Of a stretch of 57,648 nucleotides of DNA, positions 1 to 57,648 are shown piece by piece; within the stretch, counting starts at the first letter, position 1; every line of letters begins with the position of its first letter. The position numbers and the translations under genes are program-made. This stretch comes from Pukyongia sp. (lineage in GTDB: Bacteria > Bacteroidota > Bacteroidia > Flavobacteriales > Flavobacteriaceae), in assembly GCA_030148705.1 (NCBI GenBank), contig JASBSY010000007.1:1-57648 (forward strand), written 5' to 3'. Below the pieces are notes generated by a model, which saw only the letters and a program-made list of their open reading frames with translations, was not told the origin of the DNA and did not search any database.

Positions 1-2960
1 ACAACCACATTGGTAAGGGTCACATTTCCGGTGTTCTTAACTGAGAAACTGTAGGTGATCACATCACCGGGAGCTGCAATACAGTTACCTGCCTGGTCGA
101 AACCGTCATAGGTGCCTGTTTTGATAAGAGCGATGTCGGCATTGCGACAAAGCGGCGTATTGGTAGGATCATCCTCTAAATTACTGTTGTCATCCGATAG
201 ATCGCTCACAGCACCGGCAGTGGTAGAACCGTTGGCCGTAGCCTGGTTCTGTACATTACCCGCATCGATATCGGCCTGGGTGATAACATAGGAGGCTGTA
301 AAGGTTGTAGCATCTGAAGCACCCGGAGCAAGGGAAGCGATAGGACCTCCGGCCATCGTAGCCAGCGGATCGGTTACCGTAATACCCGTGATCGTTACGT
401 TTCCGGTGTTGGTCACCGTAAAGGCATAACTGATGGTCTCTCCTGCATCGGCACAATTGTTCCCGTTACCATCGTTGAAAGTACCCACCTTGATAAGGGC
501 GATGTCGGCATTGCGACAAATCCCCAGATTAACCGTATTACTAGGGTCGTTCACACTACCCAGTGCAGTATCTCCATCAACTTCCGCAGTGTTGGAAATC
601 ACTCCTGCATCAATATCGGCCTGGGTAACTAAATAGCTGGCATTGTAGGTCCACACCTCACCCACATCCAGTACATTCGGTGTACCACCGTCTCCGGATG
701 CAGGACCAGCCACAACTCCACCTAACAATGGATCTGTTACCACTACATTTGTAACATCTACATCACCAAGGTTAGTAACGGTGAATGTATAATTTACGGT
801 ACTTCCCACCACATAAGGATTACAATTCGCTGTATCTCCATCTGTGGATTTGGTTATTTCTATTTCAGCATTCTGACAAAGTTGAACTGTGGCAGAATCT
901 GAATCATTTACATTATAAGAAGAAGAACCGGTAACAGTTCCATCCACTTCAGCAGTATTATCTACCTGCCCGGTCACTATATCAGCCTGAGTAACTGTAT
1001 AGGTAGCAGAGTAAATCCAATTTTCGCCCACCTCAAGGACGTTGTTATTATTAGTATCACCTGAGTCAGGTCCCGGAATTGGGTTAGCACTGATCAAAGG
1101 GTCATTTACCTCCACATTGCTTATCCCAACATTACCCTGATTCGTTACGCTAAAGGTGTAGGTGATCAATTCGCCGGCGGCGATAGGGTTACAATTTTGT
1201 GTGTTATTGGGGCTGGCGGTTTTTTGAATATCGATGGCACAATTGTATAGGGTAAGTGTTACCGGCACTCTTGCGAGGCTGGTACATGAGGTTCCATCAT
1301 CCACTGCTTCAGCATAGTACGTAACTGTACCTATGCTGCTTAATGAAGGATCGGGAACGACAGTTCCATTTACGGCAGCATCGTACCATACGATACTTTG
1401 TCCGTTTGGCACGGTAGCAGTCGCAGTTAATGTTTGAATATTTGGAGTGTCGGCACATTCAGTCTGATCATCACCGGCCATTGGTGCTTCAGGTGGTTCA
1501 CTTACCTGAATGGTAGACATCACTTCAACCGGAGGTAAACTACAATTATTATTGTATACCCCATCATAGGTCAATTCGGCTCTAAAGTCTCCAACAAAGG
1601 GATTGCCACCATTGTAAACAAAGGTTCCCGAAAGGTCTCCCATGGTAGTTCCACTTTCGGTACCAACCAAAATATTGTTCAAATAGAACTCCCAAGTAAA
1701 ATTTATCGTAACAGGAGAACAGGCCCCTGCATTAAAGGTTGCAGAATAGTCAACACTGTTAGTACATTCCATCTGGTCCAGAACCGGATCGGTAATTTGC
1801 GGACAAGGCACACATATTTGCGGATTGTTAAATGGAATGGTTACCATCATACATTCGGCGTCTATGTAATTCATTTCACTCATACCGGATGGCTGAACTC
1901 CGCAACTACTCATTCCTACAGCTTCAATGGTATATTGAAGTGAAAGCATTTGATTGGATACATCACCCACATCCCAGGTTATGGTGTTAGTTCCCATATC
2001 GTAAGACGCATTGATCATATCGCTTAAAGATCCGGGCACCATTTGAAAGCCTGCCCCCAGCACGTCGGTTACAATGGCATCCTTCGCGGCAAGTGCAAGT
2101 TGTCCCAGAATGGAGTTATAAATTGCAGTTAAATCTGCGGCGTTCTCAGTAGTGAATAAACCACCATTCTGAATCGCATCTAATGTATATGTGGCCGGAA
2201 TCTGCCCATCAGTATCATCAATACCACCGAATAGACCAATAGAAAAAATGGTCTGATCGAAAGTATCAGGCCCAATCGTTGTAGTTTGCGCACCAACGCC
2301 TTCGTTAATGGCATCGTTCATACACGCGGTATTGTTCTGAGGAAACGGGGGTGACGGGTTGCTTGAACAGGAAGTTGTACCGTTTAATCGTCTGTTTGTT
2401 ACACCATCTGTTAGCAGTAAAATGCTACGGCCGGTTAGACAATCGAATGTTCCAAAGGTTGTGAGGTGGGTATCGGCTACATCCAATCCCCCGGCAATAT
2501 TGGTTCCGCCATTTGCGACCAGTGAATTAATTGCGGTGATCACAGCCTGTTCCCCTGTGGAATCTGTCAATCCGATATTTAATGTTCCGCTGGTTGAATA
2601 TGAAACTACAGCAACCCTATTTAATCCCGTGGGATTATTAACCGGAGCAAAGAGGTTCTGCACAAAAGAAATAGCAGCATCCTTTGCATAATCGATAGGC
2701 TCGTTAGGATCGTTTGGAATATCGAATCCCATACTTCCCGATCGGTCGATCACAAGAACAACTTCTTGCGGACGGTCGGGTGGATTACCGGTAACGTTTA
2801 AAGTAATATCAAACTGATTACAATTCGTGCTTTCAGTTACCATTTTATCGAGCGTGATATCCTGGGAAAAAAGTGAAGCAGGATTGAACGCAAAACACAC
2901 AAGTACTAGGCATTTTACGAACAGTTTCGACACAGTTTTATTATAAGGTTGCGTTTTCAT
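1..2960 (-). CDS. VWA-domain surface protein with DUF11-type repeats (3' end outside window)
   Basis: The reading frame opens with ATG at 2958-2960 and stays open to base 1, so at least 986 residues are present and the C-terminus is missing. A signal peptide ends near residue 33 (LFSQ). A von Willebrand factor A domain follows, with the MIDAS motif DRSGS at about residues 72-76 and later GGTN and TDG segments that complete the metal site. After a Cys-containing linker come at least four DUF11-like beta repeats, each with a phrase of the type TYTFTVTNxGNVxxTNVxVTDPL; they recur about every 355-365 bases (near 90, 450, 820 and 1185) and run off the edge. Such proteins are secreted adhesins, in this phylum often type IX cargo, but the sorting domain would lie outside the window. 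The substrate is unknown. Confidence 0.88.
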   Translation of the reverse strand, partial: MKTQPYNKTVSKLFVKCLVLVCFAFNPASLFSQDITLDKMVTESTNCNQFDITLNVTGNPPDRPQEVVLVIDRSGSMGFDIPNDPNEPIDYAKDAAISFVQNLFAPVNNPTGLNRVAVVSYSTSGTLNIGLTDSTGEQAVITAINSLVANGGTNIAGGLDVADTHLTTFGTFDCLTGRSILLLTDGVTNRRLNGTTSCSSNPSPPFPQNNTACMNDAINEGVGAQTTTIGPDTFDQTIFSIGLFGGIDDTDGQIPATYTLDAIQNGGLFTTENAADLTAIYNSILGQLALAAKDAIVTDVLGAGFQMVPGSLSDMINASYDMGTNTITWDVGDVSNQMLSLQYTIEAVGMSSCGVQPSGMSEMNYIDAECMMVTIPFNNPQICVPCPQITDPVLDQMECTNSVDYSATFNAGACSPVTINFTWEFYLNNILVGTESGTTMGDLSGTFVYNGGNPFVGDFRAELTYDGVYNNNCSLPPVEVMSTIQVSEPPEAPMAGDDQTECADTPNIQTLTATATVPNGQSIVWYDAAVNGTVVPDPSLSSIGTVTYYAEAVDDGTSCTSLARVPVTLTLYNCAIDIQKTASPNNTQNCNPIAAGELITYTFSVTNQGNVGISNVEVNDPLISANPIPGPDSGDTNNNNVLEVGENWIYSATYTVTQADIVTGQVDNTAEVDGTVTGSSSYNVNDSDSATVQLCQNAEIEITKSTDGDTANCNPYVVGSTVNYTFTVTNLGDVDVTNVVVTDPLLGGVVAGPASGDGGTPNVLDVGEVWTYNASYLVTQADIDAGVISNTAEVDGDTALGSVNDPSNTVNLGICRNADIALIKVGTFNDGNGNNCADAGETISYAFTVTNTGNVTITGITVTDPLATMAGGPIASLAPGASDATTFTASYVITQADIDAGNVQNQATANGSTTAGAVSDLSDDNSNLEDDPTNTPLCRNADIALIKTGTYDGFDQAGNCIAAPGDVITYSFSVKNTGNVTLTNVV

Positions 2961-3021
2961 AAATATAGTTTATGGTTTAAACCTAAATATTTTGATCTCT
3001 GATGGAACGATTAAAAAAAAT

Positions 3022-3048
3022 GACAAAAGCATTCGAAAAATCGAATGC
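3022..3048 (-). terminator. Intrinsic terminator after the 161-aa secreted protein gene
   Basis: A perfect 8-bp stem (GCATTCGA at 3029-3036, TCGAATGC at 3041-3048) with a 4-base loop lies just after the stop codon at 3057. On the minus strand it is followed by TTTTGTC and then eight T residues. There is no T-run on the plus side, so it acts leftward. Confidence 0.8.
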
Positions 3049-3056
3049 CTGCAATT

Positions 3057-3542
3057 TTAGTTATCGGAACCGTCCGAGACGTATAACTTTAAATTCTTAG
3101 AGATTTGCTTCGAGCTGCAGAGATCTGAAACCGCAGAAAATTCAATACAGTACCAGCTGTTGAATTTAATGTTTGGTCCTACGGATACCTCAACTTGTAT
3201 CGGAACTGTCGCTCCGGGAGCTACAGATAGCGAATTGGATCGTAAGTTGTTACCTCTAACAGAAACATTCAGATCGACCTTTGAGGCTGATCGTAAGCCA
3301 GTTGCGGGAGTGCCACATTTCTGGTCCGAAATGCTAGAGTTGAACGTGTAGATTTGCGCTTTTGACGAATTGTTTTGGATTTCAATTTGAAAAATAGTCG
3401 CATCGTTAAGCGTGGCTGAACGAGAATCTCGGTTCTTTACCACTCTCATTTCAGAATTACATACCTGAGCAATTGAAAACTCTGCTCCAAATACTGAAAA
3501 AACTAAAATGAAAATAAAGCTTAATAGCGTAGTTTTTTGCAT
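3057..3542 (-). CDS. Small secreted protein, unknown function
   Basis: 161 residues with a clear N-terminal signal peptide (hydrophobic FIFILVFSVFG, likely cut after SIAQ near residue 25). The mature part looks like one all-beta domain: it has a phrase of the type FQIEIQNNSSKAQIYTF and a VAPGAT turn, as in NEW3/fibronectin-like extracellular folds, and four Cys that could form two disulfides (positions near C28, C75, C132, C142). I do not recognise the family. It is transcribed alone, with its own terminator downstream. Its upstream region carries two copies of the TGTAGGAAAA motif described in the findings. It is not an enzyme by any motif I can see. Confidence 0.7.
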   Translation of the reverse strand: MQKTTLLSFIFILVFSVFGAEFSIAQVCNSEMRVVKNRDSRSATLNDATIFQIEIQNNSSKAQIYTFNSSISDQKCGTPATGLRSASKVDLNVSVRGNNLRSNSLSVAPGATVPIQVEVSVGPNIKFNSWYCIEFSAVSDLCSSKQISKNLKLYVSDGSDN

Positions 3543-3856
3543 AATTTATTCTTTGATTAACTTGATTAGTTGCCCAACTATAATTTAATATTGTTACTCA
3601 AATATATGTAGGAAAATACTTGTAACATTCACCAATACCTAAGTTTTAGTTTAACTGTTAAATAATTCCGTTGAACTACAAAAAAAAGGGTCTAAATTGG
3701 TTAAAATTTGTAGGAAAAGTATATACGTATTTACACGTATTACTACTATTTTACAGCACTTTAGGTCATTTTTAATTGTAAGAATAATTGAAAGGCTTTC
3801 TCTCCTGCATTCTTTAAAACAAGCCGTATCTTTGCCACAAATTTTTAACTTTTAAA
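3543..3856. other. AT-rich divergent intergenic region with two TGTAGGAAAA motifs
   Basis: This 314-base spacer separates the leftward secreted-protein gene from rightward prfC. It holds a 19-base motif at 3607-3625 (TGTAGGAAAATACTTGTAA), a related copy at 3709-3727 that shares TGTAGGAAAA, and the prfC -7 box at 3827-3834. I see no open reading frame or RNA gene. Confidence 0.6.
3827..3834 (+). promoter_or_regulatory. -7 box (TATCTTTG) of prfC
   Basis: TATCTTTG matches the Bacteroidota -7 consensus TAnnTTTG and lies 22 bases before the prfC ATG. No good -33 TTTG is visible at the usual 19-21 base spacing. Confidence 0.6.
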
Positions 3857-5473
3857 ATGACCTTAAAAAAGGAAATCGCTAAGCGAAAAACATTCGGAAT
3901 TATTTCCCATCCGGATGCCGGTAAAACCACTTTAACAGAAAAATTATTACTCTTTGGAGGAGCCATTCAGGAAGCCGGGGCAGTAAAGAGCAATAAAATT
4001 AAAAAAGGAGCTACCAGTGATTTCATGGAAATTGAAAGGCAACGAGGTATATCGGTGGCTACATCAGTGCTGGCTTTTGAATACGAAGGCTTTAAGATCA
4101 ATATACTCGACACTCCCGGACACAAGGATTTCGCTGAAGATACTTTTCGCACGCTAACGGCCGTAGATAGTGTTATCGTGGTAATAGACGTCGCAAAAGG
4201 CGTTGAGGAACAAACCGAAAAATTAGTGGAAGTCTGCCGAATGCGGAATATCCCTATAATAGTCTTTATCAATAAATTGGACAGGGAAGGAAAAGATGCC
4301 TTCGAACTCCTGGACGAAATTGAACAAAAACTCGGTCTTAAAGTTACCCCTTTGAGTTATCCTATTGGTATGGGTTACGATTTTAAAGGAATTTATAACA
4401 TATGGGAGAAAAACATCAACCTCTTCAGCGGAGATAGCCGCAAAAACATTGAAGAGACCATCGAATTCGAGGATCTCAATAACCCTGAATTGGAAAAACT
4501 AATTGGTTCCAAAGCTTCGGAAACCCTGCGAGAAGAGCTGGAAATTGTCACCGAGGTCTACCCGGATTTTGAGAGAGAAGCCTATCTTGAAGGTTCACTT
4601 CAGCCTGTGTTCTTCGGTTCGGCATTAAATAACTTTGGCGTTCGCGAATTGCTAGATTGCTTTATTGAAATCGCTCCCTCTCCCCGACCAAAAGAAAGTG
4701 ATACGCGGCTGGTAAAACCCGAAGAAACTAATTTCAGTGGATTTGTATTTAAAATACACGCCAATATGGATCCAAAACACAGGGACCGCCTTGCCTTCGT
4801 CAAAATTGTTTCCGGAACCTTCGAACGAAATACAGCTTACTTGCACGTACGCAACGGAAAGAAAATGAAATTCTCCAGTCCTAACGCCTTCTTCGCCGAA
4901 AAAAAACAAATTGTCGATATTTCTTATGCCGGAGATATTGTTGGCCTGCACGATACGGGCAACTTTAAAATTGGTGATACGCTTACCGAGGGTGAGGAAA
5001 TGCGTTATAAAGGTATTCCGAGCTTTTCACCCGAACACTTCAAATATATCAACAATGCCGATCCTATGAAAAGCAAGCAATTGGAGAAAGGCATAGACCA
5101 GTTAATGGATGAAGGAGTGGCGCAGTTATTTACACTGGAATTGAATGGAAGAAAGGTAATAGGTACGGTGGGAGCGTTACAGTTTGAAGTAATACAATAC
5201 AGGCTGGAACACGAGTACGGGGCTAAGTGTTATTACGAAAATCTGAATGTTCACAAGGCCTGTTGGGTAGATCCTGAAGATCCTAAGAGTGAGGCATTTG
5301 CAGATTTTAAGCGCGTGAAAGCAAAGTTCCTGGCAAAAGATAAGCGGGGGCAGCTGGTGTTCTTTGCGGATTCTGCGTTTACCCTGCAAATGACTCAATC
5401 AAAGTATCCTACCATCAAGTTTCATTTTGTAAGCGAATTCGAAAGATCTAAAAAAGCAAAGACCTCCCATTAA
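3857..5473 (+). CDS. prfC: Peptide chain release factor 3 (RF3)
   Basis: 538 residues, the usual RF3 length. This translational GTPase recycles RF1/RF2 from the ribosome after peptide release. The GTPase motifs are in order: P-loop HPDAGKTT at residues 18-25, the switch region ERQRGISV near 60-67, DTPGH at 85-89 and NKLD at 139-142. The HPDAGKTT wording (not HVDHGKT) marks RF3 among EF-G relatives. Domain II and the RF3 C-terminal region follow (for example the GALQFEVIQYRLEHEYG segment near residue 440). The start is preceded by AT-rich sequence with no SD, normal for this phylum. The stop overlaps by four bases the stop of the convergent gene on the minus strand. Confidence 0.97.
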   Translation: MTLKKEIAKRKTFGIISHPDAGKTTLTEKLLLFGGAIQEAGAVKSNKIKKGATSDFMEIERQRGISVATSVLAFEYEGFKINILDTPGHKDFAEDTFRTLTAVDSVIVVIDVAKGVEEQTEKLVEVCRMRNIPIIVFINKLDREGKDAFELLDEIEQKLGLKVTPLSYPIGMGYDFKGIYNIWEKNINLFSGDSRKNIEETIEFEDLNNPELEKLIGSKASETLREELEIVTEVYPDFEREAYLEGSLQPVFFGSALNNFGVRELLDCFIEIAPSPRPKESDTRLVKPEETNFSGFVFKIHANMDPKHRDRLAFVKIVSGTFERNTAYLHVRNGKKMKFSSPNAFFAEKKQIVDISYAGDIVGLHDTGNFKIGDTLTEGEEMRYKGIPSFSPEHFKYINNADPMKSKQLEKGIDQLMDEGVAQLFTLELNGRKVIGTVGALQFEVIQYRLEHEYGAKCYYENLNVHKACWVDPEDPKSEAFADFKRVKAKFLAKDKRGQLVFFADSAFTLQMTQSKYPTIKFHFVSEFERSKKAKTSH

Positions 5474-6174
5474 AAATATATTGCGCTGATATCCAATCTG
5501 TCGATATCTCCAAACAACACCCTAAATGCAGCATCGGGAGTAATTCCACCACCATATACTGCACCATTTAAATGAACGCTGTATGTTCCGGGTTCCAGGG
5601 TAATGGTAGTAGATCTTGAATTATAAACAAAGCCCGTAGCGGTATCACAATTAGAATTCGAATACACAGCACTCGTCATTCCATAGGTCTTGGAAGTATC
5701 AGGAGTTGTACCATTGCCCAGATAAAAATAGTTATGAGCTATTTTCGCCCTTCCGTCGTCTACATTTGCAGTTCCGTCGTAATTCCTGAAATCCATGGAT
5801 ACATAGTAAGTAATCACTACTAAGGCACGCTGGGTTAAGGTAAATTGTTTCTGATATAATTCGGAGGAATTCAATTCCGAATTTGTTCCGGATTGAACTG
5901 CCACAGCTGCTTCAAATTCAGGAGCTGATGATATTTCTCCGGAAAGATTTCCCAGTTTAAGTTCTCCATCCGAATCGACCATAACATTATACATGGAAGA
6001 GCCGCCGAGATTCTTACTGTTGTTCGCACTGTTTAATCCATCAACGCGAATAGTACCGTTGCTTCCGGCTATGTGTAATGCTTCCTGAGGATCGGTCGTT
6101 CCGATTCCTACCTGCGACCATCCCATTGAAATGGAAGTCAGCATTAACAAACTTATGATTAACGAATTTTTCAT
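5470..6174 (-). CDS. Secreted protein with a tail-fibre-like VGIGT(T)xP start
   Basis: 234 residues with a signal peptide of about 20 residues ending MGWSQ. The mature N-terminus reads VGIGTTDPQEALHIAG and continues into a short TIRVDGLN stretch. This opening is very common in Flavobacteriia secreted proteins related to phage-tail and endosialidase-chaperone-type proteins. The rest looks all-beta (a phrase ITLEPGTYSVHLNGAVYGGG near the end), and no catalytic motif is visible. A similar opening (IGIGTDKPDELLTV) occurs in the 155-residue protein at 45551. It overlaps prfC tail to tail by four bases, so neither gene can have a terminator between them. Function unknown; surface or matrix role inferred. 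Confidence 0.7.
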   Translation of the reverse strand: MKNSLIISLLMLTSISMGWSQVGIGTTDPQEALHIAGSNGTIRVDGLNSANNSKNLGGSSMYNVMVDSDGELKLGNLSGEISSAPEFEAAVAVQSGTNSELNSSELYQKQFTLTQRALVVITYYVSMDFRNYDGTANVDDGRAKIAHNYFYLGNGTTPDTSKTYGMTSAVYSNSNCDTATGFVYNSRSTTITLEPGTYSVHLNGAVYGGGITPDAAFRVLFGDIDRLDISAIYF

Positions 6175-6222
6175 AATGTAATTTTTAACGTATATGATTC
6201 TTTTCTTTATCGTGATTCATTT

Positions 6223-7386
6223 TTAATTCTGTAACATGGGGCCATCTGCGTTGCCTGAGTCACAGACGCAATTATCATCAGACCAGGGCACATAGGTTAA
6301 TGTGGCTGTAGAGGTGTCGCAGGTACTCGAGTTGGGCGCCGGTAAACACACTTCATATTCAAAAACCACATCCCCTAAATAGCCGGTTTCCGAAATGTAG
6401 GAGTAGCTTCCGTCTGTATTCAATGTAAATGACTGTCCGGCCGGGGTTGGTCCGGAGACCAAAGAAAAGGTTGACCCGGCGGGTACGCTGTTCGTTACCA
6501 ACGATCCGTTTATTTCAGTATCCAGGCAGCCGTAATCCTGTATAGGAGTGGCGTACTTTTGAATTATAAAGGCTTTACCATCGGCATGGTCCAGGGTGGC
6601 ACCCACTAACTCGAATTTCGTGATAACTGAGCCGGTAGGCGCTAAATCCTCTAATCTGAAGATAGCGATCCCAATGGTACCATTATTTTCCTGAACACGT
6701 CCTGAATTCCAATAATCTACTCCGGCCGGCGGGGGATTATACTGTGGCCCCCACTGCGTAGAATTGGCTCGTACAAAGGTGTCGCCAAGAAACTGTTCGG
6801 GACCACCCCCTGCAGGTATACCGTGAACTGCTATATAAAAGCAATTGTTTGCATTTCGTTCAGAAAGGGCAAGAATCCCTCCTTCGTTTGAAGGAATCCC
6901 GGGATTGTAATAAAGGGTCTGCATTTGAGCATCGGTAGTTGCAATTGCTCCAAAATTTCCACAGATATCCCTGCCATTGGGATTGGCGTGGAAGTAATGA
7001 TTTAAATTCTTATCCTGAAAGGCTGCTCGTGCATGTGCATTCCAGGTTGGATTCGAACTGTTATTATTAACGGTTACCCCGTTTAATATCAAGTTATTAG
7101 TACCGTGTCCGGAAGGGCCAACCCGTGTCATTTCATAGGCCGATGGCGCCGCAAAAGCACTGTATACTAAGCCGTCAATTGTGATAGATTTAATGGTTGC
7201 CGCATCGCTGGGAACAGATTGAGTATCTTCCCATTGAAAGCTAACCCCGGTTTGAACCGAAGCGGCCTGGGTTTGGGCTGTACTAACGGAAGTACCAAGC
7301 AAGACCACTAAAACCGTGGTAAAAAACCGCAACCAAGTGCGTTGAGATGTAGGTATCAAAAAATACATAAGTTCAATTTGGGTCAT
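6223..7386 (-). CDS. Secreted multi-domain protein with a cadherin-like C-terminal domain
   Basis: 387 residues. The N-terminus has a hydrophobic segment (FFTTVLVVLLGTSVSTAQ), so it is exported; translation could also begin at Met7. Residues about 45-270 form an unrecognised beta-rich domain with scattered Cys. The C-terminal third has the pattern of bacterial cadherin-like or Ig-like repeats (FTLNTDGSYSYISETGYLGD followed by VVFEYEVC), and ends in a short Cys-rich tail (DDNCVCDSGNADG). No T9SS sorting domain is seen. It is transcribed leftward, probably from the -7 box at 7433-7440. The upstream spacer carries several copies of the TGTAGG motif. Probably a matrix or adhesion protein; partner unknown. 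Confidence 0.68.
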   Translation of the reverse strand: MTQIELMYFLIPTSQRTWLRFFTTVLVVLLGTSVSTAQTQAASVQTGVSFQWEDTQSVPSDAATIKSITIDGLVYSAFAAPSAYEMTRVGPSGHGTNNLILNGVTVNNNSSNPTWNAHARAAFQDKNLNHYFHANPNGRDICGNFGAIATTDAQMQTLYYNPGIPSNEGGILALSERNANNCFYIAVHGIPAGGGPEQFLGDTFVRANSTQWGPQYNPPPAGVDYWNSGRVQENNGTIGIAIFRLEDLAPTGSVITKFELVGATLDHADGKAFIIQKYATPIQDYGCLDTEINGSLVTNSVPAGSTFSLVSGPTPAGQSFTLNTDGSYSYISETGYLGDVVFEYEVCLPAPNSSTCDTSTATLTYVPWSDDNCVCDSGNADGPMLQN

Positions 7387-7432
7387 TCACAATAATTAAT
7401 GGTTAATTAACTGGGGCAATTGTGAACTGGAA

Positions 7433-7440
7433 CAAATGTA
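7433..7440 (-). promoter_or_regulatory. Possible -7 box (TACATTTG) for the 387-aa secreted protein
   Basis: On the minus strand TACATTTG fits TAnnTTTG and lies 46 bases before the ATG at 7386. No clear -33 TTG is present. The TGTARG motif copies at 7448-7465 and 7469-7483 sit where an activator would bind. Confidence 0.45.
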
Positions 7441-7447
7441 TGTCGTA

Positions 7448-7550
7448 TGAAAGTATTTTCTTACATCTTGTAGGAACTTTTCGTTATAGAGTACATTTTA
7501 CTCGTTAAGATGCACGTTTCAACTTCTTTATTTACAAGTTTTTACCTACA
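7448..7550. promoter_or_regulatory. Cluster of TGTARG-type motifs upstream of the 387-aa gene
   Basis: Three copies are visible. Minus strand 7465-7448 reads TGTAAGAAAATACTTTCA; plus strand 7469-7483 reads TGTAGGAACTTTTCG; minus strand 7550-7532 reads TGTAGGTAAAAACTTGTAA. The last matches 17 of 19 bases of the copy at 3607-3625. The regulator is unknown. Confidence 0.5.
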
Positions 7551-7623
7551 AAAAAGAAAAATCTGTGGTGGAAGAATGTATGGATTGGGGGCAAAAATAA
7601 AATCTAATTGATGAGTTGAAAAC

Positions 7624-7650
7624 AAAAAAATCCCACTCAGATGAGTGGGA
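7624..7650 (-). terminator. Intrinsic terminator ending the rpl-rpo block
   Basis: TCCCACTC at 7631-7638 pairs perfectly with GAGTGGGA at 7643-7650 across a 4-base loop. On the minus strand seven T residues follow. It lies 11 bases after the stop of the DUF3467 gene and would end the rplL-rpoB-rpoC-DUF3467 transcript. Confidence 0.9.
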
Positions 7651-7661
7651 TCTCTGTTTTA

Positions 7662-7976
7662 TTATGCTTCTCCGGTGGGGCCGAAATTAATCGGAATAGA
7701 AGGCTGTTGATAATCCTTGATCTCACCGTGCGCATTCTCAAAACGCTGCACATTATCGTGGAGTGCTTTTAAAAATCGCTTGGCGTGCTGTGGAGTAAGT
7801 ACAATTCGTGATTTTACTTTACTCTTTGGTACCCCGGGCATGATGGATATAAAATCCACCACGAACTCGGACTGGGAATGATTAATTATCGCAAGATTGC
7901 TATAGATACCCTGTGCGATATCGGCATCAAGTTCTATATTAATCTGTCCCTGCTTCTGTTTTTTATCTTCTGCCAT
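7662..7976 (-). CDS. DUF3467 domain protein
   Basis: 104 residues, a typical single-domain DUF3467 protein: after a polar start come INIELDADIAQGIYSN, then SEFVVDFISIMPG and a conserved RIVLTPQHAKRFLKALHDN segment. The family is widespread in Bacteroidota and other bacteria and has no assigned function; it is soluble, with no signal peptide. It lies 54 bases after rpoC in the same direction and directly before the block terminator, so it is co-transcribed with RNA polymerase. That neighbourhood suggests a role in transcription or translation, but this is inference from position only. Confidence 0.88.
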   Translation of the reverse strand: MAEDKKQKQGQINIELDADIAQGIYSNLAIINHSQSEFVVDFISIMPGVPKSKVKSRIVLTPQHAKRFLKALHDNVQRFENAHGEIKDYQQPSIPINFGPTGEA

Positions 7977-7998
7977 AACTCTGTAGATATTAAACCAA

Positions 7999-8021
7999 CT
8001 GCGCCCCGATTCGGAGCGCAG
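7999..8021 (-). other. Stem-loop in the rpoC-DUF3467 spacer
   Basis: CTGCGC at 7999-8004 and GCGCAG at 8016-8021 form a perfect 6-bp GC-rich stem around an 11-base loop. No T-run follows on the minus strand, so it is not an intrinsic terminator; an RNA processing or stability role is possible. Confidence 0.5.
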
Positions 8022-8030
8022 CTGTATGAT

Positions 8031-11000
8031 TTAGTTATAATTGACTTCCTGCTTCTCCCTGGTCATTTCTTCAAGCTCCTGTTTGGATCCAACTATAATT
8101 GTATCGTAAGCTCGCATACCGGTTCCGGCAGGGATCTTATGTCCAACTATCACGTTCTCCTTAAGACCTTCCAGTTCGTCTACTTTACCGCTTACAGCAG
8201 CTTCGTTGAGTACTTTGGTAGTTTCCTGGAAGGAAGCAGCCGAAATAAACGATTTCGTTTGAAGCGATGCACGGGTAATACCCTGTAGTATTGGCGTAGC
8301 CGTCGCAGGTACTGCGTCTCGAGCTTCAACCAATGTTTTATCTGCACGTTTCAACAAGGAATTCTCATCGCGAAGATCCCTCGGGGTAATGATCTGACCA
8401 TCCTTTAGACTTTCAGAGTCTCCGGCGTTCTCAACTACTTTCATTCCGAAGATCTTATCGTTCTCTTCGATAAAGTCGTCTTTATGAGCCAATTGATTTT
8501 CAAGGAACGTAGTATCACCACTATCTACAATACGTACTTTACGCATCATCTGGCGAACAACAACCTCGAAATGCTTGTCGTTGATCTTCACACCCTGCAG
8601 TCGATAAACTTCCTGCACCTCATTTACCAGATACTGCTGAACAGCAGATGGCCCTTTGATGCTGAGAATATCTTCCGGCGTAATGGATCCGTCCGATAAC
8701 GGCATTCCCGCTCGTACGTAATCATTCTCCTGAACCAGAATCTGATTTGAAAGCTTAACGAGATACTTTTTGATCTCTCCCAACTTGGATTCGATGATAA
8801 TCTCTCGATTTCCTCGTTTTATCTTTCCGAAGGAAACAACCCCGTCGATCTCACTTACTACAGCAGGATTGGAAGGATTACGTGCTTCGAACAATTCGGT
8901 AACACGTGGAAGACCTCCGGTAATATCTCCTGCTTTGGCAGACTTACGCGGAATCTTAACCAGGATCTTACCGATCTTAATCTTGTCTCCGTCGTCGACC
9001 ATAAGGTGAGCACCTACCGGTAAGTTATACGAACGTATTATTTCATCCTTCTTACCAACAATGTGAAGGGTAGGGATCTTTCTCTTATCTCTCGATTCGG
9101 AAATTACTTTTTCCTGGAATCCGGTTTGCTCATCGATCTCAACCTGATAAGTAACACCCTGTTCGATATTCTCGTACTTGATCTTACCTGCAAATTCAGA
9201 GATAATCACACCATTATACGGATCCCACTGGCAAACAACAGTTCCTGCCTTTACCTTCTGACCGTCTTTAACATAGATATACGAACCGTAAGGAATGTTA
9301 TTTGTACTTAACGTAATTCCGGTTTTGGCGTCTATAAGTTTTAGTTCAGAAGTTCGGGAAATAACAATATCCACTGTTTTGCCTTCACTATCCTCACCTT
9401 TAACTGTCTTAAGATCTTCGATCTCAACAATTCCGTCGAATTTAACCGTGAGTTTGTTTTCTTCTGAAATGTTTCCTGCAATACCACCCACGTGGAATGT
9501 ACGAAGCGTTAACTGCGTTCCGGGCTCTCCAATAGACTGGGCTGCCACAACTCCTACAGCTTCACCTCGTTGAACCATCTTGTTGGTCGCAAGGTTTCGT
9601 CCGTAACACTGGGCACAGATTCCTTTCTTAGCTTCACAAGTAAGTGCAGAGCGCACTTCAACCGATTCGATAGGTGACGAACTAATCGCAGCTGCGATCT
9701 CTTCCGATATATGATCCCCGGACTCAACAAGGACTTCCTTGGTAAGCGGGTTTACAATATCGTTCAAGGCTGTACGTCCAACAATTCGTTCGGCTAGTGT
9801 CTCCACTACCTCTTCATTCTTCTTCAGAGCAGAAACTTCGATTCCGCGAAGGGTTCCACAATCTTCCTCGTTGATGATCACGTCCTGAGACACATCCACA
9901 AGTCGTCTTGTAAGATATCCGGCATCGGCCGTTTTCAGGGCCGTATCGGCAAGTCCTTTACGGGCACCGTGAGTAGAGATAAAGTATTCAAGAATCGAAA
10001 GTCCTTCCTTAAAGTTTGAAAGAATAGGGTTCTCGATAATCTCACCACCTCCTGAATTCGATTTCTTAGGCTTGGCCATCAAACCACGCATACCGGTTAA
10101 CTGACGGATCTGTTCTTTCGATCCACGTGCACCGGAATCAAGCATCATATACACAGAGTTAAAGCCCTGCTGATCTTCACGGATACGCTTCATCGATAAT
10201 TCGGTAAGCTCCGCATTCGTAGCTGTCCAGATATCAATTACCTGGTTATATCGTTCATTATTGGTGATAAGACCCATGTTGTAATTGGCAATGATCCCGT
10301 CAACCTGAGCGTTAGCCGAATCGATCATACCCTGCTTTTCTTCAGGAATGATAATATCACCGAGACTGAATGACAGTCCGCCTTCGAATGCAAACTTATA
10401 TCCGAGGTCCTTGATCTCATCAAGGAATTCAGCCGTCGCAGGTACCGAAGTAACTTTTAGGATGTTACCAATAATATCACGAAGCGACTTCTTGGTAAGT
10501 ACCGTATTGATAAAACCTGCCTGCTCCGGCACTTTATCGTTAAAGATAACACGTCCGAGCGTGGTGGTAATCAATTGGTTTACCAATTCACCCTGTTCGT
10601 TGAAATCCTTGGTTCTCACCTTGACCTCTGCGTTCAGGTCTACTTTGCCTTCATTGTAGGCAATAAATGCCTCTTCGGGCGAGTAGAACGTCAATCCTTC
10701 ACCTAATACTTTAATATCGTCTGTAGACTTACGCAGCTTGGTCATATAATAAAGACCTAGTACCATATCCTGAGACGGTACTGCAACCGGAGAACCGTTC
10801 GCAGGATTCAGAATATTGTGCGAAGCCAACATAAGCAGCTGTGCTTCCAGGATAGCTTCGGGTCCAAGCGGTAAGTGAACCGCCATCTGGTCACCGTCGA
10901 AGTCGGCATTAAATGCCGTACATACCAACGGGTGCAACTGTATAGCCTTTCCTTCGATAAGTTTCGGCTGGAAGGCCTGTATACCCAGTCTGTGGAGTGT

Positions 11001-12329
11001 AGGGGCCCGGTTAAGTAATACCGGGTGACCTTTTAATACGTTCTCCAAAATGTCCCAAACTACGGGCTCCTTTTTGTCTATAATCTTTTTGGCCGATTTA
11101 ACTGTCTTTACAATTCCTCTTTCAATCAGCTTTCTGATCACAAATGGTTTGTAAAGTTCGGCAGCCATGTCTTTTGGAATACCACACTCGTAAAGCTTCA
11201 GTTCAGGTCCTACGACGATAACTGAACGCGCAGAGTAATCCACACGCTTACCGAGGAGGTTCTGACGGAATCGTCCCTGCTTCCCTTTCAATGAGTCTGA
11301 AAGTGATTTCAACGGACGATTGCTGTCGGTTTTCACTGCAGAAGACTTTCTTGTGTTGTCGAATAACGAATCAACCGATTCCTGAAGCATACGCTTTTCG
11401 TTCCTCAGGATCACTTCAGGAGCTTTGATCTCCATCAGTCTTTTCAGACGGTTGTTTCTAATGATCACTCTTCGATACAGGTCGTTAAGGTCGGAAGTAG
11501 CAAAACGTCCTCCGTCCAGTGGTACCAGCGGACGTAATTCCGGCGGAATTACAGGCACAACCTTCATGATCATCCATTCCGGCCTATTTTCGCGGTTCTT
11601 ATTGGCATCGCGAAGCGCTTCCACAACCTGAAGTCGTTTAAGAGCCTCTGTTTTACGCTGCTTTGATGTTTCGTTGTTCGCCTTGTGACGAAGTTCGAAC
11701 GACAGAGAGTTTAAGTCGATCCTGTTCAACAGGTCGATAAGACACTCCGCACCCATCTTGGCGATGAATTTGTTTGGATCGCTGTCGTCCAGGTATTGAT
11801 TTTCCTGCGGAAGTGTATCCAGTATGTTCAGGTATTCCTCCTCTGTAAGGAAATCCATCTTCTCTACCGGTTCACCTTCTTCATTTTTAGCTATCCCCGG
11901 CTGGATCACCACGTATCTTTCATAATAGATGATCATGTCCAGTTTCTTGGAAGGAAGTCCGAGTAAATACCCTATCTTATTTGGTAGGGAACGGAAATAC
12001 CAGATGTGCGCAACCGGAACTACCAGGTTGATATGACCAACACGGTCACGTCTTACCTTCTTTTCAGTTACTTCCACACCACAACGGTCGCACACGATTC
12101 CTTTATATCGGATGCGCTTATATTTACCACAGGCACATTCATAATCCTTAACAGGACCAAAAATACGCTCACAGAAAAGTCCGTCACGCTCAGGTTTGTG
12201 CGTACGGTAGTTTATCGTTTCAGGTTTTAGAACCTCCCCGCGCGATTCAGCCAAAATAGACTCGGGAGAAGCTAAACCAATGGAAATCTTGTCGAATTTC
12301 TGTACTGTGTTTTCTTTATTTCTTGTCAT
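8031..12329 (-). CDS. rpoC: RNA polymerase beta' subunit
   Basis: 1432 residues, full length for Bacteroidota. With beta it forms the catalytic cleft of RNA polymerase. The N-terminal zinc ribbon is present (CACGKY, then CDRCGVEV, residues about 65-86). The active-site loop [15 protein letters not shown] lies near residues 470-485, its three Asp binding the catalytic Mg. The second zinc site ([13 protein letters not shown]) lies near residue 900, and the trigger-loop and bridge-helix region around [19 protein letters not shown] is intact. The start [15 protein letters not shown] is typical and has no SD. It is preceded by a 124-base spacer with two stem-loops after rpoB and is followed by the DUF3467 gene. 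Confidence 0.99.
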
Positions 12330-12365
12330 AATGCTATGTACTATGCTTTGTTTTTATTTGTTTTA

Positions 12366-12383
12366 GGAGTGTTTTATCACTCC
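12366..12383 (-). other. Small stem-loop before rpoC
   Basis: GGAGTG at 12366-12371 pairs with CACTCC at 12378-12383 across a 6-base loop. It lies 37 bases upstream of the rpoC start and lacks a T-run. Confidence 0.45.
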
Positions 12384-12404
12384 CTGTGAAGTTTCAGGAC
12401 TTTT

Positions 12405-12447
12405 CCCGCCTGTTTCCGAGGATATTCCTTCGGAAAAAATCGGCGGG
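12405..12447 (-). other. Long stem-loop in the rpoB-rpoC spacer
   Basis: An outer stem (CCCGCC at 12405-12410, GGCGGG at 12442-12447) encloses an inner stem (TTTCCGA at 12413-12419, TCGGAAA at 12430-12436) capped by GGA/TCC pairs. It begins seven bases after the rpoB stop. There is no T-run, so processing or partial attenuation is more likely than termination. Confidence 0.6.
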
Positions 12448-12453
12448 ATCGCC

Positions 12454-15400
12454 TTATTCTTCTAATCTGATATCCAGACCCAATCCTTTTAATTCGTGCA
12501 TTAACACGTTAAACGATTCGGGTAGTCCCGGTTCCGGCATGGCTTCACCTTTAACGATCGACTCGTAGGTCTTGGCCCTTCCGATTACATCATCAGATTT
12601 TACAGTGAGTATCTCTCTAAGCGTACTTGATGCACCGTATGCCTCAAGTGCCCAAACTTCCATCTCACCAAATCGCTGACCACCAAATTGTGCTTTACCA
12701 CCAAGTGGTTGCTGAGTGATAAGAGAGTACGGTCCAATAGAACGGGCGTGCATCTTATCGTCTACCATATGCCCTAATTTCAGCATATAGATCACTCCTA
12801 CGGTAGCAGGCTGATCGAAACGCTTACCGGTTCCCCCGTCGTACAGATAGGTATGACCGAATCTCGGAATCTCTGCCTCATCTGTGATCTCGTTAATCTG
12901 GTCGAGGGTAGCACCGTCGAAGATTGGGGTCGCGTATTTGCGATTCAGTTTCTGACCGGCCCATCCGAGAACCGTTTCATAGATTTGACCGATATTCATA
13001 CGTGAAGGTACTCCCAGCGGGTTCAACACTATATCAACCGGAGTTCCGTCTTCCAGGAATGGCATATCCTCCTCGCGAACGATACGGGCCACAATACCCT
13101 TATTTCCGTGACGTCCTGCCATCTTATCTCCAACTTTCAGCTTACGCTTCTTGGCGATATATACTTTGGCAAGTTTCAGAATACCGGAAGGTAATTCGTC
13201 TCCCACAGAAATGGTGAATTTCTCACGTCTCAGGTTCCCCTGAAGGTCGTTCTCCTTGATTTTGTAATTGTGCATCAGGTCGGCAACCATTGCGTTGGTC
13301 TCATCGTCCGTAGTCCATACACCGCCAGTAAGGTGAGTGTAGTCTTCCACAGCGTTGAGCATCTTAAGTGTGTACTTCTTTCCTTTCGGGAAAACCACTT
13401 CTCCAAGGTCGTTCATAACTCCCTGGGCCGTCTTTCCGCCAACAATAGCAAACAGTTTTTCAACCAGTACATCTTTCAATGCATCGAACTTAGCATCGTA
13501 AACTGCTTCCAGTTCGGCGATATCTTCCTTGTCCTTTGCACGTTTGCGCTTATCCTTAATTGCCCTCGCGAACAATTTCTTATCGATCACCACGCCTCGA
13601 AGCGATGGTGATGCCTTCAGAGAAGCATCCTTAACATCCCCTGCTTTATCACCGAAGATCGCACGTAGCAGTTTTTCTTCGGGTGTAGGGTCGCTCTCTC
13701 CTTTTGGAGTGATCTTTCCTATAAGGATATCACCGGGTTTAACTTCGGCACCGATACGGATCATTCCGTGCTCGTCCAGGTCTTTGGTTGCTTCTTCAGA
13801 AACGTTAGGAATATCATTCGTTAGTTCCTCGTTTCCGAGTTTTGTGTCCCTAACTTCTAGTGAATATTCGTCTATATGTATGGAAGTAAAGATATCCTCG
13901 CGGACTACTTTCTCCGAAATAACGATGGCATCCTCGAAGTTATATCCTTTCCATGGCATGAAGGCTACCTTCATGTTTCTACCAAGTGCCAGTTCTCCGG
14001 CTTCGGTAGCATAACCCTGGCAAAGTACCTGTCCTTTACTCACCCTGTCACCTTTTTTAACGATTGGTTTCAGGTTTATGGAAGTACTTTGGTTTGTCTT
14101 TCTGAACTTGATCAGGTCGTAGGTCTTGCTGTCGCCGTCAAAACTCACCAGTCGCTCCGAATCGGTACGGTCGTATTTAATGGTGATCATGTTGGCATCC
14201 ACATATTCCACTTCCCCTTCTCCTTCAGCATTTATAAGTACCCTCGAATCTGAAGCTACCTGGCGTTCAAGGCCGGTTCCTACGATAGGGGACTCTGCTC
14301 TAAGCAGTGGCACTGCCTGCCGCATCATGTTCGATCCCATCAGTGCACGGTTTGCATCATCGTGCTCCAGGAATGGAATAAGAGATGCTGAAATCGACGC
14401 TATCTGGTTAGGCGCCACGTCGGCGTAGTTTACCGTAGTTGGTTCTACAACCGGGAAATCCCCTTCCATACGCGCAATAACACGATCGCTGTCGATCTTG
14501 CCATCTTTTGTAAGCGGGATATTCGCCTGGGCGATCAGTTTGTCTTCTTCTTCTTCGGCCGAAAGATAGATCGGCTCATTCTTGAGGTCGATCTTACCGT
14601 TTTCGACTTTGCGATACGGAGTTTCAATAAATCCTAGGTTATTCACCTTCGCATAAACAGAAAGTGAAGAGATTAACCCGATATTCGGACCTTCAGGTGT
14701 TTCGATAGGGCAAAGTCTTCCGTAGTGTGTATAGTGTACGTCACGTACTTCGAAACCTGCACGTTCACGGGAGAGACCCCCCGGTCCAAGAGCCGAAAGA
14801 CGACGCTTGTGTGTGATTTCCGCCAGCGGATTTGTCTGATCCATAAACTGCGACAACTGGTTCGTTCCGAAGAAGGAGTTAATCACAGAGGACAGGGTCT
14901 TGGCGTTAATAAGGTCGATAGGTGTAAAGACCTCGTTATCCCGAACGTTCATTCGCTCACGGATGGTTCTGGCCATACGAGCGAGTCCTACGCCAAACTG
15001 AGATGACAATTGTTCCCCTACGGTACGTACACGACGGTTTGAGAGGTGATCGATGTCATCGATCTCGGCTTTGGAGTTGATTAGTTCGATCAGGTATTTA
15101 ACAATGGTAATAATATCTTCTTTGGTAAGCACCTGCTTTTCCATTTCGATATTAAGACCCAGTTTCTTGTTCATTCGGTAACGTCCAACTTCTCCAAGAT
15201 TGTAGCGCTGGTCGCTAAAGAACAGTTTATTGATAATACCACGAGCTGTTTCCTCATCCGGTGGTTCGGCATTACGCAGCTGCCTATAGATATGTTCTAC
15301 CGCTTCTTTTTCAGAATTTGTTGGATCCTTCTGAAGCGTATTGTGAATAATGGCATAATCGGCAAGCTGATTATCTTCCTTATGAAGAAGGATAGTCTTT

Positions 15401-16266
15401 GTTCCCGAATCGGTGATTTCTTCTATATGTTCTTTTTCAAGAACCGTATCGCGGTCGAGAATGATCTCGTTACGTTCGATAGATACTACTTCCCCGGTAT
15501 CCTCATCTACGAAATCCTCGTGCCATGTCTTAAGGACACGGGCGGCAAGTTTTCGTCCGAGGAATTTCTTTAAACCTGTTTTGGTTGCCTTTACTTCTTC
15601 AGCCAGGTCGAAGATCTCGAGGATATCTTTATCTCTTTCGAAGCCGATGGCACGGAAGAGTGTTGTAACAGGTAATTTCTTCTTTCTGTCGATATACGCG
15701 TACATTACGCTGTTGATATCGGTAGCGAATTCGATCCAGGAACCTTTAAAAGGAATTACTCTGGCCGAATACAGCTTAGTTCCGTTCGCGTGGAACGATT
15801 GTCCAAAGAATACTCCGGGTGATCGGTGCAACTGTGAAACCACAACGCGTTCTGCCCCATTGATACAAAACGTACCGCTGGGTGTCATATACGGGATGGT
15901 TCCAAGATATACATCCTGAACGATAGTTTCGAAGTCCTCGTGTTCTTCGTCGGTACAAAACAGCTTAAGTCTCGCCTTCAGTGGTACACTATAGGTAAGC
16001 CCTCTTTCGATACATTCCTGGATGGAATATCTCGGCGGATCGACGAAATAATCTAAAAATTCTAAAACGAATTGGTTGCGGGTATCGGTAATTGGAAAAT
16101 TTTCCATGAAGGTTTTGTATAGCCCTTCGTTACCTCTTTCTTCTGATTTTGTTTCCAGCTGGAAAAAATCCTGGAAGGATTTAATCTGGATGTCCAAAAA
16201 GTCGGGATATTCCGGCTTGTTCTGTACAGAGGAAAAATTCAATCTTTCAGTTTGCGTTGCTGACAT
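12454..16266 (-). CDS. rpoB: RNA polymerase beta subunit
   Basis: 1270 residues, full length. The rifampicin-pocket region ([19 protein letters not shown], then [19 protein letters not shown]) lies around residues 465-510 and keeps the residues usually found in sensitive enzymes. Other conserved blocks are [16 protein letters not shown] just after it and, in the C-terminal half, [16 protein letters not shown] and the final [13 protein letters not shown] segment. It pairs with RpoC to form the polymerase core. The start [11 protein letters not shown] is preceded by AT-rich sequence without an SD. It lies 140 bases downstream of rplL, across a long stem-loop at 16342-16383. Confidence 0.99.
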
Positions 16267-16341
16267 CTATGGACGGAATTTTAATTAAAAAAACAGTTAT
16301 TGCGTATATTCAAAAACATCTAACCTTTATATACGCAAAAT

Positions 16342-16383
16342 GGTTTAGGCCCAATCCGCGCTTTTAGCGGCCAGGCCTAAACC
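16342..16383 (-). other. Long stem-loop between rplL and rpoB
   Basis: A perfect 10-bp outer stem (GGTTTAGGCC at 16342-16351, GGCCTAAACC at 16374-16383) encloses an inner CCGC/GCGG stem (16356-16359 and 16367-16370). On the minus strand only a short T stretch (ATTTTGCG) follows, so it resembles a weak attenuator or processing site. E. coli has both functions in the same junction. Confidence 0.65.
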
Positions 16384-16406
16384 TAAAGGTTTGGAACTTG
16401 GGGAGC

Positions 16407-16784
16407 TTATTTAAGCTCAACCTCAGCCCCAGCTTCTTCTAACTGAGACTTAAGTGCCTCAGCTTCATCTTTAGCGATTCCTTCTTTAATTGGAGAAGGA
16501 GCGTTGTCTACTAATTCTTTTGCTTCTTTAAGACCTAGTCCTGTAAGTTCCTTAACAAGTTTTACAACTGCCAATTTAGAACCACCGGCGGCTTTAAGAA
16601 TTACGTCGAATTCAGACTTTTCTTCAGCGGCTTCACCACCGTCAGCGCCAGCACCACCGGCAACAGCTACAGCTGCAGCAGCAGGCTCGATGCCGTACTC
16701 GTCTTTTAGTATAGTAGCTAACTCATTAACTTCTTTTACAGTTAAGTTAACCAATTGTTCTGCGAAATCTTTTAAATCTGCCAT
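16407..16784 (-). CDS. rplL: 50S ribosomal protein L7/L12
   Basis: 125 residues, standard size. The N-terminal dimerisation helix ([19 protein letters not shown]) is followed by an Ala/Gly-rich hinge around residues 36-55 and the globular domain with the signature [20 protein letters not shown] and KELVDNAP. L7/L12 forms the ribosomal stalk that recruits translation factors. It lies 51 bases after rplJ, in the usual L10-L12 pair. The long hairpin downstream separates it from rpoB and could let the stalk protein be made in excess over RNA polymerase. Confidence 0.99.
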
Positions 16785-16835
16785 TTTCTATCGTTTTTGT
16801 AATTTGTATTTATATAGTTTAATTAGTGCAATATT

Positions 16836-17357
16836 CTAACCTTCTCGTTCCGATAAGGTCTTAACAATTCCTGCAATTGTTCCTCCACCACTTTTAAGTG
16901 CTGAAATAACATTCTTGGCAGGAGATTGAAGTAAGCCGATGATATCTCCAATAACTTCTTCCTTGGATTTGATATTTACCAGGGCTTCAAGTTGTTCGTC
17001 GCCCACATATACAGCTTCTTCTATATACGCTCCTTTAAGTAGTGGTCTTTCAGATTTTTTTCTGAATTCCTTGATCACTTTTGCAGGTGCATTCCCCGTA
17101 TCGGAAAACATAAGGGAGGTGTTGCCTTTCAGTACTCCTGAAAGCGGACCGAAGTCTTTATCGCTACTCTCCATTGCTTTCGACAGCAAGGTGTTCTTAA
17201 CCACACTTAACTTTACCCCGGCCTTAAAACAAGCCCGACGCAGGTTACTGGTTTCGCCAGCATTCAGTCCGGAAATATCCGCCAGGTAAATGGTGGCATT
17301 CTCAGACAACTGTGCAGTTAAATTTTCAATTACTTGTGATTTTTCTTCTCGTGTCAT
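16836..17357 (-). CDS. rplJ: 50S ribosomal protein L10
   Basis: 173 residues. The start MTREEKSQVIENLTAQL and the segments YLADISGLNAGE and LKVSVVKNTL-type (here KLSVVKNTLLSKAME) are typical of L10, which anchors L7/L12 dimers to the stalk base through its C-terminal helix. It begins only 11 bases after rplA, so the long autoregulatory L10 leader known from E. coli is absent here; any autocontrol would have to act elsewhere. It is transcribed leftward with the rest of the block. Confidence 0.98.
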   Translation of the reverse strand: MTREEKSQVIENLTAQLSENATIYLADISGLNAGETSNLRRACFKAGVKLSVVKNTLLSKAMESSDKDFGPLSGVLKGNTSLMFSDTGNAPAKVIKEFRKKSERPLLKGAYIEEAVYVGDEQLEALVNIKSKEEVIGDIIGLLQSPAKNVISALKSGGGTIAGIVKTLSEREG

Positions 17358-17368
17358 AATCTTCTATT

Positions 17369-18064
17369 TTACTGCTCAGTGAAGCGCTTGGTATCAATTT
17401 CAACAGAAGGGCTCATCGTTGAGGACATATAAATGCTCTTGATGTAGACTCCTTTGGTTGTTTGAGGCTTCAGTTTTACGAGTGTCGTTAATAATTCTCT
17501 TGCGTTTCCGGCGATCTTTTCAGCATCGAAAGATGCTTTCCCGATTGCGGCATGTACAATCCCGGTCTTATCAACTTTAAAGTCGATCTTTCCGGCTTTT
17601 ACATCAGAAACAGCTTTAGCAACATCCATGGTTACAGTACCTGTCTTAGGGTTTGGCATTAAGCCACGTGGTCCCAGAACGCGTCCCAGGGGTCCAAGTT
17701 TACCCATTACACTAGGCATGGTAACGATGACGTCGACGTCTGTCCATCCTCCTTTTATCTTATCGAGGTATTCGTCTAATCCAACATAATCTGCTCCTGC
17801 TTCCTTGGCTTCGGCTTCCTTGTCCGGGGTTACCAGAGCAAGTACTTTCACGTCTTTACCTGTACCATGTGGTAAGGTAACTACCCCGCGAACCATTTGG
17901 TTCGCTTTACGCGGGTCTACGTTAAGTCGCACGGCTAAGTCTACAGAGGCATCAAAATTTACGTTGGTGATCTCTTTTATTAAAGCGGAAGCTTCGGAAA
18001 CGGAATAGGTTTTATCCTCTACCTTCCCTGTGGCTTCTTTTTGCTTTTTTGTTAATCTTGCCAT
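17369..18064 (-). CDS. rplA: 50S ribosomal protein L1
   Basis: 231 residues, full length. The L1 signature is visible: [22 protein letters not shown] around residues 122-143, and the start [12 protein letters not shown]1 forms the mobile stalk at the E site and in many bacteria represses its own operon. It follows rplK by 20 bases and precedes rplJ by 11, a single transcription unit. There is no SD. Confidence 0.99.
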
Positions 18065-18084
18065 TTTATAGATTCTTTTTCAGT

Positions 18085-18522
18085 TTAAAAAGGTGCAGCA
18101 CCTTTTATTTTAACTCCCATTGAACGAGCAGTACCTGCTACCATTTTCATGGCAGACTCAACAGTAAAGGCGTTCAGGTCGGGCATTTTGTCCTCTGCAA
18201 TAGTTCGCACCTGATCCCAGGAAATAGTTGCCACTTTGTTAACATGTGGTTCACCAGAACCTTTCTTAGTTTTGGCAGCTTCAAGGATCTGTACGGCAGC
18301 CGGAGGGGTTTTAATAACGAAGTCGAAAGACTTGTCCTTATAAACCGTAATTACGACTGGCAATACTTTTCCTTGTTTATCCTGAGTTCTGGCGTTGAAT
18401 TGCTTACAGAACTCCATGATGTTAACACCGGCAGCACCTAAAGCTGGTCCAACTGGCGGAGACGGGTTTGCCGCTCCTCCACGAACTTGCAACTTTACTA
18501 CTTTACCTACTTCTTTTGCCAT
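18085..18522 (-). CDS. rplK: 50S ribosomal protein L11
   Basis: 145 residues. The N-terminal phrase [24 protein letters not shown] carries the proline-rich thiostrepton-binding loop, and the C-terminal rRNA-binding domain ends [13 protein letters not shown]11 organises the GTPase-associated centre on 23S rRNA. It sits between nusG (75 bases upstream) and rplA (20 bases downstream), the usual order. No SD is seen before the ATG. Confidence 0.99.
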
Positions 18523-18597
18523 TTTAAAAATTTTAATTCGGAATTTTTCTATGATGGAAGCTTAAGAAAAAAACCTATGATATATAGCGTGTAACAA

Positions 18598-19152
18598 TTA
18601 AACTTTCTCTACTTGCATATAGCTGAGCTCCAAAGGTGTCTTTCTTCCGAAAATCTTCACCATGACCTCAAGCTTGCGTTTCTCTTCATTGATCTTTTCA
18701 ACCGTACCGTTGAATCCGTTAAACGGACCGTCGATCACTTTAATGGTCTCCCCGATCACATAAGGGATATTTACGTTGTCGTCCTGAACTGTTAGTTCAT
18801 CAACCTTACCGAGCATTCGGTTTACTTCAGACTGCCGTAACGGCACGGGGTCTCCCCCTTTGGTTTCGCCTAAAAAGCCGATAACTCCGTTAATAGACTT
18901 AATGATGTGTGGTATTTCACCTGCCAGACTCGCCTGTATCATGATATAACCCGGAAAATAAACACGTTCCTTGTTAACCTTCTTACCGTTGCGGATCTGG
19001 ATCACCTTTTCAGTAGGAACTAAAACCTGTTCAATAAAATCCTCAAGATTCAAACGCTTTATCTCCGATTCGATATAGGATTTGATCTTGTTTTCCTGTC
19101 CGCTAACTGAACGGACCACATACCACTTCTTCTTACTTTTTGTTTCAGTCAT
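18598..19152 (-). CDS. nusG: Transcription termination/antitermination factor NusG
   Basis: 184 residues. The N-terminal NGN domain (KKWYVVRSVSGQENKIKSYI, then VPTEKVIQIRNGKKVNKE and YFPGYIMIQ) binds RNA polymerase. The C-terminal KOW domain (GETIKVIDGPFNGFNGTVE) binds S10 or Rho. NusG couples transcription with translation. Its start is five bases after the secE stop, the universal secE-nusG pair. There is no insertion between the domains, unlike some Bacteroidota paralogues such as UpxY, so this is the housekeeping copy. Confidence 0.98.
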   Translation of the reverse strand: MTETKSKKKWYVVRSVSGQENKIKSYIESEIKRLNLEDFIEQVLVPTEKVIQIRNGKKVNKERVYFPGYIMIQASLAGEIPHIIKSINGVIGFLGETKGGDPVPLRQSEVNRMLGKVDELTVQDDNVNIPYVIGETIKVIDGPFNGFNGTVEKINEEKRKLEVMVKIFGRKTPLELSYMQVEKV

Positions 19153-19157
19153 TCCTG

Positions 19158-19346
19158 TTAGGACTTAATCCAATTGAAATACAGTTCTATAACGCTGCTG
19201 AAAACCCTGTCGACACCAAAAACCGCTAAAGCCAATACAATTGAGAAAATTGCGACTATAACCGTTAATCTTTGTGCTTCTGCCCATGTTGGCCAGCTAA
19301 CATGATTTCTAAGTTCGCTATAGGATTCCTTTAAATAATCAACCAT
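19158..19346 (-). CDS. secE: Preprotein translocase subunit SecE
   Basis: 62 residues, the short single-span form of SecE. The conserved cytoplasmic amphipathic helix (YLKESYSELRNHVSWPTWAE) is followed by one membrane helix (VIVAIFSIVLALAVFGVDRVF) and a short tail. SecE clamps SecY in the inner-membrane translocon. I chose ATG at 19344-19346 because the longer frame (to 19490) would read through the tRNA-Trp gene and has no SecE-like sequence. It precedes nusG by five bases. Confidence 0.96.
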   Translation of the reverse strand: MVDYLKESYSELRNHVSWPTWAEAQRLTVIVAIFSIVLALAVFGVDRVFSSVIELYFNWIKS

Positions 19347-19372
19347 TTTAATTGGTGTTAATTCATTTCTTG

Positions 19373-19445
19373 CACGGGTTGAGAGACTCGAACTCCCGAC
19401 ACCTGGTTTTGGAGACCAGTGCTCTACCAACTGAGCTAAACCCGT
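19373..19445 (-). tRNA. tRNA-Trp (CCA)
   Basis: Read on the minus strand it folds as a full cloverleaf: 7-bp acceptor ACGGGTT/AACCCGT, D-arm with AGCTCAGTTGGTAGAGC, anticodon stem CTGGT/ACCAG with loop CTCCAAA (anticodon CCA), and T-loop GTTCGAG. CCA is not encoded. It lies between tuf and secE, a position not used in the E. coli tufB operon. Confidence 0.97.
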
Positions 19446-19480
19446 ATACTTAACCTGTGTCGAAATCGCCCGGTTCTCAA

Positions 19481-19545
19481 GGCCTGCCACCGGTATGCCG
19501 GCTACTCTGTTGCCGGTTAAAGGTTCTACGGGCAGGTAAACCCGT
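19481..19545. repeat. Nested inverted repeats in the tuf/tRNA-Trp spacer
   Basis: CCTGCC at 19483-19488 pairs with GGCAGG at 19531-19536, enclosing ACCGG (19489-19493) with CCGGT (19513-19517). ACGGG (19528-19532) also pairs with CCCGT (19541-19545). This GC-rich palindromic patch resembles the CCTGCC/GGCAGG hairpin at 20956-20996 and may be a dispersed intergenic repeat. Confidence 0.45.
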
Positions 19546-19550
19546 TATAA

Positions 19551-19590
19551 AAGTCAAGGCGTCCCGCTGTAGCGAGACACCTTAAGACTT
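19551..19590 (-). terminator. Likely terminator or processing hairpin after tuf
   Basis: On the minus strand AAGTC and AAGG..GTC.CGCT pair with AGCG..GAC..CCTT and GACTT to form a long imperfect stem with an ACA loop, 16 bases after the tuf stop. It is followed by TTTTATAA, a weak T-run, so partial readthrough into tRNA-Trp and secE is likely. Confidence 0.55.
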
Positions 19591-19606
19591 ATTTTATTAA
19601 ACGATA

Positions 19607-20794
19607 TTAGTCTAAAATTTCAGTAACCTGACCGGCACCTACTGTTCTACCACCCTCACGGATTGCAAAACGAAGACCAACATTCATTGCGATAGGCTGG
19701 ATAAGGTCTACAGTAATTGTAAGGTTATCTCCAGGCATTACCATTTCAACTCCGTCAGGAAGGTTAATGTTTCCTGTTACGTCGGTTGTACGAACGTAGA
19801 ACTGAGGACGGTAGTTATTGTGGAATGGAGTGTGACGTCCACCTTCTTCTTTCTTAAGAACGTAAACCTCGGCTTTGAACTTAGCGTGAGGAGTTACAGA
19901 ACCCTGCTTACAGATTACCATTCCTCTTCGGATATCGCTTTTCTCGATACCTCTAAGTAGGATACCAACGTTATCTCCTGCTTCACCTCTGTCAAGGATC
20001 TTACGGAACATCTCAACTCCTGTGATGGTAGAAGTAAGTTTTTCAGCTCCCATCCCGATGATATCAACCGCATCACCTGTGTTGGCAACACCAGTTTCGA
20101 TACGACCTGTAGCAACAGTTCCACGACCTGTAATAGAGAACACATCTTCGATTGGCATCAAGAATGGCTTATCTACTTCACGAGTTGGCTCTTCGATCCA
20201 TGTATCAACGGCTTCCATCAATTCAAGTACCGACTTAACCCATTTTTCTTCCCCGTTTAGTGCTCCAAGAGCTGATCCGGCGATTACCGGTCCGTTGTCT
20301 CCATCGTACTCGTAGAACGAAAGAAGGTCTCTGATTTCCATCTCAACCAGTTCAAGTAGTTCGTCGTCATCAACCATATCCACTTTGTTCATGAATACAA
20401 CGATACGAGGAATACCTACCTGACGTCCAAGAAGGATGTGCTCACGAGTTTGTGGCATAGGACCATCAGTAGCAGCAACTACAAGAATAGCACCGTCCAT
20501 CTGAGCAGCACCTGTAACCATGTTCTTAACGTAATCGGCGTGACCAGGACAGTCAACGTGTGCGTAATGACGATTCGCCGTTTGATATTCTACGTGAGAA
20601 GAGTTAATTGTAATACCTCTCTCTTTTTCTTCAGGAGCATTGTCAATTTGATCAAAAGATCTAGCTTCTGAATAACCAGCATCTGCCATCACCTTGGTAA
20701 TAGCAGCAGTTAAAGTTGTTTTACCGTGATCTACGTGTCCAATAGTACCTACGTTTAAGTGAGGTTTAGACCGATCAAATGTTTCTTTTGCCAT
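19607..20794 (-). CDS. tuf: Elongation factor Tu
   Basis: 395 residues, full length. The GTPase motifs are intact: GHVDHGKT at residues 19-26, DCPGHADY near 81-88, NKVD near 136-139 and SALGA near 174. Domains II and III follow with the typical end [13 protein letters not shown]-Tu brings aminoacyl-tRNA to the ribosome. It lies directly after a tRNA Thr-Tyr-Gly-Thr cluster, the arrangement of the E. coli tufB operon, and upstream of tRNA-Trp, secE and nusG. No SD precedes the ATG (AAATTAATACAAG). Confidence 0.99.
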
Positions 20795-20844
20795 CTTGTA
20801 TTAATTTAATCTTAGTTTATATTAGTGTTCAATTTATTTTATTG

Positions 20845-20916
20845 AGCCAATGATGAGATTTGAACTCATGACCTCTTCCTTACCAAGGAAACGCTCTACC
20901 CCTGAGCTACACCGGC
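20845..20916 (-). tRNA. tRNA-Thr (GGT)
   Basis: On the minus strand: acceptor GCCGGTG/CATTGGC (with two G-T pairs), anticodon loop TTGGTAA giving anticodon GGT, T-loop GTTCAAAT, discriminator T. It is 72 nt long, ends 50 bases before the tuf ATG, and corresponds to E. coli thrT. Confidence 0.96.
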
Positions 20917-20955
20917 GTAAAGTTTTGTAATCTTATCCTTTTAAAAAAGGAGGAG

Positions 20956-20996
20956 ATTCCTGCCCCTGTCTGCCGAACAGGCAGGTTCACAGGAAT
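20956..20996. repeat. Hairpin between tRNA-Gly and tRNA-Thr(GGT)
   Basis: ATTCCTG (20956-20962) pairs with CAGGAAT (20990-20996), with an inner CCTGT/ACAGG stem (20965-20969 and 20977-20981). The inner CTGCC/GGCAG wording is shared with the tuf/tRNA-Trp spacer. It may guide tRNA processing or be a dispersed palindrome. Confidence 0.5.
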
Positions 20997-21002
20997 TTTT
21001 AG

Positions 21003-21075
21003 AGCGGGAGACCGGGTTCGAACCGGCGACATTCAGCTTGGAAGGCTGACGCTCTACCAACTGAGCTACTCCCGC
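21003..21075 (-). tRNA. tRNA-Gly (TCC)
   Basis: On the minus strand: acceptor GCGGGAG/CTCCCGC, anticodon stem TCAGC/GCTGA with loop CTTCCAA (anticodon TCC), T-loop GTTCGAAC. 73 nt. It corresponds to E. coli glyT in the same cluster position. Confidence 0.97.
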
Positions 21076-21258
21076 TTTTTTTGAATTATCTCAAGGCAAT
21101 AATCCTTAAAATATTCAGTTTCAATATGTCAAATCAGATCGTTTTCTTCCACTTTAAAAGCGTGCAAAGATAATCAATAATCGGCACTACACCAAATTGT
21201 TGAAACGATTCCTTACACTGATTTCTTAGTGTTCAGACTTCCCTGTTTTGAGAGGGTC

Positions 21259-21422
21259 AGTGATCCGTTCAGGGGAACCCTGGATTACCTCACCCTACTC
21301 CTGCGCTAAAGCTTCGGAGCATGGATCGGTGATCCGTTCAGGGGATTACCTCCCTTTGTTCGGTGATCCATTCAGGGGATTACCTCCCTTTGTTCGGTGA
21401 TCCGTTCAGGGGGACCCTGAAC
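21259..21422. repeat. Tandem 34-base repeats in the tRNA-Tyr/tRNA-Gly spacer
   Basis: Two head-to-tail 34-base units at 21327-21360 and 21361-21394 differ at one base, and a third partial unit starts at 21395. An earlier partial copy (GTGATCCGTTCAGGGG) lies at about 21260-21275. The last copy ends in a perfect hairpin, GTTCAGGG at 21404-21411 with CCCTGAAC at 21415-21422. There is no coding potential. The rest of the 407-base gap 21076-21482 holds only AT-rich sequence and the palindrome listed next. Confidence 0.75.
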
Positions 21423-21482
21423 AAACATTTTTTTCGAGCCCTTAAGAAAGCAAGCTTTCTACGGTCTCTTAAAAAATGTTTG

Positions 21483-21483
<1 letters not shown>
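21421..21483. repeat. 63-base palindrome touching the 3' end of tRNA-Tyr
   Basis: ACAAACATTTTTT (21421-21433) pairs perfectly, 13 bp, with AAAAAATGTTTGT (21471-21483). An inner perfect stem AGAAAGC/GCTTTCT (21445-21451, 21454-21460) sits in the loop. The outer arm reaches the discriminator base of tRNA-Tyr, so the precursor would fold immediately after the tRNA. Confidence 0.7.
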
Positions 21484-21564
<81 letters not shown>

Positions 21565-21614
21565 AAAGTGTCTTTATTTTACAATATTATTAAAGAACTT
21601 TTTACTTTTTTTAG

Positions 21615-21688
21615 AGCCGATGGAGGGACTCGAACCCACGACCTGCTGATTACAAATCAGCTGCTCTAGCCAGCTGAGCTACATCGGC
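21615..21688 (-). tRNA. tRNA-Thr (TGT)
   Basis: On the minus strand: acceptor GCCGATG/CATCGGC, anticodon stem GCTGA/TCAGC with loop TTTGTAA (anticodon TGT), T-loop GTTCGAGT, discriminator T. 74 nt. It is the first gene of the tRNA-tuf unit and corresponds to E. coli thrU. Confidence 0.97.
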
Positions 21689-21710
21689 TTTTCAGCCAAT
21701 TAAAGCCATA

Positions 21711-21737
21711 AAAAAAGTCCGCTATTTCTAACGGACT
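21711..21737 (-). terminator. Intrinsic terminator after hpf
   Basis: AGTCCG (21716-21721) pairs with CGGACT (21732-21737). On the minus strand the stem is followed by seven T residues counting the stem end. It lies 51 bases after the hpf stop. Its right arm is next to the TACATTTG box at 21739-21746, so terminator and tRNA promoter overlap. Confidence 0.7.
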
Positions 21738-21738
21738 G

Positions 21739-21746
21739 CAAATGTA
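21739..21746 (-). promoter_or_regulatory. Probable -7 box (TACATTTG) of the tRNA-tuf unit
   Basis: TACATTTG on the minus strand fits TAnnTTTG and lies 51 bases upstream of tRNA-Thr(TGT). A -33-like TTTT lies at roughly the right distance but is not a good match to TTTG. It would start transcription inside or just before the hpf terminator hairpin. Confidence 0.5.
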
Positions 21747-21788
21747 TATAAATTATTTATTCTAAAAAACTTTTTGATTAAAATTTAA

Positions 21789-22091
21789 TCAGGCGAATGC
21801 CCTTAGTTTTTCCTTGCGCTTTTTCAGTTGCCGCTCCAGTGATTGTATACACTCATAGGCACCTTGTTCAAACGTTCGCGCTTCTTTTTTTACGATGAGA
21901 TCTCCACCGGGAATACTCAGTAAAATTTCGGTAATCTTATTCTCTTTTTCTTTGGTTTTCTGAACCTTTAAAAATACATCCGCAAAAATGATCCGGTCGT
22001 AAAATTGTTCGAGTTTGGTGAGTTTTTTTTCGATGAATCGAACCAGTCTTTCACTGGCGGCAAAATTAGGGGTCTGAATCGTTATCTTCAT
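21789..22091 (-). CDS. hpf: Short-form ribosome hibernation promoting factor (HPF/RaiA family)
   Basis: 100 residues, the short form without the dimerising C-terminal domain. The beta-alpha-beta-beta-beta-alpha order is visible: MKITIQTPNF, a helix ASERLVRFIEKKLTKLEQFY, strands around DVFLKVQKTKEKENKITEIL and DLIVKKEA, then the final helix TFEQGAYECIQSLERQLKKRK. The basic C-terminus fits binding in the decoding channel of idle 30S subunits. It lies between a Xer recombinase gene and the tRNA-tuf unit, which fits a translation role. No SD precedes the ATG. Confidence 0.92.
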   Translation of the reverse strand: MKITIQTPNFAASERLVRFIEKKLTKLEQFYDRIIFADVFLKVQKTKEKENKITEILLSIPGGDLIVKKEARTFEQGAYECIQSLERQLKKRKEKLRAFA

Positions 22092-22118
22092 AGGTTAATC
22101 ATTTTTCAGCTCCTGCCC

Positions 22119-22165
22119 AAAAAATTAAAACCTGTTCAAAAGTTCTCTCAAACCTCCTGAACAGG
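22119..22165 (-). terminator. Possible terminator or attenuator between xerC-like gene and hpf
   Basis: CCTGTTCA (22131-22138) pairs perfectly with TGAACAGG (22158-22165). On the minus strand TTTTAATTTTTT follows. The loop is 19 bases and contains GGAGG, though it is too far (over 40 bases) from the hpf ATG to serve as its SD. Confidence 0.5.
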
Positions 22166-22199
22166 ATTCTCTTCATAAACAAAAGCTATTAATTATTAA

Positions 22200-23090
22200 T
22201 TACTTCGTATTTCTGGGATGTGAGTTCCGATACACTTCCTTCAACTGGGCTATGCTGTTGTGCGTATAGACCTGAGTAGAAGCTAAACTGGAATGTCCCA
22301 GCAATTCTTTCACTGCGTTCAAATCGGCACCCTCGTTTAAAAGGTGAGTTGCAAACGAATGCCGCAGTATATGCGGACTCTTCTTTACCTTTTCGGATGC
22401 CTTACTAAAATAAGTATTTATAACGCGGTAAACAAGCGTTTCGTATATTTTAACGCCCCGGGATGAGAGCAACAAATAGGATGGGTCTTTAATAGTTTCC
22501 AACTGTTCCCGCTCATTCAGGTATCCTTCTATAGATTTTACTACAGCAGGTAAAAGCGGAATTATCCTTTCCTTATTTCGCTTTCCCAATACTTTCAACG
22601 TCCCCTGCGCCAGAGATACATCCGTACATTTCAAATTAACCAGTTCGGCCCTGCGCATCCCGGTGGTGTAGAACAATTCGACTATAAGCCGATTCCGGTT
22701 ACCTTCAAATCCTTCAGCCTGTTTCAACAATTCCAGCACATCGTCTATTTCTCTTTCAGAAAAAGGCACCTGTAACTTCCTGGAAACCTTTAAAGCCTTG
22801 TGGCGTACCAAAGGGGTCAGCTCGATCTGCCCGGTCTTCAGCAAGAATTTATAATAAGATTTTAGGGAAGAAACCTTCCGGTTAATGCTGCGGTTATTAA
22901 TCCCCTGTTCGACCAACATCACGATCCAACTCCTTATTATCGAGTATGGAATGTCATCAATACCTTCACAGTTGTGTTCGGTTTTGGCATACTGGGCAAA
23001 GGTCTCTAAATCATTGAGATAGGCTTTTACGGTATGTGCCGAATACTTTTTTTCGAGCGAAAGGTAATCGGTAAATTCAGAAAAGGGCAT
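22200..23090 (-). CDS. Tyrosine recombinase, XerC/XerD type
   Basis: 296 residues, the standard Xer length. The N-terminal SAM-like DNA-binding domain (FTDYLSLEKKYSAHTVKAYL) is followed by the catalytic domain. Catalytic residues are in place: Arg146 (TGMRRAEL), Lys170 (VLGKRNKER), His240 and Arg243 (HILRHSFATHLL), His266 (LLGHSS) and the nucleophile Tyr275 (QVYTH). Xer enzymes resolve chromosome dimers at dif. No integrase-type extra domains or phage genes are nearby, so this is probably the housekeeping enzyme. Whether it is XerC or XerD cannot be settled from one copy. It lies between rpsU and hpf. Confidence 0.93.
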   Translation of the reverse strand: MPFSEFTDYLSLEKKYSAHTVKAYLNDLETFAQYAKTEHNCEGIDDIPYSIIRSWIVMLVEQGINNRSINRKVSSLKSYYKFLLKTGQIELTPLVRHKALKVSRKLQVPFSEREIDDVLELLKQAEGFEGNRNRLIVELFYTTGMRRAELVNLKCTDVSLAQGTLKVLGKRNKERIIPLLPAVVKSIEGYLNEREQLETIKDPSYLLLSSRGVKIYETLVYRVINTYFSKASEKVKKSPHILRHSFATHLLNEGADLNAVKELLGHSSLASTQVYTHNSIAQLKEVYRNSHPRNTK

Positions 23091-23174
23091 CGCAGTCGTT
23101 TAATTCATAAGTGGCTACGCTAAATGTACAATTTTTAGCGCGAACGACTTTCCCCACTTAGGAAATACCGCAAA

Positions 23175-23209
23175 CAAAAAAAACCACCGACAATAATTGC
23201 GGGTGGTTT
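23175..23209 (-). terminator. Intrinsic terminator after rpsU
   Basis: AAACCACC (23181-23188) pairs with GGTGGTTT (23202-23209), with a further CAAT/ATTG pairing in the loop. On the minus strand an eight-T run follows. It lies 27 bases after the rpsU stop and isolates rpsU from the Xer gene. Confidence 0.88.
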
Positions 23210-23236
23210 CTATTAGTTGAATACAGGAGGATTTCG

Positions 23237-23431
23237 TTAAACTTCTTCCTGATCTCTGAGATTCTGAATGTATTGAGCTTTCTGAATTTGTGCTCTGCGC
23301 TTTACAGACGGCTTGGTAAACTGCTGTCTGGCACGAAGCTGGCGCATAGTACCCGTACGATCAAATTTACGTTTGAATCGTTTCAGAGCCCTGTCGATAT
23401 TTTCTCCGTCTTTAATTGGTATAATTAACAT
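23237..23431 (-). CDS. rpsU: 30S ribosomal protein S21
   Basis: 64 residues, starting MLIIPIKDGENIDRALKRF and rich in Arg/Lys, as in bS21. I chose ATG at 23429-23431 because an upstream TTG start would add 11 residues unlike any S21 and lies inside the SD. In Bacteroidota bS21, with bS18 and bS6, sequesters the 3' tail of 16S rRNA, and rpsU is known in Flavobacterium to keep a strong SD so that ribosomes lacking S21 preferentially make it. That arrangement is visible here. The gene has its own promoter and terminator, so it is regulated apart from its neighbours. Confidence 0.97.
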   Translation of the reverse strand: MLIIPIKDGENIDRALKRFKRKFDRTGTMRQLRARQQFTKPSVKRRAQIQKAQYIQNLRDQEEV

Positions 23432-23437
23432 AGTGTC

Positions 23438-23447
23438 ATCACCTCCT
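23438..23447 (-). promoter_or_regulatory. Strong Shine-Dalgarno sequence of rpsU
   Basis: The minus strand reads AGGAGGTGAT, a 10-base perfect complement to the conserved anti-SD end of 16S rRNA (ATCACCTCCT). It ends six bases before the rpsU ATG. It is the only strong SD I see at a start in the window. Confidence 0.92.
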
Positions 23448-23461
23448 CTCTTTTGGGACGG

Positions 23462-23469
23462 CAAAGATA
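23462..23469 (-). promoter_or_regulatory. -7 box (TATCTTTG) of rpsU
   Basis: TATCTTTG on the minus strand matches TAnnTTTG and lies 30 bases before the rpsU ATG, leaving a short leader that contains the SD. Confidence 0.65.
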
Positions 23470-23506
23470 AAAACTAATTTATAATATACCATACTTATAC
23501 AGATAA

Positions 23507-24949
23507 TTATTGTTTGTACAAGGAGGCGCGTTTGCTTAAGTCTCGGATAAGCTTTTCCTCTTCTTCACTTTCCAGCAACACATTGTAGTTCTTCCAGAAG
23601 TCCTTATTATAAGGGCGAGTTGAAAAGATATCCTCAGACCATTTCTTATCAAGGGCCGCTGACACCGCTTCGGGATCTTCAACAATTTCGGTAAAAAGGA
23701 CTTCCTGTATGGTGAAATAATACTGCTCCTCCTTATCCCTGCCCGATGCCTTTTCGTTTCGCTCCCTGTCTGAAGACCGGTCGCCCGTTTGTACCAGTTT
23801 TGGAGTTTCGTAATAAAAGTAGTTGGGGTACATCTTGTCGTTGTACTCCTTGTAAGAAATTATAAGCTTGTGGTTCACCTGCGTATTGAATAAACTCTTA
23901 CTTCTTCGCTTCTGTGTGTCGGAAGCCGCTACCAGTTCGTAATCAATCTTCTTGATGGCGTAGTTATCCCAGTAGATGTAAATCCACCCTTTTGCTTCGA
24001 AGCCTTCATTGTAAATATTAGGAGTGTTCAACCCTACGAATTCGGTACTTTTCCCAATCTTAATCTTATACAGCTTTCGGCCATTGTCGACGAGGATGGT
24101 ATCCAGTTCGAACTGGTGCGTATCCAGTACATCGTCTCCAAATAGCGCAAAGCGTTCGTTCGCATTGCGAACAAGGTTTAATTTACCACGGAATAGATTG
24201 TCTAATCCGTTCACCCTGCGGTCGTTCCAGCGAATAGCTTCCACCAGAGAGGCGGTTTTTATAGTATCCCGCCTAAGATTAGCCGATCTCAGATCGCGAA
24301 TATTGGCGTTGTATTTCAAATAGGAGGCGTAGGAGAACAAACTGTCTATCTCCCTTAGGTCATAGCTTTTTCTAACCTCATCTACATTAATCTTTAGATT
24401 GTCCGCGGCACCGGAGGCATAACTCGAATCGTACATGGTAATGGCACTCTCGATTAGCCATTTATATTCGAAGGTGTTCCTCTCCTTATGCCTTAAAAAT
24501 CCTTTCTGCAAATACGGTTGATCGGGAAGGTTGAACTCCAGCCTTTCGATCGCTCTCAGTACGATGTCATTTCCGGTCTTCGGACGGGTTTCCGACACCA
24601 CCACCACCTCGTCCAGCGAAGCGATGTCTTCTTCAAGAAAGACGTTTGTAGCCGCATCGAATTCACTGATGGGAGTCTTAAAACTTTTGTAACCGATGGA
24701 AGAAATTATAAGAGTATCGTTCTCCAGGCTTCTCGGAACCACAAGAACAAAATTTCCATCGGTGTTTGTAATTGTACCAATGGTTGTATTCTTTACGTAT
24801 ACGCTGGCGCTTTCGATGGGTGCAAAAGTGAGAAAATCGACTACCGTGTTCTTAAGTTCGATTTCCGATTGAGCGATAGATTGTGCCGAGCATCCAAGTA
24901 GAATGATGGCCGTAACAAGCCTTACAGATTTGGAGTATATCATTGACAT
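23507..24949 (-). CDS. Secreted protein with CarboxypepD_reg-like domain
   Basis: 480 residues. A signal peptide (LVTAIILLGCSAQSIAQ) ends near residue 27. Residues about 30-110 form a carboxypeptidase regulatory-like beta domain (VDFLTFAPIESASVYVKNT, GTITNTDGNFVLVVP, DTLIISSIGYKSF), the same fold that begins many TonB receptors here. The remaining about 370 residues are an unnamed conserved Bacteroidota region with paired strands and many charged residues (for example WIYIYWDNYAIKKIDYEL), which may form a beta-barrel-like or beta-helical surface. No TonB plug or protease motif is visible. It is likely outer-membrane or periplasmic. The gene stands alone. Confidence 0.75.
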   Translation of the reverse strand: MSMIYSKSVRLVTAIILLGCSAQSIAQSEIELKNTVVDFLTFAPIESASVYVKNTTIGTITNTDGNFVLVVPRSLENDTLIISSIGYKSFKTPISEFDAATNVFLEEDIASLDEVVVVSETRPKTGNDIVLRAIERLEFNLPDQPYLQKGFLRHKERNTFEYKWLIESAITMYDSSYASGAADNLKINVDEVRKSYDLREIDSLFSYASYLKYNANIRDLRSANLRRDTIKTASLVEAIRWNDRRVNGLDNLFRGKLNLVRNANERFALFGDDVLDTHQFELDTILVDNGRKLYKIKIGKSTEFVGLNTPNIYNEGFEAKGWIYIYWDNYAIKKIDYELVAASDTQKRRSKSLFNTQVNHKLIISYKEYNDKMYPNYFYYETPKLVQTGDRSSDRERNEKASGRDKEEQYYFTIQEVLFTEIVEDPEAVSAALDKKWSEDIFSTRPYNKDFWKNYNVLLESEEEEKLIRDLSKRASLYKQ

Positions 24950-25013
24950 GGTATTAAGTTACGCTAACATAACACCGTAAATATACTATTTAAATGGTAT
25001 TGGTAAAACGGAA

Positions 25014-26180
25014 CTAGGTGGCAGGTTTGTAGGTTTTGCCATCTATGATAATCTTCGCGATTACTTCGCGAAGAATTTCCGAGGTCCCTCCTCCTATTGG
25101 CCCTAACCTACTATCTCGTAAATTTCGCGCCATAGGATACTCTTCAATATAACCGTAGCCTCCGAGAAACTGCAGGCATTCATTGGCTACTTTATCGGAA
25201 ACTTTTGTTGATATCAGTTTAGACATACTGGCTTCTTTCACCACATATTCATTATTCCCAAGACGTTGTGCCGTTACATAATTAAAGGTCTTGCACATTT
25301 CAACTTCGCTACACAAATCGGCCAGTCTGTGGCGCAAGGCCTGAAACTTGTCCAGGGACTTTCCGAAGGCTATACGTTCTTTCATATACTCGATGGCGTA
25401 ATCGATGGCCCATTCGGAACGGGCGTGGGCATTGATACCCATAATAAGTCGCTCCAGCGCAAGATGCTGCATCAGGTAATTAAAACCCACTTTTTCCTCG
25501 CCCAGTAAATTCTCGGCTGGAATTCTAACATTGTCGAAGGCAATCTCGCCTGTGTCGCTGGCACGCCACCCGAGTTTGTTCAATTTAGTGGCTGAAATCC
25601 CCGGGGTGTCGCGATCCATGACAAAAATGCTGATACCTTTGCTACCCAGCTCCGGGTGTGTTTTTGCAGCCACTACCAGGTAATCGCTGTACACTCCGTT
25701 AGTGATAAAAGTCTTGGAACCGTTGATCACGTATTCATCGCCTTCTCGTACCGCAGTGGTTCGCATCCCGGCCACATCGCTTCCCGCAAAAGGTTCAGAA
25801 ATACATAGGCATCCAATCAGGTCGCCGTTTATACTGGGAGTAAGATATTTTTGTTTGATCTCCTCGCTGCCCTCGGCGTTCAGGTGTGCCATTGCCAAAT
25901 AGGGATGAACCCACATGGCAGCTGCAAATCCGCCGGAATTTATACGCTGTAATTCTTCCAGGTAGATCACAAAATAAAAGATATCCAGGTCCAGTCCCCC
26001 GTATTTTTCCGGGTATGAAATTCCGAAGTATCCCATCTCCCCCATCTTCTTCCAGATAAAGCGTTCGATATGCCCGGTTTCCTCCCATTTATCGATATGC
26101 GGACTAACTTCTTTCTGAAGGAAATCTCTAAAACTCTTTCTGAAAAATTCGTGTTCTTCTGTGAAATACTGATTATTCAT
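25014..26180 (-). CDS. Acyl-CoA dehydrogenase, LCAD/IVD-like
   Basis: 388 residues, standard length. It should catalyse FAD-dependent alpha,beta-dehydrogenation of acyl-CoA, passing electrons to ETF. The N-terminal helical domain is followed by the FAD-binding middle segment (CISEPFAGSDVAG near residues 126-138, INGSKTFITNG 152-162) and the C-terminal helices with LGGYGYIEEYPMARNLRDSR and GPIGGGTSEILRE. The Glu found in short and medium-chain enzymes (in the EGT motif) is Gly here. The catalytic base is probably Glu243 in HLALERLIMG, as in long-chain and isovaleryl enzymes. The exact substrate cannot be told. There are no beta-oxidation partners nearby. Confidence 0.93.
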   Translation of the reverse strand: MNNQYFTEEHEFFRKSFRDFLQKEVSPHIDKWEETGHIERFIWKKMGEMGYFGISYPEKYGGLDLDIFYFVIYLEELQRINSGGFAAAMWVHPYLAMAHLNAEGSEEIKQKYLTPSINGDLIGCLCISEPFAGSDVAGMRTTAVREGDEYVINGSKTFITNGVYSDYLVVAAKTHPELGSKGISIFVMDRDTPGISATKLNKLGWRASDTGEIAFDNVRIPAENLLGEEKVGFNYLMQHLALERLIMGINAHARSEWAIDYAIEYMKERIAFGKSLDKFQALRHRLADLCSEVEMCKTFNYVTAQRLGNNEYVVKEASMSKLISTKVSDKVANECLQFLGGYGYIEEYPMARNLRDSRLGPIGGGTSEILREVIAKIIIDGKTYKPAT

Positions 26181-26243
26181 ATAGGCGATTGGATTTTTAT
26201 AGGAGAAGTAACAATTTCAGAACTAAATTCCGGAATTGCGCAT

Positions 26244-27113
26244 TCACTCAGCGTACAAATATAAGGCAATTAGGCGAAATTTCTGGTCGCTCAGGTTCTC
26301 TATTTTTTGCAACTCGGCAAGATCATCGATTCCTTCCCTTAGGCGTATGAATTCCCAAATTTCCTTAGCCAGCTCGAAGTCAATGCCCGGTAAAGTAGCC
26401 AAATCGGAAGCCGTGGCGGTATTTACATTGTACTTTTTTAGATCTTGCGGCTCCTTCACCGTAAAGCGTTTTAATACCGCTTCCACGGTCATATCGCTTA
26501 GTCCGTAAACTTCATACAACTGCAAATCGTTCTTATAGCCTCCTATTTTTTCGCCATACCGAATTATTCGCTCGCTCAACACTTCCCCAACTCCGAATAC
26601 TTCCGTTAACGCTTCCTTACTTGCCTTGTTAAGATCTTTTTTTTCTGACGGCGAGAGCTCTCGATCGAATCTCTGTTTGCGGGTTGATTTCGGGCGATTC
26701 ACCCAATCGGGAAACTTGAAATAGGGTGAAATCTTCAGATGAAGTGATTCGGAAATCGCTGTCACCTTCCTGAAATCTTCCGCCGAATTGATCCAAAGTC
26801 CGCTGTCCCGGTATGCCTTCAGGCGATCGAACTGGGCAGGCGTCATTCCCAGGGTATAAGCCTTGTATTCCGTGATAAAGTTCGGGTTAAACGGATATAT
26901 TTCCTGCCTTTCTGAAGCCTGTTTCAGAAGTTTTAATGAATCGAACTTCCTCTGAATTGCCTCGACCTCTTCCGCGAAAATACTATCTGCACCCGGTTCA
27001 GAAAAGTCTGCAAAAAACAAAAGCCCCAGCATTAGAACGATGAGCAGTACCAAAAACAAAATCCCATCTCGCTGACTTCTGTTGAAAGTGAGATGGGATT
27101 TAACTGAATTCAT
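26244..27113 (-). CDS. Membrane-anchored helix-hairpin-helix (ComEA-like) protein
   Basis: 289 residues. After FNRSQRDG a single membrane helix (ILFLVLLIVLMLGLLFFADF, residues about 19-38) anchors the protein. The rest contains several helix-hairpin-helix units: LTEVFGVGEVLSERIIRYGEKIGGY, LYEVYGLSDMTVEAVL, and near the C-terminus DLATLPGIDFELAKEIWEFI, which binds DNA non-specifically in ComEA-type proteins. In this phylum such proteins are usually annotated as helix-hairpin-helix proteins; a DNA-uptake role is not proven. Codons 5 to 19 overlap a perfect 12-bp inverted repeat followed by a T-run (see findings). The stop is 63 bases from the acyl-CoA dehydrogenase start. Confidence 0.85.
   Translation of the reverse strand: MNSVKSHLTFNRSQRDGILFLVLLIVLMLGLLFFADFSEPGADSIFAEEVEAIQRKFDSLKLLKQASERQEIYPFNPNFITEYKAYTLGMTPAQFDRLKAYRDSGLWINSAEDFRKVTAISESLHLKISPYFKFPDWVNRPKSTRKQRFDRELSPSEKKDLNKASKEALTEVFGVGEVLSERIIRYGEKIGGYKNDLQLYEVYGLSDMTVEAVLKRFTVKEPQDLKKYNVNTATASDLATLPGIDFELAKEIWEFIRLREGIDDLAELQKIENLSDQKFRLIALYLYAE
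27046..27101 (-). terminator. Terminator-shaped hairpin inside the start of the helix-hairpin-helix gene
   Basis: AAATCCCATCTC (27059-27070) pairs perfectly with GAGATGGGATTT (27090-27101) across a 19-base loop; on the minus strand the T-run TTTTGTTTTT follows. It lies 85 bases after the stop of the AGCS gene but within codons 5-19 of the next gene. Confidence 0.55.
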
Positions 27114-27185
27114 AACGTATTAAATAACCGGGGAGTTAGAACGTTTTGAATCATTTCCGATCCTTTGGGCCGGACCGAAGAAGCC

Positions 27186-28883
27186 TTAATTTTCTATAGC
27201 CTCTCGTTTTAATTTGATGGCATCGAGGTATCTCTTAAGTTGTTTCTTAACAACAGGGAACAGGAAGTACAATCCTATCATGTTAGGGAATACCATGGCG
27301 AATATCATCGCATCCGAGAATGACCAGATGGAACTCATGCTCGCGGCAGCTCCAATTACCACAAAGGTACAGAACAATATTTTATATATGAGATCTGCAC
27401 GTTTTCCTCTTCCAAAAAGAAACTTCCATGATTGCAGCCCGTAATAGGACCAAGAGATCATGGTAGATACTGCAAAGAGTACCACTGCTATTGTTAGAAA
27501 GACTTTGGAATATGGAATATACTCGGCAAAAGCCTTGGAGGTAATTCCGGCGCCTTCATATGGCAACCCGTCAATAAGCACTACTCCGGTACCGTCACCC
27601 CCGTATTCGAAGAATCCTCCGAAGTTAAAGATAATAATTACCAGGGCGGTCATTGTACAGATTACCACGGTGTCGATAAACGGTTCTAAAAGAGCAACCA
27701 GTCCTTCAGAAGCTGAATATTTGGTCTTTACGGCCGAGTGAGCAATGGAAGCGGAACCTGCACCGGCTTCATTCGAAAATGCAGCTCTTTGAAAACCGAC
27801 TAGTAAGACCCCTATAAGACTTCCTACTCCAATCGCTGTTGGATTGAATGCCTCTGTTACGATCAACCCGATGGCATCATCAATAAAGGTGTAATTGGAA
27901 AATATAATATACAAACAGCAAAGTATATACAATATCGCCATAAATGGCACCACTTTTTCTGTTACTGAAGCAATTCTCTTAATCCCTCCAATTATGATAA
28001 TACCAACCAGGATTGCCAGAACTAGACCTACTATGGCACCTGCAGCTGTACTTTCCCAGTTAAAAAGTTCTTTTATCACGATGGTTGCCTGGTTACTTTG
28101 CGCAGCGTTTCCGCCACCAAATGATCCTCCGATACAGAAAATCGCAAAAAGGACTGCTGCAATTTTACCAATAGTCTTAAACCCTCGTTCTTTAAGTCCT
28201 TTTGAAATATAGTACATCGGACCACCATATATAGTACCATCCGGACCAACATCCCTGTACTGCACCCCAAGGGTACATTCTACGAATTTGGTACTCATTC
28301 CCAGCAAGCCACATACTATCATCCAGAAGGTAGCTCCCGGTCCACCAAGAGCAATTGCCAGGGCAACCCCGGCTATATTTCCATTTCCAACTGTTCCGGA
28401 AACCGCAGTTGCCAAAGCTTGGAAATGTGAAACTTCTCCGTCGCTGCTTTCATCCCGTATCGTATCCACAATATCACCGTCTACAGCGAGTTCATCAACG
28501 GTTTCCAAATGCGTATCTAAACTATCTACTTTAGTGAGATCCACACCCTGTGCAATCCCACCTTCTCCATACAATTCCTTTGCCCCATGCTTCTCTATAT
28601 CTTCATATTTACCGCGTACGGTTTGAATTGCTCTCCAGAAATAGCGAATATTCGGAAACCCGAAATATATAGTGAAGAATGCGGCACTTCCTACTAGAAG
28701 AAGAAGTACAAATGGAATATCAGGATCCTCCCAAACCAGGAAAAATATTGTTTCGGTAAAAAATTGGGCTACCGGCTGAAACGCCTGATCGATCTGCTGA
28801 TCCAGACCCATATCTTCTACCTCCTGAGAAAAGGCGAATATCGGGGTTAGTAAAGTAAATAGGGAAAGAAGAAATTTCTTCAT
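27186..28883 (-). CDS. Sodium:alanine symporter (AGCS family)
   Basis: 565 residues, longer than the usual 450-480 because of an N-terminal extension that begins with a signal-peptide-like stretch (LLSLFTLLTPIFAFSQ) and a soluble segment of about 85 residues before the first core helices. The AGCS core has the family phrases SGTVGNGNIAGVALAIALGG, GPMYYISKGL and FSNEAGAGSASIAHSAVKT, with about 10 membrane spans. The family imports small neutral amino acids such as alanine or glycine with Na+, which suits a marine organism. The exact substrate is unknown. It lies 96 bases after the potassium channel gene. A possible terminator lies inside the next gene. Confidence 0.92.
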   Translation of the reverse strand: MKKFLLSLFTLLTPIFAFSQEVEDMGLDQQIDQAFQPVAQFFTETIFFLVWEDPDIPFVLLLLVGSAAFFTIYFGFPNIRYFWRAIQTVRGKYEDIEKHGAKELYGEGGIAQGVDLTKVDSLDTHLETVDELAVDGDIVDTIRDESSDGEVSHFQALATAVSGTVGNGNIAGVALAIALGGPGATFWMIVCGLLGMSTKFVECTLGVQYRDVGPDGTIYGGPMYYISKGLKERGFKTIGKIAAVLFAIFCIGGSFGGGNAAQSNQATIVIKELFNWESTAAGAIVGLVLAILVGIIIIGGIKRIASVTEKVVPFMAILYILCCLYIIFSNYTFIDDAIGLIVTEAFNPTAIGVGSLIGVLLVGFQRAAFSNEAGAGSASIAHSAVKTKYSASEGLVALLEPFIDTVVICTMTALVIIIFNFGGFFEYGGDGTGVVLIDGLPYEGAGITSKAFAEYIPYSKVFLTIAVVLFAVSTMISWSYYGLQSWKFLFGRGKRADLIYKILFCTFVVIGAAASMSSIWSFSDAMIFAMVFPNMIGLYFLFPVVKKQLKRYLDAIKLKREAIEN

Positions 28884-28979
28884 AGTTGATTTTTAGATTA
28901 GACGTCGATTTTTCAGCACAGCAAGATGCTAAAAAATTTAGCCGTTATCAAATTTTAGCCGTAAAAAGATTGTGCATGC

Positions 28980-29990
28980 TTAAACATCGTAACGTTCCTT
29001 CAGACTTTTAATTTGGTCGGGCCTGCCTATTAGTATTAATGTAGAATTCTTTTTTATAACCATAGATGGTTCCGGATTTACAATGTATTCTCCCGATGGG
29101 GCCTTATACCCGATTATAGAACATCCCGTCTTTTTTCTAATATCCAGGGCGGCTATGGATTCTTCCTTGCCTTGAGGGGAAATCTTCGAGAATGGTACCT
29201 GCTCCACATTAATACTATCCAGTTCCCCTGAAACAGAAAGGTTATCGAGAAACTCTACCAGGTCGGGGGTAACCACCAGATTAGCCATATGGTCGCCGCC
29301 AATCTTATCGGGCAGGATTACGTTATCGGCACCGGCCAGTTTTAGTTTTTTTAAACTCGTCTCTTCAGTTGCCCGGCTTATAATTTTTAGGTCCGGTTTG
29401 ATCTGTCGGGCGGAAAGAACAATAAATAGGTTATCCGCATCACTGGGAAGCGCACAAATAATGGTCTCGGCCCGTTCAATACCGGCCTTACGAAGGGTAT
29501 TTTCGTCTACGGCATCGCCCGCTACAAACAACACGTCGGTCTGAGAATGGGCGGTGATAACTTCTTTATCAGATTCTATCACCACAAAATCTTTCTTATA
29601 ATCTTTAAGTTTCGCGGTTACCTGCATCCCGTTCCTGCCGTATCCGCATACGATAACATGCCCCGACAGGGAATCGATTATTTTCTTCACTTTGTTCTTT
29701 TTAAAGTTTCCAACGTTATTCTTACTTAGGATATTCTCGGTAATTACCTTGATCGCATAACTAAAGACAAAAATACTCGTAATCACGAGCATGGTGGTAA
29801 ATACCTTTTCGGTTTCATTTAACGGCTGGACCTCCTTGAAACCAACGGTGGTGACTGTAATGATTGTCATATAAACCGCATCGACCCACGAATAACCTGA
29901 ATAGAGCCTGAACCACAACACACCAAGCAGGAATACCAGGAATAATAGTCCGAATGCCAGTTTAATATTCGATTGCCGCTGGTTTTTCAT
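28980..29990 (-). CDS. Potassium channel with cytoplasmic TrkA-type (RCK) domain
   Basis: 336 residues. Two membrane helices (about residues 9-28 and 63-85) flank a pore loop with the filter TTVGF at 47-51, a variant of TVGYG that ends in Phe. The cytoplasmic part is a TrkA-N Rossmann domain (HVIVCGYGRNGMQV, residues 111-124, a nucleotide-binding GxGxxG) followed by a TrkA-C-like domain (SIIGYKAPSGEYIVNPEPS). This is the MthK-like architecture, gating K+ flow by ligand. Its ATG overlaps the stop of the PspC gene by four bases (ATGA), so the two are translationally coupled. Confidence 0.93.
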   Translation of the reverse strand: MKNQRQSNIKLAFGLLFLVFLLGVLWFRLYSGYSWVDAVYMTIITVTTVGFKEVQPLNETEKVFTTMLVITSIFVFSYAIKVITENILSKNNVGNFKKNKVKKIIDSLSGHVIVCGYGRNGMQVTAKLKDYKKDFVVIESDKEVITAHSQTDVLFVAGDAVDENTLRKAGIERAETIICALPSDADNLFIVLSARQIKPDLKIISRATEETSLKKLKLAGADNVILPDKIGGDHMANLVVTPDLVEFLDNLSVSGELDSINVEQVPFSKISPQGKEESIAALDIRKKTGCSIIGYKAPSGEYIVNPEPSMVIKKNSTLILIGRPDQIKSLKERYDV

Positions 29991-30217
29991 AAATCAAAAA
30001 CTGAACTTCGCTTCGTATATACAAGGTCCTTTAATTTAAGCCAGAAAGCCAGGGTAAGATAAATGGCAAACCCTACGCCCAGTGTTGCGAAGGAGACATA
30101 TATAAAAAACAAGCGGACGCTTTTAGCCCTCATGCCCAGCTTATCTGCCAGCCTTGAACTCACATAAAAGCCTCGCTTCTCGAGGTAATGCCTTATTTTA
30201 TAAACCAGCTGAATCAT
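29987..30217 (-). CDS. PspC domain protein
   Basis: 76 residues: a short soluble start (LVYKIRHYLEKRGFYVSSRLADKLGM), then one membrane segment (LFFIYVSFATLGVGFAIYLTLAF) and a basic tail. The pattern matches the PspC domain of phage-shock membrane proteins, here as a stand-alone minimal form. It shares four bases with the downstream K+ channel, suggesting a joint envelope-stress or ion-homeostasis role, which is inference. No PspA or PspB lies nearby. It is 27 bases after the DUF2851 gene stop in the same direction. Confidence 0.8.
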   Translation of the reverse strand: MIQLVYKIRHYLEKRGFYVSSRLADKLGMRAKSVRLFFIYVSFATLGVGFAIYLTLAFWLKLKDLVYTKRSSVFDL

Positions 30218-30244
30218 CCCTGCAATTTACCAAAATATAATCTA

Positions 30245-31519
30245 TTATTCTCCTGTACCGAGTAACCGGAGTCCTAAGCTGCATTCCATACATTTTCGCT
30301 TATCGCAATAGTGCTTTTTTAGCTGAAGCAAAGCCTGGGTTTCAGCCGCATTTTTAATCCCGGGTCTCAGGGCGTTGAATTTCTTTATGATGGAATTCTT
30401 CTCCGGTTCTATATTCGTCGCCAGGGATGTCACCGCAGCTGCGGGTCCGTTCGTCATTTTTAAAAATGCAAATTTCACCGGAATGATGGTATTGACAAGG
30501 AGCAGGTTTGTAAATTCTTTGCTTAATCCTTTTACCGAATTACCGGACTGTCGTCCGAAGGTATAATGGGTATTCCAGTACGCGGCTGCCGTACAGTACA
30601 ATAGCCTGTGCAATTCCTGAATGGTGGTCGCCTCAATTACTTTTGAAAACAATGATCCGCAGCCCGAATACAGACCTGCCAATTGGGAAAGACGGATACT
30701 CGGAAATCCCGATGGTCGGAGGCGCAGTAATTTAGGGGGAATAACGTAATCTGAATTAAGGCCGAATTTTAACCGAAGGTAGGCGTATTTAGACTTTAAT
30801 TCAATAAAATAAGGGTCGCCCCGGGATCCATCCAGAAGTCCGGCCTGACCGAAAAAGAGAGCTTCCAACAACACCCGATCGTGACTGCATTTTCTCACAA
30901 TCCTGAAATCCATCGAACAGCTTAAACTGTAAAATGACAACGCGTTCACCTTCAGACCAAAATTTTTGCAAATAAGCCTGAACAGAACGCCCTCCCAGTC
31001 GCCTTGCGACCGCTGAAGTTCCTGATGAATTAAAGTTGTTTTTTGCTGCAGACGTTCTATATAAAGCCGTTCCAGCCAGATGGCATAGTGAGGCTCAGGC
31101 ACGCGGTGGAAACCTTTTTCACAAGGGATCCATCCGCCGGTTTTCAAAAATAAGCGTTGGTATTTTGCCAGCGATTGGGCAGCCACCAGAGTTCTAAGTT
31201 CAAGTGTGGGAATTTCAGTGTGGTTCGATCGCAGCACCGGTATATCCGAATCCCATACCACGTGAAGAATAACCGAATCGTAATGCTTATCGGTATCATG
31301 ACCGTGAGCGTACCAATGGGAAGCATTGATGTGAATTTCTATATTACCGGCCCATTCCTGCTCATCAATGCGAATCGATCCGTTGAAGAAGTCAGGACCG
31401 GCATTCGTATTGACAGTGCCCGGGTCTAGTACTGCGAGCGAGCAGCCATTGGTAAGTTTAAGGTTTTGTGTGTCGAATTTTTGAAATTTCCACACATAAT
31501 GCAGAAAATCTTCTTTCAA
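30245..31519 (-). CDS. DUF2851 family protein
   Basis: 424 residues, full length for DUF2851, a family found almost only in Bacteroidota and with no assigned function. Recognisable blocks are EDFLHYVWKFQKFDTQNLKL at the start, DPGTVNTNAGPDFFNGSIRI, GNIEIHINASHWYAHGHD and YDSVILHVVWDSD. The C-terminus has a Cys cluster, CDKRKCMECSLG, near residue 412. The His-rich HINASHWYAHGHD phrase suggests a metal site or nuclease-like fold, but this is only suggestive. The start is TTG (31517-31519) since no ATG fits the conserved N-terminus. It is transcribed with the PspC and channel genes. Confidence 0.87.
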   Translation of the reverse strand: MKEDFLHYVWKFQKFDTQNLKLTNGCSLAVLDPGTVNTNAGPDFFNGSIRIDEQEWAGNIEIHINASHWYAHGHDTDKHYDSVILHVVWDSDIPVLRSNHTEIPTLELRTLVAAQSLAKYQRLFLKTGGWIPCEKGFHRVPEPHYAIWLERLYIERLQQKTTLIHQELQRSQGDWEGVLFRLICKNFGLKVNALSFYSLSCSMDFRIVRKCSHDRVLLEALFFGQAGLLDGSRGDPYFIELKSKYAYLRLKFGLNSDYVIPPKLLRLRPSGFPSIRLSQLAGLYSGCGSLFSKVIEATTIQELHRLLYCTAAAYWNTHYTFGRQSGNSVKGLSKEFTNLLLVNTIIPVKFAFLKMTNGPAAAVTSLATNIEPEKNSIIKKFNALRPGIKNAAETQALLQLKKHYCDKRKCMECSLGLRLLGTGE

Positions 31520-31598
31520 AATATACAGTTTCGGGGGAAGGCAGAACTGTACTCTAAATATATTAATTCCCGCTTAAACCGGAAAGTTAAATTGTTAA

Positions 31599-32579
31599 TT
31601 AATCCAGATAACCCATTTTTCGCATCCAGTCGTCGTTGTACATTTTTCCAACGTACCGGCTACCGTGATCGTGAAACAGTACAACTACCACATCGCTACT
31701 GTTAAAATGTTCTTTCAGCTGCAACACACCTTTCATGGCCGCTCCTGCCGAATTACCCAGGAACATCCCTTCCTTCTTGGCCAGCAACTGAGTATAAACA
31801 GCCGCATCTTTGTCGGTCACCTTGGTAAACCCGTCTATTATATCGAAGTTCACGTTCTTGGGAAGTATGTCTTCGCCTATGCCTTCCGTTACGTACGGAT
31901 AGATTTCCTTCTCGTCGAACTCACCGGTTTCGTGGTATTTTTTAAAAACACTTCCGTAGGTATCCACTCCCCAAATTTTAATATCCGGGTTTTGTTCTTT
32001 TAAGTATTTACCCACCCCGCTTATGGTGCCCCCGGTACCTACACCCACCACAAAATGCGTTACTTTCCCGTCGGTTTGCTTCCAAATTTCGGGGCCGGTG
32101 CTTTCGTAATGCGCCTTGGTATTGCTGGGGTTGTCGTACTGATTAACATACCAGCTGTTAGGGGTTTCATCAGCCAGGCGTTTGGAGACAGAATAGTAGG
32201 AACGCGGATCGTCCGGCTCCACATCTGTAGGACAAACAACAACTTCACTGCCTACGGCTCTTAGGATGTCCATTTTTTCTTTGCTTTGCTTATCGCTAAT
32301 AACGCAGATCATATTATAGCCCTTAACGATGGCCGCAAGAGCAAGCCCCATTCCGGTGTTTCCGGAGGTCCCTTCTATGATAGTGCCCCCGGGTTTTAAC
32401 CTCCCGTCGGCTTCGGCATCCTCGATCATAGTTAAAGCCATTCGGTCTTTAACGGAGTTCCCCGGGTTAAAGGTCTCGTATTTTGCCAGTAGTAAACAGG
32501 GAAGTTCCTCTGCCAGTTTATTAATTTTAACCAGGGGAGTATTCCCGATTGTCTCCAGTATATTCTTAGCGTAATCCAT
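31599..32579 (-). CDS. PLP-dependent cysteine synthase / cystathionine beta-synthase-like enzyme
   Basis: 326 residues starting at ATG 32577-32579 (MDYAKNILETIGNTPLVKIN); an upstream TTG would add seven odd residues and sit on the -7 box. The PLP lysine is Lys44 in NSVKDRMA and the phosphate loop is TSGNTG at 71-76, with GTGGTISGVG further on. These are hallmarks of the O-acetylserine sulfhydrylase / cystathionine beta-synthase fold. It makes cysteine or cystathionine from an activated serine; which one is not clear. No serine acetyltransferase is nearby. It has a textbook promoter (see entry at 32598) and is a single-gene unit. Confidence 0.9.
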   Translation of the reverse strand: MDYAKNILETIGNTPLVKINKLAEELPCLLLAKYETFNPGNSVKDRMALTMIEDAEADGRLKPGGTIIEGTSGNTGMGLALAAIVKGYNMICVISDKQSKEKMDILRAVGSEVVVCPTDVEPDDPRSYYSVSKRLADETPNSWYVNQYDNPSNTKAHYESTGPEIWKQTDGKVTHFVVGVGTGGTISGVGKYLKEQNPDIKIWGVDTYGSVFKKYHETGEFDEKEIYPYVTEGIGEDILPKNVNFDIIDGFTKVTDKDAAVYTQLLAKKEGMFLGNSAGAAMKGVLQLKEHFNSSDVVVVLFHDHGSRYVGKMYNDDWMRKMGYLD

Positions 32580-32597
32580 AGATAAATTTAAGCGGGG

Positions 32598-32629
32598 CAA
32601 AGGTACGTTTTAGGATGACCTTCTGCAAA
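32598..32629 (-). promoter_or_regulatory. Promoter of the cysteine synthase gene (-33 TTTG, -7 TACCTTTG)
   Basis: On the minus strand TTTG (32626-32629) and TACCTTTG (32598-32605) are separated by 20 bases. Both boxes fit the Bacteroidota primary sigma consensus. The ATG is 18 bases downstream. Confidence 0.82.
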
Positions 32630-32635
32630 GATTGT

Positions 32636-33871
32636 TTATTCAAAACGTATTGCCTTAACGGGTGATATCCGTGAAATGATATAGGATGGGATTAACAGCA
32701 TCAGTAAGCACAACACAAAGGTGCCAAGGTTGAGCAGGATTATATAGCCCGGCTCGAGATATACAGGTGCTTCGGTAACATAATAGGTGTCCGGATCTAA
32801 CGGGAACAGTTTAAAATACTTCTGAATAAGCAGTAGTCCAATCCCTATAATATTTCCAAATGCCAACCCAAGCATAATTAGATACATGGCGTTGTATAAG
32901 AATATTTTCCGAACGCTCCAGTCATTACTACCCAGGGCTTTTAAAATACCTATCATCTGGGTTCGTTCTAGTATAAGTACGAGTAAGGCCGTAATCATAT
33001 TTATTCCTGCAACCAGGATCATGATTCCAATGATAAGCGCAATGTTAAAGTCGAACAGGTCCAGCCATTCAAAAATCGAACCGTACTTCTGGCGAATGGT
33101 CTGAGTATCCAGGTCGCTGGCCGTTTCTACATAGACCTGATTGCCTATGGTCTCAATGTTGTCGAAATCCTCGACGAAAAGCTCGAAGGCCCCGATCTGG
33201 TCTTCTTCCCAGCGATTCAGCGCCTGGATATGGCGAATATCGGCGATGATATACTGTTCATCGAACTGCTGAAACCTGCTGTTATAAATCCCAACGATAC
33301 TAAAGCCCCTACTTCGCGGTGGCCTTGAACTATCCGAATTCATAAAGAATGTCGCAATACGGTCTCCCAACTTGAGGTTTAGTCGGTTGGCAAGATATTC
33401 GGAAACAAGGATATCCGAATTCAACTCTCCAGTCAAATCGGGTAGCTTTCCCTCCACCAGGAATTCTTCAAAATACTGCCAGTTATAATCACTTCCAACC
33501 CCTTTTACTATTATTCCCTCGAAATCGTCTTCAGTCCTGATAACCCCACCTTTGGAAGCAGTTACCTGAATGTGCTTGATCCCTTCCACCAGGTTAAACT
33601 CCGGGTAGAATTCCTGATCCTTCGAAATGGGTATCTGCGAATCGTTCGAAAAGTTGGTATCGTAATTGGTAATTACAATGTCGCCGTTAAAGGCAGACAC
33701 CTTTTCACGTATCTTTTTTTGCAGTCCGATGCCTGTCGCAATGGATATTAACATCATGATCATTCCAATGGAAATAGCTGCAATGGCTATTTTTATTATT
33801 GGAGCCGAAATGCTACTTTTATGATCCTTGGACGCAATGATGCGACGGGCGACGAAAAACTCGAAATTCAC
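32636..33871 (-). CDS. ABC transporter permease, FtsX/LolC-E family
   Basis: 411 residues with the MacB/LolCE-FtsX arrangement: an N-terminal membrane helix (IIKIAIAAISIGMIMMLISIATGIG), a large periplasmic domain (residues about 50-270) and three more helices around 275-410, ending in the usual NLGTFVLCLLMLLIPSYIISRISPVKAIRFE-type tail where Pro-Val-Lys-Ala-Ile-Arg is the conserved end. Such proteins release lipoproteins from the inner membrane or drive similar envelope work, with an ATPase encoded elsewhere. The start is only nine bases from the NamZ-like gene on the opposite strand. No ATPase gene is adjacent. Confidence 0.88.
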   Translation of the reverse strand: MNFEFFVARRIIASKDHKSSISAPIIKIAIAAISIGMIMMLISIATGIGLQKKIREKVSAFNGDIVITNYDTNFSNDSQIPISKDQEFYPEFNLVEGIKHIQVTASKGGVIRTEDDFEGIIVKGVGSDYNWQYFEEFLVEGKLPDLTGELNSDILVSEYLANRLNLKLGDRIATFFMNSDSSRPPRSRGFSIVGIYNSRFQQFDEQYIIADIRHIQALNRWEEDQIGAFELFVEDFDNIETIGNQVYVETASDLDTQTIRQKYGSIFEWLDLFDFNIALIIGIMILVAGINMITALLVLILERTQMIGILKALGSNDWSVRKIFLYNAMYLIMLGLAFGNIIGIGLLLIQKYFKLFPLDPDTYYVTEAPVYLEPGYIILLNLGTFVLCLLMLLIPSYIISRISPVKAIRFE

Positions 33872-33880
33872 TGTTATTTA

Positions 33881-35155
33881 ATGCGATTTACTTTTTTCAA
33901 AAATACACTATTCCTGATAGTTTTAGCGACTTTTTCATGTGGAAGTCAGTCGCAGGAGGCCAAGGAACGAGACAAAGTGATTCATGACATGATCCCTTTA
34001 GACAGTGTTGGAAGAAAATCTTCAACAGACCGCAAGATTCCGGCTGTCGCTGACATCATTACCGGTGCTGAGCAAGCTTCAGACTACCTTCCATTATTGC
34101 GAAACAAACAAGTGGCAGTCGTGGCGAACCAGACCTCCATCCTTTCAGAAGAGGGCGAACAAATCCATCTTGTGGATTTCCTAATCGATCAGGGTATCCA
34201 TCTGAAGAAAGTCTTTGCGCCTGAGCACGGTTTCCGCGGAACGGCAGATGCCGGGGAGTTGGTTAAGGATGGAATCGATACTAAAACCGGCCTTCCGCTT
34301 ATTTCCTTGCACGGCAAACATAAAAAGCCCACCGATCTGCAACTTAAGGATGTGGATGTTCTTATGTTTGATATACAGGACGTGGGAGTACGGTTCTACA
34401 CCTACATTTCCACCCTGCACTATGTAATGGAAGCCTGTGCCGAAGCAGGAAAACAGCTCATTATCCTGGATCGCCCAAACCCGAACGGCCATTATGTGGA
34501 CGGCCCCACTATGCTCAAGGAAAACACCAGCTTTCTGGGAATGCACCCCATTCCCCTTGTACATGGAATGACCATTGGAGAATACGCCCAAATGATCAAT
34601 GGCGAAGGCTGGCTGGCGGGGAATATTGAATGTGATATTCGGGTAATTAAACTAAAGAATTATACCCGCCATACCCCATATAGTCTGCCTGTTCGGCCCT
34701 CGCCAAACCTCCCGAATGATACGGCGATCAACCTCTACCCCAGCCTGGGTCTGCTTGAAGGTACCAACCTGAATGCGGGCAGGGGTACAGAAATGCAATT
34801 CCAGGTGTTCGGGTCTCCGTATCTGCCGTCCGAAAAATATACGTTTACCTACACCCCGCAGCCAAATTTCGGTTCAAAAAACCCTAAATTTAACGCGGTT
34901 AAATGCAACGGACTTGACCTTCGTGATACCGGTAGGCTTGCCGGTGTTAACCTAAGCTGGATCATAGCCGCATATCACGACTATACAAAAAAGAGTGAAT
35001 TTTTTAACCGCGCGAATTTTACGGCTCACGCCGGTACTCCCCTGCTCCAGCAACAAATTGAGAACGGGCTTTCATTCAAAGAAATTAAGGACAGTTGGGA
35101 AAATGACCTTAAGGCTTTCAGAAAAACAAGGGAAAAATATCTTTTGTACAACTAA
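33881..35155 (+). CDS. DUF1343 lipoprotein, exo-beta-N-acetylmuramidase NamZ-like
   Basis: 424 residues. The start at 33881 gives a lipoprotein signal (LFLIVLATFSC, Cys20). An ATG 60 bases upstream would run the frame into the divergent permease gene. The DUF1343 domain fills the rest: VANQTSILSE, HLVDFLID, FAPEHGFRG, LISLHGKHKKP, FDIQDVGVRFYTYISTLH and DRPNPNGHYVDGP, all typical of NamZ (B. subtilis YbbC and the Tannerella muramidase). It should remove terminal MurNAc during peptidoglycan recycling in the periplasm. The adjacent divergent permease suggests a cell-envelope theme. Confidence 0.9.
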   Translation: MRFTFFKNTLFLIVLATFSCGSQSQEAKERDKVIHDMIPLDSVGRKSSTDRKIPAVADIITGAEQASDYLPLLRNKQVAVVANQTSILSEEGEQIHLVDFLIDQGIHLKKVFAPEHGFRGTADAGELVKDGIDTKTGLPLISLHGKHKKPTDLQLKDVDVLMFDIQDVGVRFYTYISTLHYVMEACAEAGKQLIILDRPNPNGHYVDGPTMLKENTSFLGMHPIPLVHGMTIGEYAQMINGEGWLAGNIECDIRVIKLKNYTRHTPYSLPVRPSPNLPNDTAINLYPSLGLLEGTNLNAGRGTEMQFQVFGSPYLPSEKYTFTYTPQPNFGSKNPKFNAVKCNGLDLRDTGRLAGVNLSWIIAAYHDYTKKSEFFNRANFTAHAGTPLLQQQIENGLSFKEIKDSWENDLKAFRKTREKYLLYN

Positions 35156-35216
35156 CTGATTCTAAGCATACCATAAATAATGCGTTAAGCTCTGACCAAA
35201 ATTTTATTATTAAAGG

Positions 35217-35248
35217 TTTTGTCACTGCTTTTGTTAATGATATATTTC
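35217..35248 (+). promoter_or_regulatory. Promoter of the 221-aa lipoprotein gene (TTTTG, N19, TATATTTC)
   Basis: TTTTG (35217-35221) and TATATTTC (35241-35248) are 19 bases apart; the -7 box differs from TAnnTTTG only at the last base. A run of ten A residues follows (35250-35259). Confidence 0.55.
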
Positions 35249-35264
35249 CAAAAAAAAAATTGAA

Positions 35265-35930
35265 TTGAAAAAAATTCTTCTCCCGCTTCTCGGTTGTTTC
35301 ATTTCACTTAGTTCCTTTCAGTGCGAAAAAGAAGTTCTGGATAATACGCGTTCGGTTATTACCGGTTTGCTGGTCGATGATAGCGGTAGGGCGATTAATG
35401 GTCTATCGATAAAAATAACATCGCAGCATAATGTCCTGGGTCAAAGTGCGACAGCCTCGAACGGACAATTTAAATTTACCAGCCTGCGGTCTAATCGCGG
35501 GGAATTTAATTTTGAGTTTAACGGAACTGATATTAACCCTAATTACGGCTCAATCACCTACCATTACACAGACAGCGCCTTTCTGGAAAAGTACGGGTTC
35601 GGTGAGATAGTTTTAACCAGGTCTGCCTCCTTAAATTTCAAGCTTATAAAAACCTCCCAGGGCAATTCTGCGCTTGATTTTGAACTGAAGTACCTCGGGA
35701 CTGCGTGCAGGTATTTTTATGAAAACAACGAATTACAGAACAACGAAAGTTGTTTTCCGGAAGAAGTTATTGAAGAATCCTTATCGGATGCCGATCCAAA
35801 TTTTGAAATCGACCTGATCGCCCCGATGAACAGTATCGTTGAATTCAACTATCAGATCCCGGGTGAGCCTGTCCAATCCCTTCAGATAACCCTGAATGAA
35901 CCCGTGAACAACTATGAATTTGAATATTAG
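35265..35930 (+). CDS. Lipoprotein with a carboxypeptidase regulatory-like domain
   Basis: 221 residues. The lipobox LSSFQC (Cys20) makes it an outer-membrane or periplasmic lipoprotein. The next about 90 residues form a Big/CarboxypepD_reg-like beta domain (ITGLLVDDSGRAINGLSIKI, SNGQFKFTSLRSN). The rest is unrecognised, with two Cys near residues 147 and 162. The start is TTG (35265-35267). No ATG lies between the upstream in-frame stop at 35238 and this codon. The end overlaps the next gene by 17 bases, indicating one operon with the outer-membrane barrel. Confidence 0.72.
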   Translation: MKKILLPLLGCFISLSSFQCEKEVLDNTRSVITGLLVDDSGRAINGLSIKITSQHNVLGQSATASNGQFKFTSLRSNRGEFNFEFNGTDINPNYGSITYHYTDSAFLEKYGFGEIVLTRSASLNFKLIKTSQGNSALDFELKYLGTACRYFYENNELQNNESCFPEEVIEESLSDADPNFEIDLIAPMNSIVEFNYQIPGEPVQSLQITLNEPVNNYEFEY

Positions 35931-36540
35931 AACCGGTCTGCTCATTTTTTTATTCTCGCTGCCGCTTACTGTCACAGGGCAGGAAACAGTCGTGGAAGAA
36001 GGACCCGCTGTTGAAAAGGACGATCATTATGCCTATTTCCAATTTGCAGCATATCAACCTCTGTCGTTTGGAAATTCCTTTGCCAGTGAGGGATTGAGTG
36101 CGGCTTTGGGGGTCGATGTGCATTTTCTCACCAATCTTTTCGATTCCCCGGTATTAATAGGAGTTTTTTATAATCAGTTCAGAAGTGAGGTTACGAAGCC
36201 GGAGCTTATAGGGAATTACATACAGTCTGATATTTCTAATTTCGGTATCCAGTTGGGGTACCAGGCGATAAATCACAATAAGTGGCGCGGAACCGTAACG
36301 GCCGGGCTTGGAAGCGTTGCCTACAACAACGACGGAGCGGGATTCTCTTTTAAGGATAGCGGCACGTCCCTGCAGATCACTCCGTCATTAAGCTACCATT
36401 TTACAAAAAATATCGGGATCTTCACTGCTATTGCTTACAGGAGGGATTTTCTTAACATCCAGGCACCCGAGGACTTTGGGAACTTTTTCGATTCGGCTAA
36501 TTATCTCATCATCTCTTTGGGTAGCCGAATCTTATTTTAA
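35914..36540 (+). CDS. Small outer-membrane beta-barrel protein
   Basis: 208 residues. A signal peptide (TGLLIFLFSLPLTVTGQ) ends near residue 23. The rest alternates hydrophobic and polar strands with aromatic girdles and ends in Phe (LIISLGSRILF), a typical barrel C-terminus. It is probably an 8-strand OmpW/PorT-like barrel. No conserved family name is certain. It follows the lipoprotein gene with a 17-base overlap, so the two products may work together at the outer membrane. Its stop overlaps by four bases the stop of the convergent YkgJ gene. Confidence 0.75.
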   Translation: MNLNIRTGLLIFLFSLPLTVTGQETVVEEGPAVEKDDHYAYFQFAAYQPLSFGNSFASEGLSAALGVDVHFLTNLFDSPVLIGVFYNQFRSEVTKPELIGNYIQSDISNFGIQLGYQAINHNKWRGTVTAGLGSVAYNNDGAGFSFKDSGTSLQITPSLSYHFTKNIGIFTAIAYRRDFLNIQAPEDFGNFFDSANYLIISLGSRILF

Positions 36541-37031
36541 CCGGGCAAGCGTCGTTTCATTTCCTCAACGATATTAAAAGCCGCCGGACAAATAGCGACA
36601 TTCTTTAAAGTGAGGTTGGATATCTGCTGAAACTTCTTTCGGTCGGTATGTGGGAACTCCCTGCATGCTTTGGGCCGAACATCATAGATACTGCAATAAT
36701 TGTCTGCCCCCAAAAATGCACAGGGCACAGCCTGAAGCACGTAATCATTATCTTCATCAAGCCGAAGATATTCTTCGATAAACCTAGCCGGCTTCATTCT
36801 GAAGTGTTTAGAGATACGTTCGATATCCTTGTTGGTGAACAAAGGACCGGTGGTCTTACAGCAATTTGCACAGTTTAAACAGTCCGTCCTGGAAAATTCC
36901 TCCTGGTGAAGTTCCTGCATAAGCGAATCCAGATGCTTGGGCGGCCTGTTCTTTAATTTCGCAAAGAATTTCTTATTCTCTATCTGCGTATCTTTGGCAC
37001 GCTGCGGCAACTGGTCGATGATCTCTTTCAT
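36537..37031 (-). CDS. YkgJ family cysteine cluster protein
   Basis: 164 residues from ATG 37029-37031 (MKEIIDQLPQRAKD); a TTG nine bases upstream lies inside the likely -7 box and is less plausible. The YkgJ-type Cys pattern is present: CLNCANCC near residues 54-61, then CAFLG, YCSIYDVRPKACREFPH and a final CPAAF. These Cys bind zinc or iron in this family, often called a zinc- or iron-chelating protein or Fe-S oxidoreductase-like. Function is unknown in detail. The gene is convergent with the beta-barrel gene and divergent from the methyltransferase gene. Confidence 0.9.
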   Translation of the reverse strand: MKEIIDQLPQRAKDTQIENKKFFAKLKNRPPKHLDSLMQELHQEEFSRTDCLNCANCCKTTGPLFTNKDIERISKHFRMKPARFIEEYLRLDEDNDYVLQAVPCAFLGADNYCSIYDVRPKACREFPHTDRKKFQQISNLTLKNVAICPAAFNIVEEMKRRLPG

Positions 37032-37037
37032 GGAAGG

Positions 37038-37045
37038 CAAAGGTA
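37038..37045 (-). promoter_or_regulatory. -7 box (TACCTTTG) of the YkgJ gene, six bases from the ATG
   Basis: TACCTTTG on the minus strand fits the -7 consensus and is separated from the ATG by only CCTTCC. Transcription from here would give a leaderless or nearly leaderless mRNA. Confidence 0.6.
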
Positions 37046-37104
37046 AGCAAAGCTTGTGATATCAGATCAATGGATTCCCGGCAGACAAACCGAAAAAAGT
37101 AAAG

Positions 37105-37809
37105 ATGAAAGACCTTTTTGGAAAAGCACTGCTGGATTATCAGCGCGGCAATTATACAGAAGACCTGCAGACCGAAACCAACATTTCTGAAATCGATGTC
37201 CTGCCCTTGCCTTATCTATTCCGAAGCTATCTCGAAATGCCTCTGATCGAGCAAACCGCTTTGGATTTGTCTTTTGGCAAGGTGTTGGATGTAGGTTGCG
37301 GTGCGGGTTCGCATGCACTGTATCTTCAGCAGAAAGGCCTGTGGGTAATGGCCATCGACAAATCTCCCGGCGCCGTAACCGTAGCTTCCGAGCGCGGGGT
37401 ACAAAATGTAGCGCTAACCGAGTTGTTACAACTGCAGCATAAAAAATTCGATACCATCCTGTTGCTGATGAATGGGATCGGGGTCTTTGAAAGCCTCGAA
37501 CGCCTGCCGGCTTATCTCGAGAAGTTAAAGGAACTTTTGAACCCCGGCGGACAGGTTTTGGCAGACAGCAGCGACCTTATCTATATGTACGATCGCTGTG
37601 AAAATGGAGGGGTAATCGTGCCCGGAGATCGCTATTACGGTGAGCTGGATTACACCGTCCACTACAAAGGGGAAAGCGAGGAATCCTTTCCATGGCTGTA
37701 CCTGGACAGCAAGCTGTTCGAAGAACTCGCATCCGAAACCGGATTTCAGTTTGAAATCGTCTGCCAAGGCGAACATTACGATTACCTCTGCAGGCTTAGC
37801 CTAGGCTAA
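37105..37809 (+). CDS. Class I SAM-dependent methyltransferase
   Basis: 234 residues. The SAM-binding motif I reads LDVGCGAGSH at 61-70. An acidic end of strand 2 follows (AIDKSPGA near 84-91), and then LLLMNGIGVFE, a motif resembling post-motif II. The C-terminal half holds GDRYYGELDYTVHYKGESEE. It is a single-domain small-molecule or protein methyltransferase; the substrate is unknown. It is divergent from the YkgJ gene with a 73-base gap. No SD is seen. Confidence 0.87.
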   Translation: MKDLFGKALLDYQRGNYTEDLQTETNISEIDVLPLPYLFRSYLEMPLIEQTALDLSFGKVLDVGCGAGSHALYLQQKGLWVMAIDKSPGAVTVASERGVQNVALTELLQLQHKKFDTILLLMNGIGVFESLERLPAYLEKLKELLNPGGQVLADSSDLIYMYDRCENGGVIVPGDRYYGELDYTVHYKGESEESFPWLYLDSKLFEELASETGFQFEIVCQGEHYDYLCRLSLG

Positions 37810-37947
37810 TGATCCTAAGATCTAAATATGTTGAATTGTAAGGGGGCATATATGAGTGGAACAGCAGCAATTTGCTATGTCTGTAACAAATTCTGAAAAA
37901 AAGCGTTAAAATGAGATACACCTCTTTTATAATGCCCATTAATAAAG

Positions 37948-37955
37948 TAAGTTTG
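37948..37955 (+). promoter_or_regulatory. -7 box (TAAGTTTG) of the metalloprotease lipoprotein gene
   Basis: TAAGTTTG matches TAnnTTTG and lies 20 bases before the ATG at 37976; a -33 TTTT is near the expected spacing. Confidence 0.6.
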
Positions 37956-37975
37956 CTAAAATTGACCGTATTGCT

Positions 37976-38734
37976 ATGAATACATTTCGTGTACGAATTT
38001 TGCTTTTATTCCTCGGACTAACCCTCTTCTCTGCGTGTAAAAGCGACGACAACGGCCAGGACGACCATCGAGCCGATAACCTGCAGGCTCTTGGAACATC
38101 GGCCGAAGACCTACTCTCCGACGACTTCTTTAAAAAACTGGTTGTGGAAATCGTTTACTCCAACGGCTTCCGCCCCAAACAACAAACGATAGATACCTTC
38201 AGGAATTTTTTAAATCAGCGATTGAACAAACCGGACGGAATTAGTATAATTGAAACAGTGATCGACCCGCCACAGGGGGAACCGTATTCCATTTCAGAGA
38301 TTCGGGAGATAGAAAAGAATACCCGAACAAGGTACAACAACGGAAACGAGATTGCGGTTTATGTATTCTTCGCAAACGGAAATTCGGTAAATGATACCGA
38401 TACTTCGGTAACCCTGGGTTCTGCTTACCAGAATACTTCTATAGTGATCTACGAAGAAACCCTTCAGAGTCTCGACCAGGATCTTTTCCTGATGGAAGCC
38501 ACTACGATTCGCCATGAGTTTGGCCATATCCTCGGACTTGTGGACCTGCAGAATGATGACATCCACGCCTCCGGTCATGTCGATCCGGAAAGCGACAAGC
38601 ATTGTGCTGTTGAGGGCTGCCTGATGTATTTTGCAAGTACCATTCCTTCCACCATCCCCGATCCTAACAAAGGAGATATTCCGGTGCTCGACCCCCTCTG
38701 TATCGAAGACCTTCAGGCCAAGGGTGGTAAGTAA
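37976..38734 (+). CDS. Metzincin-like zinc metalloprotease lipoprotein
   Basis: 252 residues. The lipobox LFSAC (Cys21) makes it a lipoprotein. The zinc motif is HEFGHILGLVD: His180, Glu181, His184, Gly187 and an Asp at 190 where most metzincins have His. A Met-turn candidate follows at Met217 (GCLMYF). Two Cys pairs flank it (Cys210/Cys215, and Cys242 near the end). The N-terminal domain (residues about 40-110) is unrecognised. It probably cleaves proteins at the cell surface or in the periplasm; Bacteroidota proteins of this type are often called membrane metalloproteases. It is convergent with the amidohydrolase gene. Confidence 0.8.
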   Translation: MNTFRVRILLLFLGLTLFSACKSDDNGQDDHRADNLQALGTSAEDLLSDDFFKKLVVEIVYSNGFRPKQQTIDTFRNFLNQRLNKPDGISIIETVIDPPQGEPYSISEIREIEKNTRTRYNNGNEIAVYVFFANGNSVNDTDTSVTLGSAYQNTSIVIYEETLQSLDQDLFLMEATTIRHEFGHILGLVDLQNDDIHASGHVDPESDKHCAVEGCLMYFASTIPSTIPDPNKGDIPVLDPLCIEDLQAKGGK

Positions 38735-38753
38735 ATTTTAAGTCAAAATCGGT

Positions 38754-40388
38754 TTATTCATCGGCAGTGTAGACCTGTTTCCCGTTAAGGAAGGTAGACA
38801 ACACCTTTGTTTGTGGAATACTGTCTTCATCCACCGTCATGATATCCCGGTCTAACAGCACGAAATCGGCAAATTTCCCTGCTTCAATACTGCCTTTCTC
38901 TTCTTCTTCAAAGTTGGAATAGGCTGCCCATATAGTCATGCCTCTAAGCGTCTCCTCCCGGCTAAGGCCTTCTTGAATTCGGTACCCGCCTTCCGGGTAT
39001 TGTTCCAGGTCCTTTCGCGCTACGGCGGCGTAGAACGTCAACATCGGATTAACCCTTTCAACAGGAAAATCGGTACCCAAAGCGATAATCCCTGACTGCT
39101 GCAATAAGGTTTTAAAGGAGTAAGCTCCCTTTATCCTGTCCGGCCCTACCCTATCCTCCGCCCAGTACATATCGCTGGTGGCATGCGTTGGTTGTACTGA
39201 AGGCAGTATCTTTTCTGAAAAATATTTAAAATCTGCCGGGGTCACGATCTGTGCGTGTTCAACTTTCCAGCGCGGATCCGATTTATCTTTCAGAACCTCA
39301 TCGTATACCCTTAAAACCGAAATATTCGCCGAATCGCCAATGGCATGTGTATTAAATTGATAACCGGCATCGGCAATTCGCCGCGCCATTGCCTTAAGTT
39401 CTTTCTCGGTGGTGATCATCGCCCCGAACAGACCGGGCTGATCGCTGTATTCGGCCCGCATGGCAGCTCCTCTTGAGCCCAAAGCGCCATCGGCTACCCC
39501 TTTTACCGATCGAACATTAAGCCTTTCGGTTTTAACAATCCCCTTATTTAAAAAATGATCTAAAGTGCCACTGTCCGAACGAATCATAGCGTACACTCTT
39601 AATTCCATCTCCCCACGTTGCTGCAAACTGTCGATTAATTCAATAACAGCCTGCGTGGTACCGGCTTCATTTATGGTTGTAAGTCCGTATGAAAAACAAA
39701 TTTCTTCAGCGTCCTTTAACGCCTGTATATTAAATTCAGCCGTCCTGCCTTCCATTGTATTATAAACAAGATACATTGGGCGATCTACCAGTATCCCGGA
39801 TGGCTCCCCTTCCTTCAGAACAACTTCGCCCCCGGAAACTTTAGTAGAGGCAGTTATTCCGGCCATTTCCAGCGCTTTGCTGTTCACCCACAGGGCGTGG
39901 CCGTCGATTCGCGTAAGTGCAACCGGTGTATCAGGGAAGAGTGAATCCAGCATCTCTTTGGTGGGAAACTCTTTTATCTCCCAATCGTTCTGATCCCAGC
40001 CCCGGCCCGTAATAAATTTTACATTCTTTTCCTGCTGAAAAGCCACTACCCTGTCCAGTGCTTCTCTGTAACTTTTGGTACCCACCAGGTCCACCTGCTG
40101 CAGGGTGACGCCCAGGTTGTAGAGATGTGCGTGGGCATCGATGAGGCCGGGAACGATTGTACGGCCCTTGGCGTCGAATACTTCCCGGGCGTCGTAATTC
40201 TTTGTCAGCTGTGCTTCGGTACCCGTCTCCAGGATTTTACCGTCTTTAACTACAAAGGCTTCAACAGTGTTAAATGCATCATCGACCGTATAGATCGTAG
40301 CATTGGTTACCAGGAGGTCGGCCGGTTTTTTTTCAGAAGCACAGGAAAAAACAATCAGGGGAATCAGGAAAAAGAACTGTAGTCTCAT
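38754..40388 (-). CDS. YtcJ-like amidohydrolase lipoprotein
   Basis: 544 residues starting at ATG 40386-40388. A lipobox (LIPLIVFSC, Cys16) precedes the domain, and an earlier ATG would only add 11 residues before the signal. The amidohydrolase phrases are GLIDAHAHLYNLG, FITGRGWDQNDWE, NTHAIGDSA, VEHAQIV and GTDFPVERVNP, which are those of the YtcJ subfamily with a metal-binding HxH and later His residues. Substrates in this family are imides and related ring compounds; none can be named here. It is convergent with the metalloprotease gene across a 19-base gap. Confidence 0.88.
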   Translation of the reverse strand: MRLQFFFLIPLIVFSCASEKKPADLLVTNATIYTVDDAFNTVEAFVVKDGKILETGTEAQLTKNYDAREVFDAKGRTIVPGLIDAHAHLYNLGVTLQQVDLVGTKSYREALDRVVAFQQEKNVKFITGRGWDQNDWEIKEFPTKEMLDSLFPDTPVALTRIDGHALWVNSKALEMAGITASTKVSGGEVVLKEGEPSGILVDRPMYLVYNTMEGRTAEFNIQALKDAEEICFSYGLTTINEAGTTQAVIELIDSLQQRGEMELRVYAMIRSDSGTLDHFLNKGIVKTERLNVRSVKGVADGALGSRGAAMRAEYSDQPGLFGAMITTEKELKAMARRIADAGYQFNTHAIGDSANISVLRVYDEVLKDKSDPRWKVEHAQIVTPADFKYFSEKILPSVQPTHATSDMYWAEDRVGPDRIKGAYSFKTLLQQSGIIALGTDFPVERVNPMLTFYAAVARKDLEQYPEGGYRIQEGLSREETLRGMTIWAAYSNFEEEEKGSIEAGKFADFVLLDRDIMTVDEDSIPQTKVLSTFLNGKQVYTADE

Positions 40389-40401
40389 AATTAGATGTTT
40401 C

Positions 40402-40438
40402 GGTAAAAATAAAGAAAGCATCCCGAATCCGAGATGCT
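40402..40438 (-). terminator. Intrinsic terminator after the TonB-like barrel gene
   Basis: AGCATCCCG (40417-40425) pairs with CGAGATGCT (40430-40438), one wobble pair, with a 4-base loop. On the minus strand TTTCTTTATTTTT follows. It lies 28 bases after the barrel gene stop and just upstream of the amidohydrolase start. Confidence 0.75.
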
Positions 40439-40466
40439 CATTTTATTATTTAAGCAGTTTTTAGTT

Positions 40467-42239
40467 TTACCAATCGAATTTATAGGTCGCCCCCAGTAAT
40501 GCCTGAATCCCCTGCACCGGGAAATTCTGCCATTTTTCATAATTCTCTCCCAGCAGGTTTGAACCCTTTAGGAAGATGGATAAACGGTCATTAACCCGAT
40601 ATCCGGCATGTATATTTGCGTCCAGGTAACTGTCCAGGGTTACATACTGTACCATTTGGTTTCCGAAGAGATCAACACTCCCGGTAAACACCGCAGGCCG
40701 CTCTCCCACATAGAATACGGATACCCCGCCGTAGATCTGTTCGGTTATGTCGAAATTCGAGAATAAGGTCGCTTTGAATTCCGGCAGGTTCCAGGCTTTA
40801 AATTCATCAGTAGTAGTATAATTGAAATACTCGCCACTGGCCCCCAGGGAAAACGCTTCACTAACCTCCACTTTCAGTTCGCCGAAAATGGAAAGCGTAT
40901 TAATATCGTCGTATTTCACGAAGAATGAATTGGCGTATTCGTAGCCTTCAGCTATGGGAATGGCTTCCAAAGCAGAATTTGCCTGGAATAAGGCTTTGTC
41001 TTCTTCCTTGCCGTAAGATCCGCGGATATTGTAACCAACCGAATTTGAAAGCTTTCCTTTAAATCCTCCAAACGCATTGTAAAGTTCGCTGGTAGGCATG
41101 ATCTGCAGCGTAGGGGAGACAAACGGATTCTCTTCCTTATAATCGTAATAGGTGTTTTGGTTCAGGCCACCATCGACTCCTCCGTACACGATAAAGATTT
41201 CATCCACCAGTCTGTAGGAGACATTGATTCTGGGGTAAACATAGAAATCCGACTCGCTTGCCTGGGTGTTGAGGCCTACATAGCCGGCTACTCCCAGGGA
41301 TAGTGTAAGATCGTCGTTTACGTAAACCAGGGAAGGTGCGATCCCCGCATTCAGAAAACCGTAATCGATTCCCATATCGTTGAAATACATGCGGTCGAAA
41401 CTCCCCGTGAGGTAATTAATGTCGCCATCTACCTTAAGCGTAAAGGTTGTTAAGGGAAAAGCAAACTCCGGTTTTGCAGTTATATTGAATTCTGAGGACG
41501 AATACGCATCACCCAGGTACCGCAATTTGGTCGTAAACTTTTCGAAAAATGAGTCTTCAACAGCTATGCTGCCACCTACATATCCACTGAAATACGTCTG
41601 CTGTGCATCCATATCGGCCAGCACCACCAGTTCTTCTTCCGAATAAATATCAGGCAATCCGTACCAGTTAAAGATCTGGTGTTCGATTCCTGCATCCAGA
41701 ATATAGGTCATATCCCGCTGCCGGCTGCTGTAATTTCCGTCCAGGCGGGTGTCGTAATATTTATTCTCAATAGCCACATCATCTATGCCGCCCTGAGAGG
41801 AATTATGTCTTAGAAAAAATCCTGCATTATCGGTTCTACTTATCTGAAAGTTGCTGTAGAGTTCAGCCAGTGCAGATGTGTAATTACCGAAGCCAAGCGT
41901 AGCGTAATTGTCGTAGAGTTTTACAGGTTTGGCCTTTTCAACCGTGGCCGCCTTACCTTTTGCCGGGGTAAAGGTTGAAGCTACCGGCACTGAAAAGATC
42001 TCGTATTCCACTCTCTTTTTTTCGGTATTCACCGAATCGTTCAATACCGGGGTTTCCTTTACTTTGAAGGCATCGGATATTGTTGGCGTATACGGTTTTA
42101 CAATGTTGACCACTTCGGTACCCAGCTCGTCCTCCTGCCCATACATTCCGGCAGAACAAATAAATACGATAAGGAACATCGACCGAAGTGGATTAACAAG
42201 TACGTTGGTAATTCTGAAGTTGAATATGCTGCAAGTCAT
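40467..42239 (-). CDS. TonB-receptor-like outer-membrane beta-barrel without plug
   Basis: 590 residues. A signal segment (MFLIVFICSAGMYGQ) precedes a short linker; translation may begin at Met21. The mature protein opens with VNIVKPYTPTISDAFKVKET, a segment shared by a Bacteroidota family next to TPR proteins, then continues as alternating strands with frequent aromatic ends (NYATLGFGNYTSALAELYSN) and ends FLKGSNLLGENYEKWQNF, then GATYKFDW, like TonB receptors. No plug domain is seen, so the length is about two thirds of a full receptor. It is co-transcribed with the TPR gene 36 bases upstream. Confidence 0.82.
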   Translation of the reverse strand: MTCSIFNFRITNVLVNPLRSMFLIVFICSAGMYGQEDELGTEVVNIVKPYTPTISDAFKVKETPVLNDSVNTEKKRVEYEIFSVPVASTFTPAKGKAATVEKAKPVKLYDNYATLGFGNYTSALAELYSNFQISRTDNAGFFLRHNSSQGGIDDVAIENKYYDTRLDGNYSSRQRDMTYILDAGIEHQIFNWYGLPDIYSEEELVVLADMDAQQTYFSGYVGGSIAVEDSFFEKFTTKLRYLGDAYSSSEFNITAKPEFAFPLTTFTLKVDGDINYLTGSFDRMYFNDMGIDYGFLNAGIAPSLVYVNDDLTLSLGVAGYVGLNTQASESDFYVYPRINVSYRLVDEIFIVYGGVDGGLNQNTYYDYKEENPFVSPTLQIMPTSELYNAFGGFKGKLSNSVGYNIRGSYGKEEDKALFQANSALEAIPIAEGYEYANSFFVKYDDINTLSIFGELKVEVSEAFSLGASGEYFNYTTTDEFKAWNLPEFKATLFSNFDITEQIYGGVSVFYVGERPAVFTGSVDLFGNQMVQYVTLDSYLDANIHAGYRVNDRLSIFLKGSNLLGENYEKWQNFPVQGIQALLGATYKFDW

Positions 42240-42275
42240 AGCTAGTAGGTTATGTGCTTTGTTGATTGATGAAAC

Positions 42276-45200
42276 TTAGTTGCCCTCCGGGTCTACAGAT
42301 GCATTTGTCTTTGCTTCGGCTGCTTTTATTACGGCCAGTTCGGCCTTAGCTTCGGAAACGACCTCCGGATAATCCGTAAAGTTGGTTATTACGCTCTCCA
42401 GGATATACGTGGCCTGGTAGGCATCGCCCAGCGCATAGAAATTCTTTGCCATAAGAAGTAATCCTTTGGCTCCGTAGAGTTTGTATCCGGAAAAATCCTT
42501 TGCCAGCTTTTGTACCGATGCATTCGACTCTTCAAACCGGGATTTCTTATGTTTGAAGTAGGCGTCGTAATACAGGGCTTCAGCAGCCAGCTGTCCCGTT
42601 GCAATGGCAGCAACAGCGGCATAGGCTTGTTCTGCCTTGGCTTCATCCCCCGTCTTTAAGGCGGAACGTGCTATAATCACCTGCGCATCACTCTTTATAC
42701 TATTGTCGATCTTAGAATTCTGCAGCACTTTCTCGGCGTATTGAACGGCTTCATTGTACCGCTGCAGTTCAAAACCGGCTTTCATACTATTGGTCTGTGC
42801 AAATATGATATTCTGAGGAAAGTCGGCCTCGGTTTCCAGGCGCTTTAAATAGGTGAGCGCATTTTCATAATCCTTGTTCAGCAGGTACAGTTCGGAGATC
42901 CTGGCCAATGCCTGTTCTGTAAATTCACTTCGCTCCTTAGACACCACGTAGGCATAGTGCGCTATCGCTTTCGAATTTTCCTTATCCCCAAAGTAGATTT
43001 GGCCAAGATAAAAATGTGCTTTCAGGGCGTGCCTCCCGTTGGGAAATTCGGCAAGATATCCCTCCAACCTGGTCTTAGCCGGCCCCATCTTATTTTCAAG
43101 GTAAGGTTGTTCGGCTGCCTGGTAGGTGGCGTCGTCCAGTTCGGCATCCTCTACCTCAACATAGTCCAGGGTTCCAACCCAGTTGGCGTATTCGTTTACT
43201 CTCCCCTGGTCGATATAGATTAGTTTAGCGGAGGAGACGGCTTGTAAGGCCTCTGCAGTTCCGGGGAAATCGGTGGCCACTCGTTTAAAGATCGCCAGGG
43301 CGTCCCCGCTTTTTCCTGTATTGTCGTAAATAAGTGCCTTTTTTAACAGGGCTCTGGAGACATAGCTGCTTTTGGGTAGTTCACGCACCAGCCTGTCGTA
43401 TGCCGAAATGGCCTCAGTATTCTTTTCAAGAGCCACATAGGTATTTCCCAGTTCGTACAAGGCGTCATCCTTGTAAATAGACTTAGGGTAGGTCGATGCA
43501 AAATTCTGTAGTCCCTCCAGCTTCTTATCCGTGCGGTCCACAAACCCGTAGCTAATGGCTTTTTGGAAGGCTGCATAATCCTCATCCGGACTACCCAGGC
43601 TAATTGCCTGGTTGTAATTCTCCATGGCCGGCCAGTACTGACTGGTAACAAAATAGCTGTCGGCCAACCTGAGGTAGGCATCGCGTTTTCGGGCTCCGTC
43701 AGAAGAGGAAGATTCTAGATATCCTTTGAAACTTGAAATAGCCTCCTGGTAATTCTTCAGTTTAAAATAATTATAGGCCAGGTTGTATTTGCTGTTCTGA
43801 TATTCGGGGGTGGTGGAAGCACCGGGGAGTTGTATGAATTGCTTATAACCTACCAGTGCGGCTTCGAAATTAGACAACATATAGTCGTTCTCTGCCTTCC
43901 AGTAAGTGGCACGGGCCGTAAAATACGAATCCCTTGGTTCCTTGAGCGATTTATCGAACATGGCAACCGCCTCCTCGTAATTACCCTGGTTGTATAGTTC
44001 CACCCCTCTGAAAAACGTCACTTTCTGATACGCCAGCTTGTTTTCGAAGGATTTATTGTTTTCCAGCAGTTCGATAGCTTCCTTGTAATTCTTTGAAGTG
44101 ATATAGGAGTCTATGAGCAAATCACGCAGTGCCTCATTATTGTTGTTCTTCGGGTAGGCTTCAATAAAAGACAACAGCACCTGCGGAACAGGTTTATAGC
44201 TGTTTCCTATCTCGTAACTTAGCTTGGCATAGTTGAGCCAGGCATCCTCCCTGATCTCGGCACTAAAATCCATTTCCGATGCATTCTTAAAGGCGTTCAG
44301 CGCCTGTTGTTTTTTATCCAGTTTGAGATAGCTTTCGGCAAGGTGGTAATAGGCATTCTGGGCCACGGCGTTTCTTCCGTCGATGATCTTGTTAAACTCC
44401 CCTATGGCACTTTCATAATCCTGTTGTTTGTAGTAAGCGTAGCCTAATTGGTAATAATCTGTATTGTTCCATCTTCCACGCTTTCCCTTGTATTCGGTGA
44501 GATACGGAATGGCCTCCGCGTACATGCCCAGGTTGAAATAACTCTCCCCTATTATCTTTGCCAGTTCGGAGCGTTCTACCGGGCTGGAATTATCGTATTG
44601 CTCTATCCCCAGGTCGATGGCCTTCTGAAAGTTGCCCAGCTTGAAGTTCATATCCGCCTGGTAGTAAGAGAGGCCTTCCGCATAGCGTTCCTCGTCTTTT
44701 ACTTCTTCAAAGAGTTCGTTGGCTTGTTCGTATTTATCGCCTTCATAGGCAATAAAGCCGAGGTAATATTTAGCCTGGGAGCCATATTTTTGGGAGTTAC
44801 TTACCCTGTTAAAATACTTGCTGGCCTCGGTATACCGTTTGCTTTTAAAGTAGGCATAGCCGTTATTAAAATAAAAACGCTCGCGTTCAGACCTGCTGAG
44901 GCCCGATTCATCCACCTTGTCGTACCACTTTCTGGCATACGAATATTTACCGTTTTCGAAATAATAATTTGCAACATTTATGTAGGCCTCATTTCGTTTG
45001 ATGCTGGTTGGATACTCTTCTACGAAGGACTCCATAAGGGCGTCGGCATCCTGCTGATTTAACCTTACTGCACAATTTGCTATATAGTAAGCGCAATCGC
45101 CTTTTATGGTTTCATCATCGGCCTGTTGTTTCACTTTTGCAAACAGGGTTTGAGCAGCCAGAAACTGTTTGTTGTTATACAATTCAATGGCTTTTTGATA

Positions 45201-45296
45201 AGATTCTAACTGATTGGTGAAAACGGCAGTTTGCTGAGATAATACTGAAAAAGAGATAAGTACGAAAACGACAGCAGGTATGAGGTTTTTGAACAT
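42276..45296 (-). CDS. Very large secreted tetratricopeptide-repeat protein
   Basis: 1006 residues starting at ATG 45294-45296 (MFKNLIPAVVFVLISFSVLSQ, a good signal peptide; the longer frame adds no extra function). Almost the whole mature protein is TPR-like helix pairs with repeats of the type YNLAYAYFKLKNYQEAIxxF, ending with a coil-rich segment and a charged tail. TPR scaffolds of this size in Bacteroidota hold outer-membrane machines such as SprE/PorW in T9SS; I cannot claim identity with one. It is in the periplasm. It is followed by the plugless barrel, so the pair probably forms one outer-membrane complex. Confidence 0.88.
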   Translation of the reverse strand: MFKNLIPAVVFVLISFSVLSQQTAVFTNQLESYQKAIELYNNKQFLAAQTLFAKVKQQADDETIKGDCAYYIANCAVRLNQQDADALMESFVEEYPTSIKRNEAYINVANYYFENGKYSYARKWYDKVDESGLSRSERERFYFNNGYAYFKSKRYTEASKYFNRVSNSQKYGSQAKYYLGFIAYEGDKYEQANELFEEVKDEERYAEGLSYYQADMNFKLGNFQKAIDLGIEQYDNSSPVERSELAKIIGESYFNLGMYAEAIPYLTEYKGKRGRWNNTDYYQLGYAYYKQQDYESAIGEFNKIIDGRNAVAQNAYYHLAESYLKLDKKQQALNAFKNASEMDFSAEIREDAWLNYAKLSYEIGNSYKPVPQVLLSFIEAYPKNNNNEALRDLLIDSYITSKNYKEAIELLENNKSFENKLAYQKVTFFRGVELYNQGNYEEAVAMFDKSLKEPRDSYFTARATYWKAENDYMLSNFEAALVGYKQFIQLPGASTTPEYQNSKYNLAYNYFKLKNYQEAISSFKGYLESSSSDGARKRDAYLRLADSYFVTSQYWPAMENYNQAISLGSPDEDYAAFQKAISYGFVDRTDKKLEGLQNFASTYPKSIYKDDALYELGNTYVALEKNTEAISAYDRLVRELPKSSYVSRALLKKALIYDNTGKSGDALAIFKRVATDFPGTAEALQAVSSAKLIYIDQGRVNEYANWVGTLDYVEVEDAELDDATYQAAEQPYLENKMGPAKTRLEGYLAEFPNGRHALKAHFYLGQIYFGDKENSKAIAHYAYVVSKERSEFTEQALARISELYLLNKDYENALTYLKRLETEADFPQNIIFAQTNSMKAGFELQRYNEAVQYAEKVLQNSKIDNSIKSDAQVIIARSALKTGDEAKAEQAYAAVAAIATGQLAAEALYYDAYFKHKKSRFEESNASVQKLAKDFSGYKLYGAKGLLLMAKNFYALGDAYQATYILESVITNFTDYPEVVSEAKAELAVIKAAEAKTNASVDPEGN

Positions 45297-45318
45297 TCGA
45301 AACAGGGTTTTAGGTGTA

Positions 45319-45347
45319 TAAAGATACAGGTTACTCAAACAACCAAA
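45319..45347 (-). promoter_or_regulatory. Possible promoter of the TPR-barrel operon (TTTG, N17, TATCTTTA)
   Basis: On the minus strand TTTG (45344-45347) and TATCTTTA (45319-45326) are 17 bases apart; the -7 box differs by one base from TAnnTTTG. A TGTAGGAAAA motif lies further upstream, at 45391-45407 on the minus strand. Confidence 0.42.
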
Positions 45348-45390
45348 TACTCGAAAGCAAAAGGTTTTTAACAGATAAATCAACAGATTT

Positions 45391-45407
45391 AAAGTAATTT
45401 TCCTACA
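45391..45407 (-). promoter_or_regulatory. TGTAGGAAAA motif copy between divergent TPR and tail-protein genes
   Basis: The minus strand reads TGTAGGAAAATTACTTT, sharing its first 11 bases exactly with the copy at 3607. It is 95 bases upstream of the TPR gene and 144 from the tail-protein gene, so either could be the target. Confidence 0.5.
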
Positions 45408-45550
45408 TAGATTGTTTCGTTCCGAAGTTAGAATTCAGCTTACCTTATTAACGCTGATTTTTGTGTATAAGTATATCAAATAATGAGCCGAATTTAGTTT
45501 GTATAAAAATTGAGTTACTTTTAAAGTCTGTACCTTAAAAATGAATCGTT

Positions 45551-46018
45551 ATGAAAAATATTCTTCTTATCTGCTGTTTAATGAGTTGCGGTGTCCTCCT
45601 ATCACAAAAGAGTACGTTTAAAAATATCACTGAAAAAAATGGCCTTATCGGCATAGGAACCGATAAGCCGGACGAATTATTAACCGTAAAAGGCAGGATT
45701 CACACTCAGGAGGTGCTCGTAGACCTGGAAGGCGCCGTTGCCCCGGATTATGTATTTGAAGCTTATTTCAAAGGTGCGTCGAGCCTTAAGCCCGACTACC
45801 GAATGCCTTCGATAGCTGAAGTTGCCGAATTTATAGAAGCCCATCATCACCTGCCGGAAGTTCCTTCAGCCGAAACAATAGAACAGCAAGGACTTTCCCT
45901 TAAAGCAATGAGTTTATTATTGCTTCAGAAAATAGAGGAGCTCACCCTATACACCATCGCTCAACAAAAAGAAATCGACGCTTTAAAGGCCAGATTAAAG
46001 AATACCACGGAAGAATGA
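45551..46018 (+). CDS. Secreted protein with endosialidase-chaperone-like (S74-type) tail
   Basis: 155 residues. A signal peptide ends around LLSQ (residue 19). The mature start IGIGTDKPDELLTVKGRIHTQEV matches the tail-fibre-like opening seen at 5470. The C-terminal half has the widespread Bacteroidota tail DYRMPSIAEVAEFIEAHHHLPEVPSAE, then QGLSLKAMSLLLLQKIEELTLY, with a short coiled coil at the end. This is the trimerising tail seen at the C-terminus of secreted S74-like proteins, here without a long shaft. Function unknown. Its stop and the subtilase start overlap (ATGA, 46015-46018), so they are co-translated. Confidence 0.78.
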   Translation: MKNILLICCLMSCGVLLSQKSTFKNITEKNGLIGIGTDKPDELLTVKGRIHTQEVLVDLEGAVAPDYVFEAYFKGASSLKPDYRMPSIAEVAEFIEAHHHLPEVPSAETIEQQGLSLKAMSLLLLQKIEELTLYTIAQQKEIDALKARLKNTTEE

Positions 46019-47970
46019 GAACGGAATTTACAATCTTATTAATTACACTTCTTTCTTTTTCGGCCCTGTCTCAGGAAAGCTCCGGAGTTGAGCGGTATTA
46101 TTTTCACGTCACCGTCGAAAACCCCGAAACCCTGGTTATTTCAGAAGCCGATTCCAACCGCTTAAGGGTAGTAAACCCGAACGACGCCGAGGAAACCGCA
46201 ATTTATGCCACGGCTGGAATCTATGAATTCGAACCCGCCTTTAAAACCACAGCTGTCGATCAGTTAAGAAATGTGTTCCGCGTGGTAACCAACAGCGTTG
46301 AGATGCTTGGGCAGCTTCTATCGAAATACCCCGAGAAATATAGCAGGATCGATCAGTTTTATCCGGATGAAGCACCTTTCTATCCCAACGATTATGGAAC
46401 CACAAGTCCGCTTGAAAACTTAGGTGCCGAGCATCCGCTGCACGATCTCGATCTTATCAATGCTCCCGGGGCATGGGGTATTACCACCGGGTCGCCTAAG
46501 GTGATCATCGGAATATCAGATTCGAGGATCGATTCCACCCATGCCGATATGGAAGGGCGCGTTAGTAAATTCCTGCATTATTTTACCCAAACAAAAGGCG
46601 GACTCTGCGCTCATGGCACCAATGTAGCCGGAATTGCCATCGCCCGTGCCAACAATGCAGTGGGAAGGCCCGGTATTTGTTCAGATTGCGACGTGGTGGT
46701 AAACCGGTACGGAGATTTCAAGCATGTGGAAGAACTTGTCGCTGCCGGTGCCAGGGTAATAAATACAAGTTGGGCCCGCTGCAATATGGGCCCTTATCAT
46801 CAGAACATAGAGGCGCGGATCAACGAACTTTACGAAGACGGGATCATCATCGTTGCCGGGGCGGGAAACAGTAAGAATTGTAACCGGGATGACGACTATG
46901 CGCCCGATGATTACGCCTACCCTGCTTCCTATGAAAAAGTGATATCGGTGACCGGAGTCTATACAATCTACGACAAGCCCGAGGACAATACCTACATAGG
47001 AAAAGAAGGCAGACCCACGGCCGGCTATTTAAAGGACAGGCACAGTGCTGAATATGGCGTAAGGCCGGATGGCAGCCTTCACCCGAAATACAGAAATTGG
47101 GATATGCAGTTTAACCGTTCCATCGACCTCTGCGCACCGGCGCAGTCGTATTTGCTGGGGCATGATATTTGTGATATGGATGTTACTTACGGGGGTGCTA
47201 CTTCCAGTGCAGCACCCTATATCACCGGGGTAATAGGCCTGATGTGGTCTGTTAATTACTGCCTGGACGCCTATGAAACCGAAAGCATACTGAAATTAAC
47301 TGCAGCCCCCATCGATCATCTTCCGGGTAACGAATTCTATGTCGGCCAGCTGGGAGCCGGAAGAGTGGATGCGTATAAGGCCGTGAAGATGGCCCGGGAT
47401 ATGAAGGAATTAATGGGAAAGGTCGAAATTCACGGCCGGGATTTCTCTCGCTTCGATTTCAGACTAAAGCATGCGCCCTACATTATCGAGATACATAATC
47501 AGACGTTCCGCGACTCGGCCAGGGTGGATTTCCGGGCCAGAAAACGCATCACTCTCAGCGCCGGCACCCGGCTGGCACCTGATTCGTCCGGGAGTATTCT
47601 ATTGGGTATAGACCCAACAACTTCCACGGCCGAATGCTTCCCCGAACCGGTAAAGGAGTATGTATCGGTTTTTGAAGAGGAGCCTATGGATAAGCCGAAA
47701 GTATTCACAATTAAAAAAACCTTTGTGGTGACGGCCGACAAATCAGGAAAGTCGGTGACTGTGAGACCAAAGATTCCCAATGCACCGGATACAAGAGGAA
47801 AAAAATATTCGGTAACGGTTTCCTCCCCCACAAAGATCTTAATGGTGAAAAAAGAATTCAACTTTCCAAACTCCGGGGTGGTGGAAGTTGAGTTCGGGGA
47901 ATACGGCTACCTGACAATAGAGATAATGGTCGATGGACAAAATGAACTATACCGGGTAAAAAGACCCTGA
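46015..47970 (+). CDS. Subtilisin-family (S8) serine protease
   Basis: 651 residues. A signal peptide ends about ALSQ (residue 20). After a prodomain-like part the catalytic Asp169 (IIGISDSRID), His200 (LCAHGTNVAG) and Ser397 (GATSSAAP, where GTSMAAP is normal) can be traced, with oxyanion Asn285 (AGAGNS). The catalytic domain ends near residue 460, and the C-terminal about 190 residues form two beta-rich domains. No T9SS sorting motif is visible. It is probably a secreted or surface protease. It is co-translated with the 155-residue tail protein, hinting that one modifies or displays the other; that is inference. Confidence 0.88.
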   Translation: MRTEFTILLITLLSFSALSQESSGVERYYFHVTVENPETLVISEADSNRLRVVNPNDAEETAIYATAGIYEFEPAFKTTAVDQLRNVFRVVTNSVEMLGQLLSKYPEKYSRIDQFYPDEAPFYPNDYGTTSPLENLGAEHPLHDLDLINAPGAWGITTGSPKVIIGISDSRIDSTHADMEGRVSKFLHYFTQTKGGLCAHGTNVAGIAIARANNAVGRPGICSDCDVVVNRYGDFKHVEELVAAGARVINTSWARCNMGPYHQNIEARINELYEDGIIIVAGAGNSKNCNRDDDYAPDDYAYPASYEKVISVTGVYTIYDKPEDNTYIGKEGRPTAGYLKDRHSAEYGVRPDGSLHPKYRNWDMQFNRSIDLCAPAQSYLLGHDICDMDVTYGGATSSAAPYITGVIGLMWSVNYCLDAYETESILKLTAAPIDHLPGNEFYVGQLGAGRVDAYKAVKMARDMKELMGKVEIHGRDFSRFDFRLKHAPYIIEIHNQTFRDSARVDFRARKRITLSAGTRLAPDSSGSILLGIDPTTSTAECFPEPVKEYVSVFEEEPMDKPKVFTIKKTFVVTADKSGKSVTVRPKIPNAPDTRGKKYSVTVSSPTKILMVKKEFNFPNSGVVEVEFGEYGYLTIEIMVDGQNELYRVKRP

Positions 47971-47997
47971 GCATGTCGATATACCAAAGCAAAATCC

Positions 47998-48005
47998 TAA
48001 CTTTG
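47998..48005 (+). promoter_or_regulatory. -7 box (TAACTTTG) of ftsE
   Basis: TAACTTTG matches TAnnTTTG and is 27 bases before the ATG. No convincing -33 box is visible at the expected distance. Confidence 0.58.
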
Positions 48006-48032
48006 TACTAAGTAAGAAATACTAAAAGCCAT

Positions 48033-48716
48033 ATGTCCAAACCTGTGCTGTTTTTAAAGAATGCCTCCATTTTCCAGCGCGAAAATCTCATCCTCTCCGA
48101 TGTTAGTGTAACTGTGGAAAAGGGTGAATTCGTTTACCTTATCGGAAAGACCGGAACCGGAAAGAGTAGTTTTATGAAGACCCTATACGGCGACCTGCCC
48201 TTACAAGAAGGGGAAGGCGAAATCGTAGGATACGACCTGGCCACCCTAAAGGAAAACGACATCCCCTTCCTTAGACGGAAACTCGGTGTTATCTTTCAGG
48301 ATTTCCAGTTACTGAATGAGCGAACGGTTAAGGACAACTTACTGTTTGTTTTGAATGCTACCGGCTGGAAGGATAAGGCCGAAATGAATGCCCGTATCGA
48401 CAAAGTTTTGGATAAGGTGGGAATGAAAACCAAAAGTTTTAAATACCCATACCAGTTGTCGGGAGGTGAACAGCAACGTGTTGCAATCGCCCGTGCCTTA
48501 CTGAACGACCCCGAGCTAATCCTGGCCGATGAGCCCACCGGGAATCTCGACCCTCAGACCAGCGTGGAAGTCATGGAAGTGTTAAAAGAGATCAACAAAA
48601 ACGGCAATACCATCTTAATGGCTACCCACGACTACGCCCTCATCCTGAAATACCCTTCAAAAACCCTGAAGTGCGACGACAGCCAGATCTTCGAAGTGGT
48701 TCAGAAGACGGTTTAA
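48033..48716 (+). CDS. ftsE: Cell-division ABC ATPase FtsE
   Basis: 227 residues, the usual FtsE size. The nucleotide-binding motifs are Walker [10 protein letters not shown], signature [15 protein letters not shown] and Walker [13 protein letters not shown], followed by the H-loop ATHDY. FtsE works with the permease FtsX to link division to peptidoglycan hydrolases. FtsX is not next to it in this window, which differs from the ftsEX operon of many bacteria. It overlaps by four bases the convergent SGNH-like gene. Confidence 0.9.
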
Positions 48717-49645
48717 TTTCCGGATAATTCGGTCCAGATTATATGGTTAAGGATGCTGCTGCACTTGCGAGCACCTTCATTGGTGAGGTGATCGGCATCC
48801 CGAAGGTCCTCTTCCGTAAAGCGCCTATCCCTGCTTAGTTTAACATGAGTTGTATTTTCATTAGCCGATGCCAATACGCGTAAGAGCGTACTAATTTTAC
48901 TCCTTTTCGCCCTGTCCAATGAATTGTAATATACTTTATGAACAGGCATTTCTACCAGCAGAACTTTAATATCTCGCACTGCACATCGCTCGATAATTCG
49001 ATTAAGCCGTAGCCTGTTCGCGTTAAAATTGGATGAACCGTCCTCGTGTTTTTTTGCAATATTTCGTGCAACAAGCTCCTTGTCCTCCACAATGTGGGTA
49101 CTGTCCTGTATCCCGTAACCGTTGGGATAGGAAGTAACTACGGTTCCTTCAGAAATATATTCTCGCATCAATTCTACCGATTTATCGAACCTACGGGTAA
49201 GCGCCAGACTGTATTTTTTCATATCCCAGGCGGAGACCGAAGGTACATCCAGTTCCATCTGCTGATCGTAAAAATATTTCCGCCACCTGTCTTCCAGGCC
49301 GTCATCCTCCTGAGATAAAGTAAAATAACCAATGGTGAGCACCACCACTTTCAGCTCCTTGAATTTGTCCAGGTGTTTTTCCAGCAGCAATTCATCGAAG
49401 TACAAACTCTGACTGATATTCGCGAAGTTGTAAGTATTAAATTGGAAATACTCGGGATTGATTCCGTAGAAAGAATGCGAACTGCCCATAATAAGAACTT
49501 CCCCCTCGTCGTAATACTCTTTAACAATCTCGTTCTTGTAGGTGTAATTCGTCTCCACGGTTCGGTAAAACAGCTCCACGATAATCCAGACCACCAGGAG
49601 CGGCAGCAGAAATAAGAGAACTTTTTTACTGAATTTTTCCATCAT
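48713..49645 (-). CDS. SGNH-like membrane-anchored partner of MBOAT acyltransferase
   Basis: 310 residues. One N-terminal membrane helix (VLLFLLPLLVVWIIVELFY) is followed by a globular domain. GSSHSFYGINP near residues 53-63 resembles the GDS-like first block of the SGNH fold, and the C-terminal DADHLTNEGA supplies a candidate Asp/His pair. Proteins of this type (AlgJ, DltD, PatB kind) partner with MBOAT enzymes to acetylate extracellular polysaccharide. Its start overlaps the MBOAT stop by one base (TGATG), showing tight coupling. The exact catalytic residues need a structure to confirm. Confidence 0.78.
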   Translation of the reverse strand: MMEKFSKKVLLFLLPLLVVWIIVELFYRTVETNYTYKNEIVKEYYDEGEVLIMGSSHSFYGINPEYFQFNTYNFANISQSLYFDELLLEKHLDKFKELKVVVLTIGYFTLSQEDDGLEDRWRKYFYDQQMELDVPSVSAWDMKKYSLALTRRFDKSVELMREYISEGTVVTSYPNGYGIQDSTHIVEDKELVARNIAKKHEDGSSNFNANRLRLNRIIERCAVRDIKVLLVEMPVHKVYYNSLDRAKRSKISTLLRVLASANENTTHVKLSRDRRFTEEDLRDADHLTNEGARKCSSILNHIIWTELSGN

Positions 49646-51066
49646 CAGAATTGAAAATAAATAAACGGTTGTAAATCGCCGGCAAAATAGAATATACTGA
49701 ATACCACGGCATAATAAATCGTATAACGTACATACTTGTTCGACACAGCCTCAAGGTCCAGCACGTGGTCCCGGTTCCTCTGTATCCACTCCAACACCAT
49801 ATAGAGAAATAAAAGCAATACAGACAATCGCGATACATTGGGCATGGTGAATAATGTGGACGAAAAAACAATATCCAGATAGGCAAAGGCATCGGTAATC
49901 GTTTCCGCCCTGAAAAACACCCAGGCCAGTACTACTATAACAAAAGTCGAGGTGATATTGAAAACTTCCCTTAGGCTGGGCAAGGATTTATTCTGTCTGA
50001 ATCTTGCCTCTTTTTTAATAAATAGTATCACAGGCAATACGAACAAAGCATGTACAAATCCCCAGAACACGAAGGTAAGATTGGCGCCATGCCACAAACC
50101 GCTAACCAGGAAAACGATAAGGACATTTACGATTAGTCTTGGCCTGGAAACCCTACTGCCGCCCAAGGGTATATAGACGTAATCCCTGAACCAGGTGGAG
50201 AGGGAAATGTGCCAGCGGTGCCAGAAGTCCGACAAGTTCTGGGCCAGATACGGATAGTTAAAGTTCTTCATCAGGTCGAAGCCCATAATGCGCGCACTTC
50301 CGATAGCTATGTCGCTGTAACCGGAAAAGTCACCGTAGATCTGGAACGCAAAGAAGACTGCTCCCATAAACAGGGTACTGCCGCTAGCCGTGTCGTAGTT
50401 TTCGAATATGGAATTCACGTAGAGTGCACAGTTGTCTGCTATCACCATTTTTTTAAACAGTCCTCCCAGGATCAGGCGCAGGCCGGTTACACTTTTGTGG
50501 TAGTCGAATTTTCTTTCGACAAAGAACTGCGGCAGTAAGTTCGAGGCTCGTTCAATAGGCCCGGCTACCAGCTGGGGGAAGAATGATACAAAGGCAAAGA
50601 AGGCCACGGGATCCCTGGTGGGTTCTATCTGCTTCCTGTAAATATCGATCGTATAACTTAGGGTCTGAAACGTATAAAAACTTATACCAACCGGCAGCAG
50701 GATCTGCCAGGATTCGAAATTAAACCGGGTTCCGAAAATGGAGTAAGCATCGACAAAGGTCTCAACGAAGAAATTAAAGTATTTGAAAGTGAATAAAAGC
50801 CCCAGGTTAAACAGCAGGCTTACCATCAGTAGTAATTTTCGATGCGATTTCTTTGAGGACAAGGCCAATTGCTGGCCTACGAAATAGTCTACCAGCGAAC
50901 TGGCAAATATGAGGGAGAGAAACCGCCAATCCCAGAAGGAATAAAAAATATAACTCACTACCACCAAAAAGATATTCTGAAGTTTGATGGTTCGCTTAAA
51001 GACCGTCCAGTAAAGAAGAAGAACTAGGGGAAAGAAGACTGCAAAATCGAGCGTATTGAACAGCAT
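49645..51066 (-). CDS. MBOAT family O-acyltransferase
   Basis: 473 residues with about 10-12 membrane helices. The family's catalytic His is in VSGLWHGANLTFVFWGF near residue 325, and a second conserved His follows in GFVHAL. The AlgI-like phrase DFWHRWHISLSTWFRDYVYIPLGGSR is present around residues 275-300. The enzyme moves acyl groups, usually acetyl, across the membrane to a polysaccharide, with the SGNH-like product downstream finishing the transfer. It is transcribed leftward away from the glycosyltransferase genes at 51194, so it has its own unit. Confidence 0.92.
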   Translation of the reverse strand: MLFNTLDFAVFFPLVLLLYWTVFKRTIKLQNIFLVVVSYIFYSFWDWRFLSLIFASSLVDYFVGQQLALSSKKSHRKLLLMVSLLFNLGLLFTFKYFNFFVETFVDAYSIFGTRFNFESWQILLPVGISFYTFQTLSYTIDIYRKQIEPTRDPVAFFAFVSFFPQLVAGPIERASNLLPQFFVERKFDYHKSVTGLRLILGGLFKKMVIADNCALYVNSIFENYDTASGSTLFMGAVFFAFQIYGDFSGYSDIAIGSARIMGFDLMKNFNYPYLAQNLSDFWHRWHISLSTWFRDYVYIPLGGSRVSRPRLIVNVLIVFLVSGLWHGANLTFVFWGFVHALFVLPVILFIKKEARFRQNKSLPSLREVFNITSTFVIVVLAWVFFRAETITDAFAYLDIVFSSTLFTMPNVSRLSVLLLFLYMVLEWIQRNRDHVLDLEAVSNKYVRYTIYYAVVFSIFYFAGDLQPFIYFQF

Positions 51067-51180
51067 AAGGGGTCAACTAAGTATGTTGCGGCAGCAATCT
51101 ACAAACATTCCCGCCAATCTTCCAAACCTTAATGCTGTAATATAAGTTAGAGCCTTATCCGAATTACAGCGCTATTTTTC

Positions 51181-51188
51181 TATTTTTG
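51181..51188 (+). promoter_or_regulatory. -7 box (TATTTTTG) five bases before the first GT2 gene
   Basis: TATTTTTG fits TAnnTTTG; the ATG follows after CTAGG. The transcript would be leaderless or nearly so. The preceding eight bases (TATTTTTC) are almost the same, so the exact start is uncertain. Confidence 0.5.
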
Positions 51189-51193
51189 CTAGG

Positions 51194-52099
51194 ATGAATA
51201 GCGAGCTGTCAATCCTGATCCCTACTTTTAATTACAATGTCTTTCCCCTGGTAAGCAGGCTGCATGCTCAGTTGTTCGCAGCCGATTGCACTTTCGAGAT
51301 AGTGGTATACGACGATTGTTCAACCGCCCCTGAAAAGGAAAATGAACATATAAATTCGTTATCTCATTCCAGCTATACTGTACTCAACGAGAATATTGGG
51401 CGTAGTGCCATCCGGAACAAACTGGCCAATGACGCTAATTACGAAGTACTGTTGTTCCTCGATGCAGACACCATGGTGATCAGGGAAGATTTTATTGCAA
51501 AATATATTGAGAATCTCAACCCTCATTCGGAGATCATTTACGGAGGAATCACATACCAGGACCAGCCGCCTCACCGATCGGAATTGCTAAGATGGAAATA
51601 CGGCAATGAACGCGAAGCCCTGTCGGTTTCAGAACGCCTGAAAGAACCTCACCTGCGGTTTCTCACTCTCAATTTCCTTATCAGGAAGAACGTCTTTGAA
51701 CGACTTAAGTTCAATGAGGACATTCCCAATCTTCGTCATGAAGACACTCTGTTTGCCCTGGATTCAAAAAAGAAAGGAATTAAAGTAGACCACATAGACA
51801 ACCCGGTGATGCACCTGGGGCTTGAGACCAGTGAAGTCTTCCTGCGAAAATCGAGGGAATCTGTAGACGCACTTATACTTTTTGTTCAACAGGGCCTCAT
51901 CGATGCGGGAGAAACGGCGCTATCTGCCAAGGCCGAAGCCTTGAAAAAACAAGGGATGGCGGCACCCATAAGGAGCTTGTACGACACCTTTCGAAAAATG
52001 ATGGAACGAAACCTGCTTTCGGGTTCTCCCTCACTTTTTATTTTCGACCTCTACCGACTAGGCTACTATTTAAAGAACGCTAACACGACTAAGAAATGA
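51194..52099 (+). CDS. Glycosyltransferase family 2 (GT-A)
   Basis: 301 residues. The GT-A fold opens with LSILIPTFNYN, continues VVYDDCSTAPEK and carries the metal-binding FLDADT at residues 88-93. An acidic segment RHEDTLFALDSKKKG follows. It transfers a sugar from a nucleotide donor to a growing polysaccharide; donor and acceptor unknown. The stop overlaps the next start (ATGA) by four bases, so both GT2 enzymes are made together. It lies at the left end of the polysaccharide gene group. Confidence 0.9.
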   Translation: MNSELSILIPTFNYNVFPLVSRLHAQLFAADCTFEIVVYDDCSTAPEKENEHINSLSHSSYTVLNENIGRSAIRNKLANDANYEVLLFLDADTMVIREDFIAKYIENLNPHSEIIYGGITYQDQPPHRSELLRWKYGNEREALSVSERLKEPHLRFLTLNFLIRKNVFERLKFNEDIPNLRHEDTLFALDSKKKGIKVDHIDNPVMHLGLETSEVFLRKSRESVDALILFVQQGLIDAGETALSAKAEALKKQGMAAPIRSLYDTFRKMMERNLLSGSPSLFIFDLYRLGYYLKNANTTKK

Positions 52100-53025
52100 G
52101 GTTTTCGGTTGTCATAGCGGTCTATAACAAAGAAGCCTACATCGCAAAAACCCTGCAGTCTGTGCTCGATCAGCGCTATACCGACTTTGAGGTCGTTGTG
52201 GTGAACGATGGTTCCACAGACAGTAGTGAGGAGGTTATAAAATCGTTTACAGATCCCCGTATTCGCTATTTCAACCAGTCAAACCGGGGTGCCGGGGCAG
52301 CCAGAAACGCTGCCATAGCCAGATCGACAGCACCATATATAGCATTATTGGATGCGGACGACTACTGGCATCCGGATTTTCTTTCGGAGATCGATTCGTT
52401 AATTAGCTCTTTTCCCGATCAAAAGGTATTTGCGACTGCCATTAAAATAAAGCGGTCGGGAACCGAAATAATTCCGAAATATTCCATACCGAACTTAAAA
52501 AAGGGAGAAGTGAGAACGCTTAATTTTTTTCAAGCCAGTTATATTCAATGTGTACTCTTTAGTTCGAGCACGGTAATTCATCGTTCGGTGCCGGAAAAAA
52601 GCGGGAATTACAATCCGGATATTAAAAGCGGGCAGGACACCGATCTGTGGATTCGAATTGGATTACACCACGACATCGTATTCCTGAACAAAGTGCTCGC
52701 CACTTACGAAGACGCCGAACAAAGCCTGTATAAAACAACGGCAACCCTGAGTGAAAAAGCTACGTTCGATGGTTATGAAGACTATGAGAACCAACGGCCC
52801 GAAGTAAAAAAATTCCTGGACCTCAACCGATATTCCCACGCCATCCTGGCCAAAACTCTGGGCGACAGAGAGGCTTTTAAAAGGTTTTGCGGCCAGATCG
52901 ACCTCAATAACCTCAACAACAAGCAACGATTTTTATTAAAATTGCCTGCTTTTATTGTTAAGAAACTAAGTGCCCTGAAGTTCTACCTAGAACGCAAAGG
53001 CATCTACCTAACTGCCTTTAAATGA
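52096..53025 (+). CDS. Glycosyltransferase family 2 (GT-A)
   Basis: 309 residues. The canonical GT2 start is FSVVIAVYNKEAYIAKTLQS, with VVNDGSTDSS at 36-44 and the metal-binding LLDADDYWHP at 85-93. GQDTDLWIRI is the usual acceptor-side acidic motif. It is coupled to the first GT2 gene by a 4-base overlap, so the two probably add consecutive sugars. Its last 18 bases overlap the end of the convergent FdtA-type gene. Confidence 0.92.
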   Translation: MRFSVVIAVYNKEAYIAKTLQSVLDQRYTDFEVVVVNDGSTDSSEEVIKSFTDPRIRYFNQSNRGAGAARNAAIARSTAPYIALLDADDYWHPDFLSEIDSLISSFPDQKVFATAIKIKRSGTEIIPKYSIPNLKKGEVRTLNFFQASYIQCVLFSSSTVIHRSVPEKSGNYNPDIKSGQDTDLWIRIGLHHDIVFLNKVLATYEDAEQSLYKTTATLSEKATFDGYEDYENQRPEVKKFLDLNRYSHAILAKTLGDREAFKRFCGQIDLNNLNNKQRFLLKLPAFIVKKLSALKFYLERKGIYLTAFK

Positions 53026-53427
53026 TTTGAAGGTTTCGTAATCCCTGATATAGTCGGACTCCTCATACACCTCACTAACCAGGGACAGGCACACACTTCC
53101 TGCAGAAAAGTTTTCCAGCTCCCGCCAGATACCATTGGGGATGAGCAATCCTTTATTAGGCCGGTTTAAGGTGATGGTTCGCCGCCGGGTACCGTCGTCG
53201 AGAACCACGTCGAAACTGCCGCTTAAGGCGATAAGAAATTGCTGTAATTCCTTATGGGCATGTCCCCCGCGACTCGAATCGCTGGGTACGTCGTAAAGGT
53301 AATACACCCGTTTGATTTCGAAGGGAATGATGTCTTTTTCAACGACCGACAGGTTTCCCCTTCCGTCCGGATCGGAGATCTTCGGGATATCGGTTAACGA
53401 TATGGAATCGAGTTTTCTAGGTTGCAT
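53008..53427 (-). CDS. FdtA/QdtA-type sugar 3,4-ketoisomerase (WxcM-like cupin)
   Basis: 139 residues, one cupin domain. The conserved parts are DGRGNLSVVEK, IKRVYYLYDVP, RGGHAHKELQQFLIALSG and LLIPNGIWRELENF. The family converts the 4-keto group of dTDP-4-keto-6-deoxyglucose to the 3-keto sugar on the way to N-acetylated amino sugars such as Fuc3NAc or Qui3NAc. The His-rich GGHAHKE carries the active-site His. The usual partner aminotransferase and acetyltransferase are not in the window. Its start overlaps by 11 bases the end of the GT4 gene upstream. Confidence 0.85.
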   Translation of the reverse strand: MQPRKLDSISLTDIPKISDPDGRGNLSVVEKDIIPFEIKRVYYLYDVPSDSSRGGHAHKELQQFLIALSGSFDVVLDDGTRRRTITLNRPNKGLLIPNGIWRELENFSAGSVCLSLVSEVYEESDYIRDYETFKSFKGS

Positions 53428-54532
53428 GCTGCAATAAATTATCCCATTTAAGGGCTATACTGTCCATTGAAAACGCTTTCACAGACGATTTAGCATTTGT
53501 TTCACAATATGTTCTCAGTTTTTCATCCAATGCCATTTCACGCATTGCGACGGAGAATAAAGGTATACTTCTTTCGGGAACTAACAAACCGTTCTGCCGG
53601 GATTGGATTACTTCGGAAGGCCCGGAAACGATATCGAGCGATACGATGGGGGTTCCCAGGGAGAGCGATTCGGTTAGCACCATGGGAAATCCTTCGTACT
53701 TACTGGTAAGAGTCGTGAACAGGGCATTTTCTATAATGGTAAAAGGAGTAGCAGTAAAATCCTGGAAAAGTATAAATTCCTTGGACGGCTCCTGACTGCA
53801 GAATTCCTTCAGACCTTCCTTATCCTTCCCTTCTCCCAAGAGCACCAGGTAGATATCCTCCCGCCATAGTTTAGAAAAAGTAAAGGCCCTGATAAGGAAC
53901 ATCAGATCCTTTACCCCGTCGTCTATCCTTCCGTAATACAATATATATTTCTTGCCGCTTAAGGATTCGGGGATGGTGCCTCCATCTTCAGACCATTGGG
54001 GATCGTAGGCATTATGAACGGTTGCAGTATTTGAAATACCGGATTTTTTTAGCACTTCGTTCTCAATATGCCCGGAGACGGCAACGTTCAGCAGGTTCTT
54101 ATTGGCAATTTTAACAAACTTTTCCGGATGAGCCGTTAGATAATTATCAGCGCGTGCGCTGTGTGTTACGTAGATTCGCGGCTGGTCTTTGTAAATGTAC
54201 TTATGATAAAAAAGCTCCCTCGAAATATCGTTCTTTGGACGGTGGTCTATGATAAAATCGAATTTTTCCTTTAACAGATATTTGCGCAGTTTCTTTAGTC
54301 TGAAGAAGCGTTTAATAGTATTTTCATTCTCTTTTTTCTGAAGCCCCAGGTTGAACAATTTACCCGCATATTCAAAATCCACCGCATCGGTTAACAGTAC
54401 CAGGTGAACTTCATGGCCCAGGCCGGTAAGCATTCTTGAAAGCATGGCGCAGGAGCGTTCGGCACCACCTTTTGCCAACGAAATTGAAACAAGACAAACT
54501 TTAAATTTACGCCCCGGCGTCTCTTGCATCAT
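53417..54532 (-). CDS. Glycosyltransferase family 4 (GT-B)
   Basis: 371 residues from ATG 54530-54532; the longer frame (to 54619) would overlap the divergent glycosyltransferase gene and the shared promoter, and lacks conserved sequence. The N-terminal domain has VCLVSISLAKGGAERSCAML, typical of capsule or O-antigen GT4 enzymes. The C-terminal domain has YYGRIDDGVKDL, VLLGEGKDKEGL and the donor-binding SKYEGFPMVLTESLSLGTPIVS. It uses a nucleotide sugar to extend a surface glycan. It is read leftward into the FdtA-type gene with an 11-base overlap. Confidence 0.92.
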   Translation of the reverse strand: MMQETPGRKFKVCLVSISLAKGGAERSCAMLSRMLTGLGHEVHLVLLTDAVDFEYAGKLFNLGLQKKENENTIKRFFRLKKLRKYLLKEKFDFIIDHRPKNDISRELFYHKYIYKDQPRIYVTHSARADNYLTAHPEKFVKIANKNLLNVAVSGHIENEVLKKSGISNTATVHNAYDPQWSEDGGTIPESLSGKKYILYYGRIDDGVKDLMFLIRAFTFSKLWREDIYLVLLGEGKDKEGLKEFCSQEPSKEFILFQDFTATPFTIIENALFTTLTSKYEGFPMVLTESLSLGTPIVSLDIVSGPSEVIQSRQNGLLVPERSIPLFSVAMREMALDEKLRTYCETNAKSSVKAFSMDSIALKWDNLLQHAT

Positions 54533-54542
54533 CAATAAATGG

Positions 54543-54550
54543 TATTTTTG
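54543..54550 (+). promoter_or_regulatory. -7 box (TATTTTTG) of the rightward glycosyltransferase gene
   Basis: TATTTTTG lies 28 bases before the ATG at 54579, with a TTG at 54524-54526 upstream (16-base spacing, shorter than usual). It faces the opposing -7 box at 54563-54570. Confidence 0.52.
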
Positions 54551-54562
54551 ATCGTTACAAAT

Positions 54563-54570
54563 CAAAGATA
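54563..54570 (-). promoter_or_regulatory. -7 box (TATCTTTG) of the leftward GT4 gene
   Basis: TATCTTTG on the minus strand fits TAnnTTTG and lies 30 bases before the ATG at 54532. The two opposing promoters overlap, so they could compete. Confidence 0.58.
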
Positions 54571-54578
54571 GTATATTT

Positions 54579-55715
54579 ATGAAGATACTCCTGGTGGGAG
54601 AATACAGCAGATTGCACAATTCGCTTAAAGAGGGATTACTGGCTTTGGGACATCAGGTAACCATCATCGCCACCGGCGACTATTGGAAGAATTATCCGGC
54701 CGACATCAAACTCAAGCGCACTTACGATCAAGGCCTGGGAAAGAAACTTAAAGTGGGTGTGTATAAGCTCTTCAACATCGATATTACTTCGCTTGATCTC
54801 AGGCGACAGTTCTATGCACAAAAAGAAAATCTCAAGGGATATGATGTGGTGCAGCTTATAAATGAAAGTCCGTTCGGCCTTACCCCTGCCATTGAGATGG
54901 AATTGATAAGCTTTCTGAAAAAAAACAATAAAAAACTCTTTCTGCTTTCCTGCGGAACCGATTATTTAAGTGTGAAATACCAATTGTCTGATGCACTTCC
55001 CTACTCCATTATGACAGAGCTAAAGAATGGCAGCGCTTCGAAGGAAGACTTCAGGTTCATTTTAAAGTATACCAAAGAAAGATACAGGCAACTACATGAG
55101 TTCGTGTACGGACAGATTAATGGGGTGATCGCTTCAGACCTGGACTATCACATGCCGCTAAAAGATCATCCGTTTTACCTGGGGTTAATTCCCAACCCGG
55201 TTAACACCGATAAAATCGCATATAGCCAACCGCAGCCTGAAGACCGTATAAATATCTTTCTCGGGATTAACCGAAGTGCATACCACAGCAAGGGGATACG
55301 GTATTTTGAAGAGGCTTTGGAAAAAATTTCGGCTAAGTACGGTGATAGGATTAGTATTGAAGTGGTGGAGAACCTTCCCTACAATACCTATATCGAAAAA
55401 TACAACAAGGCTCACATCCTGCTCGACCAGGTGTTTGCTTACGACCAGGGGTATAATGCCCTGGAGGCTATGGCCAAAGGAAAAGTGGTATTTACCGGTG
55501 CTGAAGCAATCTTCACCGAATATTATGAGTTGGAAAAAACAGTGGCGATCAACGCCCTGCCCGATTCAGAAGTTATTACTGCCGAACTGGAACGGATTAT
55601 CCTCAATCCCCGTCTTATAGCTGAAATTGGTGCGAATGCCCGGGAATTCATCATGCAGCATCATCATTACAAAAAGATTGCCGAAGGCTACGTGAATCTC
55701 TGGAACCACAATTAG
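54579..55715 (+). CDS. Glycosyltransferase, GT-B fold (GT1/GT4-like)
   Basis: 378 residues. The N-terminus MKILLVGEYSRLHNSL and the donor-side segment LLDQVFAYDQGYNALEAMAKGK, with later KVVFTGAEAIF, suit a GT-B enzyme; FLGINRSAYHSKGIRYFEEAL is the interdomain region. The family match is looser than for the GT4 gene next door, so the exact class is uncertain. It stands alone to the right of the shared promoter region, and its stop overlaps the stop of the convergent flippase gene by four bases. Confidence 0.85.
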   Translation: MKILLVGEYSRLHNSLKEGLLALGHQVTIIATGDYWKNYPADIKLKRTYDQGLGKKLKVGVYKLFNIDITSLDLRRQFYAQKENLKGYDVVQLINESPFGLTPAIEMELISFLKKNNKKLFLLSCGTDYLSVKYQLSDALPYSIMTELKNGSASKEDFRFILKYTKERYRQLHEFVYGQINGVIASDLDYHMPLKDHPFYLGLIPNPVNTDKIAYSQPQPEDRINIFLGINRSAYHSKGIRYFEEALEKISAKYGDRISIEVVENLPYNTYIEKYNKAHILLDQVFAYDQGYNALEAMAKGKVVFTGAEAIFTEYYELEKTVAINALPDSEVITAELERIILNPRLIAEIGANAREFIMQHHHYKKIAEGYVNLWNHN

Positions 55716-56998
55716 ACCTTAGACCGCTTGTTCCGGAAATACCTGAACACCAATAAGAACACCACCACGAAATAAATCACATATCTGTAGAAGTGTGCCA
55801 TTACCACCCCTTCTACCCCGTAGATATCGGTAAGGTATCGCGCGAGGAAGTAGAACAATCCAAGCGAAAGGATTTCAGAAAAAATAAAATTGCGTACCAT
55901 TTTCTTGGCCAGGAACTGATGTGCAAGTACCAAAGAGGCTAACCGGACAAAGTCGCCCATAAGTTGCCATTTAAAAAGAGGCGACATAGCCGTAAAGTCG
56001 GGATAGATCAGCTGGATCACCACATCCCTGAAAATATAAACCAGTATCATTCCCAGGCCGAAAACCGGCAATAGGGTTTTATAAATGGAGAATAATTCCT
56101 TACGGAAACCGACTTCGGTGTGAATACTGGCAAATTTCGGCAATACGTAGAGGGTAAAAATAGCCGCCGAGAATACCATATAGTTCTTCGATATAAAGGT
56201 CATGGCCGTCCATATCCCCGAATCGGCTTCCGTGATCCTGTTCCTGATCATAGTTCGGATATCGATTTCAACATAATTCAGCAAAATAGAAGAAAACAGA
56301 GACATAAGCGAGAATGCCAGCAGGCTCCTCGCCATAGGGGTATTAAAGGAGAGGCCTTTAAAGTCGATATATTCTTTTAAGGTTTTGAAGAAGATGGTCA
56401 TTAATACGGTAAGCTGTATCACCGGGGTAACGGCAATTGCCACCAGGGCCCCGTCTATATTGTAGTTTATCAGGAAATACACCATCAGAACGGCACTGAA
56501 CAGGTAGCCGAACAGGTCTATTTTCGCAAACTTCTTGTACATGGAAAGGCCGTTCACAACCCCGTTAAAGATTCGATAGATGGCTATAAACGGTACGGTT
56601 ACGGCAACCAGCTTTATCAGGTATGTGAAATCTTCGGAAGCAAATAAATACCGACTAATTGGCGTAGCGGCAAAGAAGAGGAACAGGGCTGTAACAACAA
56701 CCCCGAACAGCGATAAGACAAAGGCCGAGGAGAATAATCGTTTAAGTTGTTCTGAATCTTCTTTGTATTCGGCTACGTATTTTACGATTCCACTAAAGAT
56801 CCCAACCGAAGCGATTGAGGAAAGTATTTGTTCCAGGTTTCGCAGCTGACCAATCTTGGCAATCCCGGCTTCCCCTACTATCTCAGCAAGCAGCCGCTGA
56901 ATGAATAAGGAAACCACCAGCCTGATGGAAATAACCACCGCATTCAGGGAGGTCATCTTCAGCAACAGGTTAGCACGTATAAATTGTGGGATCTTCAA
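55712..56998 (-). CDS. Polysaccharide/O-antigen translocase, Wzx (MATE/MOP) type
   Basis: 428 residues with about 12 membrane helices. The N-terminus (TSLNAVVISIRLVVSLFIQRL followed by EIVGEAGIAKIGQL) and the overall pattern are those of O-antigen flippases of the WzxE kind. It should flip lipid-linked glycan across the inner membrane. No Wzy polymerase is visible in the window. It is convergent with the glycosyltransferase gene. Upstream lies the repeat island, with no gene for 578 bases. Confidence 0.88.
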   Translation of the reverse strand: MKIPQFIRANLLLKMTSLNAVVISIRLVVSLFIQRLLAEIVGEAGIAKIGQLRNLEQILSSIASVGIFSGIVKYVAEYKEDSEQLKRLFSSAFVLSLFGVVVTALFLFFAATPISRYLFASEDFTYLIKLVAVTVPFIAIYRIFNGVVNGLSMYKKFAKIDLFGYLFSAVLMVYFLINYNIDGALVAIAVTPVIQLTVLMTIFFKTLKEYIDFKGLSFNTPMARSLLAFSLMSLFSSILLNYVEIDIRTMIRNRITEADSGIWTAMTFISKNYMVFSAAIFTLYVLPKFASIHTEVGFRKELFSIYKTLLPVFGLGMILVYIFRDVVIQLIYPDFTAMSPLFKWQLMGDFVRLASLVLAHQFLAKKMVRNFIFSEILSLGLFYFLARYLTDIYGVEGVVMAHFYRYVIYFVVVFLLVFRYFRNKRSKV

Positions 56999-57048
56999 GA
57001 TGCAGCTTTATTATTGTATCTGTTGTTAGCTATTAATTTTTTGTTCTA

Positions 57049-57076
57049 TTCACGCTTCACGCTTCACCCTTCACTC
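57049..57076. repeat. Heptamer tract (TTCACGC, TTCACGC, TTCACCC, TTCACTC)
   Basis: Four head-to-tail 7-base units at 57049, 57056, 57063 and 57070, varying only in the last two bases. A second tract of the same motif lies near 57480-57575 on the other side of the palindrome region. Confidence 0.75.
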
Positions 57077-57101
57077 TTAAACACATCCACTTCTCGATAC
57101 T

Positions 57102-57179
57102 AATATGAAGTAGCTCTCGCACTTCATATTCATCCGCCAGATTTATCACGTACTACGTGAGGCGGACAGGCTCGAAGTG
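57102..57179. repeat. Group of nested inverted repeats
   Basis: AATATGAAG (57102-57110) pairs with CTTCATATT (57122-57130). Alternatively CACTTC (57120-57125) pairs with GAAGTG (57174-57179), enclosing TCCGCC/GGCGGA (57133-57138, 57161-57166) and the tight palindrome CACGTA C TACGTG (57147-57159). Two alternative folds share the arm at 57122-57125. Confidence 0.7.
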
Positions 57180-57224
57180 ACATTCTATCTCTTCTTTTTT
57201 GTATTGCCTTTCATCTTATCTTAT

Positions 57225-57396
57225 TAACTTTCTTTTACTGGTCTAAAAGAAAGTTACAAAGAAAAGGACCTTTTTCTTTTTCAGAGGCATTTTCATTGCT
57301 GCTATCGCGCAATGAAACCGTATTTATTTTGCTAAATTCTCTACAGGGATTCGCGAATTCTTAACGCAAAATAAATACCTATGCTGGCTGAAAAAG
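57225..57396. repeat. Structured element: hairpin plus a three-way junction
   Basis: A 13-bp perfect hairpin (57225-57237 with 57244-57256) is followed by a 9-bp closing stem (CTTTTTCAG 57276-57284 with CTGAAAAAG 57388-57396). Inside it are two more perfect hairpins: TTTCATTGC/GCAATGAAA (57291-57299, 57309-57317) and a 13-bp GTATTTATTTTGC/GCAAAATAAATAC (57320-57332, 57366-57378), whose loop contains the palindrome ATTCGCGAAT (57349-57358). Confidence 0.75.
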
Positions 57397-57486
57397 GAGT
57401 GTGCGGATTTTAATAAAATTATGTCACTACATTCACGCTTTTACCCCGCAATCTCTTGGTTTAGAACTAGCAGTTCACCTTTAACA

Positions 57487-57575
57487 CTTCACGCTTCACA
57501 CTTCACGGGCTTCCGGCTTTAGGCTTCACCCCTCACTCCTCACCCTTCACTACTCACTACTCACTACTCACTAAA
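57487..57575. repeat. Second heptamer tract, ending in TACTCAC repeats
   Basis: Variants of the TTCACNC heptamer recur across this stretch, and it ends with three exact TACTCAC units at 57551-57557, 57558-57564 and 57565-57571. The tract stops just before the stop codon of the last partial gene. Confidence 0.65.
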
Positions 57576-57576
57576 C

Positions 57577-57648
57577 TCACCCGAATTTCTGCCGCTCCAC
57601 CAAATAGGTAGTCAATATCTTGTTGAAACCGGCATTAATATCGGCCTC
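57577..57648 (-). CDS. C-terminal fragment of an unidentified protein (5' end outside window)
   Basis: The minus strand is open from base 57648 and ends with TGA at 57577-57579, giving a 23-residue C-terminus (EADINAGFNKILTTYLVERQ, then KFG). The frame is coding-like and fits a gene that continues to the right, transcribed towards the flippase gene. It is too short to name. By position it may belong to the polysaccharide locus, which is inference. Confidence 0.6.
   Translation of the reverse strand, partial: EADINAGFNKILTTYLVERQKFG

Follow-up and report, generated by a model that had tools for sequence, protein, structure and literature searches.

A folded, uncatalogued repeat of Pukyongia sp. 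and other Bacteroidota with a predicted pseudoknot head and a three-way-junction body, resembling a mobile element

The window, that is the whole stretch of 57,648 nucleotides of Pukyongia sp. analysed here, carries near its right end an intergenic palindromic element that had been picked out in a preliminary description made from the sequence alone. Four perfect inverted repeats are present, of 13 bp (57225-57237/57244-57256), 9 bp (57276-57284/57388-57396), 9 bp (57291-57299/57309-57317) and 13 bp (57320-57332/57366-57378), at the positions given in that description and nested as it proposed, with one stem closing over two hairpins and a third hairpin outside. Its view that such an arrangement is beyond chance is borne out by folding; as RNA, 57225-57397 reaches -51.9 kcal/mol, whereas 200 dinucleotide shuffles average -29.3 (sd 3.9) and none of them is equally good (z -5.7). 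For the minus strand with DNA parameters z is -9.5, on a scale that is not comparable with that of the RNA value. The preliminary description had missed three parts. A 5-bp stem (57286-57290/57381-57385) separates the closing stem from the junction, the second hairpin has an apical stem (57335-57341/57353-57359), imperfect in the window copy, and the loop of the outer hairpin is predicted to form a pseudoknot (57240-57243 with 57267-57270). The outer hairpin itself was correctly placed, but it is not external to the element, to which it belongs as the putative pseudoknot head. The features of the locus are as follows, the minus strand being suggested and not proven throughout.

57225..57256, minus strand: putative pseudoknot-head hairpin, from sequence, folding and homologous hairpins in other copies; stem of 12 bp (57225-57236/57245-57256), loop 57237-57244 reading ACTGGTCT on the plus strand
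57240..57270, minus strand: predicted pseudoknot pairing of loop GGTC (57240-57243) with GACC (57267-57270), from sequence and covariation in 36 dereplicated copies
57257..57266, minus strand: linking strand, proposed from the mirror pattern as third strand of a triple helix; its purine run AAAGAAAA (57258-57265) is the mirror image of the stem purine strand AAAAGAAA (57245-57252)
57276..57396, minus strand: predicted three-way-junction body, from covariation and a match of 108.9 bits to model R1; closing stem 57276-57284/57388-57396, second stem 57286-57290/57381-57385
57291..57317, minus strand: predicted first inner hairpin (P4) of 9 bp, its letters varying between lineages
57320..57378, minus strand: predicted second inner hairpin, from fold and covariation; 13-bp stem (57320-57332/57366-57378), asymmetric internal loop (57333-57334/57360-57365, TA / CTTAAC on the plus strand) and apex (stem 57335-57341/57353-57359, loop 57342-57352)
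57397..57506, no strand assigned: less conserved 3' extension, common to several, not all, of the own-genome copies
57191..57208, no strand assigned: perhaps what remains of a second pseudoknot head, seen by eye in the alignment

A second head appears by eye to be complete in some other copies of the same genome, e.g., L016 and L018. At gathering score, the Rfam covariance models found only five tRNAs in the whole window, all of them elsewhere. A permissive Rfam scan of 57150-57450 gave 20 matches, every one below its own cut-off, and four related loci had no match in Rfam either. The element is real and not a product of chance, and is without a match in any Rfam family.

The genome of this Pukyongia sp. 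has 13 copies, dispersed over nine contigs in both orientations, and relatives carry the same fold too, in keeping with the many dispersed copies that the preliminary description had predicted. The 12 other copies are 93-99% identical to that of the window, with two being cut by contig ends. Complete copies start near TAACTTTC and finish near CTGAAAAAG or CCGAAAAAG, their flanks differ, and pairwise matches between them extend to about +230 from the start of the body. Several lie near contig ends inside islands of several repeat types, which were probably the cause of the breaks in the assembly. In this genome the flanks of the copies form a mosaic of repeats, and neither clear terminal repeats nor a target duplication was seen. 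Another repeat module, CACTTCTCGATACT followed by a hairpin and CTCGAAGTGACA, occupies 57088-57182 of the window; it is also found in several other islands of the genome and resembles modules in Mesonia and Kordia. Degenerate 7-base repeats of the TTCACNN type flank the element at 57049-57074 and 57481-57564. The gene that precedes the copy at L019 has orthologs in all six congeners, where it is followed, after about 75-100 bases without the element, by a metallo-beta-lactamase-like gene (by eye). In the stretch fetched from the present genome this latter gene was not found, and as the gene on the far side thus differs, the place is not conserved and does not represent a clean empty site.

A DNA search matched eight of 99 genomes, the own genome included. 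One congener yielded a 76% copy, and the matches in other genera were short; the short ones in G038 and G095 were by eye chance-like and were dropped. Full reading of five DNA-matched genomes (G005, G062, G059, G071, and G039) revealed the same architecture with very different stems. A 42-pair structure was written by hand from the folds of 11 sequences, and a covariance model was built from these. In the 11 sequences, 28 of the 42 pairs have changes on both sides, 93.9% of cells are paired, and the covariation is 0.569, compared with 0.19 when shuffled and 0.05-0.12 when slid. The model recovers all 13 copies of the own genome, and with up to 92 candidates scored per genome it matched 11 of 40 genomes including the own one, namely all seven of the genus, two others of the family and two of the order. 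Three of the genus (G003, G004, and G006) matched only at 35-41 bits; among the six congeners, the model matches number one or two in four and six in the other two.

Across the phylum, the model matched at least five of 296 genomes, the own one included, with 12 candidates scored per genome. A pattern scan of named genomes gave at least 108 stretches, of which 80 were fetched, and among the matches listed are Leeuwenhoekiella, Kordia, Tenacibaculum, Mesonia, Dokdonia, Gillisia, Salegentibacter, Saprospiraceae, Lentimicrobiaceae and others, as well as a few MAGs labelled outside Bacteroidota. Applied to the listed matches, the model gave at least 115 matches in 89 sources, with five training loci among them. 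In the resulting alignment of 110 distinct rows (among the matches listed), 38 of the 42 pairs change on both sides, including all nine of P4, with a covariation of 0.527 against 0.139, 1032 two-sided cells and rare one-sided changes. This alignment was fitted to the structure, so the figure from the 11 sequences (28/42) is the cleaner one, and since the scan pattern demanded letters of the second hairpin, conservation there comes partly from the selection of sequences. Relatedness was handled by dereplication only.

The compensatory changes expected in the preliminary description are thus found in both sets, and the three-way junction it proposed is supported by this covariation. Together with the dispersed copies, these changes run counter to the sequence part of the result that it had named as evidence against its reading, a single-copy sequence free of compensation. 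On the evidence of the alignments, the predicted fold is kept across quite different bacteria while its letters have changed. No copy was found in viral contigs with an exact pattern, or in phages queried with one Leeuwenhoekiella copy. Among plasmids, the window copy gave one weak 31-base match inside a gene, which was ignored, and a Mesonia copy gave one 44-base match, in Haliovirga. Clusters of three to four copies on the same strand, about 440-1960 bases apart and without long ORFs, occur at L127, L133, L076, and L079.

The loop of the outer hairpin is complementary to bases just downstream, with GGTC/GACC in the window and TGTCC/GGACA, TGCCC/GGGCA and CGCAC/GTGCG in other copies. Among the matches listed, the at least 115 model matches include 91 with the stem and 80 with an 8-base loop, and 36 dereplicated copies of the latter served as the sample for the pseudoknot. 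A 4-base complement of the loop is present in 29 of these 36 copies (20 distinct loops, among the matches listed), compared with a mean of 7.3 and a maximum of 15 when partners were swapped in 2000 shuffles. In two of the 29 (L081 and L076) the complement lies within the purine run, away from the expected register. With a stricter register, requiring Watson-Crick runs of at least four within the last five loop bases, the pairing is found in 26 of the 36 (among the matches listed), against a shuffled mean of 5.8 and maximum of 13 (n = 1000). The element, as predicted from this covariation, is headed by an H-type pseudoknot in which the outer hairpin contributes to two interleaved helices.

Changes on both sides in great excess of one-sided ones, such as the 1032 two-sided cells (among the matches listed), would also result if template switching during replication (quasi-palindrome correction) kept a palindrome perfect, the fold having no function. 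Such correction should not make a non-nested pseudoknot pairing co-vary, nor produce a mirror-image purine strand, nor keep letters in unpaired loops, and it is considered an unlikely origin of the pattern.

The mirror image concerns the purine run of the linking strand. Among the same 36 copies (among the matches listed), it fits the purine strand of the stem in mirror orientation only in 10 and in direct orientation only in none; the remainder comprises 13 ambiguous copies, three symmetric, nine without G and one that fits neither (L024, which has an insert). A strand that turns back along the stem, with G beside G-C and A beside A-T, is from its geometry what a triple helix would require, and this mirror pattern is the one indication of a possible triple-stranded part in the head. 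If the minus strand is read instead, a pyrimidine loop would run parallel to the stem purine strand, and T(U).A-T(U) and C+.G-C triples would be possible, as in the telomerase RNA and SAM-II pseudoknots. The likeness to these RNAs is one of structure only, namely an H-type pseudoknot in which, on the minus-strand reading, a pyrimidine loop could follow a purine strand; no sequence relation, template or ligand is shown. By eye, small hairpin repeats (e.g., around CTTCGACTNCGCTCAGG) lie within the head in several genera (L073, L075, L099, L104, L089, L088, L101, and L141), and this spot looks like a preferred target for them.

As regards the strand that folds, an A.C mismatch on the plus strand is G.U on the minus strand. 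The ratio of plus-strand A.C to G.U among the matches listed was 108:38 at 97% dereplication (p 6e-9), 65:22 at 90% (p 4e-6), 39:17 at 80% (p 0.005) and 16:9 at 70% (p 0.23, not significant), a count that excludes one conserved pair which is G.U on plus in 94 of 107 rows with letters (among the matches listed) and which itself speaks for the plus strand. C.T also exceeds A.G on plus (68:14 at 90%, among the matches listed), which reads as A.G on minus. With wobble allowed, the pseudoknot is found in 26 of the 36 copies on plus (shuffled mean 10.9, maximum 19) and in 34 on minus (shuffled mean 22.4, maximum 29), again among the matches listed; wobble on the minus strand also raises the shuffled background, so the pseudoknot does not discriminate between strands. 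The mismatch counts suggest, though they do not prove, that the folded strand is the minus strand of the window (57397 to 57225).

Just three of 107 copies (sources of at least 3 kb, among the matches listed) overlap an ORF of at least 120 aa. For 77 copies with neighbours on both sides (among the matches listed), these are convergent in 22 cases, divergent in 10 and in tandem in 45; the element has no fixed orientation to its neighbours, the tandem cases being split 25 to 20 between the two directions. A search for a partner gene covered 514 ORFs of at least 90 aa from 89 sources (among the matches listed) and gave nine clusters of three or more. Ten representatives from eight of these belong to ordinary families, these being ABC transporter, thioredoxin-like, epimerase, UDP-glucose dehydrogenase, eCIS-core, methionine sulfoxide reductase, TonB plug and LuxR-type, while the ninth cluster overlaps the elements themselves. 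The largest, of the ABC-transporter type, occurs in nine of the 89 sources (among the matches listed) at 139-5735 bases. No candidate mobilising enzyme was found, a single integrase gene close to a Kordia fragment apart.

If the element were transcribed as a regulatory or terminator-like RNA for the host genes beside it, a strong fold and an intergenic position, as observed here, would be expected, and this could account for divergent gaps being rarer than convergent ones (10 against 22 of 77, among the matches listed). However, the preference for an orientation beside tandem genes is weak (25 against 20, among the matches listed), the recurring neighbour ORFs are few and ordinary, and the element is absent behind the same gene in six congeners; a host RNA of this kind has a small probability in our estimation. 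The context fits selfish insertion better than it fits a regulator. A pseudoknot together with a triplex is known from the TnpB omega-RNA. It is an RNA of a mobile element (PMC10097598), a point of likeness to the present element; here no TnpB domain is present among the 10 neighbour-ORF representatives (among the matches listed).

The ends of the element are sharp in Kordia algicida, which has 41 match rows above 60 bits and units that are mostly 293 bp, with a range of 271-414 bp. In the best 30 Kordia places, 28 have terminal inverted repeats ACGTSAGTTCGA on both sides (up to three mismatches), and 23 of these 28 units have exact target duplications of 6-8 bp, where 4.1 of at least 6 bp are expected and 12 was the maximum in 2000 shuffles. 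The other five have no or a shorter target copy. Target copies include TAAATA, TAAGTA, TAGTTA and TAATTTA, and are mostly of the form TA(N)2-3TA. The end pattern has 84 hits in Kordia against five in a reversed control; inspection by eye gives distances of 194-418 bp between paired ends and of 1.4-3 kb between some units, with one extra end about 260 bp past a pair. No longer unit with the same ends and with room for a transposase, as would be expected of an autonomous parent, was seen by eye among these hits, which cover the Kordia genome at up to two end mismatches; a parent whose ends have diverged further, or one in another strain, may exist. Two unpaired ends that were inspected have no convincing partner. 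Five short units with the end repeats (L213-L217, Kordia) have a different, long palindromic interior. Two copies in Kordia aestuariivivens are alike at their ends (by eye); in Aureivirga and Tenacibaculum, no clean terminal repeats or target duplication were established.

The element therefore has some of the attributes of a MITE. It is short and non-coding, with a core of about 172 bp in the genome of the window; terminal repeats and target duplications are found in Kordia and not in the window's genome, and an autonomous parent transposon with the same ends was not found. It behaves like a MITE with an unusual, selected interior fold, but in the absence of a parent, and with ends shown in Kordia only, it is not put forward as a full member of the class. 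The Cardinium MITE (PMC9769881) is similarly small, non-coding, multi-copy and without an internal transposase, and the Kordia copies share its terminal inverted repeats and target duplications. The element differs from bacterial MITEs in having a predicted pseudoknot and three-way junction inside, conserved across genera and with a related form in Fusobacteriota, as well as in the lack of a parent insertion sequence (by eye) and in ends that are clear in Kordia only.

One option in the preliminary description was a REP-like palindrome moved by a transposase of the RAYT (Y1 tyrosine) type. RAYT or IS200-type transposition is not known to produce inverted ends with target duplications, and the Kordia copies have both. 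The element does resemble REP/REPIN sequences in being intergenic, palindromic and multi-copy, and Y1 domains are present in four of eight other carrier genomes; nevertheless, none was found in the own genome or in the other four carriers, namely Kordia (41 match rows), Leeuwenhoekiella, Mesonia and Dokdonia. REPs, likewise intergenic palindromes in many copies, are 20-40 bp (PMC3733652), whereas the present unit, at 172 bp in the window and 271-414 bp in Kordia, is several times larger, apparently pseudoknotted and free of Y1 in half of the other carriers. RAYT mobilisation is thus highly improbable. Copying of an RNA by reverse transcription, as for SINEs, in place of movement as DNA would suit the RNA-like pseudoknot and target duplications that vary from 6 to 8 bp, but RVT_1 was undetected in five of nine carrier genomes, the own one included, and the inverted ends in Kordia also argue against it, so that it is very unlikely.

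Another role that was considered is that of a site which a tyrosine recombinase would recognise as a folded single strand. Integron attC sites are used through their bottom strand, which the folded-strand bias suggested here would resemble, and a Kordia right-end fragment (L203 2078-2164) lies 258 bases before a gene for a Phage_integrase/SAM_4 protein (2422-3708). This proximity is a single case, however, and no integrase is present among the 10 neighbour-ORF representatives (among the matches listed). No cassette-like gene lies between the copies in clusters L127, L133, L076, and L079, those between copies at L089 are ordinary genes, and target duplications occur at many sites in Kordia. An attC-like role is accordingly given a low probability.

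Outside Bacteroidota, a megaplasmid of Ilyobacter (Fusobacteriota) has six matches of more than 300 bits to one such element. The three that were read have a similar head, then a closing stem and an internal loop resembling TA/CTTAAC, and they have no first inner hairpin. Head-like hairpins were also matched in plasmids of Haliovirga, Pasteurella (not fetched) and Caballeronia, and by eye the head seems to occur with other bodies, e.g., in the island beside L019 and in Mesonia (L133). In the Caballeronia plasmid (L172 1498-2000), by eye, about 450 bases separate two head-like hairpins that are in inverted order and resemble the ends of one unit. It is conceivable, though we hold it only tentatively and rather doubt it, that these are selfish elements found across phyla, which need a folded strand in order to move, its head a triple-helix pseudoknot and its body a junction. 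Several families would then share the head and differ in their bodies, and the fold, beyond the terminal repeats, would be the handle for the mobilising enzyme.

Nothing describing the element was found in open-licence PubMed Central literature, as represented by titles and the opening parts of abstracts; it is uncatalogued in Rfam and looks like a mobile repeat. Our preferred interpretation, which we rate at somewhat better than even, is a MITE-like, non-coding and non-autonomous mobile element with an interior that has been selected to fold as a single strand. Such an element would spread by DNA insertion with an enzyme supplied in trans, and its folded strand, as RNA or single-stranded DNA, may be recognised by that enzyme or by a partner. 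It is the fold and not the genomic place that is conserved, which makes selection on the spread of the element more likely than selection on a host function.

Many genera of Bacteroidota keep the fold, and a related form of it is found in Fusobacteriota, even as its places and letters are replaced. If the interpretation is correct, a folded strand as substrate or cofactor of a transposition reaction would become directly testable, and an uncatalogued structured family with a likely natural triple helix would be added to those known. The element also accounts for part of the repeat islands at the contig ends of the Pukyongia genome.
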